This document shows positions 1-64,000 of a DNA stretch of 64,000 nt, one piece after another. Within the stretch, counting starts at the first letter, position 1. Each line of letters begins with the position of its first letter. The notes under the pieces are model-generated. The model searched no databases, was not told the origin of the DNA, and saw only the letters and a list, made by a program, of their open reading frames with translations. Both the position numbers and the translations under genes were made by a program. Source of the stretch: Sanghuangporus weigelae (Eukaryota; Basidiomycota; Agaricomycetes; Hymenochaetales; Hymenochaetaceae); NCBI GenBank assembly GCA_033182465.1, contig CP137323.1, forward strand, positions 1,922,001-1,986,000. Reading direction: 5' to 3'.

Positions 1-3000
1 CTGGCACTCGCTGCTTCGCCTCAATGGAGTCTCGAGATGTGAAGCGATTCTATTTCCTAATCTTCGAGGCGCCTGCATTGGATGCAGTGCTTCGTACGGT
101 GACTAGGTGACTAGGTCGCTCTTCAAGACTCTGTTCTCATAGCCCTCAATCAACACTTCACAAAGGAAAGAGACTGCATGTATGGAGCTTGTGAGGAGTA
201 GCAATCTTCCCTGGACATGAGGCAAACTTACTATCGATAGGATTCTACAGCGACATGCTCTACGTCTATGATCTTATGAACTCTGGCGACTGAGATCGGT
301 CTTACTTTCCTATCTTTGGGGTGTGACTCAAGGTGCTGTGAGATTTGAGAAGGTCTAACGTGTCCCGGAAGCGTCGAGCGTCTTGCATTTTCAGCTTGTA
401 TGAACAAATTGTATTCATAAGCAGTGTTGTTGCCTGATAGACGCCTTACAGACGTCCATCGGAATCCAGACTTTTCATCTGCTTACTGGCACGTGTCGAT
501 GTAATGAAGGTACGGAGAGGTCACCAAAGAGAACGAAAAATTGATCTTGGACTCGAGCGCTTGAGACTCGGAGTTTCGATCGTATACCGAGCTTATGTCC
601 TAGGCTAAAGTGAGGCGGGGAACCATAACACGAGAGGCGCCTTTTGCAATCATGAAGCTAGTACTGTGGTACATGGTAGGGTTGCTGTCCAGATCAAACA
701 GAGAATTCTGTTCGTCAGCTAGCTGTCTAGCTCCGAGCCATTCCTCCTTGAAGCAGAGTCTGATATTGGACAGGTAACTACAATTGTTTACTTATTCTGG
801 CCTCGAAGAAGTTTTTAGTACCTGCAGGCGGACAGTTTGACATCCTGTTCCTACTCGGTTGTCTTCCTAAACGTACCTTTTTTTTCGGTTACTACAGAAA
901 ACTGAAGCGTTAGCCAAAATTTGCTCCTTCCCTACCCCCCACATAAAGATTTCCACTGTCCGGAGCTCAAGCACATCTTTCGGCTCATTGATCCGGATCG
1001 TCTACTATTCGGCGTTCCAGGGAAAATAAATTTGACTTCTAGTGAATACCGATCAAATGTTGGTCGACAAATAAAGGAGTTCGGTGTTCTTTGTTATCCT
1101 CGAGTGCTCCTAATAGTAACAAGATAACCCAGACACAATTTCGAGCGAGAAGTGGAAGTGACACTATTGAATCAAGCAAGGGCTCCTGTTTTCCAGCCGC
1201 GAACAGATTATCACCTGAATGCGAGTCTTCTTGCTGGAGGTACTCCAGGCTAGCCATTAGGAGTCGGCAATTTAAGGACCACTTCTACTCCCGGCTTCTA
1301 CTCACAATCAGACTTATATTCCATCCATTTGGATAACAGCTGTTCACTTCGGAGAACAGTTCACGTCGTAGGCGCAGTTGCATTCACGGGCTCTGCCGAA
1401 CGGGGGAACGGACACCGCGGTAGAGAAGAAGGTTGAGGACGTGGCTCCCATAGGCCTTGTAATAGCGTGTGATTCAGTACATGAATAAGGGCGGTGCTCG
1501 CTGTCTTTTGATACATTATAAGAGATGAGAGACATACACAGCAGGGAATCACACTGACAGAAACTCACCGAGTCTCACCACGTATTTACTCCCTTCTCGT
1601 GATTATTAATTAATGCATTAGCATATGGCAAAGTGGGGTTGAGTGGGTCCATGTGTAATCCGTGTTTTGATGGCGACTAAGTGAGACTCGTGTCTTATTC
1701 TTTGCCAAATATGGAGCATAAAGGCGTAGAGGCTGATAAAACCACGAGTACAAAGCCGTAGTGAGGTACGGAAAGGCCTGAATATCGTCAGCGAGCGTAC
1801 TGCAGTGCCTCTACGGATATGTTTTCGACATGATCCGTCGCCCCTAATGGCAGCTTGAAAGCGAGAACACAGTGGTTATGCGCTTAAAAGATGCCGCGAG
1901 AAGCCAACAAAGCTCGGAACCTGTTTCAATTATCAGAAAGAGGAGAGGCAAGGTCCGAGAGTGCTCCCTAAGTCGTCTAATCCCACCGTCAGATGCCTGT
2001 GAGGAAATAGACTCGAAGTTGTAAGCAGACAAAGATTCGAGTTTGTTTGCAATGCGTGCTATGGATGTTCTTCAGCAAGGTAAATGCGAGTTGTCATACA
2101 GCATCTTTGATGTCCAACTATTACACGATAGGTCTGCTTTAATAAATGCCGCGAAACGTGTTAAAAGCGAGTTGAGCTTCTAGACCAGTCTTGAATCTTA
2201 CGGGAGCTTGATAAGCCGCAAACTAGAGAGTCGACGAGAGACAAGCGGACGCAGGATTCCGACATGAAAGTGATGATCAATCAGAACCTACTCGCTCCAT
2301 TGCTCTCTTCAATCAAGAACCAAGGTTCCCCAATGATCGCTGAATATATTCAATTGCCAGGCCAGGACTTCACAATGGTATTGGTATGTTGCATAGAGCC
2401 TCGACAGAGAAGAACATCGGTGAGTGTTCACGTTATTGACAAAACCACAAGTCTAGTCCTTTAGTTTATCTATCAGTCTGCTTTGCATAAGAGCCTAGAA
2501 GCTAGAGCCTCTACTCCGGGCGGAGCGAAGACCGGACCCGAAAGTATAGAAGCCGCATGAGTCTCGTAACAGTCCACATGCATTTCATGCGTGCAAGGTA
2601 GAAACATAGTAAAGTGGTGGTGATGAGTCTCTAATTGCTTCAGCACAACAGTACGGCTCACCTTACTTGGTTATTCCTGCCACATCATGCGCGACGAGCT
2701 GTTTTGAGCTAGACTCGGAAGACGATCTGTTGGGCACGTATCGAGCAAGCCGACGAAGCTCCCCATTATGGAATCGGCTCGATGCGCCAATTCCAATTGA
2801 CAACTGAATGAATGGTACCCCTCAAAAGATGGCGCGTGCTGTCAAAAAATGAGAACGTGTTGTGGTGGCTGAACGGGCGCGTAGTCAGGTTCAATATGTT
2901 ATAATCAACGTATTCTCCATATGTAGCTTGTGGAACGCATCGCGTTGTAACTGATTGAGATGATTTGGCTGTGTTGAAAGACAGGGAAAAATCAGTTGTT

Positions 3001-6000
3001 CCGAGTCGGACCGGTACTCAGGCAATTTCCATTTAGGGAGTGTGGGAAAAGGAGGTTGCTTCAATTACACAAAGTCGGTTAGCCGACACAAACAACTCTG
3101 TTTGTGAACTCTGTTTCTTTTCTCAAAGCCAAATCCACGCATTCTCGCGGAAACGAAGCAGCAGAACAGTTCAGAACACCTTGTATTTCATTTAAATGAT
3201 CACGACTCGGCTTCTTTTCCACTTAGAGCGCTGATCTGGGTACAAGAAGCCGGCCCAGATGCAAGTGCTCTGCCTATCACGACGGACCGGGGTTATGAAG
3301 GCCTCGTGGTGTCTTCAATGTTTGCATCTTTGCGACATCTCCGCCGCTGCCCTGGATTCTTCTACAATTCTCCAACTTGCTCAGTTTTGTGCTTCTTACA
3401 AATTGGGTTCGATTCGATTGATAGGAATACGCCCCGCTAAGAGGTTTAAAGGCACCATCATCTTAAGCAGAGACCTAGAAGCAGATAGAGTATGTGGGAG
3501 TGGGAGGCTCGCTCGGTGTCGAAAAACTACATTCAAGTTATCGAGGAGTTTATCGCCGGATCAGCCCCCGAAATGATCTTCATCAGACATCGACAATGGC
3601 TCGAGTGCGACAACGTGGGTACAGCGTGTGTGTGTGCGTGTGCACGGACTCCGTTGCGACACCAAGTGATACGCCCGCGGTCGCAATGTTCCAACTGTGG
3701 TGCGGGCCATTCCGGCAATCCCATAACTACATCCACGAGAATGTAGGCGTGGGAGGGGTGCCTACCGGACTACTTGCGTCCTGAAGACGTGTAAACAAAA
3801 ACGTGTTCTGAGCACGTCTCTCAAGGCTAGTTGACATCCGCGAAAAGGAAGCGTCATGCAGCCGAAGTAGCTTTATGGAAGATCCTAATTTCCAGTCAAA
3901 CTGTTACAAACAAGGCGAAGTTGATGATTATTCGACAACATTCTTCGGTAATTACGAACGGAATGGAGGATAAAGAATCAAATAGGCAAACGAAGGGAAC
4001 AAACCCGCAAAAGGCGAAACCCATACAATGTACATACAAGCCTCGAACGGCACGGTCAGAAACAGTCAGAAAGTCAAAACCTAAATAGGATCGACGCACG
4101 CTTCTTAGGCGCCTACGGGCGCTTGTCTACACTTTTTGACCAACGGAATCAAATTCGAACACATATCAGCCACGATGACTCAAATGGCATTTAGACATGC
4201 CAGTGTAGAATTAGCAAGGGTATGTACGTGCGTGTGTGCGCTGAATACGATTGGCTTTAGTCTTCAGTGCTTCTCCCGCGCCTTTGCAATGCAAAATCTG
4301 AATTCAATATTACTTCATGTCATAAACACGATTGAACCAGGTCGCTCCAGCGAGGGTGATGAATACTTACATCGTCCACGCCACGCGTTTGTCACGTACT
4401 GGACGGGAAATCAACCGTGAGATATGCTTTATCCAACCCGTGGCTGAATCATATCAACCGAAGGGGAAACATGGAAGTTTTTCGTCATATTCCATGAGTG
4501 ACGCGCGTCCTGTCTCTCCATGCGGTCCGTCCCACCGTCCCCAACATGAGTCTATGTTCTGCTGGCAGTTTTTGGAGTCTATGACTCGAATAGCCCGCAC
4601 AGCATTTCCATACAGCGGGTACGACACGTGATCCGCATTTTTTGAATCCGAAACGCCACAAAAATATGTGAGATTCTGGATCGGACCTTGGGTAGCGGGC
4701 AGTGCAGAAAGAACATTCAAGTTGGTGAACTCTGCGATAGCAAAGTAGCATGAGTAACTCTTTCTTCACAACAATGCCGTGAACCTAGAGAAGAGGAATG
4801 ATAGGGTAGGCATTATTACCCACATTCCGCAGTCCCGAGAGCGATGCAAGTTAATTCTATAGATCCACGTTCAAATAGTCGCCGCAATTTATAGGAGAGC
4901 GCCAAGCTAAGTTCCTAGACGTCCGTGAACGCGAGCATTTCGAAAAGGGAAGGGCGGTGCGGTACATCTACTGCGCTCGATGCCAGGAGCTTCGTAAATG
5001 CGCCGAAGACGGAAAGAAACTCCCGAATAGAGAGTAGCGCAGTTAGTAAACTGACCTATTCGGAGAGTCGATTGCATGGCGATCTCCTTCAGCGGCGACA
5101 TATATATCCTTTGTCTGGTCTGTCGTTCAGGAGGCGTTCATCGCCTCGTCGACTATTCAAGCTTCCATAAGAAACAGATCGAAGCGAAGTTGAAACGACA
5201 ATACAGTTCAGTGCTCAAGAAATTTTGAAAACACGTTGTAATTGACCAGAGTGAATACCATATAGGTTAGGGGCGGTTTATTAATGATCCTTCTACAGGC
5301 CGCTACCATCAAACAAAGGAATAAATTAGGAGAACAAAAGCAACATACTGATTCATCCTCATTAATAATCAATAACCATAGAAATTCAATCGCAGTAGAT
5401 GAACGAGATAATGAAGCCCCTCGGTCGGTGCTACGAAGACTGCTTGACATTACGTGTATGCTTATTTCGTCTAAGGATAGTACTGTTGACAACTGTGGCT
5501 GCGTCTGCAACGCGAGACCATCAGAAGAGACATCACGAGATGATAACGTGCGCGCCTCATGTACTTGCTGAATCGCCTGAGGCCGCCACAAGAAGCATAG
5601 TTTAGCCGCATCTTATCGAAGGGAGAGCATGCAAGGTGAAACGCTGTGATTTTGGAAAAAATTGTTTTCAGAGAAGTCAAGGATACCTCGAGCGTCCTCT
5701 TGATGATTCATCCGTGCTTCAGGCAAGCGCTAAGCGGATCTAGCGAGCGTCAGTTGAATGTTCTTCACTTCACCACTCTCACTCTTGCCGCGGATGACCG
5801 GCTTCATGCATTCAAAACAGGATTGCTGACGAGCTTCGATAATCCGCATCACAAAGCGTAGCGCTCCGCGTAGTAAAGCAAGTAGAAACAATTGTTTGAG
5901 CTTCTGACAGATTTTAGAAAGACAAGTTCCGACTCACAATTTATTATAGGGATCCAAATTACCTAGTTTAAATTACCAGGAACTTCGGAACTTCGGCCGA

Positions 6001-9000
6001 AGGATTGGAGGCAAAGGTGGCCACATCATTGAACAGACGAGATCGGAAGTATGTCAGCTCCGCGTATTCAACCTCCGTTACTTGTATGCTGGCACGGGAT
6101 ACACAGCGACACACATACACGTCTGACCTATGGACTGTGTGGGGTAACTGTATCAACTCACTGCATGCATTACTCCTCAGATTCCGGCCCGAGCCCCAAA
6201 GTGAGCTTCGTCCCAGTCTCTGAGTGTACCTGTAATTTAGCGCAGATAATGCGGTCCACACACATAAGGCAAACCTTCGGGCATCAATGCTCCTCAATCA
6301 GAAGTTTGAATTAAACTTGGGTCTCCGCGCCCCTCGGGCGTTGATTCAACCAAAGTCGGGATCGGGAGTGGAGAAGAACGGAAGTCTTTTTCTCTTCCAA
6401 GTCAAGTGAGTCAGAACAAGAAAAAAGGAGAGAAAAACGTTTTTGCCTGTTTTTCAGTCTTCGCAAATGGTATTTGGAAAAGCAAGGCCACAACATTCGG
6501 AGAGCGCGTCCAGCGACCCCATGTCCAAGAGACGCTTCGAATGTGTTCTTCGTTCCAAGTTTACTTGGAGGTTGTGCAAGAAACGCGTGCGTGTTATGTG
6601 CGATCCTGATCATCTCCTTGAAAGTTTTGATGAAACTTCGATGCGGCCAACCATTCCGCGCAAGTGAAGCAAAGCTCGGAAGCAACGAAGAAAGCGAAGA
6701 AAGCGGAATGATCTAGTCCAATATATATATTCTTAACTCCGCGAGGGTTCCTAGAAGCAAGGGTTCAAGAGTTCAAGTGTTGGACAAACTTAGAACTTAA
6801 GTACGGCAGATTGGTTTTCACTATCCAAATCCTCGTCACAACTCACCTTGGGAACATGAGCTCCAACAATTTCATCCGACTTCTTCCGTTCACATCTAAG
6901 CTCCAGAAGCAAATAATCGATCGAGTTCATTTGAACGGAATGATTCTTTGCACCACTGCAAGGCTTTAATTAAGTCGAGTCCGAGTCGAGACAAGATAAA
7001 TCTATATGGATCCAGCGCAGTCCAGTCGAATCCAGAACATACCGATGTTGAGTGGCATGCGGCCCAGAGCCATCGGAACCAAGACCATCCGTGTGCAAGC
7101 GAGGTACAATTCAGACCAGAGCGAGAAAGAAAAAGAACCCGATCAACCCGACTCCAAACTGACCGAAAAACCTAATCATAAAAAAGATGCAAAGGAAGGG
7201 CTTAGGAACACCGAGCCCGACGGCACCGTCGACGTACGTGCATTCGCGTACACGTCGGGCTGAGCCCGTGGCTCATCGCTCTCGACTGTTCGCGATCACC
7301 GCGCTCTGCGATGTCCCTAGACTGGTTCGTAGCCCGCGGCCGGTCTGGATGATACAGAAAAGCCGTGTGGTGAAGATGGAAGAAAATTGTGGAGTTGGCG
7401 TCGGCGCCGATTGATCCGGCGATGTCGGGCCGGGAGATACGTATGCCGAGTCAAAGGTACAAAATTTCGTCCAATACAGTACTGCAACACAATATTGTTG
7501 CTTTGCTTTGAATTTGAAGAAGGATTCAGCCACAGCGAAAATACTCGTAAGGCGGGGTTCGCGTGGCTGGTTGAGAGTCAGGACGGATGCCCGAGCACCC
7601 GACACACCGACGCACGGCGGATCCGTGTTACTACGCAGTAGTGCGCCCCGCTCCGAGGCACTGCCTCGGTAACCGTCGATGAGTAACAAAATACCGTTGC
7701 GTGCATATATGGCTGTATTCGGGCCCTACTTGTTCCGCCGATCGGTACGGGTTCAGTCGCTGCGGATCTGTCCAGGCGTCACAACAGCGCCATCCAAAAT
7801 GCGAGAAATTTCACAACGTGTGCATAAAATGTAAAAATTTCTGACTTCCAGGTAAGGAGCTACAAGAGCACTACAGGAGCATGATGCTTGGCTCTTTTTT
7901 GCCCGTTTATCGTCTGTGGGTGACGGATATTCAACGCTCTTCGATGACGAATCCTGATGAACGCATGCTTCTTTCCTATCGAAATCTGACTATCGCCATT
8001 TCGCCTTATCGCCGTTGCCGCGTGTTTCGGATGATTCGTTCCCGCCGTTGCGAAGGAAATCGAGGGGGAATAAAATCGTTCGATACAGACGTTTTTGCTG
8101 CGATGCCGATCGATCATCTAGTGAAATTAACCGGGAGGCCCAGTAAACGCTATTTCTGCTAGACGAATGCAGCAACCCCGGACTTGCTATTACCTTCTTT
8201 GCAATGTTGAATAGATAGGCCACAAGGCATAGCGCGAAACCTGGTCTGGTTTGCAAGGATGAGGCCATCGAAGACTGAACGTTGTTCAAATAGAGGTCTT
8301 TGGGCCTCTATGCCCACATTTCATTTTTAAGAGTGTGCATTGACGATTTGAATGTACCTTTTTGGACTCCCGCATGAAATTGGCGAAGAAACCACGCTTT
8401 CCTCAGATGCCTTGAGCTTCCATTCGCTGTTGTTTTTCGCACCATGAATCATCGTCGTTTCGGATGATTCCTAATGCTTCGGTGAAAACAATTCTTATCT
8501 CCTTTTATCCGAAACATACGGATTCGGGATATAACAAAAGTAGAAGCTTCCGATTGTTCTTGTGCTGTTTCAATGCTATGTAGCAACACCCTTGACCATG
8601 CCTCCAGATCCTAGTCATCCAGAGGAGTATCTATACCTGGATAGGCAATGAGCGTTATCCTAGTGTACAGGCCATAGGTGTATCAGTATCGCACAGATTG
8701 CCTTCGGGTTTGATGTGCGAGCCAGATCTGTGTTCTTGGCAGTGGCATTGCGTGTGGCTTGCTATCCGAATGCGCCATGGCGGCGCTTGAGCCTGCGGTC
8801 CTAGGCGCTATGGGGTTCTATGGGCCATAGCGTGTTAACCGAAAGCAGGCGGTTATTTGCTTCCGTTGGGAAGAATCAAAAAGATGTATCAGTGCGGCGA
8901 TCGCAGTTCTGCTAAGGGGGCTCAGAAATGATAGACGTGATGGATTGCGCTTCACAGAGATTAGGTGGCTCGACCGGAAAGGCCAAAGCGAGAAGATGTG

Positions 9001-10010
9001 CTAGAGCTGAGGAGTATCGACTCGTTTGACAGGTGAGCCTGCAGAATGTTGATAGATACCCTTGATCTTCCACCAAAATTTGGGACGTTTGACGATTCGT
9101 GAAGATGCCTTTTGTAAACTGCTGCGGACGCAAAGCGTTTATACAGGCGCGAATTGTAGGTGACAGGTGGAAACTTGCAAGCACAAAAAGGCAACAAGCC
9201 GGATGAAGCAGAGACAGGAGAGGAAAGGCATGCACACTCAAAGGCATAATTCGATGTAATTAGACTAGACTCGTCGTCCTTCCCAGCCATGCCATCAGTA
9301 TCAGGAAGCCACACACACCAGTGTAACAAAGAGGGCTCTTCTCGCCTAGAGATCATCTGCGACTGACTTGAGTTCCCATTGATTGTGATTTTTTTTGTTT
9401 ATATTGGCCACGATCGCGTCTTTGTGATCATAATAAGTGTGCGTGAATCATATCGCGGGGTTTTCTCTGTATGGAAATCAGCCGGAGCGGGAACAGCACG
9501 CGTGCCCTAGGCGCTTTCCATGAGGGGTGATCTGAAATCTGATGGAATAGCGGAAGACGAAGGCGAACCGGGGAGACGGTCTAACACGTGGCGGTACGGA
9601 AGAGTTTACGCGGCTTGGAGACTTGCCAGATTTGGAGTATAAAACTCTGCCCGAAAAGGAAATCCAGCAAAGAGCTGATTTTTTCAAGAATGAATGAGGG
9701 TATGTGACTGATTTGAGTCACGTTGATTGGGGAGAGTGAGTCGACAAGCTGTGTCTATGCGAGAAGAGAAGCGCATGTGAGCTGGCGTTGACCGACTGCT
9801 GCACTGGATGTTGTCCACGGGTACGGAATAATCTGATTCTTGATGATGGATAAACAGAGAGAAGACAGACCGTGGTACAAAGTCAACGGCCAGCAGACCG
9901 CGTGTTTGGCCCTGGACCCTGAGCGGATTCCATAAGTAGATGACTCGTGTTGACCTGGTGGCTGTGCGTGGGCAAACTCCGACAAATTTCGGTTTATTCA
10001 TTATTCAATT
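1..10010. other. gene-poor stretch, no supportable gene
   Basis: No stretch here shows the pattern of the genes further right (several frames linked by short GT-AG introns with a recognisable family motif). Open frames are short, overlap on both strands and match nothing I know. I see only simple features: a TG/CG-rich microsatellite near 3,626-3,646, an AT run near 6,721-6,731, and an imperfect inverted repeat at 7,214-7,261. It may be old decayed repeat DNA, but no element ends or coding remnants are clear enough to name. Confidence 0.6.
7214..7261. repeat. imperfect inverted repeat
   Basis: The 9-base arm AGCCCGACG (7,214-7,222) is matched by CGTCGGGCT (7,253-7,261). A second short pair, CGTACG and CGTAC, lies inside it (7,233-7,238 and 7,246-7,250). 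The result could form a stem with a small apical loop. There is no T run or neighbouring gene to give it a function. Confidence 0.45.
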
Positions 10011-10049
10011 TGTGGTTGGAGCATGATGCCTTAATATAGAGAGTGGACC

Positions 10050-10343
10050 CATCCGATTCCCCTCAGCCCCCCCATCGCTCTCCTCACCCCTCCTCGTCGT
10101 TTGATCAGTCCTCCCTTGCCTCTCATCTCCCCGTCAGTGTCTTATAAGTCCCCGACTTCGACGCTTGACTCTCCCCTCAATCTGACTGACCCACTACCAC
10201 CGACGACTTCGAGGTGACTCGCTTGACGATCGCCTCACACGAACACAACACACCCACATACACATCCATCCGCGACGCTCCTACTTGCTCGTCCACTCTT
10301 GAGCTAGAGCGCCGTCCTTTCTTTTCCTTTGCTTCTCCTTAAC
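10050..10343 (+). promoter_or_regulatory. promoter and 5' leader of the cyclin gene
   Basis: The 290 bases before the cyclin ATG are strongly CT-rich on the coding strand, as is common just upstream of fungal start sites. A TATA-like TTATAAG lies at about 10,141-10,147. The ATG context at 10,344 (AACATGGC) is a good eukaryotic start context. The transcription start itself cannot be seen. Confidence 0.4.
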
Positions 10344-12187
10344 ATGGCAGCAGTACTTGTAGCGCGACAACCTTCTCATCGTCCGCATCAGCACTCGGCG
10401 GCATCTTCAAGTGCGAGCTCGCACTCCCCCTTTCGAAGAGTACATCGAGCATCATACGTTCCGCCTGCTCCAGGTAAATCCTCTTCTGCTTCAGCAGCAG
10501 CTGCGGCTTCTTCATCGTCATCCGTGAGTCTGGCGCCCGTTCTCCTGCGTGTTTGATCGGTGCTCTGATCGATTTTTTCGCTTCTATTACGTCCTTATGT
10601 CACATTTGTCACTCCAACAATGTCACGCATACAACACAACAGTCCCGTCCTCACCACACGTCATCACAAACAACAGCTCCTCCCCCTCCAATAGACAATT
10701 ATTATGGGCACGAAGACACCAGCAAAATTTGCGCCCGTTTCGTTAGTCATACATTTCAATGTCCTGAGACCATTCCTTCTCCCCCTGGTCAATCTTCGAA
10801 TGGCGTTGTCTCCCGCAGCGGGACGACGGTAGGACCGCAACCACCCTCGCAAGGCCTCAATACATTAGCACACTTCGTTGCATATGCCCTCCACCGTACA
10901 CGTTTACACCCTTCCGTAGTTTTCACAGCACTTGCCCTCTTGCACCGCCTCAAGTCGAGATTCCCTGCCGCGCGCGGAAGCTCAGGACATCGTCTGTTTC
11001 TCGCAGCATACATGCTCGCCTCGAAAGTCGTCTGTGACGATACATACAGCAACAAGTCATGGGCCGTCGTCGGACAAGGCATGTTTGCTTTGCGCGAAAT
11101 CAACCAGATGGAACGCGAAATGCTCGGATATCTCGAGTGGAGCCTCAACATCCCGGGTGAGGATTTGGTGAATTTCGAGAAGGAGGTACGGAGAATATAC
11201 GGTGTTGGAAGAGAGCGGGAGAGCTGGGGTCGTGGTGTTGAGCTGCGCCTTCTCGCTGGCGTTGGTGGCATTAAGCCACCACAAGAAACCTCAATGGAGG
11301 AGCTACCCGTACTTGCCATTCCCGCAATCTGCGGAAATGTAGAGAAGAGTCCACCTCACCAGTTGCCTACTCCCACTGAGGCTGGTCCTGCGGTCGTTCC
11401 TGTACCTACTCGTCCTGCTCTTCCTCCTATCTCGACCGCCGTCGCGAAAGTGCCGGCATACCCCAGTCCTCCGAGTTCTCCGACCTCCGCTCCCGTTTCG
11501 CGGAAAGCGATGTGCGATTCAAATAGCTCGAGTGCGAGTACGTCACCCGTTGACGGTGAATCTGAGCAGGATGAGTCTGATACCGAGTATGATCCATACC
11601 CGTATCCTCGTCGTCCGAGATTTGAGCAAGAGGGAGGTGACGGTAGTCCGAGTCCTACAAGCAGCGAAGACAGTGCCGCTCTGCCGACGCCGCCGAATTC
11701 CGCGTTTCCGCACCATAGATCTTCGTCCCACAGTTACGCGGGATACGCTCAGAAGATGGGTAAGAGTCATTCCGTCCCAGGATTTATGTATGCGCCTCGT
11801 GAGGCTCCTGGATCTCTGGATGTTGGCCGATCGAGTGCTCCTCCCGTTGCTGTTCCTAAGCGGGAACCCGTAGTGTCGAGTGTGAGTGCCTCGCATTTTG
11901 GATCTTTCTCAGCCAGTATGGAAGAGGATGGCGATACAGTGATGGACCTTGAGGACGAAAAGCGTGGTGGGATGTCTTACTACACTACCGTTCATCGTCC
12001 TATCCAACGCCCCGCTTCGACGGCAGCCGTGATGGCTTCATCCCGTGCTTCTGCGTCTTCTGTAGTGAAGAAAGAACTGGGCCCGATGAGAGATCGTGAA
12101 CGAGACCGAGGAAGAGAAATCAAGGAAGGCGGGAGGAGAGATAAAGAAAGGAATCTGAGGACTTACACTGTGCCTTGTGCTTGGTGA
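10344..12187 (+). CDS. PCL/Pho80-family cyclin (Pho85-type G1 cyclin)
   Basis: Predicted regulatory subunit of a Pho85/Cdk5-type cyclin-dependent kinase. Exon 1 is 10,344-10,523 (60 codons, Ser/Ala-rich). The intron 10,524-10,642 starts GTGAGT and ends CAACAG. Exon 2 (10,643-12,187) keeps the frame and gives 574 aa. The cyclin box lies at about residues 80-230, with the typical stretches ICARFVSHTF, LAHFVAYALHR, FLAAYMLASKVVCDDTYSNK and EREMLGYLEWSLNI, the last being the hallmark of the Pcl1/Pcl2/Clg1 group. The C-terminal 340 residues are low-complexity Ser/Pro with acidic patches and a terminal Arg/Glu-rich segment, as expected for a disordered tail that is phosphorylated and degraded. An alternative GT (GTAAAT, 10,475) inside exon 1 could give a shorter form. 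Class assignment is confident. The exact Pcl subgroup is not. Confidence 0.88.
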
Positions 12188-13410
12188 TTCGTCTAGCGAT
12201 GTCTTATTGCGACTCTTTTTCTCTCTTGGCTGTTCTCTTCCGAGTTCTCTTTCGTTTCTTTCCTCTTCTTCGGCCGGATTTCCTCCTTGCTGTGCTATAT
12301 ATTCAACCATATTTACGGGGATCATCTTTACCCAAACGCGCTAGAAGAGATAAATTTGTACCATTACCAACGATATCCTTCGACACGGGAAGAGTGCCGA
12401 TGCGCTCGACGATACCGAGGCCAGAACGAATAATCCAGAGAGGGAGAGTGTGGAGGGAAGGAAGGGGAGAAAAGATGAATGGACACTTCTATGTTTTGTT
12501 ATGACGACTTATGGCTTATGGATTTTTGCTTTCTCTCCCGGGATCTTTTGGCCTCGTTTCGCAACCTTTTGGGTTCATGCGGAATACGACATGAGATGCG
12601 TTACCGTACGCTCTATCTCCCGCGTTCCTCATTCTTCCGGCCACCATTTGCGTTATTGCGATATCTTGCGCAAGAAAATTATCGACGTGCCATCCAGGGA
12701 CTAGACCGATTCGCATTACTTTGTTTCTTTTGATGTTATTCTCATTCTGTGATTGTTATTTGCCGTTTCCTCTACTTTATTCTAACTCTAATTTCTTTCC
12801 TGTGGTTTTATGATGTCGCTCGTTCCATCATTTTTTCTTCCTCATTATTTGCATTGGTACATATCTCGCTCATTTTCTTGCTCCGTGCATATTTCCTCAC
12901 TCGTTCCCATTCATACACGATCCAACCAAGCAACCGAATAAAATTTCTTTTTGAAGTCTCCATCGCCCTTTTTGCATGGCTTGATGTGCGTGGACTATGA
13001 ACAGTTTCCTCGTTCCTTTCTTCTCGTTTGACTCGATTTTCGTGTCTCGTCTCGTTCCTTCTTGTCTCCATTTCGTTTCGTTTCGTTTCGTTCTCGTTCT
13101 TGTGGTCGTGTCTAGTCATCTGGTGGTCCCCGAATTCCTTTCGCCAGTTCCAGCTCTCAATTCTCGTCCTCGGTCTTCTCTCGATGGTGCTTTTACTTTT
13201 TGTCGTCCTCTCATTAATATGTTTTGGTCTGTACAAAATTCCCCTCAACCGTTCCTCTTATCTATCCTTGCATCTACAACGGTTAATGTGCATTAACCTT
13301 CTGAACATTCAACCAAAGGAATCTACATGTACCTATTACGGATCATTAGAGATGTTTTTTAACACTTATACTCTGTTGTTCAATGTTGCGATGTGTGAAG
13401 CGAAGCAATA
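12188..13410 (+). other. pyrimidine-rich 3' region of the cyclin gene
   Basis: This sequence is T/C-rich on the plus strand for more than 1 kb after the cyclin stop. It contains a short TTTCG tandem repeat at about 13,070-13,093 and an AATAAA at 12,937-12,942. The strand bias suggests a long 3' UTR, but polyadenylation cannot be fixed from sequence. The open frames seen here are low-complexity and not convincing genes. Confidence 0.35.
13067..13094. repeat. short TTTCG tandem repeat
   Basis: About four copies of the pentamer TTTCG lie in tandem inside the pyrimidine-rich stretch downstream of the cyclin gene. It reads as simple-sequence DNA with no coding meaning. Confidence 0.6.
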
Positions 13411-15301
13411 AGTGAGATGCGAAAATTGCGATAAAGTCGGATCCGACTTGGATCTTTTGTCCAGATTACGAACGAGAAGACTCGATTTGGAAAAAGCCTT
13501 GTCTTGTGTTCTCGCTCTGACAATGCGCGAGGAACGGGCTAATCTGGGCTAAACTCGCTCTGATGAGAACAACAAAAGCAATGTTTCGAATCGCTATCGC
13601 AACGATAAGCTAAGCCCGGGCGCCCATACTTACTTACTGTTCTTACGGGGCAAAGGCGATGAAACACACTTTGAAAGAATCCGGTGTGCCATTGTTTGTA
13701 TGTATATGCGGTCGAGTCAGATATATTGTACGAAGATATGCACATGACTACCAAGCTGCTATATGACGGCTGCCGAATCATCGCCCATCAGTGCTAGTAT
13801 TTCCATCTGGTTTCTTATCCCCGTCTATTGTACGATGCATGATATTCATGATATCTCTTGCCATTTACTTATGATTTACGAGCTTCATTCCAATGAACAC
13901 CTGACTCGTCAATTTCTTCTCATCTTATAACAAGCGGGTGATCAAAGAGGGACTCGGAGTATGGCGCTTCCTAGGAGCTGCGGGATGCAGGATTCTGGAA
14001 TTGAATGTTATTCCTAGAGCAGTGCAGATGCAGATACCGATATATGCAGATGCGGGATGAACCTCAAGCAGAATGGTAGTGATCGTCCCAAAAAGGTGAG
14101 CTCTAGGCAGATCATCCAGAATAGACGCGACGATGGCCGGAATAGAAGGAGACGGGAACAAAGTTTTGATAGGGGATAACGGAAGGACTTTCAAGCTCGA
14201 TAGGAAAGTTGTGGAGTGGAAGAAGAATCGGTGTTTACGATTCGTCAGTAAGTCAGTCCTTCGCTCGTGACCTCTCCCCTTCCCCTTGAGATGAGCGGAG
14301 AAAGACGCTTCTGTGTGAGCGCCAAAAGTGGGGTGGTGCGCAAGACGGAAGGAAAGATGTGTGGAGCGTTAATTTTGAACGAAGAGACGAAGATACATTG
14401 GCGAGTTGGTTGGTTGATAGACACTTTAGCTTCCGTGGGGTGAGAGCTACACTATCGCTTGTGAGGCGATTTGATTTCCTTCTTTTGTAATTACCACGAT
14501 TGAAGCAAGGCCTTCGCGCTCATCGTTTACGTGTCTAGTGATTCAGCAGTATTAACCAGGCGATTTCCTATTTTACTCCTCGTATAGGCTGGAATTGGTT
14601 GGATGTTCATTTGCTTTACCGTCATTGACGGGTCAAAAAAACTTACTCCTACAAACGAATTAGAGCAAGACGAAGTAGAATTCCATACGGTCCGGTGACC
14701 TCCGTGACCAGAGAGAATGAGACTCCAAGGACGCTATTTGGGAGTTGAGAGCGTGAAGGCGCTGGTGGAGTAATGACAGAATGCCTCCAAATGCAAATCC
14801 AGAGAGTGGCCCGCGAAGCGCGTAGATGTAATGAGCAAGTTGAGCTTCTATGGGCTGATTCATTCAAACCAAAGGAGAAAGAGGCCATTAGAGAAATTCC
14901 TTAAGAAACATAGCTAACTATCTTCCATGTTGCATATTGACGTAGTGGCGTGCGGTCTTTCTCTGGGCACTTAGTAGAAGATAAACGTGTTCGTGAAATA
15001 CCGTCGGATCAGGACGCCCAAGGTTTAGCACAGGTACCATGCGAGTCATTATGTATCTTCTCCGAGCACATAATTACGTGCAATTGACACGGAGGCGGAA
15101 GTACTCCGACCACGAGTCCTTGCAATTGGAGAAACTAGTTGGAGCATCAAACAGATGTATAACTTGGAAGCTGTGAGCGTACTCATTAGCTTTCTGATCA
15201 TACAATTCGCGGAAGAGTCAATTACCCCAAGCGGTCCTCTCTCTCTCGAAGGAGGATGGTCCAGTGAGGTCTTGTCGGATGTGTGCTGGTTTTGGAACGG
15301 C

Positions 15302-15317
15302 ACGCGTCGCGACGCGT
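15302..15317. repeat. perfect 16-bp palindrome
   Basis: ACGCGTCGCGACGCGT reads the same on both strands and holds two ACGCGT hexamers. ACGCGT is the MluI cell-cycle-box core in yeasts. No gene lies close enough to make this a promoter element, so its meaning is open. Confidence 0.5.
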
Positions 15318-15514
15318 CATGAAGCGGTCATATCGAGCCGTCGACCCCTTTGCATAGCTGTACATATCGAAGGGGGCGCAGAAATACCTCGTGTGGGCGC
15401 GATGCAAGACGAAGGGCAAAAAATGTCAGTGATTGTTGCTAGAGGATTTGCGAAATCAACGCGTGAGCCCTGGACTTGGAAATCTTAGCAGGTGTGTGTT
15501 TGGTCAGGTTGTAT

Positions 15515-15570
15515 TCACGCATCAGAGCTTGCATTGACCAGGTCTCGAGTCACGCATCAGAGCTTGCATT
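15515..15570. repeat. 21-bp direct repeat pair
   Basis: The same 21 bases occur at 15,515-15,535 and 15,550-15,570 (core CATCAGAGCTTGC), a 35-bp period. Only two copies are present and there is no associated gene. Confidence 0.6.
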
Positions 15571-18500
15571 CGAGCTTATGCCTGGCCAGTTACAGTAATC
15601 AAACCTGAAGGGTTCGTTGTACTGTACCGCATGTTGCGTAGGATGAATCCGTGTCTACACGCGCTGCATTCTCAGTTCAACTGGACTTGAATAGACAGCA
15701 TATGGGATCCGGTGTTTCCGAGGCATCCGTTCCGGAGTAAAATTGAATTGTGTCCTTCGGAAAATGAGAGCAAGCCCATCAGGGCTGGAATAGGAGACGA
15801 GATGTTTTTGATATTCGATTTGAGGGTCGTCAATGAGGCTGGGCAAGAGAAATTTTGTAGCGATCACGTGGGTAGAATTTCACTATGCAAAATTTCTTCA
15901 GCCAAGTCGCTGATGATTCGATTCTCACCAAGCAACAACCTCAGCCCTCATCTAGGTCTAAGGTAACAAGTTCAGTTGTCCCTCGATCTCTTTGGCATTA
16001 TCAGATGCCAATGTGTCTGATATCGTTCTGATTTCGCAAGCTCGCTATTTGTATGCATCTCATCTGTCTAGGCTACGTGCTCTTTCTTTGACGTGGGACG
16101 GTTCGCGCCTAACCACACATTTAGATCCATCCAACCACAAAACTAGGCATGCAGCTAAATCTGAATGAACAGGAATTTGAAATATTCACTAGAAAATGCC
16201 ACGATGATTGATCATTCCGAATTCTCCATGGGAGCGCCTTGTCTACATGTCGAAGCGTAGACGTCAAATATTGGCGCGCAAGATGATGGCCAATCGCCGG
16301 CCATAGATGTCCAGTCCATCATCAATTGACTAGGATAGCTCTGATAACTCTAATGCATTGCAGTATCCCTATGAGCAGCCTAAGAGTTCAGTATGAAACG
16401 GATCCAACTGTGTCAGGGCCTACTTTGCCTCCATCTTTAGCCGGCCAAGTATACCAAATTGGTTGATGAGATGGTTTTGGTATCTTTTGTTGAGGACATC
16501 TGGGTCATGCGCCGCACTACTGTCGACTACTGTCGAGACACGAGAAATGCGGTGCGTTCATGGTTTAAGGCCGATCAGAACGATCGGCGCCTTTTGATCT
16601 TTGTCGCTCATCGGCTCCTAAGAGAATGACTCGGTGCTGCGGTGTGCTGGCTGGCATAGAACGGACAGGAAGGCGACATGTAGTAAGTATTCTAACCTAC
16701 TAGGGAAAGGATGCCCTATAATACCCGTTCAGCGCCCGCACAGGTGAGCGGCATGGTGGATTGGTGGGCATCGCGCTGTACTTCTCGTCCTTCTACTCAG
16801 TTCTATTTCCTCGGAGGCGTGTTCATGGCATCATGCGCTCGACTGTTCGATGACAAATTCTGAGAGGCGAAACCTCATGTTGCCTGTACCATCGGATCGG
16901 ATTGGCTATATGAGCGAAGAACCGCACGCACCTCGCTTTTTATTATGCGCAGAAGTCGGACTGCCGCAGGTGAGAAATGATCAGAGACTTCTTTTTTCTC
17001 CTTGGGGTAAAATCGCGCTGTGCTTCGTATAGGTCGTAATTCATCTCCCAGGCCGAAAACGCCGTCTTGTCACTGGTGGGATTGAGATTGTTTCCTTGGG
17101 ACGATCATGTCGAAGCGCGGTGGCGGGTATAACCATGGGGCGTTGCTCGTTTCTACGCGATTTACACGGTCTGTGCAACGCGAGATAATCCTTATAGCTT
17201 TCCGTACTGTATAGGAACGCAATCTGATCCGACACTGTGCGCAGAGTAACTGGATCTATTCGCCTCGGATGCTCACACTGCGCTGAAGTATCAACCCAGG
17301 GAGAACAAGAACTGCATGTTCTGCACCATGATGACTGTGCCGATGATATCATTGCAAACGCGTGCCTTTTTGTTCATTCTCACTTATTGGCGTATCTGAG
17401 GTGGCGACTTCCACAGACGAATGCCGATGATATCTCTTATGAGCTCGCGCTCAACGCGCACACAAGATTTGCAGTGAGGTCACACTCAAATACCCGGAGT
17501 GTGGCGTTCCCGAAGCCGCCGCTCTTTTTACGAGAAACCGTCCGGTATCAAATGTGCCGGTGCATTAAGCTATGTTTACAAGTCTTCTTTACTTCTTATT
17601 GCTCGCGTAGATCAGTTCATAAAACCCTTGAGCAATGCTGTTTTCGCAGGTACGAGAAGTTCGATGCGGGATCTCAGCATATGCAGACGGGAAATGCGCT
17701 GGGCAACATGAAACAATTGTACTTATAAAGAATCTGGCTGATGTCTTACTTAGGCAACTGCGATATATGAGGTTCTGGAGCACGGCTGGCGAGAAATCTG
17801 CGACTTCAGGGCCTTTGCATTGTGGCGAAAATTCTGTGGATGCCCGACGGCTGGGATCTTCACATTTATGACACAGGAATTTCGACAAGTTTCGCATGTC
17901 TGTCAGGGCCTACTATTAATATTGGAGATCCGTTTCCGAAAGCCTTCCTTGCACACTTACTAAAAGATGTAGGTTTCGACTTGTAACTCGCATTTAGGAA
18001 AGACAGGTGATGGATTGGACACATTCCCGCGTCACGGAAGTTCAGGTAAGTGATCATCGATGGTCGTCCTCCTGATGGCATCCATTAGGATGGCCCCGAG
18101 TTCCGATCCTAATTAATCTCCGTCTTGATATCTAATATTCAAAGACTATTGAAAGAAAGTCTCACAGCGGCATTTCGGGTTTTATTCGTTCAAGTCGTTT
18201 CGCTTTCATAGATTCACTCCCTAGTCTAATCTGGTCTGTACGATCAATGACGCAGCTAAGCAGATCGAGGATACGACAGGATGAGTTATCGCCTTGTCCT
18301 ACGTTACTCAACCAAATTGCGAGAGGCTGTTCGAATATCTTGGCCAAATGAGGATTGCATATATACGTACGTGGCGCGACGTAGTTCTGTTGGTCTCGGT
18401 CTGACGGCTCATGGGTTATTCTACTAGCTCATTCAAATTTGCGCCGACCTTATTGACGCTTGTAGCAACCTTAGCTACAGCGAGAGATGCCACACAATGC

Positions 18501-21500
18501 TACACTCGCACGACCGGAATATCTACAGATGGCAGGTCTGGGAATATTTCGGTAATCATAATTATTCTGGGTACTGAACAAATGTACAGCCTTTTCTTCG
18601 TATAGTCACGTACGCCCCGGTCCTTTCAGCGAAAGCCCATCGGAATCGGAAGGTGCACGGCATTCATCTGGATCTGGAAACGCTGTGCTGCTATTGTAGT
18701 GTTATGAGTATGATTCAGTGAACTCTCAGAGCCGGAATGGATAATCAGGATGAAACAGAATCTCTCATTCTGAGTTAACTTTGTCGTTCAATCTGCCTGC
18801 TTTTTTAATCCATGGATTTAAGAACACGGCGTGGGCATGGCAAGGTTTCAAGGAGAAGGCGCCTATTACCCCAGAAGAATTGACCCTTGAAGGCGAAGAA
18901 TCAGATATCTTGGATTTCCTTGCGGATTGCGTTCAAGTAAAAATACAATCGCACAACGATCACAAATCATAGTAGCTCCTTGAATCTATCATTCACGGTG
19001 AACGTGATTTAAGAATGTTCTCGCCCTGGTCTAGCCAGAGAATCTAAGAGAACTTCCAGCTAGAACAGGATACAGAGGAGCCTATCGTGCTCCAGCGTAC
19101 TCCTGACTCCTCGCGATTAGAGCTGAGAAGGGCCCCTGAATGTGTAACTCTTCCGACGATCGATGGTCGTGGGCATTGGCAGGACATCTGACACGCAATC
19201 ACAATTCAAAGGTGGTGCTCGTAGCATGGGTACAGCTGCTCGCGGTGTAGGTAAATTAGGGACTTGGCGTGGGGGTTGCTTCGTACAATTCATCTCGGGA
19301 TAAGGTGCGATGGGACAGAAGGTCTTTCCGTGTAGTCGATCGAGCCACATTTAGACACGGAAGGAAAAGGAGATCAAGGACGATCATCCCGAGGTGTCTC
19401 GTGAGTGCATCGGGGCGTATCATGACCTGGCCATGGGACGACCTGTTATCTTGCCTTCTCGCGGCCTAGCACACATGGGTATATGCATTGACTCCGAAGA
19501 TACGATGAATAACCCATGACTCACGAGAGGTCAGGGGGTGCAACGCTGATTCATCTTCTGACTTGCGTACATCCACTTAGCAATCTGGAAAAGCAATCTG
19601 GAAAAGATGGTACTCGAAGCAACGGAATTATTTTACAGGTCTTATGCAATCGGGGTTTCGGACTTGAGTGCCAAGAAGTTAAATCTGATCGAGACGTCGC
19701 ACATGCTCTAGATGGACGTCTCATGGTTCAGACAGCTCCTGTTTATCAAACATAGATCGTTCAAGTCGCTGTCATTTGCATAGCCGCGCTTTATCAGCTT
19801 TTTACTGTGTTCCAGATTGAGAAGTCTCCATGCAATTGGGATACAACCTAGACAAAGCTCTCCAATATAGGCTCTTTTTTTCGACGATATGAACCTAACT
19901 TGAAACTATTTAAATATTTTTCTCCTCAGGCATCCCTTCAGAATATACATCATCTGCGCCGTATTGGCTGGCAGCTGGCACACGTGTTTGCTCCAAGACA
20001 CGCTAGTTCAAGAAGGAAGTAAAGTTTCCGCTGTGAAAATACCGGAATCATTTCTGCAACATTATTACGCCAATCTCCAGGATTCTAGCTAGAGACCACT
20101 GATAAGAGACGTGAGCACCACAGCGCAGCCTCAACTAGCACTAGCTCAAGTGTTCTTGTCTGTGAAATCTCGGAGAGCACTTGATCAGGACGAGCGACAC
20201 GAGACAAACGGCGCTCAGAAACGGGGTTTCTATCGCAAGACGCGAAGGGCCAGTTTTCGAACGCAGACAAAGTGTTTCAATGCAGCCTCCGCGCCTCATA
20301 CATGCACAAAAGTCAAGCACCGTACGAGTACATCCCTTGACACTTTCAAGATGTGGGCTCAGTGTGCGTCACTCCGCGCATGTTGGGACTTGCCGCTCGA
20401 AATGCGATGACAGGACACGATTTCATGTCTCTTCCAAGAGGATAGAATCCAAGCAGCCTGGCATGAATGATGCATAATCACTTGGAAGTGCAGTTTCAGT
20501 CACTAATGGCAATATGACTGATACCGAAACAGAATGAATGAAATTAGCAAAGGCACTTGAGCCACTCTTTTGTGAAGGGTATGAGAATCAGGAGATGATC
20601 ATGCCCCAAGCTGATTACTGGAAGGTGAAGAATCATACGAAACCGTCTAATACACTTTGGGTATCAATGGGACTTGCCGGGGGATATTGCGAAGTTGCGG
20701 TAGGTATTCGGTCCATGTGTAGATATTGCAAGCCGGAAGCAGTGTTTCGGGTTTATCAAAGCTCAGAAGGAAAATTGGCCGATAATGCTGAGCCGCAAAC
20801 CATTCAATCGATTTGATTCGATGGCCCCGCAGAATTTCCTGTACAGGAGTTAGAAACAGGATCCACAGGCGGTGCGTTAATCAAGAAAATAGACTTGTGC
20901 GGATGAAGCATAATATACAAGCAGATACTACAGCGCTTCAAGCTGCGAGTAGGAGACAGAAAGACTGGAGGTTCCTTTTTACACCAACGAAACAAGATCA
21001 CGTGCTGCCATGCGATCGTCTTCACTGTCAGTTAGACTCCAGACTCTTCTTCCGAAGAAACACCATCCTTTGCTTATTATGAAGGCATCCTGGTCAGTGA
21101 TCTCGAAGAAACTGGCGGATGCCCATTTTCATGCTCCTAACTATTCTATCAGACTACAGGACTTGGAAGTGGCTGGAAGTAATTTATGCACTTTTTTCTG
21201 CTAAATTCAGAGAAGAAACTGACTTTGTCGTGTCGTCTCGATGCCATTCATACCTTGAGCTAATGCATTCAATCTCGTCTCAGTTCTGCAGCATTACTAT
21301 GCTTAGACACGCTCGTGGCCTAATGCTGGGAACGATTGGGACATGCGTAGCATCAATGCTTTGTCCCAAACTAACGTTAAGATTATATCACACAGAGTTG
21401 TCGCTTTCAAAAGAATAAACTGTGCATCGAAGGCGATAGACAATGGGCTGCTTCGCGTTCTACACTCAAGGATCTGCCTCAAAAATGGATGATAGTCACC

Positions 21501-24312
21501 ATTCCTTACCAGAGACATGGTCTCTCGCTAGTAATCATCGGTAGAGATCCTAGCTGCAGACCATTCATTGGCCTAACTAACCGCTCAGGGAATATCAATG
21601 GGAGTGTTACTTCAATGGTCTCACCAATTGACAAAGATCTTGGCTGTACTTAAGACTCATTCTCAAATTAAAGATCTTACCATGCGAACACACTTGAAGG
21701 AGAAAGTGATTTAGAGTATACCTTCCGCAATTTTCTAGGATCCATAACCGACGCGGTAATCCCACCGCAGCAATGTATGGGGTTTGCCCTGAAGCGGAAC
21801 TAGGTCGGTGAGTTGAGTTCGCCTTTGAAGCACTACGTTGTTTCTTGACTTATAGCGAAGTCATTTCTCACGCTGCGTCTGAGCCCTGTTGTTTATCACT
21901 TGCCTTTGTCTCTTCCTTCTTCAATTCGATCTTGCTGTGCAGGCAAGCACTCCTTACTGCTTTTTGACTAATCAGCTCGCCGATAGATCAACCTGTTGGG
22001 GCATCCTAGACAGAGAAGTTAGGTAAGTACTGACAAGACGATTTCTGGATCTTGGTGTCTCCTTTTGGACTTCTACGGGTGCCCAAACAGCACGCCCATG
22101 AGTTACCTTTAAAGGTGCCTGCGGATCACAGCGGAGAACTTTCGAGCCGCGCAAAACCTTGGTTTGGCATTGCCTGCTTGGTTTCGGCTTCGAGATTCTG
22201 CAACTGAGTTATAATCTTGATAGATGGATGTGCCATTATCTCAAGTTCATCGTATCATTGAAGCTACTTTCTTTTCTGACAGCATTTATACAGGCCCATT
22301 GGATGAATGTTAGATACAGCGCCGATACAGCTGATAATTGACCCCGATGCGGATCAGGTTTATTGCACGGGGAAAAATATGCGATACAGGAGAAGTTTTC
22401 TCGGTAACTTTCTTTCCACTCGATAGCAGCAACTGTTTACCCCTATGGCAACATCGAGCGGTAGTTGCTCCACTAGCATGAGGATATTCTTCCTTCTAAT
22501 AGTTCCTTTGCTTTTGACTTCTTTACTACTTAGGCACGGGTACGCGATCGTTCGGTTCGCAGCATTCGGCCATGATAAGACCTGTTTATCTCAATATTAA
22601 TGAAGCAAAGAATAAACGTGTTCAGTCAATACTAGGCTGAATAACTAGCTTCCAAAATGCCGACATCTTTGAAACGGCGGGATATACGATGGATAAACTA
22701 GATATTTTTTGAATCTTCATTGCTTGCTTGAACCCCCCCATAAAGGACCACTCGATTCCATTGTGAAGATACCATCACCGAATAAATCATCGACGTAATG
22801 GTGTGATTAATATCGAAGATGACACGAAGCGGCGCAATGCATTCGCCGAAGGGTAGTAATATCAGCAGTCTAGGACTAGGAGCTGGTTTCGGCAATTTTG
22901 AAAGCGAGAGTTTTGGCAAAACAATGCCGAAACTAATGGACCTGTTTTAACCCGGAATCATCAAAATTTTGAGCTACTCCAAGTTCGACAGGCAACCTTA
23001 GATGGCAATATGGCTGACAACATAAAAAATTTGACTCCTGTGTACTCATTATTACCAAGAAGTATATCGTATCTTTCACCGATGAAAGAGCCGGACGTCA
23101 GTTGAAGAGCTTCCGCCGTGTGGTACTTGGTTCCAATACAATTTGAATGCAAATCACTATAAGAGTATAGCTGGAAATATGAGTCGATGTCGACACAAAC
23201 TGCATGAGTTCAAAACAGGGTGGTTCATATAGTGAATAAAGCCGGGCAATACAAACGCACGCGAATAAACAGAAGACATCCCCTAAGTCGAATGAGTGAG
23301 GAAAGATGAGTAAGAAAGGGCGCAGCGCGCAATCATCTATTGAGTTCAGGCTGCAAAGATGTAACAATTGTAGCAATTCGGAAGCGTCTCGTGGACTGCA
23401 GTGGATGACACCTGAAACTTAGAGAGAGATACGGATCAGAAGAATCCGGAATAAACATCTCGGAGAGATTCCTATCGTGCCTGAGAACCACAGAGGTTTG
23501 TCGATAATCGCAAATCGCGGTATCAGAGGAGCCACTGAATAGGCCACGTTCGACGGTGATCAGATGTACGAGCTTTATCGAAAAGACACATCGGTAAAGA
23601 TCTGCCAGAACACACGGAGCAAGAGCCTAGATCAGCTATCGATGCAACTGAATTCAAGCCGTGAGTAAGGAATAGGCTGCCTCAAAGAATCCTCACACAG
23701 TTAATTATGATTTATAAGTAGGTGGAGCTAACTCACTCGATCAGTCAGTCGTCAATGCGTCTGAACTTTCAAAACAAACGTGCAGCCAATTTACCTGAAA
23801 AAGCCTCCGACCGGCTTGCCACCATTCCGCACGAAATAAATCAATGATTCATAGCAACACGGACGCAAAAACGTGCGCTCTAATAGATCACCACTCGTCC
23901 GTCTCTTAAGAAGACTTTCGAATACAACTGTCCAACTTGAAGCCACGATTAACTTGAATCCTTCAGATTATTTGTGAGTGTTGAGAACTGCTAAATGAAT
24001 CGTGTGACGGTGATTATCGTGGACCTTCTCTCCTTCAGCTTGAGGACAGGATATAGAAGGATCCTCAGACAAAGACAGGGGTGCATCTCCTTGCGATGAC
24101 ACTTTCCCGTGAGCAGCCATGCAGGCGAGTCCGTCAGAGAGAAAAACGCCGGCAGCGCAAGTATGAGTGACTGCTACACGTGACTGTGACTAGCGCTTGA
24201 TCGGCGCCTCGCCCACGATCGCGCTGCGACGTGCGGTGCTCTATCTCAAACCTCTGGCTCTGGACTCCACCGCACGCGCTTCTTTTCGTAATCGGAATCC
24301 GGGAATTACTGA

Positions 24313-26807
24313 ATGCGTCCGCTCCTTTACTGCTCTTTAAGTGTACTTACAAAGCCTGTAATAACTGGTACTCGAGGACACGCCACTCGTCGACTCTCGT
24401 TTCGGTCATATCGTGCAACGTCAGAGTTGGCAATACACATTTCTGCTCGGGTTCGCCATATTTCGACGAAGAATAGCTTTGAAAAGAAGCCGGATGAAAA
24501 TGTAGATAAGGCAGACAAGTCGGAACTTGAGAAACATTATGAGAACTTGTCGTTACCGGTGTCATTCCCTGGAAGTCCTGGAGGCCAAGGAGGAGCAGGT
24601 GGTGGTGGTCTGTTTCGAATAACCAGCTCGCCGATGTTCGATGCGGCGTTGACTACGCTTGTCGGGATCACAATCGGTGAGGATGCACATCATGCGACAT
24701 CTGGCAATACTAGTCTTACCATTGGGGATAGTGTTCATTGGTGGTACCGCGTATATAGTGTGGTACAAATGGAATGTCCTGCGGAAGGTCGGTTCAAAGT
24801 CATTCATAAGAAACAGCTACCTTATCTGCAAGAACATAGATGGAGAAGGCCTTTGATCCTGGATACGATCCTGCTCTTGAAATTGCATCGCACGCGAAGA
24901 GCGTTGGGCACTCCGTCTCGGAAGGCGATGGCGATGGCGAACATCTACGCCGCCAAGAGCAAGATTTAGTCGATCGAATCATCTCCGGACAGTCGAAAGG
25001 CCACTATTACATATTCCTAGGTCCCAAAGTGCTCGATTTTATCTGAAGTTTGTGTCAGTGCGGCAAGGCTCATCGAATATCAGGGCGCAGGCAAAACGAC
25101 TATGATCTATGATGCCATGGCGAAGGTCAATGCAGACGGAGTCGCAGTTTGTGATGCTCATCCGGATCTTGAAGTCTTCCGACTTCGACTCGGAAAGGCG
25201 TTGAACTTCGAGTTCAACGAAGACTCACAGACGGGATTGTTTCAGAGGCGAGATCCTCGAGAAGGTCAGTTATTAGCACTATCTCCAACCTGCAGCTGAT
25301 TCTCTGAGCTTTTTTAGCTGGTCCTGCTTTGGATATCGAGCGAGGTTTGTTTCGTGCTTTGTGGAATACCGTGACTCCCTAATCCTAGCCATAAGCTCTG
25401 AATAAACTCGAAAAGGTCGCCTTGCGCCGTGCCAGAAAAACCGGCAAGCCGGTCATCCTCGTCCTCAACAATGTCCATTTCTTCCAGCATACGGACGAGG
25501 GACGCAACATGTTGCTACAATTACAACAGCGTGCGGAGTCGTGGGCCGAGAGCAGTAAGTTGCGTCTTCGTTTTGAGCCTGAACTAGTATAAAGTCAGCT
25601 ATCAGGGATCATGACGATGGTTTTCAGCACGTACGTCTATCTTATGTTTGTATGAAATGATTTTTATCACGTTTGCTAGTGACGACTTTTGGCCATATCT
25701 CGTAATGCGTAAGCATCCTAGTCTGCGATTCTCGTCAGAACTTAAAACAACCCCGAAATGATCTAGGCAAGAGTGCAAGTCGTATGCTGACGCTCTCAAT
25801 ATCTGATCTCAAGAAAAACGAAGCTCTCCAGGCCGCACGACGTCTGCGACGCGCTTACTTGCATCCGGTTGGCCATTCGAGCGAACCGATCGAGGACGTA
25901 CAGACGTTTAGACAAGTACTTTCATACATCGGGGGCCGGCTTTCGTTCCTCAGCAAAGTCGCAAAAGCACAAGACATGATCGGGTACGCAAAGCATATGG
26001 TCGCAACAGAAAAGGAGTGGCTACTCAGTCAAATTGGACTGATCTCGGATTGTGACGATGATGTTATGGACGAGGTGCGATAAGTACCATGAATCGTGAT
26101 CGGAGATATGTTCCTGAATTCATTCATCATGCAGCAAAAATGGAGCTCGTGCTCTTGGCTTCTTTTGCGAGAACTCGTGCGACGCTACAACGAGCACCAG
26201 GAGCAGCTCGCGGCCGAAGGGAAAGAGGGCGATGAGTACTTCCTGCCGTCGGTTTCTTATGTTCGTACATCTTGGCAGTATTGACCGTGTAACAATTCTG
26301 ACATTCTCTTTGAAAGGGCGAGGCAAGGCAGACCATGACCAGGACGGACTTCATCGATGGTGCGTCCTTCCGGTTGCTCGTCTTTGATAGGTCAACCTAA
26401 TCTATGCAATTCCATGCGTTAGATCTTGACAAGAATAATATCATCTCCATTGATGTATGTTTGAAGGGATATCACTCTTCATCTACTGTATAAGCTGACG
26501 AGGCAAATGGAACAGGTCAACTATAACGTTCGGCCAGATTCCATGGTTGTTCTCCAGGCGGCAAAAGAAGTTGTTGAATCGCCTGGCTTCGATGAAAAGC
26601 TTGATGATGTACGCGATCGCATAGACGAAATTGAGAGCTTACACCGCACGAGAGAGCTTACCGTAGGTCCTTGAAGCATATTTGCAGGACGTAGGTTATC
26701 TGATACAGTTGATTGTCTGCGCATCTTTATAGTTCAAGGATGTGAAAGCAGGGGATCGAATACGATTCGTCGTGGACAAAGGTGGCGCTGAGCTTCTCGA
26801 GGATTGA
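24313..26807 (+). CDS. membrane-anchored AAA+ ATPase, probably mitochondrial
   Basis: A multi-exon gene of roughly 520 aa. The first 60 residues are rich in Arg/Ser/Thr and nearly free of acid, like a mitochondrial targeting sequence. A Gly-rich linker and one membrane segment follow (LVGITIVFIGGTAYIVWY, made by joining 24,676 to 24,732). Joining 25,028 to 25,084 creates the Walker A loop GPKGAGKTT. The Walker B position reads PVILVLNNVHFF, with Asn where most AAA+ proteins have Asp-Glu. Further stretches (LSISDLKKNEALQAARRLR, FRQVLSYIGGRLSFLSKVA) and a C-terminal part ending in DRIRFVVDKGGAELLED fit the fungal family of Orc1-like AAA proteins with a C-terminal winged-helix domain, as I recall it. 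Its biochemical role is not established to my knowledge. The stop is TGA at 26,805. Downstream exon joins after 25,550 are approximate. Confidence 0.75.
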
Positions 26808-26935
26808 CGTTTCACAACGGGATGCTTTTGGACCTGCCACGTGTCATTATACCCAGTCACCGTTCGCTACATAAATTGTTTCTTTGTTGTTGTCATCTGG
26901 AGTGGTAAAGCATAATTGATACGATCGAGGCAACT

Positions 26936-29125
26936 TTAGCTGTCCGGGGCGATCTGTGCAAGTCTCTCCTTCCTTGGAACAATCCTACACTTGAATGGCT
27001 TGACAAAACTAACGGAAGTTTCAGGTCGGCCAACGCTAATGTATATGACAAGGGAGTAAGAGCTTACTGGACAAGGCCGCTCTCGAATTCAGAAACAGGG
27101 TTGACATCTTCTCCCGTAACGGGGTCTTTGGATGGTAGGATGTCGAATGCCGCTAGGACATTCGCCATGGTCGCCCACATCACTAACTCTGCGAATGCAC
27201 GGCCTGGACAGACTCTAGGCCAAGACCGCACCATTACTCGAGAAATACTTATTTTCATAGATGAGAAACTCATCTTACCTTCTTCCAAAGCCAAACACAG
27301 GAAAGATCAGATCGTCTGCAGCCGTGTCTCCATGAACGGCATGTCTGTCCGGGTCGAACTTCTCCGGGTCAGGGAAGATGTTAACGTCTCTCATCATATG
27401 CCTTGTGTGTGTCTTTAATCCAACACCATGTGTATTGATCCATCGACACGAGACTCACCAAATATTGGGCATGATCATGGTGCGCGCCGGTATTGTCCAT
27501 CCGCGATATTCATCCGTTTGGATGGAGGCATGAGGGAATCCAAGAGGTGAAGGAGTATGGATTCTATGACACAAGTCTAGTTTCACCGGAAAGCGACGTC
27601 GAGGGCTCAACACTCAACATACCTCAAAACCTCCTTCAGAATACAATCGATATACGGAAGACTCGCCCTGTCCTCTGGCAACGGAAGTCTATCGAGACCG
27701 ATGACGCTGTCAATCTCTTTCTGTGCGCGCTTTTGCACATCCTGGTCAAGGACCATCATAAGGAAAAACATCGTAATGGCGGTTCTGGTCTGCATTGATG
27801 CGTGAGACCTTCAATAAATCTGAGCAAAGTGTATTAATCCTACAGAGTCAGTGCCACCTTGTTCATCGAGAAATTCGTGAGTATTTATTAGATCGTTCCG
27901 ACGAGCCCTTTACGGAACCTACCAATATAAAAGGTGCCAGTAAAGTTTCTTAAGCTCACTTCTTCCTCGTAGCTCATCTCGCGCAAGTCATCATACTCAT
28001 CGAGTAGTTGATAGATGATACTAGGCGGTAACATCCCGGAAACCTTCAAATCGTCAACGATCATAGAAGTGATTATTCTTCAGCTTTTAGCAAGGACAGA
28101 AAAAGTACCTTCTTGAATTTTGCCTCCTCGAAAGGTAGCGAGAAAGCAGTCTTCAGCGCATCTCGAGCCTCAAGCGCCTTTCGTTTGAGACCCATACCTG
28201 GCACCCATGTTGGTACGTAACGCACTGGTGATGCGGAAGTCAGAGAAGGCTGATGGCGGAAATGTTTCTCTACAGACATAAAGGAAAGATATCTATGACA
28301 GTAGCTCCGACACTTCCGCACAGGGCGGTCATTCGAGCAGCCCGTTCGGTTTCAGCGATGTAAGTGTCGTTTACAGGATTCCCGGAGATACTGCGTCCGT
28401 AAACAACCTCCATTATAATGCTTGCGAAAAGTCTACCAAACCCATCAGCGAATTATCTTGCGAAGTGAATATTAGGGTTATTCCGATACCCATGAATATC
28501 TTGATAAAACTCGTCCGGGCACAACCAAAGGCGGTGAAGGAATTTCCGGACCCGACCTACGAGTATCTCATCATAGGAATGGATGGTAGACGAGCCGAGA
28601 TGTTCCTGCATCAGTCGGCGCTGTTTACGAAATTGCGCATGACCATAGGGCATCATAACGATTGTTTCGTCCCAGCCAATCCTGAATCCCGTTAAGAAAG
28701 CGGTACGGAAGCAGATAATCAATGAATGGGTTTACATTTCAAGCAACGGCACCTTTGGCCTCTCGGAAAGGTTTGCACCTTTCTTTTCCAGCAGATCGCA
28801 GGCCGCATCGATAGTGTTGACGACAATCATTGGACGTCCCAGCGCCTTCAGAAAAATTACCGGACCTTGATGGTCGCAGATATACGTGAAGTATAAATGA
28901 TAAGAAACATAGTCACCTCTAAAAAGAGAAGAGAAACGCACCGTACAAATTCTCCCATTCAGCGAATGTCCTCCATGGAAAACTCTGCGGGATTTTCATG
29001 ACATGTCCAAGGAATGGGAGTCCCGATGGACTTGGAGGAAGTTTCCGTGTTCCTTGCCTGAAGTATATGACGGCACAAACCGCAAGTAATGGAATCGCAG
29101 GGTACAGCCAAAGAGAGAATTCCAT
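26936..29125 (-). CDS. cytochrome P450 monooxygenase, array copy 1
   Basis: Microsomal class II P450. It starts at ATG 29,125 with an N-terminal membrane anchor (MEFSLWLYPAIPLLAVCAV) and a Pro-rich hinge (KLPPSPSGLPFLGH). The I-helix motif GGTDST comes from a 14-nt exon (27,844-27,857). The K-helix ExxR is KEVLR. The heme loop FGFGRRVCPGRAFAE is split by an intron right after FGFGR. The last exon codes KPFKCRIVPRKERL and ends at TAA 26,936-26,938. About 510 aa is expected, and all exons read open. A TATA box lies at 29,178-29,184. The overall pattern resembles the fungal O-methylsterigmatocystin-oxidoreductase-like P450s. The CYP family and substrate cannot be set from sequence alone. It is closest to copy 2, with which it shares flanks from a segmental duplication. 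Confidence 0.88.
27844..27857 (-). other. 14-nt micro-exon coding the P450 I-helix motif (copy 1)
   Basis: Fourteen bases between an AG acceptor and a GTAGG donor supply GGTDS of the oxygen-activation motif and restore the frame between the neighbouring exons. Exons of the same size and place occur in the other three P450 genes. Confidence 0.8.
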
Positions 29126-29177
29126 CTTGATGCACACACCCCAGAGGCATTTGGGAATAGGAGCAGGCAGCGAGAGC

Positions 29178-29184
29178 ATTTATA
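29178..29184 (-). promoter_or_regulatory. TATA box of P450 copy 1
   Basis: On the minus strand this reads GATAAAGTATAAAT, with TATAAAT starting about 53 bp before the ATG at 29,125. The same arrangement occurs before the other P450 genes. Confidence 0.65.
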
Positions 29185-29309
29185 CTTTATCAGCGTCAAT
29201 TACGACAAATACTGATGAAACGAGTAATACATCGGCAGCGCGCTCAGACTCTCTAACGATCTATCTCCACGATGCAAGAACTGTGGTACTTATGCATCAC
29301 TTTGACGTG

Positions 29310-29856
29310 GAATTAATATTAGAGTTCCGCAGAGTATCGCATATAGCATATACGATACGGCGTATACGCTATACGCTATGCGTATCAGCTCAAGCAACTG
29401 AATTACACGCTCGTATGCGTTTAACGACGGCGTACATTTTAGGGCCTGAAAACAGTAAGAAATCTCGGACTTGAATAAGAAATTTGCCCCTTTTGTTTCG
29501 AAATGAGATTTTGCTCACCGAAATCTTACCGTTGGGTGTATGGCCACGGCCTAAGTACCACGTTCGGCATAATATTCAGGGTTGTCTCGCATATCATGCA
29601 AAACTAAAACTATATAATTTCATACTACTTACCGTATCTGACAGAATCTCGTCGTTTGTGCACAAATTAGCATTTGTATTAGGCGTCTCGACTTAAGGAA
29701 CACAATTATTGAAAGTATTTTCTAGGTACAAACATGACGTGCAATGGTCAGAATACTATATTGTTGATGTGGTCCCGTATAGGCCGTATAATATATGTGC
29801 ATATCCGTATCTCACTTCAAGATCAAATATACGAGCATATCGTATATGATGCAATA
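29310..29856. mobile_element. candidate non-autonomous hAT-like insertion
   Basis: About 550 bp is present between two blocks that are contiguous in the sister duplication unit (around 33,380). Its left part is dense in TATACG-type motifs (GTATACGCTATACGCTATGC near 29,362). The right part again has TATACG, CGTATA and TATCGTATATG runs. Fungal hAT elements often have such subterminal motifs. I see no transposase frame and no clean terminal inverted repeat or 8-bp target duplication. It could equally be ancestral sequence deleted from the other unit. Confidence 0.35.
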
Positions 29857-30376
29857 GGCAGATGAAAAGTCCAGGTGATTACCACACAGTGTGCATTATA
29901 TGAGCCTCGATAGACAGTCTGGGATGACGAAAGAGGTCCATAACAATGCATATAACTATAGTACGGGGATCGTTAGGATTTTATAGCTTTCGGTGAGCGG
30001 GGAATGCTTCGGCATGCCGTCAGATAGGTTCTGTAAATGAGACATCTCATAAAACGTTCTTACCTCCAAGCCTCAGCCTCCGAGAGTAGCCTTTTTCATG
30101 CTAACGTACTGGCCACCGCGTCCACTCGCTTCAAGATGACAACAAGGACACGACAAAATATGTGAACGTCAGTTTCCGTTCTGCTGAAGATCGACGACAA
30201 TACCAGTACTTAGAAAAGAATAGGCGTGGCGATCAGGCATAACTATATATGGTTATATCGATCTGCATAATTAATTAGCTTATTTTATATTCCTTCGATT
30301 TTTTTCTACTTGTGCATCGTTTGGTATTCATTACTTCGCCAATAAGCACCTCCGAAAGCTTATAGCGGCAATACCA

Positions 30377-30925
30377 TCAGTTATTTCGAGTAATCTGGGT
30401 AAGCCTGTCTTTTCTTGGAACAATCCTGCACTTAAATGGCTTAATCATGCTGACGAGCGAGCGAGAGTAGCAAATCAAAATGTGAATCAGAATGTGTTCG
30501 GGCTCATACTTAACAATGTCACTTTCGCGTTCAAACACAGGGAGAGCTTCTTCTCCGGTGATCGGATCCTGCTATGGCATAATAGTGAACGCCGCCAGAA
30601 CATTTGATATTGTAATCCACATCACGGATTCCGCGCGACGACCAGATTCTAATAGAGAAAGTTAGATCGCCGTGGAGGGATTTTCTGACTAAATTAATGA
30701 TTACAACTAGACTTGCGTTCTTCCAAAGCCGAAGACAGGAGCAACAGGGTCAAAAGAGGCTTTATCAGCTTGTGCTCCAAATGGGCCATATGCCTATCAG
30801 GATCGTACTTCTCTGGGTCGGGGAAGGACTTCGCATCTCTCCTTTTGTTTTTGCGAAGTTGAACCTGAGTATCCCGATACATTGAGTTAAGTCTACCAAA
30901 TGTTAGGTATGATCATTAACCGTAA
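30377..30925 (-). pseudogene. C-terminal relict of a P450 (copy of array gene 3)
   Basis: The 3' half of a P450 gene matches gene 3: the same tail IVPRKDRLTQI-type codons ending at a TGA (30,377-30,379), the same cues around 30,540-30,600, and PDPEKYDPDRH from the region before the heme loop. Bases around 30,630-30,655 that should code the Cys heme loop are shortened and altered, and the frame before the heme loop shifts after HKLIKP. Upstream it stops at the codons for IIPNIW, after which the sequence becomes the 3' flank of P450 copy 2. The gene was therefore probably truncated at birth by a duplication breakpoint and then decayed. Confidence 0.8.
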
Positions 30926-31014
30926 ACCCAGTCATCCTTCGCTATTTTATTCATTCTTTGTTGGCATCATCTAGACTGTTAAGGGATAATTGCTACAATC
31001 GGGGCAACTTTTTT

Positions 31015-33195
31015 TTAGCTATCCGGGGCGATCTGTGCAAGTCTCTCCTTCCTTGGAACAATCCGACACTCGAAGGGCTTGACGAAGCTAGTAGCAAGAG
31101 TTTCAATTCAGCTTGCGCTTACGCATGTGAGAAGGGGGAGGAGATCCTACTAGACAACTCCACTCTCAAATTCAGGAGCAGGGTAGACATCTTCTCCGGT
31201 TTCGGGATCTTTGGATGGTAAAATGTCGAATGCTGCCAGGACATTCGCCATTGTTGTCCACATTATTGACTCTGCGAATGCACGACCTGGGCAGGCCCTA
31301 GACGAAGACCAGATCGTATCTCAGCGATCAGCTACTCTCGTGAATGAGAGAAGAGCTTGCCTTCTCCCAAAACCAAACACAGGAAAAATTAGATCGTTCG
31401 TGGCCGTATCGCCACGAATGGCATGTCTGTCCGGGTCAAATTTCTCCGGGTCGGGGAAGGCGTTGACATCTCTCATCATATGCCTTGCGTGCGTCCTCAA
31501 TTCATTACCATGCATGTCGATTCATTGAGACGAGGCTCACCAGACGTTGGGCATGATCATGGAGCGTGCCGGTATTGTCCATCCACGATATTCGTCCGTT
31601 TGGATGGAAGCATGAGGGAATCCAAGAGGAGCAGGAGGATGGATTCTACGACAGTAAGTCTAGTATTATTAGCCGAGCAACATCAATAGTTCGACGCACC
31701 GCAAAACCTCCTTCAAAATGCAATCGATGTATGGGAGGTTTGCTCTATCTTTTGGCAATGGAAGTCGATCGAGACCAATAATGCTATCAATCTCGTTCTG
31801 TGCGCGCCTTTGTATGTCCTGATTAAGCACCATCATAAGGAAAAACATCGTAATGGCGGTTCTCGTCTGCGTTGGCACCAGACCTGAGCAAATTCATCAA
31901 ACGGGAAACAGTTGAGCCTACAGTATCGGTGCCACCTCATTAATCGAGAAGTTCTTGAGTGATTGCTCAAATTTCTGACGAGTTCCCGAGAGGACCTACC
32001 ATTATAGAAGGTACCCGCGAAGTTTTTCAAGTCCATTTCTTCCTCGTGGCTCATCTCGCGCAAGTCATCATAATCATCCAGCAATCGGTAGAGAATACTA
32101 GGTGCTTCAATCCCAGAAGTCTTCGAATCATTAGCAATCGAATCGTGGGTGTGCTCTTTAGCATATGGCAGAGACAACAAATCACCTTCTTGGATTTTGC
32201 TTCCTCGAATGGCAGCGAGAAAGCAGTCCTCAAAGCATCTCGAGCCTCAAGTGCCTTTCGTTTGAGACCCATACCTGGCACCCATGCCGGTACGAAGCGC
32301 ACTGATGATAAGGACGTCAGAGAGGATTGACGGCAAGAAGATTCACTTACGTACGAAAGGGGAAGATATCTATCACAGTGGCTCCGACATTCCCGCACAA
32401 GGCGGACATTCGAGCCGCCCGTTCGTTTTTTACAATGCAAGTGTCATTTACAGGATTTCCGGAGATACTGCGTCCGTAAACTACCTCGATTATGATGCTT
32501 GCGACGTGTCTACAAGGAAAGTATAAATGAGTTAGTTTCCGGATACAGAGATTAGTTCGGTACCCATGGATATCTTGGCAAAATTCGTCCGGGTACACCC
32601 AAAGGCGATGAAGGAATTTCCGGACCCGATCTACGAGTATCCTATCATAGGAGCGGATAGCAGACGAGCCCAGATGTTCCTGCATCAGTCGGCGCTGTCT
32701 GCGAAATTGCGCGTGACCATAGGGCATCATAGCGACCGTCTCGTCCCAGCCAATCCTTAGTCGCATTCAGAAAGTGGTATGGAAGCAGATAAGCAGTAAA
32801 AAAATGGCTTTACATTTCAAGCAACGGCGCCTTTGGTCTATCCGAAAGGTTTGCACCTTTCTTTTCCAACAGATCGCAGGCCGCATCGATAGAGTTGACG
32901 ACAATCATTGGACGTCCCAGTGCCTTCAGAAAAATTACCGGACCTTGACGGAGTGCGTGAAACATGATAAGAATCATAGGCACCTCAAAAAAGAGACTTT
33001 GTTCTACGTACCGTACAAATTCTCCCATTCAGCGAATGTCCTCCATGCAAAAGTCTGAGGGATTTTCATGACGTGTCCAAGGAATGGGAGTCCCGACGGA
33101 CTCGGAGGAAGCCTCTTTGTTCCTTGCCTGAAGTATATGGCAGCACAGAATGCAAGTAATGGAATCGCAGGGTACAGCCAAAGAGAGAAGTCCAT
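31015..33195 (-). CDS. cytochrome P450 monooxygenase, array copy 2
   Basis: Close sister of copy 1 with the same exon plan. ATG is at 33,195, the anchor is MDFSLWLYPAIPLLAFCAA, the hinge is RLPPSPSGLPFLGH, and the start of the B-region is ILKALGRPMIVVN-like. The I-helix GGTDTT comes through a 14-nt exon (31,922-31,935). ExxR is KEVLR, the heme loop is FGFGRRACPGRAFAES, and the last exon codes KPFECRIVPRKERLAQI and ends at TAA 31,015-31,017. The intron inside the heme loop has a GC donor (AAG|GCAAGC at 31,359-31,360) where copies 1, 3 and 4 have GT. Read open throughout, it is predicted to be functional. The substrate is unknown. Confidence 0.88.
31922..31935 (-). other. 14-nt micro-exon coding the P450 I-helix motif (copy 2)
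   Basis: GTGGCACCGATACT on the minus strand, preceded by AG and followed by GTAGG. It codes the core of GGTDTT and keeps the frame with both flanking exons. Confidence 0.82.
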
Positions 33196-33930
33196 CTTGA
33201 CACACACACCCAGGGGGCATTTGTGAATAGGAGCACAGAGAGAGCAATTTATACTTTATCAGCGTCAACGATAAGTGCTGATGAAGCGAATAATACATTG
33301 CCAGCGCACTCAGATACTTCTTTAACGATCTATCTCCACGGTGCATTGCAGAAGAACTGTGGCGTGCATCACCTCGACGTGCAACACACAGATGGAAAGT
33401 CGAGGCGGTTATCACACAGAGGATGCATTATTTACGCCTCAGTCTCGATAGACAGCCTCGGACGACGGAAGGAGTCCATATAACAATGCATCAAAGCATA
33501 GTGCGAAGGAAGATCATCAGTCACGATGCGGACAGTGCTTCGGCACGCCGTCAGATAGGTTCTGTAAATGATACATCTCATAAAACCTCCTTACCTCCTT
33601 ACCTCAGTCGCCGAGGCCCGAGAGTAGCTTTTCATGCTAACATGCTGGCCACCGCGTCCGTAACCCGCTTCAAGATGACAACAAGGATACGACAAAGAGT
33701 TTCCAACGGATCTTGGAATTGGTCTCGGTGAAGATCATACTCAGAAAAGATAAGCGTGGCGATCAGACCTGACTAAATATGGTTCCATCGATCTGCATTC
33801 TAACAATAGCAACAATAGCCGACAAAACAAAGCTTATTTTATATTCCTTCAAATTTTCTACATGTGCATCGTTTGATATATCCATTACTTCGTCAAGAAG
33901 CACTTCCGAAGTCTTATAGCGGCAATACCA
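33196..33930. other. spacer upstream of P450 copy 2
   Basis: Homologous to the spacer upstream of copy 1 but without the 0.55-kb extra block. It holds the copy-2 promoter at its left end and the 3' flank of P450 gene 3 at its right end. No gene is seen. Confidence 0.7.
33247..33253 (-). promoter_or_regulatory. TATA box of P450 copy 2
   Basis: On the minus strand GATAAAGTATAAAT, with TATAAAT about 52 bp before the ATG at 33,195. It is identical to the block before copy 1. Confidence 0.65.
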
Positions 33931-36114
33931 TCAGTTATCTCGAGTAATCTGGGTAAGCCTGTCTTTCCTTGGAACGATCCTGCACTTGAATGGCTTAATC
34001 ATGCTGACGAGCAAGGCCAGCAAATCAGAATGTGTTCGAAAACATATGAAGACAAGGCTCGTACTTAACAATGTCGCTTTCGCATTCAAGTACAGGGAGA
34101 ACTTCTTCTCCGGTGATCGGATCCTGCCATGGCATAATAGTGAACGCCGCCAGAACATTTGATATTGTTATCCATATCACGGATTCGGCAAATGCGCGAC
34201 CTGGACAGACTCTGGAAGCCAAAAGTATCATCGCTTAGAAGTTGTCCGATTCACAGGAAGATAGACAGAGCTTACCTTCTCCCAAATCCGAAGACAGAAG
34301 CAATAGGGTCGTGCAAGGCCGTATCATCAGAACGTTTACCGCCTGAACGGGTAAGATGTCTGTCAGGATTGAATTTCTCTGGCTCGATGAAGTTCTCCTC
34401 ATCCTTCATCATATGCCTATTTATTCCTTGAGTCAAACGTGAAGAATTTCCGCTCGTCATATTGGGATTCACCAGATGTTAGGTATGACCATGGATTTTC
34501 CCGGAATGTCCCATCCACAGTACTCGTCTCTCTGAGTGGACTGATGAGGTAGCCCGAGAGGAGCAGGGGGATGAATTCTATGACACTAGAATTTGGTGAA
34601 AAGGCAATATGTGATCGTCGCTCTCAATGCACCTTAGAACTTCTTTGATAAGGCAATCGATGAACGGGAAGCTTGCTCTATCATCGAGCAAAGGGAGACG
34701 ATCAAGGCCAATGGTCCGGTCGATTTCTTCCTGAGCTCGCTTTTGGACCTCCTGGTTACGCACCATCATCAAGAAAAATGCTGTAATAGCAGTAGCAGTC
34801 TCGATGAATGGATTAGACAGAAAGCGGGCATATGTAAGCGGTTAATTAAGCGTACTGTCTCTGTACCACCTATTTAATTGAGCGTCATCAGTGGAAGTTT
34901 GAAGATAGTACATCAAGCTCACTTAGATAGAAAGTCCCGGTAAAAGTTTTTATGTCCTCTTCATGGCAACTGATGTCACTCGTGGTTTTGTACTTGTCCA
35001 AGACCTTGTAGAGCAAAGCGGGATTTGCGACTCCTGAATCCTTTGATCGTACGATGATCAACCGTGTTCTTCTGACAAAGGAAGAGAATGCCAATCACCT
35101 TTCTGGACTTTGCTTCCTCAAATGGCAATGTGAACGCAAGTTGAGAGGAATCACGCGCCTGCAAAATCTTTCGTTTAAGGCCCATACCTGGCAACCAGGC
35201 AGGCAAATGACGGACTGTCAAGGCTGAGGTTAAAAACACCTGGAGAGCAGAAGAATTGGGAAACGGACGGAAGGGAAACAGATCTATTATCGTTGATCCT
35301 ATGTTGCCTGTGGCTACTATCAATTTAAGCGCCCTCATATTCACTCTGATGAGAGGATCATCCGAAGGCTTGCAGGATGCTTCATGACCGTAAACAGCCT
35401 CAAGAATGATGCTAGCGACGTGACTAATGAGCAAGGTAAGTGAATATTTCGAGACTAGGCATGGCAGTGCAGTCGATTACCCGAGAGTATCTTTATGGAA
35501 GTCGTCCGGCGAAACGAGAAGTTGCTCGAGGAACTTTCGGACACGCTTTTCTAGGACACAATCGAAGGAACGAATAGCAGATGGCCCAAGGTATTCTTGC
35601 ATCAGGCGTCTCTGTTTGCGCTGTTGCACGCTACCATGTTGTAGCAGAGGAAGTGTAACACCCCAGCCGATCCTATATGCCATTAGTTAAGCAACTATCA
35701 GGGTGAAAACATTGTATTACATTTCAAGAACAGGCATATTTGGCCTATTCGAAAAAATTGCACCTTTCTTATCCATAAGGTCGCGAGCAGCAGTAACAGA
35801 GTTGATAATGATCATAGGGCGACCTAATGCCTCCGCAAAAGTAACGGGTCCTTCGAAACAAAGATACGAAATATCTGTGTCAATAGCGACAAACGGGAAG
35901 AAAGGATTGCAAGCATATAAATCCCACCATATAATTTGCCCCAGTCAGCGAAAGTCTTCCATGGCTGAGTCGTCGGGATTTGCAGGGCATTTCCAAGTAC
36001 CGGGAGTCTTGGTGGACCCGGGGGAAGTTTGCGTCTTTTTTGCAGGAGTAGACGGGCAGTAGAGCAAGCAAGCAGAATCAGCACTACGGACAGTGCGGGA
36101 ACGAGATTCACCAT
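33931..36114 (-). CDS. cytochrome P450 monooxygenase, array gene 3
   Basis: ATG at 36,114 opens an anchor (MVNLVPALSVVLILLACS) and hinge (KLPPGPPRLPVLGNALQI). The domains follow the usual order: PGMGLKRKILQARDSS, the I-helix exon (34,856-34,869) reading SGTETT, KEVLR for ExxR, PEKFNPDRH, then FGFGRRVCPGRAFAES split by a GT-AG intron. The stop is TGA at 33,931-33,933. Glu stands where the I-helix acid is normally Asp, a conservative change seen in some P450s. It is more distant from copies 1 and 2 than they are from each other. A partial copy of this gene is the relict at 30.4-30.9 kb. The function is probably oxidative tailoring or detoxification, with unknown substrate. Confidence 0.86.
34856..34869 (-). 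other. 14-nt micro-exon coding the P450 I-helix motif (gene 3)
   Basis: GTGGTACAGAGACA on the minus strand between AG and GTACG codes SGTET of the I-helix. Its size and position match those of the other array members. Confidence 0.8.
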
Positions 36115-37034
36115 GATAAGCGCAAATTGGGAGGTCAGCAGGACATGGGATTTGGCAAGGTATTTATACCTTATCGACATCATACAATGCATCAAGTAGC
36201 GTTACGCCAGAGTAACCAGCTTTCCACGTCCGGATTTGGGGGGGGCGACCTATCTCCATTATCCACCTCGACGCGTCATGGAAGAGCTAGTACTTGAAGA
36301 TATGCGACAAGCAAGCATCAATCAAGTCGTAGTACAATAGACGAGCATAAGTCCTGAGGCCAGATAAGTCGAGCCATCGAAAGTCGTCAATGTCGCCGCC
36401 GCCGTCGAAGAGCTTATCAAGAGCTCAACGAATATTAATCGGGCAACAAAACTAGGCTATGAAAGCGCCACCGCGCCGCCTCCGCATCTTTCGAGTTCAA
36501 GGGCCGGAAGTTCCATCACCGCATTTCACTTCAATTCCACAGCATCTTAAGACGATAAGGTTATGAGTGTTAGAGTAAGTAGGGAAAAAAAGAACACTAC
36601 TCGATACTCGAGTTTCCCACGGTATTCCTCACTCTAAATCTCAAGTTTCTACTTACATTAATATTGAACACGATGGTGTAGAAAGATATAGGATATTTTT
36701 CTATCACAGTATATAAGCCAGGTATGCGAAGAGAACAATATGTGACTCGATTACTATATATTCTAAGTTGTTTGTGACGCCTGTACACCGACTCCCGAGG
36801 CAATCCAGTTTTCTTCTACAATATTCCTTGGCCTGCAGTACTCTTCGCTTTTCAACTTATCCGACGATTTTGCGGTCGTTCACGCGCACAATGACCAGTA
36901 AGAAGAGACTTTACAAAATCATCATTATCTGTAAGACGAAGTAATAATAATACGGCTCGTTTGATTCATTTTACATGCGAGTTATACTAATAGTGGCCTG
37001 TTCCCCAGGACATATGGGCTGTTCCGGGAAGCTC
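36115..37034. other. intergenic region between P450 genes 3 and 4
   Basis: About 0.9 kb containing the gene 3 promoter at the left and the 3' flank of gene 4 at the right. A G run at 36,237-36,246 and AT-rich sequence are present. No gene is seen. Confidence 0.65.
36162..36168 (-). promoter_or_regulatory. TATA box of P450 gene 3
   Basis: On the minus strand GATAAGGTATAAAT, with TATAAAT about 48 bp before the ATG at 36,114. The GATAA-TATA composite is shared with copies 1 and 2. Confidence 0.65.
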
Positions 37035-39223
37035 TTATAGCGGAAGATTTTGATGTTCTCGAGTGATTAGGGTGAGTCTCTCTTTTCTCGGGACAACCCT
37101 GCACTTGAATGGCTTGATGGAACTAAACAATAGCCAAGAAAGAACACATCAGTATAGTCATCAATTGGACAGACATGAGAAACGGATGACGTACTTGACA
37201 ATCTCGCTCTCAAACCCGACAACAGGGAGTATCTCCTTGCCTGTAACCGGATCTGTACACGGAAGAATGTCGAATGCTGCTAATACGTTCGCCATCGTTA
37301 TCCACATAATGGATTCCGCGAATACCCGACCCGGACAGAATCTAAATGGCAGCAGTCAATGTTATCATCCAGCACTTGCGTCATGATATCAAATTCACCT
37401 TCTGCCAAACCCGAAAACAGGAGCAACGGAGTCGTATGCTTCATGATCTTTACGAACGATATGTCTCTCGGGGTTGAATTCCTCTGGATCCGGGAATGAT
37501 TCTTCATCTCTCATCATACACCTGTAATACATCTATTTAATCATCTACTCTCGCGGGACCGTTGGAGTCAGAACTTACCAGATGTTAGGAATAACCATAG
37601 ATTTCTCTGGGATTGTCCATCCAGAGTACTCATCTTTGTGGTTAGAGAGGTGAGGAACGCCGAGAGGAATGGGGGGATGGATGCTGAGGAACTCGTCAGC
37701 ATTGAGGTATTCTGAGACACAAATAGATGGAATTGAACGTACCGTAGAACTTCCTTCATAACACAGTCAATGTACGGAAGGTTGGCTTTATCACTGAACG
37801 ATGGGAGGCGCTCAGGGCCAACTACCTCGTCAATTTCTTTTTGCGCACGTCTTTGCACTTCCGGGTTCAGAACCATCATCAAGAAGAACATCTGAAGAAC
37901 GGTCCTTGTCTGCATTAACAAATAGAAAATAAGCATAAAGAAAGATATAATGCGAAATGAAAAAAAGACGTACGGTATCGGTACCGGCTAGTTAAGTGAG
38001 AGGGGAATTTATGACTGATATTCGCGACAATACCACTTTGACTTACCGTTGTAGAATGTCCCAGCAAAATTCTTGATATTAGCCTCTTCTTCAGGAGTCA
38101 GTCTTCCTTCATACTCGTCTAAGAGCCGATAAAGAACACTAGGAGTCGCGGTCCCTGCAGTCTGCGAATCATTTCGGGATTAAAAGGACGTAACACATAT
38201 CACCGAGTCAAAGAAGTTACCTTCTGAGACTTTACATCCTCGAAAGGCGAAGTAAATACAATTTGCATGAGCTCGCGAATCTCGAGCGCCTTCCGCTTCA
38301 GGCCCATACCGGGGACCCATGTTGGTACATGCCGGACTGACCACTACGTGTCAGATGATGGCAGGAGCGACAAGGGTGCATACGTACGGAATGGAAAGAA
38401 ATCGATGAAGGTCGCCCCAACGCTTCCAGTGGCAGTCGTCATGTTGAGAGCTTGCTCGTTTAATTTGATAAGAGGATCATCAGCAGGATTGCCAGATACA
38501 TCGTGACCGTATACTGCTTTCACAACAATACTGGCAACATGTCTATCAATAATTGTCAGTAAACCGATGAAGTACCGCATGAAAGCAAGTGGACTACCCG
38601 TGAACTTCTTTGTAGGAGTCGTATGGTGATACCAGAAGTCGGTGAAGAAATTTGCGGACATTCTCTTCCACGATACCGTCATACGACCGAACGGCAGATG
38701 GTCCAAGATATTGCTGCATCCAACGCCTTTGTTGGCGGAATTGAGGACTTCCGTATGGCAAAGTGGCGAGAATGACGTCCCAGCCAATCCTTTATGTCGA
38801 TCAGCGCTCGAAGGTGGTTGCCGTTCAGATAAGTATAGGCTTACATTCCAAGCAGAACCAGCCGAGGCCTGTCCGAGAAGTTTGCACTCTTCTTTTCCAT
38901 TAAATCACGCGCGGCAGTGACGGAATTCACAATGATCATTGAGCGCCCCAACACCTTGGCAAAAGTGACAGGTCCTGATATAGAGCAAAGTCGTATGTCA
39001 TTACATGAAGTATTGCTCCGAACGGACGTTTTATCTCACCGTACAGCTTTCCCCATTCCGCGAACGCTTTCCATGTCTGACTCTGAGGGATTTTGAGCGC
39101 GTGTCCGAGCACCGGGTGTCCTGGAGGACTGGGGGGGAGCTTGCTTGTAGTCCGCGTTAAGCGTCGCGCAGCATAACACACAGCAAGAATTAAAAATGCG
39201 CATAGATAGCGAGACAGTTCCAT
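37035..39223 (-). CDS. cytochrome P450 monooxygenase, array gene 4
   Basis: ATG at 39,223 starts an anchor (MELSRYLCAFLILAVCYAA) and hinge (KLPPSPPGHPVLGHALKI). The I-helix AGTDTT is canonical and comes from the 14-nt exon 37,974-37,987 with its neighbours. ExxR is KEVLRY, and the heme loop is FGFGRRFCPGRVFAES with the same internal intron as the other members. The last exon codes KPFKCRVVPRKERLTLI and ends at TAA 37,035-37,037, slightly longer than its paralogues. The gene is open throughout. It is the first of the array in transcription order and lies divergent from RER1. CYP family and substrate are not determined. Confidence 0.87.
37974..37987 (-). other. 14-nt micro-exon coding the P450 I-helix motif (gene 4)
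   Basis: CCGGTACCGATACC on the minus strand between CTAG and GTACG codes most of AGTDT. This is the fourth example of the same micro-exon in the array. Confidence 0.8.
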
Positions 39224-39276
39224 CTTGATGCGAAAACGTCGTCAATATTGGAGAAGGAGACTCGTTCAAGTTGTGC

Positions 39277-39283
39277 TTTTATA
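39277..39283 (-). promoter_or_regulatory. TATA box of P450 gene 4
   Basis: On the minus strand ATGTATAAAAGC, about 54 bp before the ATG at 39,223. It lacks the GATAA block that precedes the box in genes 1-3. Confidence 0.55.
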
Positions 39284-39996
39284 CATTTGTCTAACACTAA
39301 TAGTGAGGCAAATAAGATGGAATCCCAACACAGCTTTCTTGTTTTCATTCTGTTCTGGAGAAAAACTGAGCCACTGAGACGCGGGTCGACCGGAGACGGG
39401 CAGTCAAGATGCGTCACATCTTGCTTTTGATATGTTGAATAGATGTTCCAAAGTTTGAGACCCGGAGTATCCGCGTATCACCGATTCGACCCCGCATGGG
39501 CGACCTTGCTTTAATACTGGAATGTAGCAAAGCTAGAGGAGGAGCAGTTCTCGTTCTCGTATTTCGACCGCTGTCTGGAAATTATTGCAATAGGAATACA
39601 GGGGCAAGACCAACAATTGCACGGAAGCAAGAATGAACTTGAAAAAAAGTAAAGTTCAAAAAGCTCAAATCCGGTAAAATTCTCACGATCACCTGAAACT
39701 CCTTGGGTACGCACTCGCAGTGCGCACTGGGTAGTCCACAGATTCAGCGTCGACATCGCATTCGTCAACAACGACGACGAGCACGGACCTGCGCCTCCAT
39801 TTCACTTGAGACAGAGTGAAGAGTTTGCGAAGTTTTCGCAAGACATCGACATTCGTTATCGCCGTTCCTGTTCATACCGGCGCTGAAACCTAGAGGGGAC
39901 ACGTATCACGTTGATCTCGTAAATTTCACTTGCACCAACTCAAACATTTTGTGCTCTTTGTATTGCGACGACGACACTTGCGATTTCTGAACCAAA
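39284..39996. other. divergent intergenic region between P450 gene 4 and RER1
   Basis: About 0.7 kb that must hold the RER1 promoter on the right and upstream sequence of P450 gene 4 on the left. No gene or clear element is recognised. Confidence 0.6.
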
Positions 39997-40906
39997 ATGA
40001 TGTCTGACTCCGACACAAGCACTCGATCGATAGACCTCGGTCCTCTTCAGCCGCTGAAGACGCACTATACCCGAATAACACGCCAGTATCGTGCGTTGCT
40101 GGATCGTGCAGCGCCGCACCTTATGTATAGATGGTTTGGAACGGCGGGGCTTGTCGCAGTTTTCATGCTTCGAATCATCTTTTCTCAAGGGGTGAGCCCA
40201 TAATGCTGATAAAATGAAGTGCCTACTGAAGTGCTTCTCCTGTTTGTGCAGTGGTATATCGGTATGTTCCCGTATCTCTCATGCTGCTGTAACGCTAACA
40301 TTTCTTACCCTTTTCTGCTTGATACTTTGAATAGTTTGTTGTGAGTATTGCATCTACCATTCGGAAGTCAACCTCCTTGAACATTTTATCTGTTTTATTA
40401 GACGCACTCGCCATCTATCTTTTAAACTTGCTCCTTGCATTCTTGCAACCTAAATTTGATCCTTCGCTTGAAGCCGACCTCCAAGCTGACGAAGTCGAGG
40501 AGGGCGGTACGGAGAATATGCCGTCGTTACCATCGCAAAAGGATGATGAGTTCCGACCGTTTGTTCGCCGTCTTCCAGAGTGGAATTTCTGGTGCGTTTT
40601 GTCCCTACGTATCAGAGCTCTAACATTAATGTTCGCATATCTCAGGTTGTCCTCTACACGCGCTACGCTTATTGCGTTGTTCTGCACTTTCTCGGAGTCG
40701 TTCGACGTCCCAGTGTACTGGCCCGTCCTCGTGATCTATTTCTTCATCCTCTTTACTCTTACCATGAGGAGACAGATACAGTACGTTTCGATTCTCTCTT
40801 TTCGTATCCCACGTTTGTTGATGTTTGATTCAACTCTAGGCATATGATCAAATATAAGTATATCCCTTTTGACTTCGGACGAAAAGTGCGCTATGGGTCG
40901 CGGTGA
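39997..40906 (+). CDS. RER1: RER1 family ER-retrieval receptor
   Basis: Golgi membrane protein that retrieves ER membrane proteins in COPI vesicles (known role of Rer1). Six exons: 39,997-40,191; 40,252-40,261; 40,335-40,340; 40,402-40,591; 40,646-40,780; 40,840-40,906. They sum to 603 nt, giving 200 aa, the usual family length. Exons 2 and 3 are only 10 and 6 nt, and together they code the conserved GWYIVCYALAIYLLN block exactly. Other hallmarks are QYRALLDRAAPHLMYRW, FVRRLPEWNFW, FDVPVYWPVLVIYFF, TMRRQIQHMIKYKYIPFD and the short basic tail RKVRYGSR. Four membrane segments fit the family. All introns are GT-AG. Confidence 0.95.
40252..40340 (+). other. RER1: RER1 micro-exons of 10 nt and 6 nt
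   Basis: Exon 2 (40,252-40,261, TGGTATATCG) and exon 3 (40,335-40,340, TTTGTT) are separated by a 73-nt intron starting GTATGT and ending ATAG. Only this splicing yields the invariant W-Y-I-V-C-Y run of the family. Confidence 0.85.
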
Positions 40907-41149
40907 CATTACAACGCAGTCGTCGTGTACAAGACAGCGTTTTCTACTCCACTCTGATGAACTCTTCGATCTTCGGTCAGACTCGTCTGTAATCTGTGCT
41001 AGCTGTCACACGTTCTATTGTTTTAGATTAATATTATTGTTTTTACGCCTTTCAAAGCTTGCGAGAAAGTATAAGGCAAGTGAGAGCAGCATGAAGACAA
41101 CATAATACATAGTCGTATTTATTGCCGGAAATTACAGACTGAAGGCATC

Positions 41150-41610
41150 CTTTTAAGGTCATAGTCACGGAATTGGACCATAAGTGGCCTTTGCAAGATG
41201 AGGCAGCATGATAAACACCTTTGAAGGAAGAGGGGGAAAGCCAAGGTGGCGCACCTCCCGTAATTCGGATTTGAGAAGGATGGTGTCCAACAAAGCGAGC
41301 AAATCCTAGCTACTCGGCCCGTTCGTATAAGTAGTTCGGATATGAAAAGCAGCGATAGTATGGATTGACATCGCCTTTTCCTTCAGTTTTCTGCTTGTTC
41401 CATTTTCTCTGATACAACCCGGCGAAGACTGAAAACAATCTCTGCAAAATGTTGGTCGTCCTATCCAGGATTCTAACGTCCAAGTAAAACGGACCGGATC
41501 CCAGGTGGGTTACGCCCATCACATTCATCTTCGTTTGATAGGCTATGGCACTTTCACCGGGAATGTTGTGTTTGTGAGCAAGCATTTCAGAAAGCACCAG
41601 GCAAGTCAAA
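41150..41610 (-). pseudogene. decayed copy of the neighbouring steroid 5-alpha-reductase-like gene
   Basis: On the minus strand the sequence reads YRCFSYPNYLYERAE followed by a stop, against YRYISYPNYFCEWIEW in the intact gene just upstream. About 100 bases further on it reads APPWLSPSS, then CKGHLW, matching DPPWLFFFS and YRGHLW of the intact protein in order and spacing. The N-terminal half is missing or unrecognisable. This is a host gene duplicate in decay. Confidence 0.75.
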
Positions 41611-41675
41611 ATGGTAAGGGAGTATTTTGCATTCTCGGAGCTACTTTACATGGTGTGCAAGCGCCTCGCCAGAAA

Positions 41676-42691
41676 TCACAGGATGAAAGGAATCACCGCC
41701 CTCCTTTCCTTGGGGTAATCAGGGAATTTTGAGAGATACCACAGATGGCCTCTGTACGCACGAGACCACATCACAAAGACCAACGAAAAGAAGAAGAGCC
41801 ATGGTGGGTCAGCCCTCGTGAAACCTGTGTACGACAAGGACGGGAAGGGCGCGGCGGCGAGAGAGAACCCGGCCCACTCGATCCACTCGCAAAAATAATT
41901 CGGGTATGAAATGTAGCGGTAGAGGTAACCGCGCGGAATGCCGTAGTGTGGTTTGTCGCTGCGTTTTGCTTGGCCCTTGTCCACTAGTTTCTGCTTCTTT
42001 TTGAGTGCATCCCGGCGGATGTCCATCAGTATTTCGTCGTGCAAAATGTTGCCTGTCCAACCAAGGAACCAGAAGGTTATCCCTAGCCAAAATGAAGTAC
42101 GGGAGAAGGCAGAGCCGAATCTTGGGGAGTCTAGAAATGCGTATGCTTCGGGTGAGGAGAAATATGTTCCGAGTAAAGATCCGTTGGCGGTCTGGAAGAA
42201 CAGAGCTACCAGGGGAACGAGGATGTGTGCTCTTGACCGCGGAGGTGAACGCAACGGATAGATCAAAGCGCGATTGACGTAATGAATAAGGAAGAGGAGC
42301 GAGAGAAGTGTCCGCGGATCTCGGAGACTTAGACTCAATGGAGGTGTTGCGCTGCCTTGCGAGAGTGGAGCTTTGATGAGAGTAGCTACGAAGGTGATCG
42401 GACAAACGATTTCCATTACTATCCATGACTTATTTCCTGGATAAAGTCAAGTGAGGAGTAAATCCTTGATCTAGATAGTTTCGCGACAAGGAAACAGACC
42501 ATCGACGACCATCCATGAATTGTCCGAGAGCGTAAAGCGGCCAAAGGGCGCGTCGATGAACCGAGTTATTAGACCGGCAATAGGCGGAGTGAGAGCAAAC
42601 CACTTGCATGCCTCTACACATAATATATGTTTAGCCTAGCATCCTCTTACTTTTGCTTTCGCTTACCCCTATAAAGAAATCTTACGCTCAT
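41676..42691 (-). CDS. 3-oxo-5-alpha-steroid 4-dehydrogenase family reductase
   Basis: Membrane NADPH-dependent enoyl reductase family (steroid 5-alpha-reductase, DUF1295-like fold). Three exons: 42,691-42,667 (25 nt), 42,613-42,500 and 42,436-41,676. They total 900 nt, giving 299 aa. The 25-nt first exon was chosen because it yields the conserved start LYREACKWFALTPP and the frame closes. Motifs visible: IDAPFGRF near residue 28, GNILHDEILMDIRR (cofactor/substrate region), PRGYLYRYISYPNYFCEWIEW, then AYRGHLWYLSKFPDYPKERR and a C-terminal IPFIL. The physiological substrate in fungi is not certain and could be a sterol or other enone lipid. It is divergent from BUB3, with 329 bp between the starts, and a decayed copy lies directly 3'. 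Confidence 0.9.
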
Positions 42692-43020
42692 GTTGCTGCG
42701 CTGGAAGGGCGTCGTGGTATGGGAATAACTTGAAGTACCACTGCAGATGAGACCACTGCGGAGTTTGAAAATCAATTTATCAAATCAAATCCCGCGTTTC
42801 TCGTGCACGTGATCTCAACGCGTCCATGGGATCGTTGCTCACGAATCTCTCATCTTCTGCCTTTCACGAGGCTGCTGACAAGGCTAAGCGGTTGTATCTG
42901 CTCAAGTTAACAAACTAGCCGGATTACTGTGACTAAGATTCGACATCTCGGATTCGAAGACGTCTGAGATTTTCGTCTGCAGGATCAAAACCAGTTCAAA
43001 AAGTCGTAACAACGACCAAA

Positions 43021-44477
43021 ATGTCGGAGAAGGACAAAGGTGTGTCCTTTGAGGAGAATGTCTCAATCCCAGCCTTATATGTGCTACTGTAGAACAGTAT
43101 ACTCTCAAATCACCTCCTTTCGATAGTATCTCGTCTGTGAAGTTCTCGCCTACTAACCCAACACACCTGCTTGCTTCGTCCTGGGACACGGTGAGTCTTT
43201 CTTTCCTTTCTATATAATTCTGCTCACATTCTCAATTATTTTTTGTCCCGTTGTCAGACTGTGCGATTCTACGATATTACTGTGAACGAACAGAGGTGCA
43301 AATTTGACCATCGCGCCGCCGTTCTTGACTGTTGCTTCTCGTCTGATGGGAAGCACGGGTTTAGCGGAGGTCTGGACACGTCTGTACGAGAGTACGTGAT
43401 ATGCTTTCCCCCCTGATTTTACCGCTTCAAATATGAGGTTGCAGGTTTGACTTGGAAACAGAGAGCTTTCGTCATTTAGGCCAGCACGATTCTGCTGTCT
43501 CGCGGTTGGTCTATGCTAAACCCCTTAGTTCGTTCTTCTCTTCTCTGAGTCAACAAATGCTGAAAATTATCATTCAAGACCAGGTTATTTCAGGCTCATG
43601 GGATCGCACTCTGCGCTTCTGGGACTCTCGAGTACCGAATGCACTGCAATCCACTCATTCGTTACCTGAACGTGTATATGGCATGGACATCTCGGGAACG
43701 ACTCTCGTAGTCGCAATGGCAAGCCGGCTTTTCCATATATATGACGTTCGTCGTATGGACTCACCGGCGCAAGTGCGGGAAAGTAGCTTGAAGTTTCTGA
43801 CGCGAGGGATTGCGTGCATGGCCGACGGACAAGGCAAGTCTGTTTAAGAGCCACAGCTCATTGATACCAAATGATTGTATCCGTTTTTTTAGGATATGCG
43901 GTCGGCTCGGTTGAAGGCCGGATATCCGTCGAGTTCTTCGATCCGAGTCCGGAGGCTCAGAAGAAGAAATATGCCTTCAAGTGTCATCGACAATCTGTCA
44001 AGAACAAGGAAACGGACAAAGATGAGGAGCATGTCTGGCCGGTCAACACGATCGCCTTCCATCCCGTGTATGCAACCATTTCTCTATTATTGAGATATCT
44101 TTTGGTAGCTATGCACGAAACTGACTCCTTACTTTATCGCACGATATTTTAGCTATAACACGTTCGCATCGGGTGGATCCGATGGCACGGTGTCTATGTG
44201 GGATCACGAGTCGAGAAAACGATTGCGTCAAGTCGGAAAATACCCTGAAGCGATCAACTCACTTGCGTTCAACTGCGACGGAAGTCGTCTTGCGATCGCT
44301 GTAAGCTATAATTGGGACAAGGGGCCTGCCGGTTTGAAAGCATTTGGGGAATCGAGTCCGAAGATCTGGGTACAGAAGGTTGGAGATGACCTTGTTAGGG
44401 TAAGTTTTCACACACCCTCGCTGGGACATCTTTTATAGTAACACATCAACTTACAGCCCAAAGGATGGTCTGGGTAG
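43021..44477 (+). CDS. BUB3: BUB3 spindle-checkpoint WD40 protein
   Basis: Seven-bladed WD40 protein that brings Bub1 and Mad3/BubR1 to phosphorylated kinetochores (known role). Eight exons sum to 1032 nt and give 343 aa. The first exon is 19 nt (43,021-43,039) and the last 21 nt (44,457-44,477, ending KPKGWSG-like). Repeats seen in order: [20 protein letters not shown], then [67 protein letters not shown] with FKCHR (the Bub3/Rae1 signature), and [15 protein letters not shown]. The intron after exon 5 uses a GC donor (CAAG|GCAAGT, 43,834-43,835). With any GT nearby the frame breaks. Other introns are GT-AG. BUB3 is preferred over RAE1 because of the GRISVEFFD...FKCHR block and the short C-terminus. 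Confidence 0.95.
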
Positions 44478-44828
44478 AAAGGCACTTTCTTCGTTTAAGC
44501 ACAGTAGTCGTCCTGTCCACATCATGCTTTATCTCGTTTATGCATACAGAACAACGAACATTATGCGTGCTTGCGCGTCTGCGTCGGAATTCAGCGAGCG
44601 TTGGTGCCTCAATTCCGTAGATTCAATGAGGATGCGTATTCCTATGATCAACTTATCAGAGGCGGTACTGTTCGGCAATGCCCTCGGGTTACCCCGTGAT
44701 CTTCTAGATCTGATGCAAGCTTAAGGTAATTTATAACTATGGAACAGGCCGTGAGCCGTAATGTCTATAAGACGAGCTACCCCGCCGCTCATCTCTAAGC
44801 CCGCCACCTACCTTTTCCTTGTACAGTG

Positions 44829-46449
44829 ATGAATTGTCATGACCATGATAGCGATGACGATACATCCGAAACCACGACTGATCCTCTTGCTTCTATTTCT
44901 CAGGCAATCCTTGCACAACTCACACATCTCGACCTCGGTAGTCGTCTTGTCAAGAAGAGGAGGATCGTCTCTGGAGGAGCCTATGGTGACATCTTTAGAG
45001 GTCGTTGCTCAACCGGGGAAGGAATGGTCAACGTGGCAATCAAGTGTCTTTGTTTCTATTTGAAGAAAGATATCAAGACGGTATGTAGTCTGAATTTTGT
45101 CGCTTTAGCAGACAGTTGATGATTATCAGTTGTTTGAAAAAGAGATTTACGTGTGGTCAAAACTCAGACACAAGAATATCCTTTCGCCGTTAGGGTATGC
45201 ATTCGACGCTGAGACTGGATTTCCGTTACTGGTATCGGAATGGATGGATAATGGCTCAGCTTGGAACTACGCGAATTTACACCCAGAAGCCAGCGTTTTT
45301 AGTTTGGTCTGTTCTAAAATTCTTTGATACGTGTGCTTAAGTTTTGACGCAACTTAGGTATTCGGGATCGCAAATGGTCTCGCGTATCTTCGTCGGAATG
45401 GAGTTGTACATTCAGACATCAAGGCTGTAGGTGTATACGTATTCAAAATACAAAAGTCTTACGGAAATGTCTCGACTTCGGTCATCTAGGATAATGTGCT
45501 TGTATCTTCTTCTGGTGACGCTCTGATTTGTGATTTCGGAGGTTCTCGTATGATCGCTGCAAGTCTCAGTATGGCGAACCTTAGTTCAGGAGTCAGAGGG
45601 ACAACGCGTTATCTCGCTTGCGAGCTAGTTGCACCACTTCCTTCAGGACACACGGAAAAGACGGATGTATGGGCATTTGGAATGACTGTATATGTTGGTA
45701 CCGATTAGCCATCGACAGTAGTAGTGATAAACTGAATTTTTTTTAGGAGCTGGCATTTCGTCGGCGGCCTTTTGCGAATCTCTCGGATTACCAGGTTCTA
45801 ACTGCTCTACTGGAGCATGCAACCCCATCTTTCCCTACGCTGTTGCCAAACGGCTTCCATAACGATGAGATTCGAATACTTCAAGCTATTTGTACTGCAT
45901 GTTGGAGATGCTCTCCTCAGCAACGCCCCGATATGTTTTGGATTCTGCACAAGATATCAGATTCGCCGGTGCTTCTTCATACACAATCGGACTTACAGGT
46001 GCAAACGTGCTTTGGTGAATGTACTGTCTCACAGACGGGTTTGCAAAGTTGTTTTATTGTGATGCTGACAACTTTCATCTCTACTCAGACTCCAGACGAC
46101 TTAGCGATGATCACTCTAATAGTGGTTTCGAGCTAACTGAGTTAATATCTGCGATAGATTCCGAATTCGGTTGTGACGGAAAGAGCACTATCATCGAGTC
46201 TGGCATCGAAGGAAGCTCCATGTGGAGCGATCCACTCCTGCAAATAGTAGATATGATCTGCCGCGCAATACCATCTCAACCAGCGCGATCCAATAGCGGT
46301 ACCGTTTGCCAAATTCGTAAACCTCTTCGGAAGGTAACAAGATGCGGTGTTCTTCCGTTGCATCATTGCTGAAATCATTGTACACATTCTAGCCAGACGA
46401 TGAGGAAGCTCACGCTGATGACCCTTGCAAGTCATCTAGGCGATTATGA
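44829..46449 (+). CDS. TKL-like protein kinase, tandem copy 1
   Basis: Seven exons (44,829-45,080; 45,130-45,306; 45,358-45,426; 45,490-45,693; 45,747-46,047; 46,089-46,333; 46,393-46,449) total 1305 nt, 434 aa. The kinase domain covers about residues 30-330: Gly loop ISGGAYGDIF-like, VAIK lysine, alpha-C Glu in FEKEIYVWSKL, catalytic loop HSDIKADN, DFG, and an APE-region equivalent before TDVWAFGMTVYELAF. Ser replaces Arg in the HRD motif, a so-called non-RD kinase. This is the style of the expanded Agaricomycete tyrosine-kinase-like families. The tail of about 100 residues is polar and ends acidic (PDDEEAHADD). The 41-nt intron before exon 6 is short and less certain. Targets are unknown. 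It shares intron positions with its neighbour. Confidence 0.85.
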
Positions 46450-47292
46450 CACCAATGTCCGGCTATTGACACAAACCATGTATGTCTCTTTTGGTCAATC
46501 AGCCGCTTTGTATCTCAACTTGTCGTCAGGGGGTAAATAGCACGCGGACTTGCGAGACGAAGTCCACATTTTGCGAAAAGCGAGTGCGATGATCGACGGT
46601 CTTGTTCAAGCAATGCCAAGAAGCTACACTTTAAATTAAGGCGAGACGGAAGTCTACGTGTAGCTTGACGTGAATTACCCTTCAGAAAAGGCTGATTTGG
46701 TACGGAACGAACTACGAATGGATAATTTAATTAGCTTCGGACTATCAGAGTCGTAATGAGTATAGGAGAGGAACGACCGGGAATATGGTGCTTGCTGCAC
46801 CCGAAACAAAATGACGGAGCGACGGAGTTCATACTACGAGGAATGGATCGTATGCAAATTTAAACAAGGAGCAGTCGCACACTTTGAAAAATGATACAAC
46901 GGCCTCAAAAGACCTCAGAACTGGCGTATAAGAATGACATAAGTAAGTTTGATCTTGACCAGATCCAACTTTCCCTCTACCTTCCGGTCCCGAAAACGGT
47001 CACCGTCACCCTTGGCGCCACGTAGAAAATTCCCCGTCCTCTGCGCACATGATTTATAGTCATTACTAGTTCTGTAGCATCATTTTCTGTGCACCGGAAG
47101 TATCATCGGGGGATCATCCACGCCACAGCATTTTACACACGAGGCTGTTCCGTGAAACCTCTGTTTTGCCATGAGGCTGCTGTGCAGCACAGATCTCTCG
47201 CAGTCCAGCATTGGCATTCCTCTTCTCATAAGTACTCCAACCTCAGCTTGAACGTCCATTTCCTTCCTCAACTGCACGGCGAGCGTTTCTAT
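46450..47292. other. intergenic region between the two kinases
   Basis: About 0.84 kb with the promoter of kinase copy 2. An open frame continues upstream of the chosen ATG at 47,293, but its residues are not kinase-like. No other gene is seen. Confidence 0.6.
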
Positions 47293-49279
47293 ATGGATAA
47301 CGACTGCAGGACGCCGAAAGCCTATTTGAGTTCTCTCCACTTTATTTCTCCATCAATTCTTGCGGAACTTGCCTCACTTAATCTTACTGGTCGTCTCTCA
47401 AAGACGAGGAAGGTTATCTCCGGGGGCGCTTATGGAGATATCTCAAAAGGTCACTTCCGCAGTCCCGGCAGACGTGTCAAAGTTGCTGTAAAGTGTTTGC
47501 GCTTCTATTTGAAGGAAGACATTAAGACGGTGAGTAGTGACAGTGACACTTGGGACGTTTTGTTGTTCCTCACGGAAGCGATGATCAGCTGTTCGAAAAA
47601 GAGATTTACGTGTGGTCGAAATTGGATCATGAAAATATTCTACCCCTGATGGGATATGCTATTGATACTACAACCGGATTTCCGTTGCTTGTATCGCGAT
47701 GGATGGAAAATGGTTCTGCTTGGACATATGTAAACTCTCATCCAAACCCCGATGTACTACGTCTGGTCCGTATTGGAGTTTCATCCTGTGTTTTTTCTCC
47801 TAACAGAGCTCCAGGTGACTGGTATAGCCAGCGGCCTTGCGTACCTCCACCGGAACGGCGTGGTACATTCCGACATCAAGTCGGTATGTGCTGTAGTATT
47901 TGCTTAGAAGTACCAACATCTAGATTGTTGATTCTAGGATAATGTTCTCGTCTCCGCTTCTGGTAATGCTCTCATCTGCGACTTTGGATGCTCGCGGATG
48001 GTAGCTGCTAGCCGTAGTCTCGCGAATCTTAGTTCGGGGATCAGAGGAACATCTCGGTATCTCGCGTTTGAACTCGTGGCACCTGTTCCTTCTTGTCATA
48101 CACAGAAGACAGACGTCTGGGCATTCGGCATGACTGTATATGTGCGTCAATGAATTCGTAACCTCTTCTGAAGAAGTTATACGCTGACCTTTGTCACAGG
48201 AGTTGGCCTTTCGGCAACGACCATTTGCAGGTCTCACAGATTTTCAAGTTATATCTGCAATAATGCACTACGAACTTCCTCGCGTCCCGACATTAGACCC
48301 CTTTGATCATCATTTCGAGAGGAAAGGAGTATTCAGAGCTATTTGTGTCGATTGTTGGAAACCCGATCCTGTGGACCGTCCGGACATATCTGCGATATCA
48401 AACAAGTTAACAGAAGAACAGAAGGCCCCGCAAATTTGGACCTTGCCTATGTCCAACTCCGACCCTATACTAATGAGAAATATGTCGCTGCCATCATCCC
48501 TTTTCAACTCACGTTTTTACGCTGGTTAGTGCAGTCCCTGACTGATATGGAAATTCTGCTAATGCGGTTTCTTTCTCCATAGAGGCCGAGATGATCGAAC
48601 ACAATTCAAATTGCAGTCGCAAACTCTCCGAACCAGTGTCTTTCGAAGTCTCGGAACGTGCTCGTGATGCAGACGACTTCTTGATGAAAGCGCATGTCTC
48701 AAATTCCAAACATATGCTCAGGACACTGGATGGTCGGAAACCTAAGCGAACCAGAAGCATCAAGCACGGATTAGGTTATTTCACCAGTATTCAACAGAAG
48801 GTTGTTTCCTTCCGTCATCTATGACTACATAGTCATTCATCTCAAGTTTTGCTTCAGAAATATGATGAAAACATTGATCCCGATTGTTCTTGCACGCCAT
48901 GCACGCAACTTCGGTGCCGACGTCTTGGTACAAAGTATATGGACTGGATGCATGTATGTTATACGTCTTTGCTCCTACTTTTGCTTACTTCATCATTCAT
49001 TAGGAATGGGATGATGAAAAGATCAAGGCCTTTCTCGCAAAGAACGAGGAGGTCAAATCCTCCTCTACATTTACCGACAATGAGCTATGCGACCCAATTA
49101 GCTTTCCAGTTCCCGTTTGTCACGACACCTCTGGTGAAAATGAGGATAGTGTCCATGGCGATGGTACGATGAACAGGTGTACCAACAGTGTGGACATTGG
49201 ATGTGGCGAGAGTAGAAATTCATTTGGGATGGACTTGTTAAACTTTAGTTTTGCTGGAAATATCTCACCTGGCATATGA
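47293..49279 (+). CDS. TKL-like protein kinase, tandem copy 2
   Basis: Eight exons (47,293-47,529; 47,589-47,765; 47,815-47,883; 47,938-48,141; 48,200-48,524; 48,583-48,800; 48,858-48,953; 49,004-49,279) total 1602 nt, 533 aa. Kinase motifs parallel copy 1: VISGGAYGDI, VAVK, FEKEIYVWSKLDHENIL, HSDIKSDN (again non-RD), DFGCSR, TDVWAFGMTVYELAFRQRPF. The first four exon joins fall at identical places in both copies, so this is a tandem duplication. The C-terminal extension of about 220 residues differs from that of copy 1. It holds a Cys-rich patch (CSCTPCTQLRC) and the stretch EWDDEKIKAFLAKNEEV. The ATG at 47,293 was chosen because it matches the start of copy 1. No signal peptide or membrane segment is visible. 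Confidence 0.85.
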
Positions 49280-49720
49280 GGAATGGGCAGACGCCAAGTA
49301 GGGAAGAGAATTTATAGAGATCGATTGAGCATATTGTCCATGTCGAGATCAGAACGAAACTCAGAGCATGAGACGATGGTGTGCTCAGATCTTTTGAAGA
49401 GCATTGTTCTGCCATATCCATCAAGTATCGGTCCAGCATTATGATAAGTTCGAGACTCCATTCTATAAAAATAAATAACGAAAACAAAATTCTTCGATTA
49501 CAATAAATAAATATGCGTCAATGAACGCAACCGGACACAATGCATTGCTAAAGACAACCAACTAAACATCCAACCCGCATGACAATGAAGAATAAGGCGC
49601 AAGCGCGTACCCCTTTGTTTTCTATTGTATAGTACCTGAGAGGGGAGAAATAACAGACACATGCATTGCAAATCTCCGTTTACTGGAGTTTTCGTTTCTT
49701 GTACTGGATAGTAAAGAGGA

Positions 49721-52520
49721 TTATAAGCACAATACGTCGCAATACGGATGGGAAGTGCTACGCACCACAGTGACGACCGTCCCGTCATCCAGCGTCTCTT
49801 TCGCCGGGTACAATTTATACTTGCCAATTCGGGGTAGAACCTGTCGCCACATTGCCCAGTAGAGGACCCCACCCGCGAGAACGCCAATGGCAACCAAACA
49901 ATACCTGTTCGATGAGAAAGTCAGCTTGAGTTGCGACAATCGCATATTTGAAAGTAACAAGAGCGTACAGATAGTATGGCAACGGTGGAGTGTCACCGAC
50001 ACCGTTTTCAGGTCGGATATAGGGAACCACAATCACTGTGGAGACAGAAGGTATGAGCATCGATAGCGTTGAAGCCGATCAGGAAGCAATGACGTACAGA
50101 AGACAGCAGTAGCCATGAAGAAAAACGCGACCGGCCACCAAACTGCACGCAAAGTAAAGGATGTTCGTTAGTGTCTTATTCGAACGACTACAGGAACGGA
50201 ATGAGCTGGAAAGCATTCCTACCTTTAAACGGTCTAACGGCATCTGGCTTCTTCCAGCGAAGGTAAAAAAGACCCTAAATGGTGAACCGCATAAGAGTGC
50301 TGTTGGCGAACGGATGGTGCAGAATACGCACAGAAATGATAAGCAAATTAATAATCTGCATCGGATAGCCTTCAACATTGAGAATGAAAGGGTAAGCGAC
50401 ATCTGGCGGAGGTGCGAGGATGACGATGACCTGTGAAGATACGGTCAAGAAGTGGTACAGCACACCAGCAACGTTGACGACGCACAGAAGGAATGAGATG
50501 TAGAATCAACCCGGGCATGGGAGACTTCCCAGTCGGCCAGTTGGATGCCCAGAACTTGTTTCCGAACGGCAATGGCATGCCCTCTTTCGCAACCTCTAAG
50601 ACGGATAAAATATCAGCGGCGCAAAGTGATGAGAAGCTGTCAAAAATGGCTCACCTTGATTTACACGAGACATTGAGAAGGTCTACGAGGTACACATTTT
50701 GTAAGTATTTTGGACTCGAACTGTTCGCACAATTCAAGTCTTGCGTACCACTGTCATCACATTCTGCAAGGTGTGTCAGTAAAGTTCTTGAGTTCAGAGC
50801 CGACAATGAACCTACACTGGACAATACAGAGATTCGAATGATACCTATCAGAAATATTGATCTTTACAGAACAAGCGTTTGCTTACCCAAGAGCACTAGA
50901 AATCTCAGCGTCAGATCTGACTATCTAATAGCAAAGATCACAGAGAAACCTACCTCAAACCGACAAACACGCTTAGCGCTTTCTGGGCCTGTTCGCCAAA
51001 CACTTTCCTGAAGAATAACGAGGCGACAGTGACCTTGCTAGCCAAAATCTCCTCCTTAGTGGAAGCACTAAACGTCGCGAACCGGCCGATCGAATGAAAG
51101 AGAGGGAATAAATTAAGAAGAGTCTTCTCCTGGCAGTATGAATGAGAGCTGACTTACGCGAAGTAGGCAATGTTTGCGAAGATATAGGAGACCGCGCAGA
51201 TACCCAGACCAAGTGGGCCAGCGATTTTGAGAGTACGCACGGGATCCTTGACCTCGTTCAAGACATAGTTGATGTTTGACCAGCCGGCGTATGCATTTAT
51301 TACTTTAAACATCGCTGTCGCGTACTGATAGGATGAGATTAGAGCATAATCATATAAATCCCAGAAGAGAACTGACATCACCGCCACTGTTAGAACTACC
51401 AGCGAATGCATCACGGAAATTAGCATGTGGATCCTCAACGCTTGTGTTCCCGCCCAGGACAACCCATCCTGTCAAGGCGACTCGTCTGAGTTAATATGCA
51501 GAAATTCGTGAAGTGATACTTACCGGTGACGATGACGAAGGCCAGAAGGAATACCTTAAACAGACTGATCACCTGAGAATAGTTTAGGATTCAGTAAATG
51601 AAAGAGCCAGTGAATGAATCCTACATTCATGATCCAGAGACCAAGTTTCGGTGTAAAGCCGTGGACCAACGTAACAAAAGTGATGACTGGAACCGAAAGA
51701 AATTCAATACGGATGTTTCTGTTCAATCGTCATTATCAAACTTACCGCCCAAGGCAATGCCACGTGAATTCCAACGGCCAGCTTCCACGCCCGCAGTTAT
51801 TAAGATGCTGATCCAGAACGTCAGAAGCCGGAATTTCAGAAGCTCCGTTAAATACGAAATTCAAAAGAAGTACGCACTTGTTTGCAAATACAATACAGCC
51901 ACTAGCCGTGAAGCCGAGCAGGATGATCTGGAAAGCGTAAAAGACTGTCGCCAGTCCTTTAGGTTTCTTGTAAACTGCCTCAAGGTAGACTTTTTCTCCT
52001 CCGGATCGCGGAAACATGGTGCCCAGCTCGAGCCAAACGAAGAGTCCAGAGAAAGAAAGAAAGAAACCGAGCACCCAGAGCATAAGCGATGCGCCAACGG
52101 ATCCTACCGAATTCAGAATGCTGGAGGGAGTGGAGAAGATACCGGTTCCGATGATTCGTCCGACGCTAGTTCTTGGTCAGCTAGCAGAACATGACGGTCA
52201 AAGCACAACGCACATCAGCATAGTGCAACTGAAGACGCCCAAGTGACGGCCCATTCCCCCTGCAGCATCTGCACAAGGACTAATATTCAGTAAACCGACC
52301 CGGTAAAGGAGAATCATTACTCACCTTCTTCGAATGACAGAGCACCAGGGTTCAAGGATGGATCCACCGCAGTAGCTATCTCTCCATCAACGGGAACTGG
52401 GTAGGAAGCCAGTGCTTTGCCATCTTTCTCTTGTGAGCTACCGAATGACGCGTGATCATCTGTTGAAGAAGGGTGACTTGGATTTAAACGATGAAGCGCT
52501 TCCTTCAAGAGGCCAGCCAT
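49721..52520 (-). CDS. amino-acid permease, LAT/Mup1-like (APC superfamily)
   Basis: Polytopic plasma-membrane amino-acid transporter. ATG at 52,520 starts a 60-70 residue hydrophilic, acidic N-terminus (MAGLLKEALHRLN...). The first membrane helix carries the family signature GRIIGTGIFSTPSSIL, followed by LMLWVLGFFLSFSGLFVWLE and LGTMFPRSGGEKVYL. Further stretches are AYAGWSNINYVLNEVKDPVR (typical of LAT and Mup1 proteins), GPLGLGICAVSYIFANIAYF, EGMPLPFGNKFWASN and VVPYIRPENGVGDTPPLPYY. The last exon ends GKYKLYPAKETLDDGT and stops at TAA 49,721. The coding sequence is spread over many small exons, and not every join was resolved, so the length (roughly 550-600 aa) is an estimate. Methionine is a likely substrate by resemblance to Mup1, but other neutral amino acids are possible. 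Confidence 0.85.
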
Positions 52521-53088
52521 GGTCAACGCAGACGGACAATGGGCAGTCAAGTTTTGGCTTGCGCAGATAAGACTCGTATTTATATAGACAGGAATCGAAG
52601 CCCGGATCACGAGTGACAGAAGAGCGTGCCCGATAGGCAAAGCGCCTGTAGTATGATACCATTCTCCACCGAGTGCGAAAAGTCGCTGTTTGCTGGAGCT
52701 GAGGCAATCCGGATCCTAGATAACGCCATTGAGAGGCGATTTTTGTCCTGCCATCATCGACCGCTTCGATGCAAAAACACAGGGTCAGAGCGGGTTTTTC
52801 TGGTTGTCGTTATGTCGCAGATGGTCCTTTCGACAGCAAATACACCTCTTTACTTGGCGTAATAGATATCAAGGTGCGCAGAAAGTAGACATAATGAAAG
52901 GGAGAGTGATTCTGATAAGCTGAAAAGAAGATATTTATTCCGAGTTGATGGCATCAAAAGAGTTGGAGTTCCTCTTTTGGAGGGGAGGGTGGTTGTATAA
53001 TTTTAGACTACGAGTGTGAGTGTGACGTCACGTCATGTGCACAGATTTCAATTCAAACTCATGTCCGGACGCTCTTTACCAGACCAGA
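52521..53088. other. divergent intergenic region, permease and NFKBIL1-like gene
   Basis: About 0.57 kb shared by the two divergent starts. It must contain both promoters. A TATA-like TATTTATATAGACAGG lies near 52,570-52,585, read toward the permease on the minus strand as CTATATAAATA. No gene is seen. Confidence 0.5.
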
Positions 53089-54263
53089 ATGCCTCGTCTG
53101 CATCTGAAGAGGACACCGGCTGAAGAGGAGGAACGAGCCAGGAGAAAATCTAGGAAAGCTTCAAAGAAACACAAAGAGAAGAGAAGTCGGTACGCTTACT
53201 CTGACAATGACGACTCAGAGCGAAAGCAACAGCGTCCTCGCTCACGGTCAAGAAGCCCAGGACGCGGTTCAAACCATCGTTCCAGAAAGTACTACAACCA
53301 GGACCCTTTTCCGGGAGATCCAGGCCCGTCTTCTTATGCACACAGTCGCGAATACGTGAACTCCGATGATGACGCTTCTCAAGCGCGTGTGGAAGAAGAA
53401 CGCTTTGAAGAGAAGTTGCGTGATGCATTAGAAGACGATGGGCTGTATGACTCGACGCAGCGCCTTGATAATGTCGAAGCACGGTTGAACTCTTATGCTC
53501 ACATTCCTCGCCGGTGGCGGGGAATGGACGATGGATTCAGTGCAGGCCTCTGGATGGAGGACGCTCGGGAGGATATTGGTCTTGAGCCGTGGCAAATGAA
53601 CGACGACGAATACGCCGAATATATACGTGCGGGGATGTGGAGGTATGTTCGTTCGTTTGTTCAAAATCACGAGTACAACACTTATGCATGTCTATCTTTA
53701 GGAAGAAGAACCAGGCGGAATATGAGGAACGCTTGCGCAAGAAGGAGGAACGGAGACGAAGGGACGAACGTGAACAACGTCGTCGAGCAAAGACTAGAAG
53801 ACTCGAGCGTGAGGTACAGGTGGAACGCGAGAAGCACTCCGCAGCAAAAGCCAGGCGGAGGCGAGAAGAGGCGAGGCGGTTTTACGAAGAGCGATGGACT
53901 ACTCTGCTTGCGCGTCCTGTTTCGAGTAGTATCACCGAAGATCGTTTACCCATATCGTTTGCCGACATACCGTGGCCCCTAGCAGTTACGAAGAACATTT
54001 CATCAGAAGAGTTCATCGAACAGCTCACGAAGGACGCGGTGTCGTCCTTCTTGCTGCGTTCTGGAGAGGAGACCGATACCACAGATGGACCGGCGCCTTC
54101 TACCAAGGACGTCCTCCGTACGACGATGCTCAGATTCCACCCTGATAAATTCGAGTCACGTATTCTGTCCCGTGTCGAGGAGAAGGATAGGGATCTCGTC
54201 AAAGAATCCGCGAACGTGGTCATGCGGATTCTCAACGATCTGATGAAAGATCTTCGTGATTAA
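53089..54263 (+). CDS. NFKBIL1-like protein with degenerate J-like C-terminus
   Basis: Fungal homologue of NF-kappa-B inhibitor-like protein 1. Two exons, 53,089-53,642 and 53,702-54,263, give 371 aa. The N-terminal third is Arg/Ser/Lys-rich with an RS-like run (RPRSRSRSPGRGSNHRSRK), suggesting nuclear localisation. The middle holds WRGMDDGFSAGLW and a long charged coiled coil (YEERLRKKEERRRRDEREQ). The C-terminus has ISFADIPWPLA and LRTTMLRFHPDKFESR, the latter recalling the HPD loop of J proteins and being the best family marker. The start at MPRLHLKR was preferred over an in-frame ATG 54 bp upstream because the residues before it look non-coding. In animals the protein is linked to RNA processing. 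The fungal role is unproven. Confidence 0.82.
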
Positions 54264-55032
54264 CGGAGCCTTACTTTCAAGACGGAGCTCTTATATTCTA
54301 AGAGCATCACCATTCTGCTGCCTGATTATGTCTGGAGCTTATACCATGTCTTTCAAGGAGTTATATCTCATAGGTTCGGAAGAAACGGGTAGTGCCTTGG
54401 CCTCATTGAAGGACATGCTACGCTTCAATATTTGTAGGATCGAGATGTCGTTCCTCGGAAATGACAAAGTCTCAGGCCTCGAGGACAAAGTCGGGGAAGA
54501 AACCCGGATCTGTCATAGATATGCCTGCCGTTTCCAGGCCTTTTATCACTGCGAAGAGTCGAGTCCCTATACATACTTCTGCCAAGTTCTTTTAGACAGG
54601 GACCACTGCTAGACTTCCCTTTATAATCGAGAGATATCTAGAGTGTCGAGATGGAACGGATGCTCTTCCTCTCCAGATTATCCGGCTTGCTGACAAATTT
54701 CACCAAATGCGTTCATAATCAGGGTCTCAACTCGCTGGGCGCTGGGTGCATTAAAGGCGAAACCAACGCTGAGAAATTTGAATGCTGGCAACACAACATC
54801 GCGCAAGACCGCATACAATGTCTACTCTTGCAATTGCAGTGTTTGGAGATGGTCATTCTGCGCCGCATTTGCAGTATTATCAGTATATAACTCCTATTCG
54901 CCTTAGATGATTGTAGTAGGCCTACATAGTAAAGCATTTCTATTTATGGTTCTGACCGACAAATATCTTACTGAGCACCTCTAAGATGTTACTCGACTCG
55001 GACCTCGACGATTATAAGCCTGCCATTTCCCT
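54264..55032. other. intergenic region between NFKBIL1-like gene and eIF4G derivative
   Basis: About 0.77 kb between two convergent genes. The right end, just beyond the stop of the eIF4G derivative, is old eIF4G downstream sequence. No gene is recognised, and the short open frames lack motifs. Confidence 0.55.
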
Positions 55033-58000
55033 TTAATTTGGGCAGTATTGTGTCGGAGCGGATGCGGAAAATATGACTCGAGTGCCTGATGAGTGATAAG
55101 CAGCTGCTGCGTTACGAGGAATCCATTTCCGTTCTCGCAACTCAATCACGTCCTGACAGGAGAGATTAGAACAGCTAAACACAGACGAGAGAAGATACGT
55201 ACCTGTAACATAAGTTGCATACGGCGAGAAGACACATTGCTGCTCCTGGCGAGCTCCTTCATCCGAGTGAAGTAGACATCCATATGTCCCCGAGCCTTGG
55301 AGGTATCCAGAGCCTGGCCAACAGTCGAGAGAAGCTTACACAGACTCTCGATCTCTTCTTCCTTCCGGTTATCTTCGTTATTGAGGAGCTTCTTAATGCA
55401 TCCATGCATAATACGCTCCGTAAGCATCTGCAACTTGTAAAGCTCGCCGATGAACTTGATAAGACCTAGACCCTGACGCCTCGCCTTTGAGACAGCAAAG
55501 TAATCATCGGAGTAAAGCGAGACTTCTCCGTATTCTTCCCTGTTCTTTTCGTCGGCGTTCTCTACCGCTTGATTCTCGGTCTCCTTCGCAGGGGCTACGG
55601 TCGCTTTTCCGGCTGACCAACCGCGCTTCAAATCCTCCTGACAGCGATTAAGAAGGTACTTTCGGAATAGCAGACCACCGGTGATAGGCTTGCCCTCGCC
55701 ATTGCGAATGCCATCGTCTTGGATATTCGGACTGATCTGCTTCATCATCTTTCGACATAGTCGCGCGTACATTTCGTTCGAATCAGCCTCATCTTTCGCC
55801 TTCTCGAGTACGAGTCGAACGACCTGGATAAGCGTGCGCCCGTCCTTCTCATTTTCGCTCTTGTTCACCCAAGCGATAATCTGGTTCGAGATAGATTCGA
55901 ACTTCTCCTTGGTGAGCTTGTTGAGCAAGGCGCGAACTTTCTTATCCACGACTTCTGGCGAATCTAACGAAAGAGAAGATGCCGCTCGGTGCATTAATAC
56001 ATTATGGTCCTGGAGCGGACAAGCGGTATCTGCGTTGCGTGGAATCCATTTCCGTTCCCGCAGCTCAATTACATCCTACAAGCAAGAAGTCAGACTAGAA
56101 CGCAGAGGGACAGATACTACAAACTTGTAACATTGCTTGCACGTGAGGCTGGACTTTGCTGCTTCTAGAAAGCACCTTCATTCGAGTGAAGTAAATAGCC
56201 ATATGTCCCCTAGCCTTGGAAGTATCGAGGGCCTGACCGATATTCGTCAAAAGCGCGCACAGACACTCAATTTCTTCTTCATCTGGGTCATCGACGCTGC
56301 TGAGGAGTTTCTTGATGCATTCATGCATGATATGGTCAGGGAGCATTTGCAGTTTGAAAAGTTCACCCACGAACTTGACGAGACGAAGAGCTTGATGCTT
56401 CGCTTCCAGTGCAGCATTATGTTCATCCCAGTAAAGCCAAATGTCTCCATCCGCATCCTCGTTCTCCTCGCTGGTGTCGTTGACTGCCTTTTTTCCGGTC
56501 TTCTTTTCTTTCGCTACCGCAGCCGTCATTTCCTTGGCAGACCAAGTACCCTCAAAGTCCTCCTGACAACGGTTCAGAAGATACTCGCGGAACAACAAGT
56601 CACCAGAGATTGGTCCGTCTTCGACATCGCAAAAACCGTCATCCTGGATATCCGGACTGATCTGTTCCATCATCTTTTGACACAGTCGCGCATACATCTC
56701 GCTCCAAGCAGCCTCGTTCACTGCCTTCTCGAACACAAGTCGAATGACCTGAATTAGCGAGCGCCCAACCCTCTCGTTCTCCCTCTCATTCACCCATACG
56801 ATGTTCTTCCTCTTGTTCACCCATACGATGATCTGGTTTGAAGTGAACTCGAAATCCTCCATGCTGAGCTTGTTGATTAAGGTGCGGACTTCATTGTCCT
56901 CGATTTCTGAAGATCTTAGTCGGACAGAAGACCAGGGAATGGAGGGCGTGTGACTTCCTGAAGAATGCAAAGGGTTGGGTTTCCCACCGAACAACGTTGA
57001 ACGCGCGATTCGTTCTTCGCTCCTCACTTTCGGCCCCACAGAGAATCGGCAGGTAGAATTTTTGGATGTTGTATCTATGCCTTGCGAAATGTCTCGTTGC
57101 CTAGGGGAAACCCGGTGCTTTACGTGAGACGGATCGATAGGTTTGAGGCCCATCGCCACGAGATCAGGAAATTCACCTGGCTTCTGTTTACAGACAGACA
57201 TGAATTGAAGAAGGAAATCTCTATCATATCTATGCAAAGAGACAAGAGTAGATAAGCATACTTTGATTTTGTTAAATGTAAGTCAAAAGATGTACAGACC
57301 GGAATTTCCCATCCTTCGCGCTCATATTGAGTTCAGGCTTAGGACTCACGATTCCCTCGGGATACGGAACGTGGTAAACATCCTGAATATGACGAGCAGT
57401 AGCAAGTGCGGACAGCGCAGGATTTATGGCGGCTTCTGATGATATCTTCTTCCCTAGCTCCTTCAGTTTAACGCAGTCATTTTCTTCATCCTCCTCCCTC
57501 TTCTGCTCTTCTTCCTTACGCTTGCACTCTTCCTCTAGTCGAGCGCACTCCTTCTCCTCTTCCTCCTTGCGTCGCTGCTCCTCCTCTTCCTTCCGCTTCC
57601 GTTCCTCTTCGGCCTTTATCCTTGCCTCTTCCGCAGCCTTTGCTTTCTCTTCCTCCTCCCGGCGTTTACGCTCCTCAGTTTCCTTTGTTTGCCTCCTCTT
57701 TCTCTCCTCTCCCTCTTCCTTTTCCTTTTGCTGTCTCTCCTCCTCGATCCTCTTCAATCGTGCCTCCTCTGTCTCTAGTCGGATCGCAGCCCGTCGCCCA
57801 ATCTTATCAGAGGCAGGAGTCGATGAAGCCGTTGAAGGGGTAGCACCGTGCTTGCGTAATCTGTCCAGATCGATTTCATGACCAGAAGCGTCAGTGATCT
57901 TGATCTTGCTCTGACGCTGCACAGGAGGCGGTGCATGACTAGGCACGAAAGTGCTAACATTGCAGTCAAGTCGCGACTCTAAACAAAGATGAGGAGGCGT

Positions 58001-58585
58001 TCCTGCAGAACTTGCTTCGGGCGCATCGGCGGAGTCCTGTGCACTGACATAGTAACCAGGCCATCCAGGTACAGTTGGCATATGTGGCATGCCTTGGACG
58101 GGGGCAGGCTGTCCCTGGTGTTGGTGTTGATGTGGTACATGAGGTTGAGGAGGGGCGAGGCGAGGCGACGGCATGTTACTATTATTCGGGCCAGGAGGCC
58201 CGCTATTCACGGGAGGTCTACCTGGAGCACCATTCGGCATCGCACGAGCGATCGAAGGCGAGCGAGGTCCGCCTCCGACACTCGGATTTCGCATAGATGG
58301 CACAAAAGAAGGCGGAAATTGCTGCTGCGGTTGTTGATGTGGATGGTGTTGAACATGAGGATGAGGACCGGCGTCAGGTTGACCAGGCGTATTTTGGGTC
58401 GGAGGCGGGGGAACGGCAGGCGATAAGGTATTTGAGCGCATTGGCGGCGAGGCCACGTTCTCAGGGGAAGAAGCATTTACAGGAGATGAGGTCTTGGTGT
58501 CGCTTCCGCCACCCCGGAAGAACGACGATATATCGACTTCTGGTGACTTGTGCGTCGCGGAAGGCAGACTAATAACTCCATCCAT
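55033..58585 (-). CDS. eIF4G-derived protein with two tandem MIF4G domains
   Basis: Rearranged paralogue of the eIF4G gene to its right. Exons 58,585-57,300; 57,229-56,125; 56,075-55,203; 55,152-55,033 sum to 3384 nt, 1127 aa, with no stop. Residues 1-200 are Pro/Gln/His-rich, then come KIKITDASGHEIDLDRL and a Glu/Lys coiled coil shorter than in the parent. The eIF4E-binding motif YDRDFLL (Tyr at 57,228) is kept. MIF4G domain 1 (about 56,930-56,125) is diverged and carries a 9-residue tandem repeat. MIF4G domain 2 (about 55,955-55,203) is close to the parent. Each is followed by DVIELRERKWIPRN. The parental C-terminal MA3-like domain is missing. The last 20 residues come from former 3' UTR. 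It could bind eIF4E and eIF4A but not C-terminal partners. Expression is unknown, and it may be a young pseudogene that is still open. Confidence 0.82.
56789..56842 (-). repeat. 27-bp in-frame tandem duplication in MIF4G domain 1
   Basis: The block TTCACCCATACGATG occurs at 56,789-56,803 and 56,816-56,830, a 27-bp period. In protein it gives IVWVNKRKN then IVWVNEREN, against a single unit in the parental gene and in MIF4G domain 2. It falls in an early helix of the MIF4G fold. Confidence 0.8.
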
Positions 58586-59809
58586 CAGGCAGAGTACGAA
58601 GAAAGGGGGTTTCGAGACGTTGCGGATACATGGGTTTGTACTTAAGGAGCACGAAAGGCTTCCTGATGCCTCGAGGTGAACTTGTAAGCCTGCATAGCAA
58701 GAATAGCCCACCCCATTCTAGTGACGTGAAGCATCGAGAAGCTACCATACTGGATAAGGACCACCTGACTCGGGCAAGAGGTAACTGCCTTCCTATAGAG
58801 AACGACTCCAGGACTTAAGCGCCTTCCAGTACGGGCGCCTGAGAGTGGTGATGCAGCTGATCAAAGCATCATGATAGCTAGCACACCCATAACACAGAGA
58901 AGAATTCGATTTTGTGCGGTGATTCGACTTCGGTCATGACAATGAGACTCATCTCTGTCTCAGCTTCCTACAGATCGTACAGTCAGATGAGGTAGTTTAA
59001 TACTTACAGCTATCAATATCGCACCTTTAGCTGGCATTCCTTCATCTGCTTCTAAAGACGCCTGGGCGTCTATCCAATGCATCGCACATTAATACACCAC
59101 TTAAGGTTCCCTCTTGCACGTTCTCGACCCAAACAGCAACGTAATGGCATGTACTATCGCTTAGCCGACGCAAGGACTATTTCAACGACGGAGCATCCAG
59201 CTAGTAGCAATGATCAAACTTGGATATAGATAGATGAAAAGGCAAGTTAGCCACCCCGGATAAACGATGACGTAATATTATATAAGGAGTACTCGATCCC
59301 ATACTCCGTAAATAAATAAAAAACATGAATGTTTCATCCCGACCAAATGAAATGAGTGCGAAGCCTTACCTTATATCCAAGAAGAACTCCAATTATGACA
59401 ATCCGAGTATCCGTGAGAGCGATATGCGATCATATTGCAATGATGCGTACAAAAGTGAGAGTAAATATGAGTGCAACAAATGAAAACAAGTGGCTATACA
59501 GAGGACCGCCGATGCAAGATCGAAGAAAGAAAACACAGAGAGTAACAAAGACATGGTAAAAAGAAAGAGGAAGGAAAGCAACAAAAAATAATAATTGAGG
59601 GAAAACAAAGCAGGAATAAAAAGGGCGCGCGAGGAACGACTGCAAGAGGAATAAAATAAAGTGTCATGCAGGCACGGACTCACAGAATGGCGAGCTTAAG
59701 GAAGAAGAGACCAGTATTATGTTCAGGCGGGCGCGGGCGGAAAGTATGACTTGAGTGCCTGATGAGTGATAAGCAGTATATACAGAAGTCAGGAAATGCA
59801 GGAAGAAAT
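58586..59809. other. intergenic region between eIF4G and its derivative
   Basis: About 1.2 kb. The right end (roughly 59,700-59,809) is the 3' UTR of the parental eIF4G, shown by its match to 55,040-55,103 in the derivative. The left end must supply any promoter of the derivative. The frame of exon 1 stays open upstream of ATG 58,585 to about 58,711 without another ATG. No gene is seen. An AT-rich stretch lies near 59,260-59,330. Confidence 0.6.
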
Positions 59810-62800
59810 CTAAGATAGAAGAGCAAGCAGTTTGTCACTGTCCATAGACTTGCTCGCTATACGCGTCCGTCGTTCCTCGTCTAGTTTCGCACCTTCCATC
59901 ATAATTGCCATGAGATTGAATGCCTTAGGAGCGTCAATAGCTATATCGTCAAGCATTTCCGTAGCAGGTAGGAAGCCTTCTTCGAAGGTCGCAGGCGAGC
60001 AAAGATTTCGTGAGATAGCACGTTCGAATAGGTCCGCAACAAGTTTCGCCTCCGTTTCCTTGGCCTCGAGTGCATACAGGATAAGCTTCTCGATGAGGAT
60101 ATGTCGATGTTCCGTCGGAAGCGCAGAGAAATATTCTTCGCCCTCATCGAGATCGCGAATAGCAAAGAACTCTTTCCGGTCTTGATCGACCTTCTTCTCT
60201 GCCTGCTCCTTCGACATCGATGGTTTACCAGAATCCTTCTCGATAATCTCGCCTTCCTCACCATCCTCATCGGCATGACTCTCGGCCGGACTCGGCTGAG
60301 ACGCCTCCAGCAAAGGCTTCGAACGAGGAAGTAAATTGAGCTTAGGTCGCTGCGAAGGAGTCGATTCACCAGACGCGTTATGAGTGAGGTCAACACTAGC
60401 AGTGCGACTCGTTGCACGACTAGCACGGGACGACGTTGACGCAGCAGGAGGTTCATTGGCGGCTTCGGTGGCTTGCAGCATCTGGAACATATTCGTGTTC
60501 GAACTTGCTCTAGACAGGCTTGCACTGTCGCGCTTGCTGTCGCCCTTCTTCGTGAACACACTAGCCGGACCGAAGTTCATGGCACCACTACCCTTCTGGA
60601 TTTTGCCGAAGTTTGTCAAGTCACCGGCCTTGTTGGCAGGTCGAGAAGGACCAGAGGCAACAGCCCATCCATCAGGACCAACCTGTACATTACCATCACG
60701 GTCCTGCCCACGACGTGATCCACCACGAGACATCGCCTGCCGAGCCAGATTGTGTTGCTCTTGCTGTGCCTTCTCCTTTGCGGCCTGCAATAGCGATTAG
60801 CGCTGGAGATATTAGAACAAAACCATACATACTGTCTCGTGGATCTGCGCGATCGTCTGCGGAGCAGCTGCTGCGTTACGAGGAATCCATTTCCGTTCTC
60901 GCAACTCAATCACATCCTGACAGGAGAGATTAGAACAGCTAGACCCAGACGAGAGAAGATACGTACCTGTAACATAAATTGCATACGAGACGACACATTG
61001 CTGCTCCTGGCGAGCTCCTTCATCCGAGTGAAGTAGACATCCATATGTCCCCGAGCCTTGGAGGTATCCAGAGCCTGGCCAACAGTCGAGAGAAGCTTAC
61101 ACAGACTCTCGATCTCTTCCTCCTCCGGGTTATCCACGTTACTGAGCAGCTTCTTGATGCATTCATGCATAATACGCTCCGTAAGCATCTGCAACTTGTA
61201 AAGCTCGCCGATGAACTTGATGAGACCGAGACCCTGACGCTTCGCCTTTTGGGCAGCATAGTATTCTTCCGAATAAAGCGAGACCTCTCCGTCTTCTCCC
61301 TTGTTCGTTTCGTTGGCATTCTTGACTGCTTGGTCCTCAGTCTCCTTCACCTTCGCAGCTGCAGCTGTCGTCTCTTTAGCCGACCAGCCGCGTTCGAAAT
61401 CCTCCTGACAGCGATTAAGAAGGTACTTGCGGAATAGTAGACCACCGGTGATGGGCTTGCCCTCGGCATTGCGAATACCATCGTCTTGGACATTCGGGCT
61501 AATCTGCTCCATCATTTTGCGGCACAAACGTGCATACATTTCGCTCCAAGCAGCCTCGTCCGTGGCCTTCTCGAAAACAAGTCGAATAACCTGAATAAGC
61601 GTGCGGCCGTCCTTCTCATTTTCGCTCTTGTTCGCCCAAGCGATAATTTGGTTCGAAATAGACTCGAACTTCTCCATTGTGAGCTTGTTGAGCAGGGCGC
61701 GAACTTTCTTATCCACGACTTCTGGCGAATCTTGGTCGCCCTGAGTGCCACGTCTGTTTGTGCTTCCCGGAACCCAACGGTTAGCGGAGTGCTCAAGCGG
61801 TGCAACAGGTTCGAAAGGAGCGCCGTTATTCATGTTGAATTGAGTAACAGCAGCATTGATACGATTTGATTCGTTACGCGTTGCATCACCACGCTTACTG
61901 CGCGTGCGTTTGTTACCCATAGCACCCGGACCGCCTTGACTAGACGAACGGACCATAGGCGAAGCACGACCTCCAACAAATGGCATCGCACCGGGACCAC
62001 CGCTGAGTGATGTCGAACGCATGAATCGCTCTTCGCTCGTCAGCTTCGGTCCAGCAGAGAACTGGCCCATGGCGAAGTTCGAGCCAACCTTGCCGTTCAA
62101 AGGACCAAGGCCTAGTCCGACTGATCCTTGTCTTGCAGTTGAGGTCGGCGGACCCATCGAGCCCGATACACCCCTTCGACCAGAACCACCGCGACCCATA
62201 GAATGCGACTGATCAACTGGTTCAAGGCCAATTGCTTCCAGGTTAGGAAGATTGTCTGGCTTCTCTTTGCACACAGACATGAATTGAAGGAGGAAATCAC
62301 GATCATACCTGTTCAAACAAAGAACTTAGCATATTTTCGCCCACGAAATAGTAAGAAAATACGAACCTGAATTTCCCATCTTTCGCATTCGTATTGAGTT
62401 CGGGTTTAGGACTTCTGATTCCTTCGGGATATGGAACCTGGTAAACGTCTTGAATATGACGGGCGGTAGCGAGGGCGGATGGAAGGGGTTGCGCGACAGG
62501 TTTATGAGTTGATGAGAGGTCAAGAGGACCAGGGATAGGTCGTCTCTTGGCAGTTTCAGGAGAAGCAGAGAGAGGAACATCCGTAACAGCAGAGACAGTT
62601 TCGCCTTCTTTCTTTGACTTAATTTCGACTGGAGTGGACCTCGGCTTTTCCGCTTCAGTCTCTGCTTTGGCTTTAGCCTCCTCCTCTTTTCTTTGCCGCT
62701 CCTTCTCTTCTTCCTCTTTTCGTAGACGCTCCTCTTCCTCCTTCTTTCGAATTTCGTCCTCCTTCCGTCGTTGCTCTTCTTCTTCCGCCTTACGGCGCTC

Positions 62801-64000
62801 CTCTTCCTCCTTGACCCGTTTTGCCTCTTCCTCCTTGCGGAGCCGCTCTTCATCCTCCTTGCGAACTCGCTCCTTCTCCTCCTCTTCCTTTCGCAAGCGC
62901 TCCTTTTCTTCCTCATCTTTACGCTTGCGCTCTTCCTCTAGTCGAGCGCGCTCCTTCTCCTCTTCCTCCTTTCGTCGCTGCTCCTCCTCTTCCTTCCGCT
63001 TCCGCTCCTCTTCGGCCTTTATCCTTGCCTCTTCCGCAGCCTTTGCCTTCTCTTCCTCCTCTCGACGTTTACGCTCCTCAGTTTCCTTTGTTTGCCTCCT
63101 CTTTCTCTCCTCTCCCTCTTCCTTTTCCTTTTGCTGTCTCTCCTCCTCGATCCTCTTCAATCGTGCCTCCTCTGTCTCCAGTCGAATCGCAGCCCGTCGC
63201 CCATTCTTATCAGAGGCAGGAGTCGATGAAGTCGTTGAAGGGGTAGCACCGTGCTTGCGTAATCTGTCCAGATCAACTTCATGACCAGAAGCGTCAGTAA
63301 TCTTGATCTTGCTCTGGCGCTGAGTGGAAGGCGGTGCATGACTAGGTACGAAAGCGCTAGCGTTAGAATTCAATCGAGGACCTGCACCAGGAAGAGGTGT
63401 CTGCATTCCGGCCGGAGGCGTTCCTGGCGCTTGGAGGGGAGCTTGATGTTGGCGAGGCGATGAGACGGGAAGACCAAGGGAATGAGCAAGTGGAGTCTGC
63501 GGCGGTCCATTTGGACCTGGAGGCCCCTGGTGGGGATGCTGGGATGGATGCATATGCCACGGTTGCGGCGGGGAATAATACATGTGATGTTCTGCCCCTG
63601 GCATGTTTTGCATCGGCATACCGGGCATGTAAGGGTACTGTCATAAAATTAGCACTGAATAATTTAAATTTAAATTTATCCCGAATTTCTACTGACATAG
63701 TAACCAGGCCATCCAGGTACAGTTGGCATATGTGGCATGCCTTGGACGGGGGCAGGCTGTCCCTGGTGCTGATGTTGATGTGGTACATGAGGTTGAGGAG
63801 GGGCGAGGCGAGGCGACGGCATGTTACTATTATTCGGGCCAGGAGGCCCGCTATTCACTGGAGGTCTACCCGCGCCATTCGGCATCGCACGAGCGATCGA
63901 AGGCGAGCGAGGTCCGCCTCCGACACCCGGATTTCGCATAGATGCAGGCACAAAAGAAGGCGGAAATTGCTGCTGCGGTTGTTGATGTGGATGGTGTTGA
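59810..64000 (-). CDS. translation initiation factor eIF4G (partial, N-terminus beyond window)
   Basis: Scaffold of the eIF4F cap-binding complex, joining eIF4E, eIF4A, and poly(A)-binding protein. The gene enters from the right edge. Visible in order: a Pro/Gln/His-rich N-terminal region (64,000-63,390), KIKITDASGHEVDLDRLRKHG-type block, a very long Glu/Lys/Arg coiled coil (about 63,190-62,650), ALATARHIQDVYQVPYPEGI, an intron, then the eIF4E-binding motif YDRDFLLQF (Tyr at 62,307; human eIF4G has YDREFLLGF). A Gly/Ser-rich linker leads to the MIF4G domain (about 61,735-60,970), then DVIELRERKWIPRN, a linker starting HETAAKEKAQQEQ after an intron near 60,787-60,831, and the C-terminal MA3-like domain (YFSALPTEHRHILIEKLIL...) ending at TAG 59,810-59,812. 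All visible exons are open. Confidence 0.93.

Follow-up and report, generated by a model that had tools for sequence, protein, structure and literature searches.

Two eIF4G genes were found head to tail on the minus strand of the window, the whole 64,000-nucleotide stretch of DNA that was analysed, which belongs to an assembly of 33.9 Mb in 13 contigs. The complete gene, here called the parent, has its ATG outside the window (L007:6778), and adding the pieces beyond the window (84 residues, 1 split codon and 153 residues) to the 1324 codons inside it gave a length of 1562 amino acids. The derivative lies on the 3' side of the parent. Recomputation of its frame gave four exons (58585-57300, 57229-56125, 56075-55203 and 55152-55033, minus strand) joining into 1127 open codons, with an ATG at 58585 and a stop ending at 55033, as had been proposed in the preliminary description of the locus. 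The features referred to below are as follows.

57300..58585, minus strand: derivative exon 1, with a new 16-residue start, a near-parental N-terminal region containing a charged coiled-coil-like stretch, and the first part of the eIF4E-binding region
57230..57299, minus strand: derivative intron 1 (GTCTGT..TAG); in the retained form the frame stops after 437 aa
57209..57229, minus strand: start of exon 2 with the YDRDFLL eIF4E-binding motif, within a DGKFRYDRDFLLQFMSVC segment that spans the splice join and is the same in the parent
56125..57229, minus strand: derivative exon 2, with the eIF4E motif, a shortened linker and MIF4G unit 1 (56913-56034 including the DVIELRERKWIPRN codons)
56776..56829, minus strand: 27-bp in-frame tandem duplication in MIF4G unit 1, giving 9 extra residues
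56076..56124, minus strand: derivative intron 2 (GTTTGT..TAG); retention or donor +4 leads to a stop right after MIF4G unit 1
55203..56075, minus strand: derivative exon 3, with DVIELRERKWIPRN, an unrelated-looking linker and MIF4G unit 2 (55967-55111 including the second DVIELRERKWIPRN)
55231..55358, minus strand: stretch of unit 2 with 128 nt identical to the parent, a probable recent gene-conversion tract
55153..55202, minus strand: derivative intron 3, with 48/50 bases as in the parental intron 60966-60917
55033..55152, minus strand: derivative exon 4, with the second DVIELRERKWIPRN, then a tail from the former parental 3'UTR to the new stop
55064..55103, minus strand: tail matching the parental 3'UTR 59776-59737 (95%), the far side of the deletion that took the parental C-terminus and MA3
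59810..64000, minus strand: parental eIF4G, 3' 1324 codons, with introns 63696-63638, 62366-62309, 60966-60917 and 60832-60785
60875..61734, minus strand: parental MIF4G unit used for comparison, the exon of which scores 165.4 bits for MIF4G
59811..60784, minus strand: parental last exon with Pfam MA3, missing from the derivative

Gene structure and domain content

GT..AG is present at all three joins of the derivative (57300/57229, 56125/56075 and 55203/55152). The derivative donors GTCTGT, GTTTGT and GTACGT conform to GTNNGT (3/3), as do the parental donors within the window, GTCAGT, GTTCGT, GTACGT and GTATGT (4/4), for which the preceding exon base varies. The derivative introns occupy the parental positions, indicating that the copies arose as DNA and not via RNA, and a retro-copy was therefore rejected. 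An assembly artefact was likewise rejected, since the copies have diverged (unit 1 has only 72% DNA identity to the parent) and their matches are ordered on one contig; a search of the genome with the derivative DNA gave seven matches, all on contig C6 and all at the derivative itself or the parent. This divergence and the single-contig matches gave no sign of the assembly error that had earlier been considered as a source of the two MIF4G units.

Pfam identified a MIF4G domain in exon 2 (115.9 bits) and another in exon 3 (140.1 bits) of the derivative at a cut-off of 30.8, together with eIF_4G1 in exon 1 (37.1 bits, cut-off 27); the exon 2 part alone scored 20.8 bits for eIF_4G1, under the same cut-off. 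The parental N-terminal pieces had no Pfam match. MA3 was matched in the last exon of the parent with 40.1 bits, and a scan of the genome for MA3 found two places, the parent and C7, with none in the derivative. The presence of two MIF4G domains and the loss of MA3, both claimed previously, are borne out by these scores. Unit 1 shares 184 of 268 aligned residues with the parent and unit 2 shares 230 of 268, and both keep a complete MIF4G domain including DVIELRERKWIPRN.

Each MIF4G exon gave six sequence matches in the PDB, all of them eIF4G or eIF4G2 chains. The structure model of unit 1 was of low confidence (mean pLDDT 52) and resembled MIF4G structures of eIF4G, such as 2vso_F with a TM of 0.74 by target length. 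Foldseek with this low-confidence model gave a best eIF4G match with an E of 5.3e-9, while UPF2 (4cek) was placed at rank 14 with an E of 4.4e-3; the matches also included 4iul and 3rk6, of the group of divergent eIF4G relatives to which DAP5 and Paip1 belong. The model of unit 2 (mean pLDDT 45) was too poor for use. A multi-MIF4G identity of the UPF2/CBP80 type was rejected on the PDB sequence matches and on the low Foldseek rank of UPF2 with the unit 1 model.

Rearrangement, age and selection

Judged from its divergence, the derivative frame is a mosaic of pieces differing in age. In the N-terminal blocks the DNA is 96% (58352-58043) and 94% (57956-57497) identical to that of the parent; identity falls to 74% around the eIF4E motif and 72% in unit 1, with 88% in unit 2. 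At the 5' end the derivative has 16 residues in place of the parent's first ~176. Parental DNA identity begins at 58553, and the segment 58585-58553 had no parental DNA match in the search of the genome. Upstream of the derivative ATG the homology appeared weak by eye, and the flanks 58600-59600 and 54300-55060 matched only themselves in the same search. With the parental 5' region lost, the derivative promoter is not the parental one. At the 3' end a 40-bp tail has 95% identity to the parental 3'UTR, showing that the C-terminus was lost by deletion. The deletion ran between two CTGCT words and joins parental positions 60863 and 59776 at a CTGCT common to both sides, so that the final residues are translated from the former 3'UTR. 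Within unit 1 the 27-bp tandem duplication has 24/27 bases alike and is in frame, and the indels seen within the units preserve the frame.

Pairwise dS was 1.31 between the parent and unit 1, 0.36 between the parent and unit 2, 1.09 in the eIF4E region and 0.07-0.13 in the N-terminal blocks, values near 1 being close to saturation. When unit 2 was divided into seven blocks of 34 to 40 codons, dS was 0.27, 1.33, 0.40, 1.09, 0.18, 0.17 and 0.09; equal divergence along the unit was rejected (chi2 31.3, 6 df, p 2e-5), and a runs test gave p 0.003. The identical stretch of 128 nt was reached in 0/5000 codon shuffles. Mild unevenness was seen in the comparison of the parent with unit 1 as well (p 0.04), and the maximum-run test between units 1 and 2 gave p 0.04. 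These data form a pattern indicating repeated gene conversion, the direction of which can be read only with an outgroup, around an old eIF4E-binding and MIF4G-1 core (dS ~1.1-1.3), with the N-terminus and parts of unit 2 remaining nearly parental. A purely recent addition of unit 2 is doubtful, since the blocks at dS 1.33 and 1.09 match the age of unit 1. Since the divergence of the oldest unit 2 blocks is about that of unit 1, the two-unit layout may date back to the split from the parent, the conversion patches being later.

Selection was estimated on a three-branch star, which gave an omega of 0.03 for the parent, 0.18 for unit 1 and 0.40 for unit 2. The unit 1 value is well below 1 (LRT 70.0), while that of unit 2 gave an LRT of 3.47 (about p 0.06), which is not significant at 5%; of the two unit 2 tracts, 55859-55521 had an omega of 0.32 (p 0.12) and the remainder, starting at 55520, one of 0.40 (p 0.16). 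The eIF4E-binding region had a pairwise omega of 0.10 over 73 codons. A pairwise omega of 0.5, which models neutrality of one copy with equal branches, was rejected for the eIF4E region (LRT 18.45), unit 1 (41.8) and unit 2 (16.3). Neutral simulation at the length of unit 1 and a dS of 0.98 produced a mean of 10.1 stops, with 0/2000 runs stop-free; at the length of unit 2 and a dS of 0.16-0.28 it produced 3.7 to 5.6 stops, with 2.3% to 0.35% stop-free. GC3 was 0.58 in unit 1 compared to 0.39-0.45 in introns and flanking DNA, a codon-usage argument that is only supportive of coding status.

Of the 270 positions of the parental unit, 185 were comparable in both the yeast and human alignments and were used to count deep conservation. 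At the 48 sites where parent, yeast and human agree, the parental residue is found 37 times in unit 1 and 42 times in unit 2; at the 64 sites where neither yeast nor human has the parental residue, the counts are 42 and 52, respectively. Retention is only a little better at the deeply conserved sites, which indicates that deep MIF4G constraint is weak.

Overall, the substitution patterns provide clear evidence of purifying selection on unit 1, with the eIF4E region also constrained, and are suggestive of purifying selection on unit 2. Part of the selection on unit 1 may date from time spent within an ordinary full-length paralogue. The derivative is probably a protein-coding, tandemly duplicated eIF4G paralogue, with an age probably near dS 1. 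The preliminary description had read the long open frame as a hint of constraint or youth and had called for dN/dS of each MIF4G unit. Both readings hold, by region, the core being old and the N-terminus and parts of unit 2 recently converted. Constraint rather than pure youth is supported for unit 1, while the estimate for unit 2 fell short of significance.

Predicted contacts and function

The sequence YDRDFLL, an eIF4E-binding motif of the YX4L-hydrophobic type, is unchanged from the parent across a splice join whose bases have changed; the motif is thus intact, as originally described, and the derivative protein is predicted to bind eIF4E. The genome holds three eIF4E-family loci, making a dedicated partner possible.

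MIF4G binds eIF4A, and this activity had been assigned to the derivative. From the SANRWVP segment, presumably the part docking on eIF4A, the parent aligns to yeast eIF4G in complex with eIF4A (2vso_E). A string search of the derivative did not find SANRWVP, so that the segment is missing before both units. A lone Trp is located 5' of unit 1; the literature search returned nothing useful on this residue, on the SANRW string or on mushroom eIF4G. The modelled contacts between human eIF4G and eIF4A, in the available text of PMC7470955, are R764/S767-E268, T773-T298, Q779/Q783-D296 and D982-R45, and the same text has S767D and Q779D/Q783D losing eIF4A and T773I and D982R inactive. At the aligned positions R764, S767, T773, Q779, Q783 and D982 (D982 through its offset from T773), the residues are K, A, T, S, Q, D in both the parent and unit 2 and E, T, S, F, Q, D in unit 1. 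The Asp of DVIEL, equivalent to human D982 by this offset, is retained by both units, while the Glu of unit 1 at the Arg764 position, compared to Lys in the parent and unit 2, is a charge reversal at the modelled contact with eIF4A Glu268. The best eIF4A candidate of the genome has DLYE and REFTVSAM in the contact region, DLYE being at the putative Glu268 site. Residues 265, 268, 296 and 298 of eIF4A were numbered after the human sequence, and the candidate was separated from the eIF4AIII-like gene of the genome by its motifs.

A further motif, H1-CT, follows HEAT-1 and has the core RRx5KxIxExHxxA (available text of PMC3352336). By eye the parent has PRNAAAAPQTIAQIHETA and only a degenerate PRNADTACPLQDHNVLMHRAA follows unit 1, while the motif after unit 2 was removed by the deletion. 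The assignment of eIF4A binding is weakened by the missing SANRWVP, the charge reversal in unit 1 and the non-significant constraint on unit 2. Because contacts are missing or changed, recruitment of eIF4A by the derivative is predicted to be weaker than that of the parent, or different.

We tentatively favour, at somewhat below an even chance, the reading that the derivative is a coding eIF4G paralogue under constraint, able to bind eIF4E but poor or different in its recruitment of eIF4A and ribosomes, and so a competitor or tuned scaffold. The derivative would take eIF4E through YDRDFLL, and recruitment of eIF4A and ribosomes by its MIF4G modules would be weaker than in the parent or of another kind, with unit 1 changed at the putative eIF4A face and unit 2 nearly parental there but without SANRWVP. 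It would then compete with parental eIF4G for eIF4E, with initiation tuned down or steered to a subset of messages, an outcome other than mere extra scaffold dosage, and its sequence would repeatedly be overwritten in part by the neighbouring parent. A repressive direction is suggested by analogy with a human eIF4E-engaging eIF4G fragment, which the available text of PMC13081929 describes as a dominant repressor when unable to recruit the 43S complex, and as also needing PABP. Titration or a specialised scaffold had been proposed originally. The coding status and constrained core are supported, and a plain extra scaffold is disfavoured by the loss of SANRWVP, the Glu of unit 1 and the deleted C-terminus. 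Yeast eIF4G functions without MA3/HEAT-2, so MA3 is not universal, and this working MA3-less eIF4G counts against the repressive reading. A stronger form, which we consider possible but rather doubtful, is a natural dominant regulator of cap-dependent translation. It would still carry its eIF4E hook, with the arm for eIF4A docking, MA3 and the N-terminus gone and MIF4G doubled, one of the two units being changed on the side that faces the helicase, and it would be under selection next to a parent that goes on donating sequence by gene conversion.

A positive specialised scaffold is unlikely taken by itself, and nearly as likely as the competitor. The two units would load two eIF4A molecules, or unit 2 would do the eIF4A work and unit 1 would have a new partner, serving particular messages or stages and possibly another eIF4E-family protein. 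The complete domains with DVIELRERKWIPRN and the parental state of unit 2 at the modelled contact positions agree with this, but SANRWVP is absent, unit 1 has Glu at the Arg764 position, the C-terminal region after unit 2 is gone and constraint on unit 2 is weaker. The unit 1 model (mean pLDDT 52), with its likeness to the eIF4G MIF4G of 2vso_F (TM 0.74), the three eIF4E-family loci and the ability of yeast eIF4G to manage without MA3 also argue for a scaffold. Two overlapping eIF4G isoforms in yeast, in the available text of PMC2817733, do so as well.

A decaying or silent duplicate, which would look healthy as a former full paralogue refreshed by gene conversion from the parent, appears improbable: the unconverted core has a low omega and no stop at dS ~1, all three introns retain splice sites and the unit indels preserve the frame. 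Such a duplicate is nevertheless consistent with the heterogeneous divergence and the 128-nt identical tract, the relaxed unit 2, the only modest protection of deeply conserved sites and the loss of the parental 5' region with its promoter. Very improbable is a gene making mainly a single-MIF4G protein, in which intron 2 is retained or donor +4 is used, a stop follows unit 1 and exons 3-4 form an untranslated tail. Both alternatives do stop at once (806 aa on retention, 798 aa with donor +4), unit 2 is the less constrained unit and the parental donor GTACGT has changed to GTTTGT; however, GTTTGT still fits the GTNNGT pattern of the parental donors, in which the exon base before the donor is variable too, and the frame of exon 3 is still open.

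Comparison with known systems

In cap-dependent initiation eIF4G serves as the central scaffold. A constrained two-MIF4G paralogue with an eIF4E motif would test naturally what each module contributes, and also whether domain loss can make eIF4G its own competitor. The locus also shows how gene conversion behaves where the pressures on a tandem pair are opposed: the N-terminal region and some of unit 2 are homogenised, and the eIF4E/MIF4G-1 core is kept apart.

The derivative has in common with canonical fungal eIF4G (the parent, yeast TIF4631/TIF4632) the eIF_4G1 region, YDRDFLL and MIF4G with DVIEL, and differs in having two MIF4G domains and in lacking SANRWVP, MA3 and the N-terminal ~176 residues of the parent. 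DAP5/eIF4G2, Paip1 and other MIF4G relatives are, like the derivative, divergent relatives of eIF4G with the MIF4G fold, but have one MIF4G of the eIF4G kind per solved chain where the derivative has two. DAP5 is without eIF4E binding in the available text of PMC9977666, while the derivative retains the motif. UPF2, with three tandem MIF4G domains (available text of PMC3936715), also carries several per chain, but the derivative units match eIF4G far better, their PDB sequence matches being to eIF4G and eIF4G2 only. The human repressor fragment is also an eIF4E-engaging form of eIF4G; according to the available text of PMC13081929 it is a proteolysis product that needs PABP binding, whereas the derivative is a gene with MIF4G units.

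Pattern stretches in viral contigs (55) and in prokaryote contigs (157) included no relative by tblastn. In the literature on two or tandem MIF4G domains or fungal eIF4G duplication (a collection mostly without subscription papers), no eIF4G with two MIF4G domains was among the matches listed, in agreement with the earlier statement that none was known, and tandem MIF4G occurred there in UPF2 and related contexts. Published descriptions have one MIF4G per eIF4G in the available text of PMC5862402 and PMC3352336, and multiple eIF4G isoforms are widespread according to that of PMC2817733.

eIF4E-family loci

The eIF4E family was represented by three loci in G000, the assembly holding the window, with 5 matches above the Pfam cut-off in a profile search of this genome:

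G000:C13:1091970, eIF4E-family locus
G000:C2:1306280, eIF4E-family locus
G000:C1:1997979-1998749, eIF4E-family locus

It is possible that the two eIF4Gs, parent and derivative, have separate eIF4E-family partners.

Genes and eIF4G sequence in the window

The Pfam scan of the window left 7 of the 10 long frames scanned without a match, and the gene adjoining the derivative gave none in either of two frames scanned.

53026-54263, +, gene directly downstream of the derivative
10478-12187, cyclin-domain frame (Pfam scan)
40335-40847, Rer1 frame (Pfam scan)
41676-42446, steroid 5-alpha-reductase-type frame (Pfam scan)
59868-59803, last codons of parental eIF4G, matched by a C9 fragment

This isolated 59 bp fragment (G000:C9:2114015-2114073; about 1500-1560 of the surrounding locus L021) has 86% identity to those codons, lies on a contig other than the parent's and, by eye, sits in an intron-like part of a different gene.

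Other MIF4G loci

G000:C5:1439960-1440655, MIF4G-bearing locus
G000:C7:1574044-1575480, MIF4G-bearing locus, MA3 also close by

The C7 layout, MIF4G with nearby MA3, resembles that of CWC22/NOM1-type proteins.
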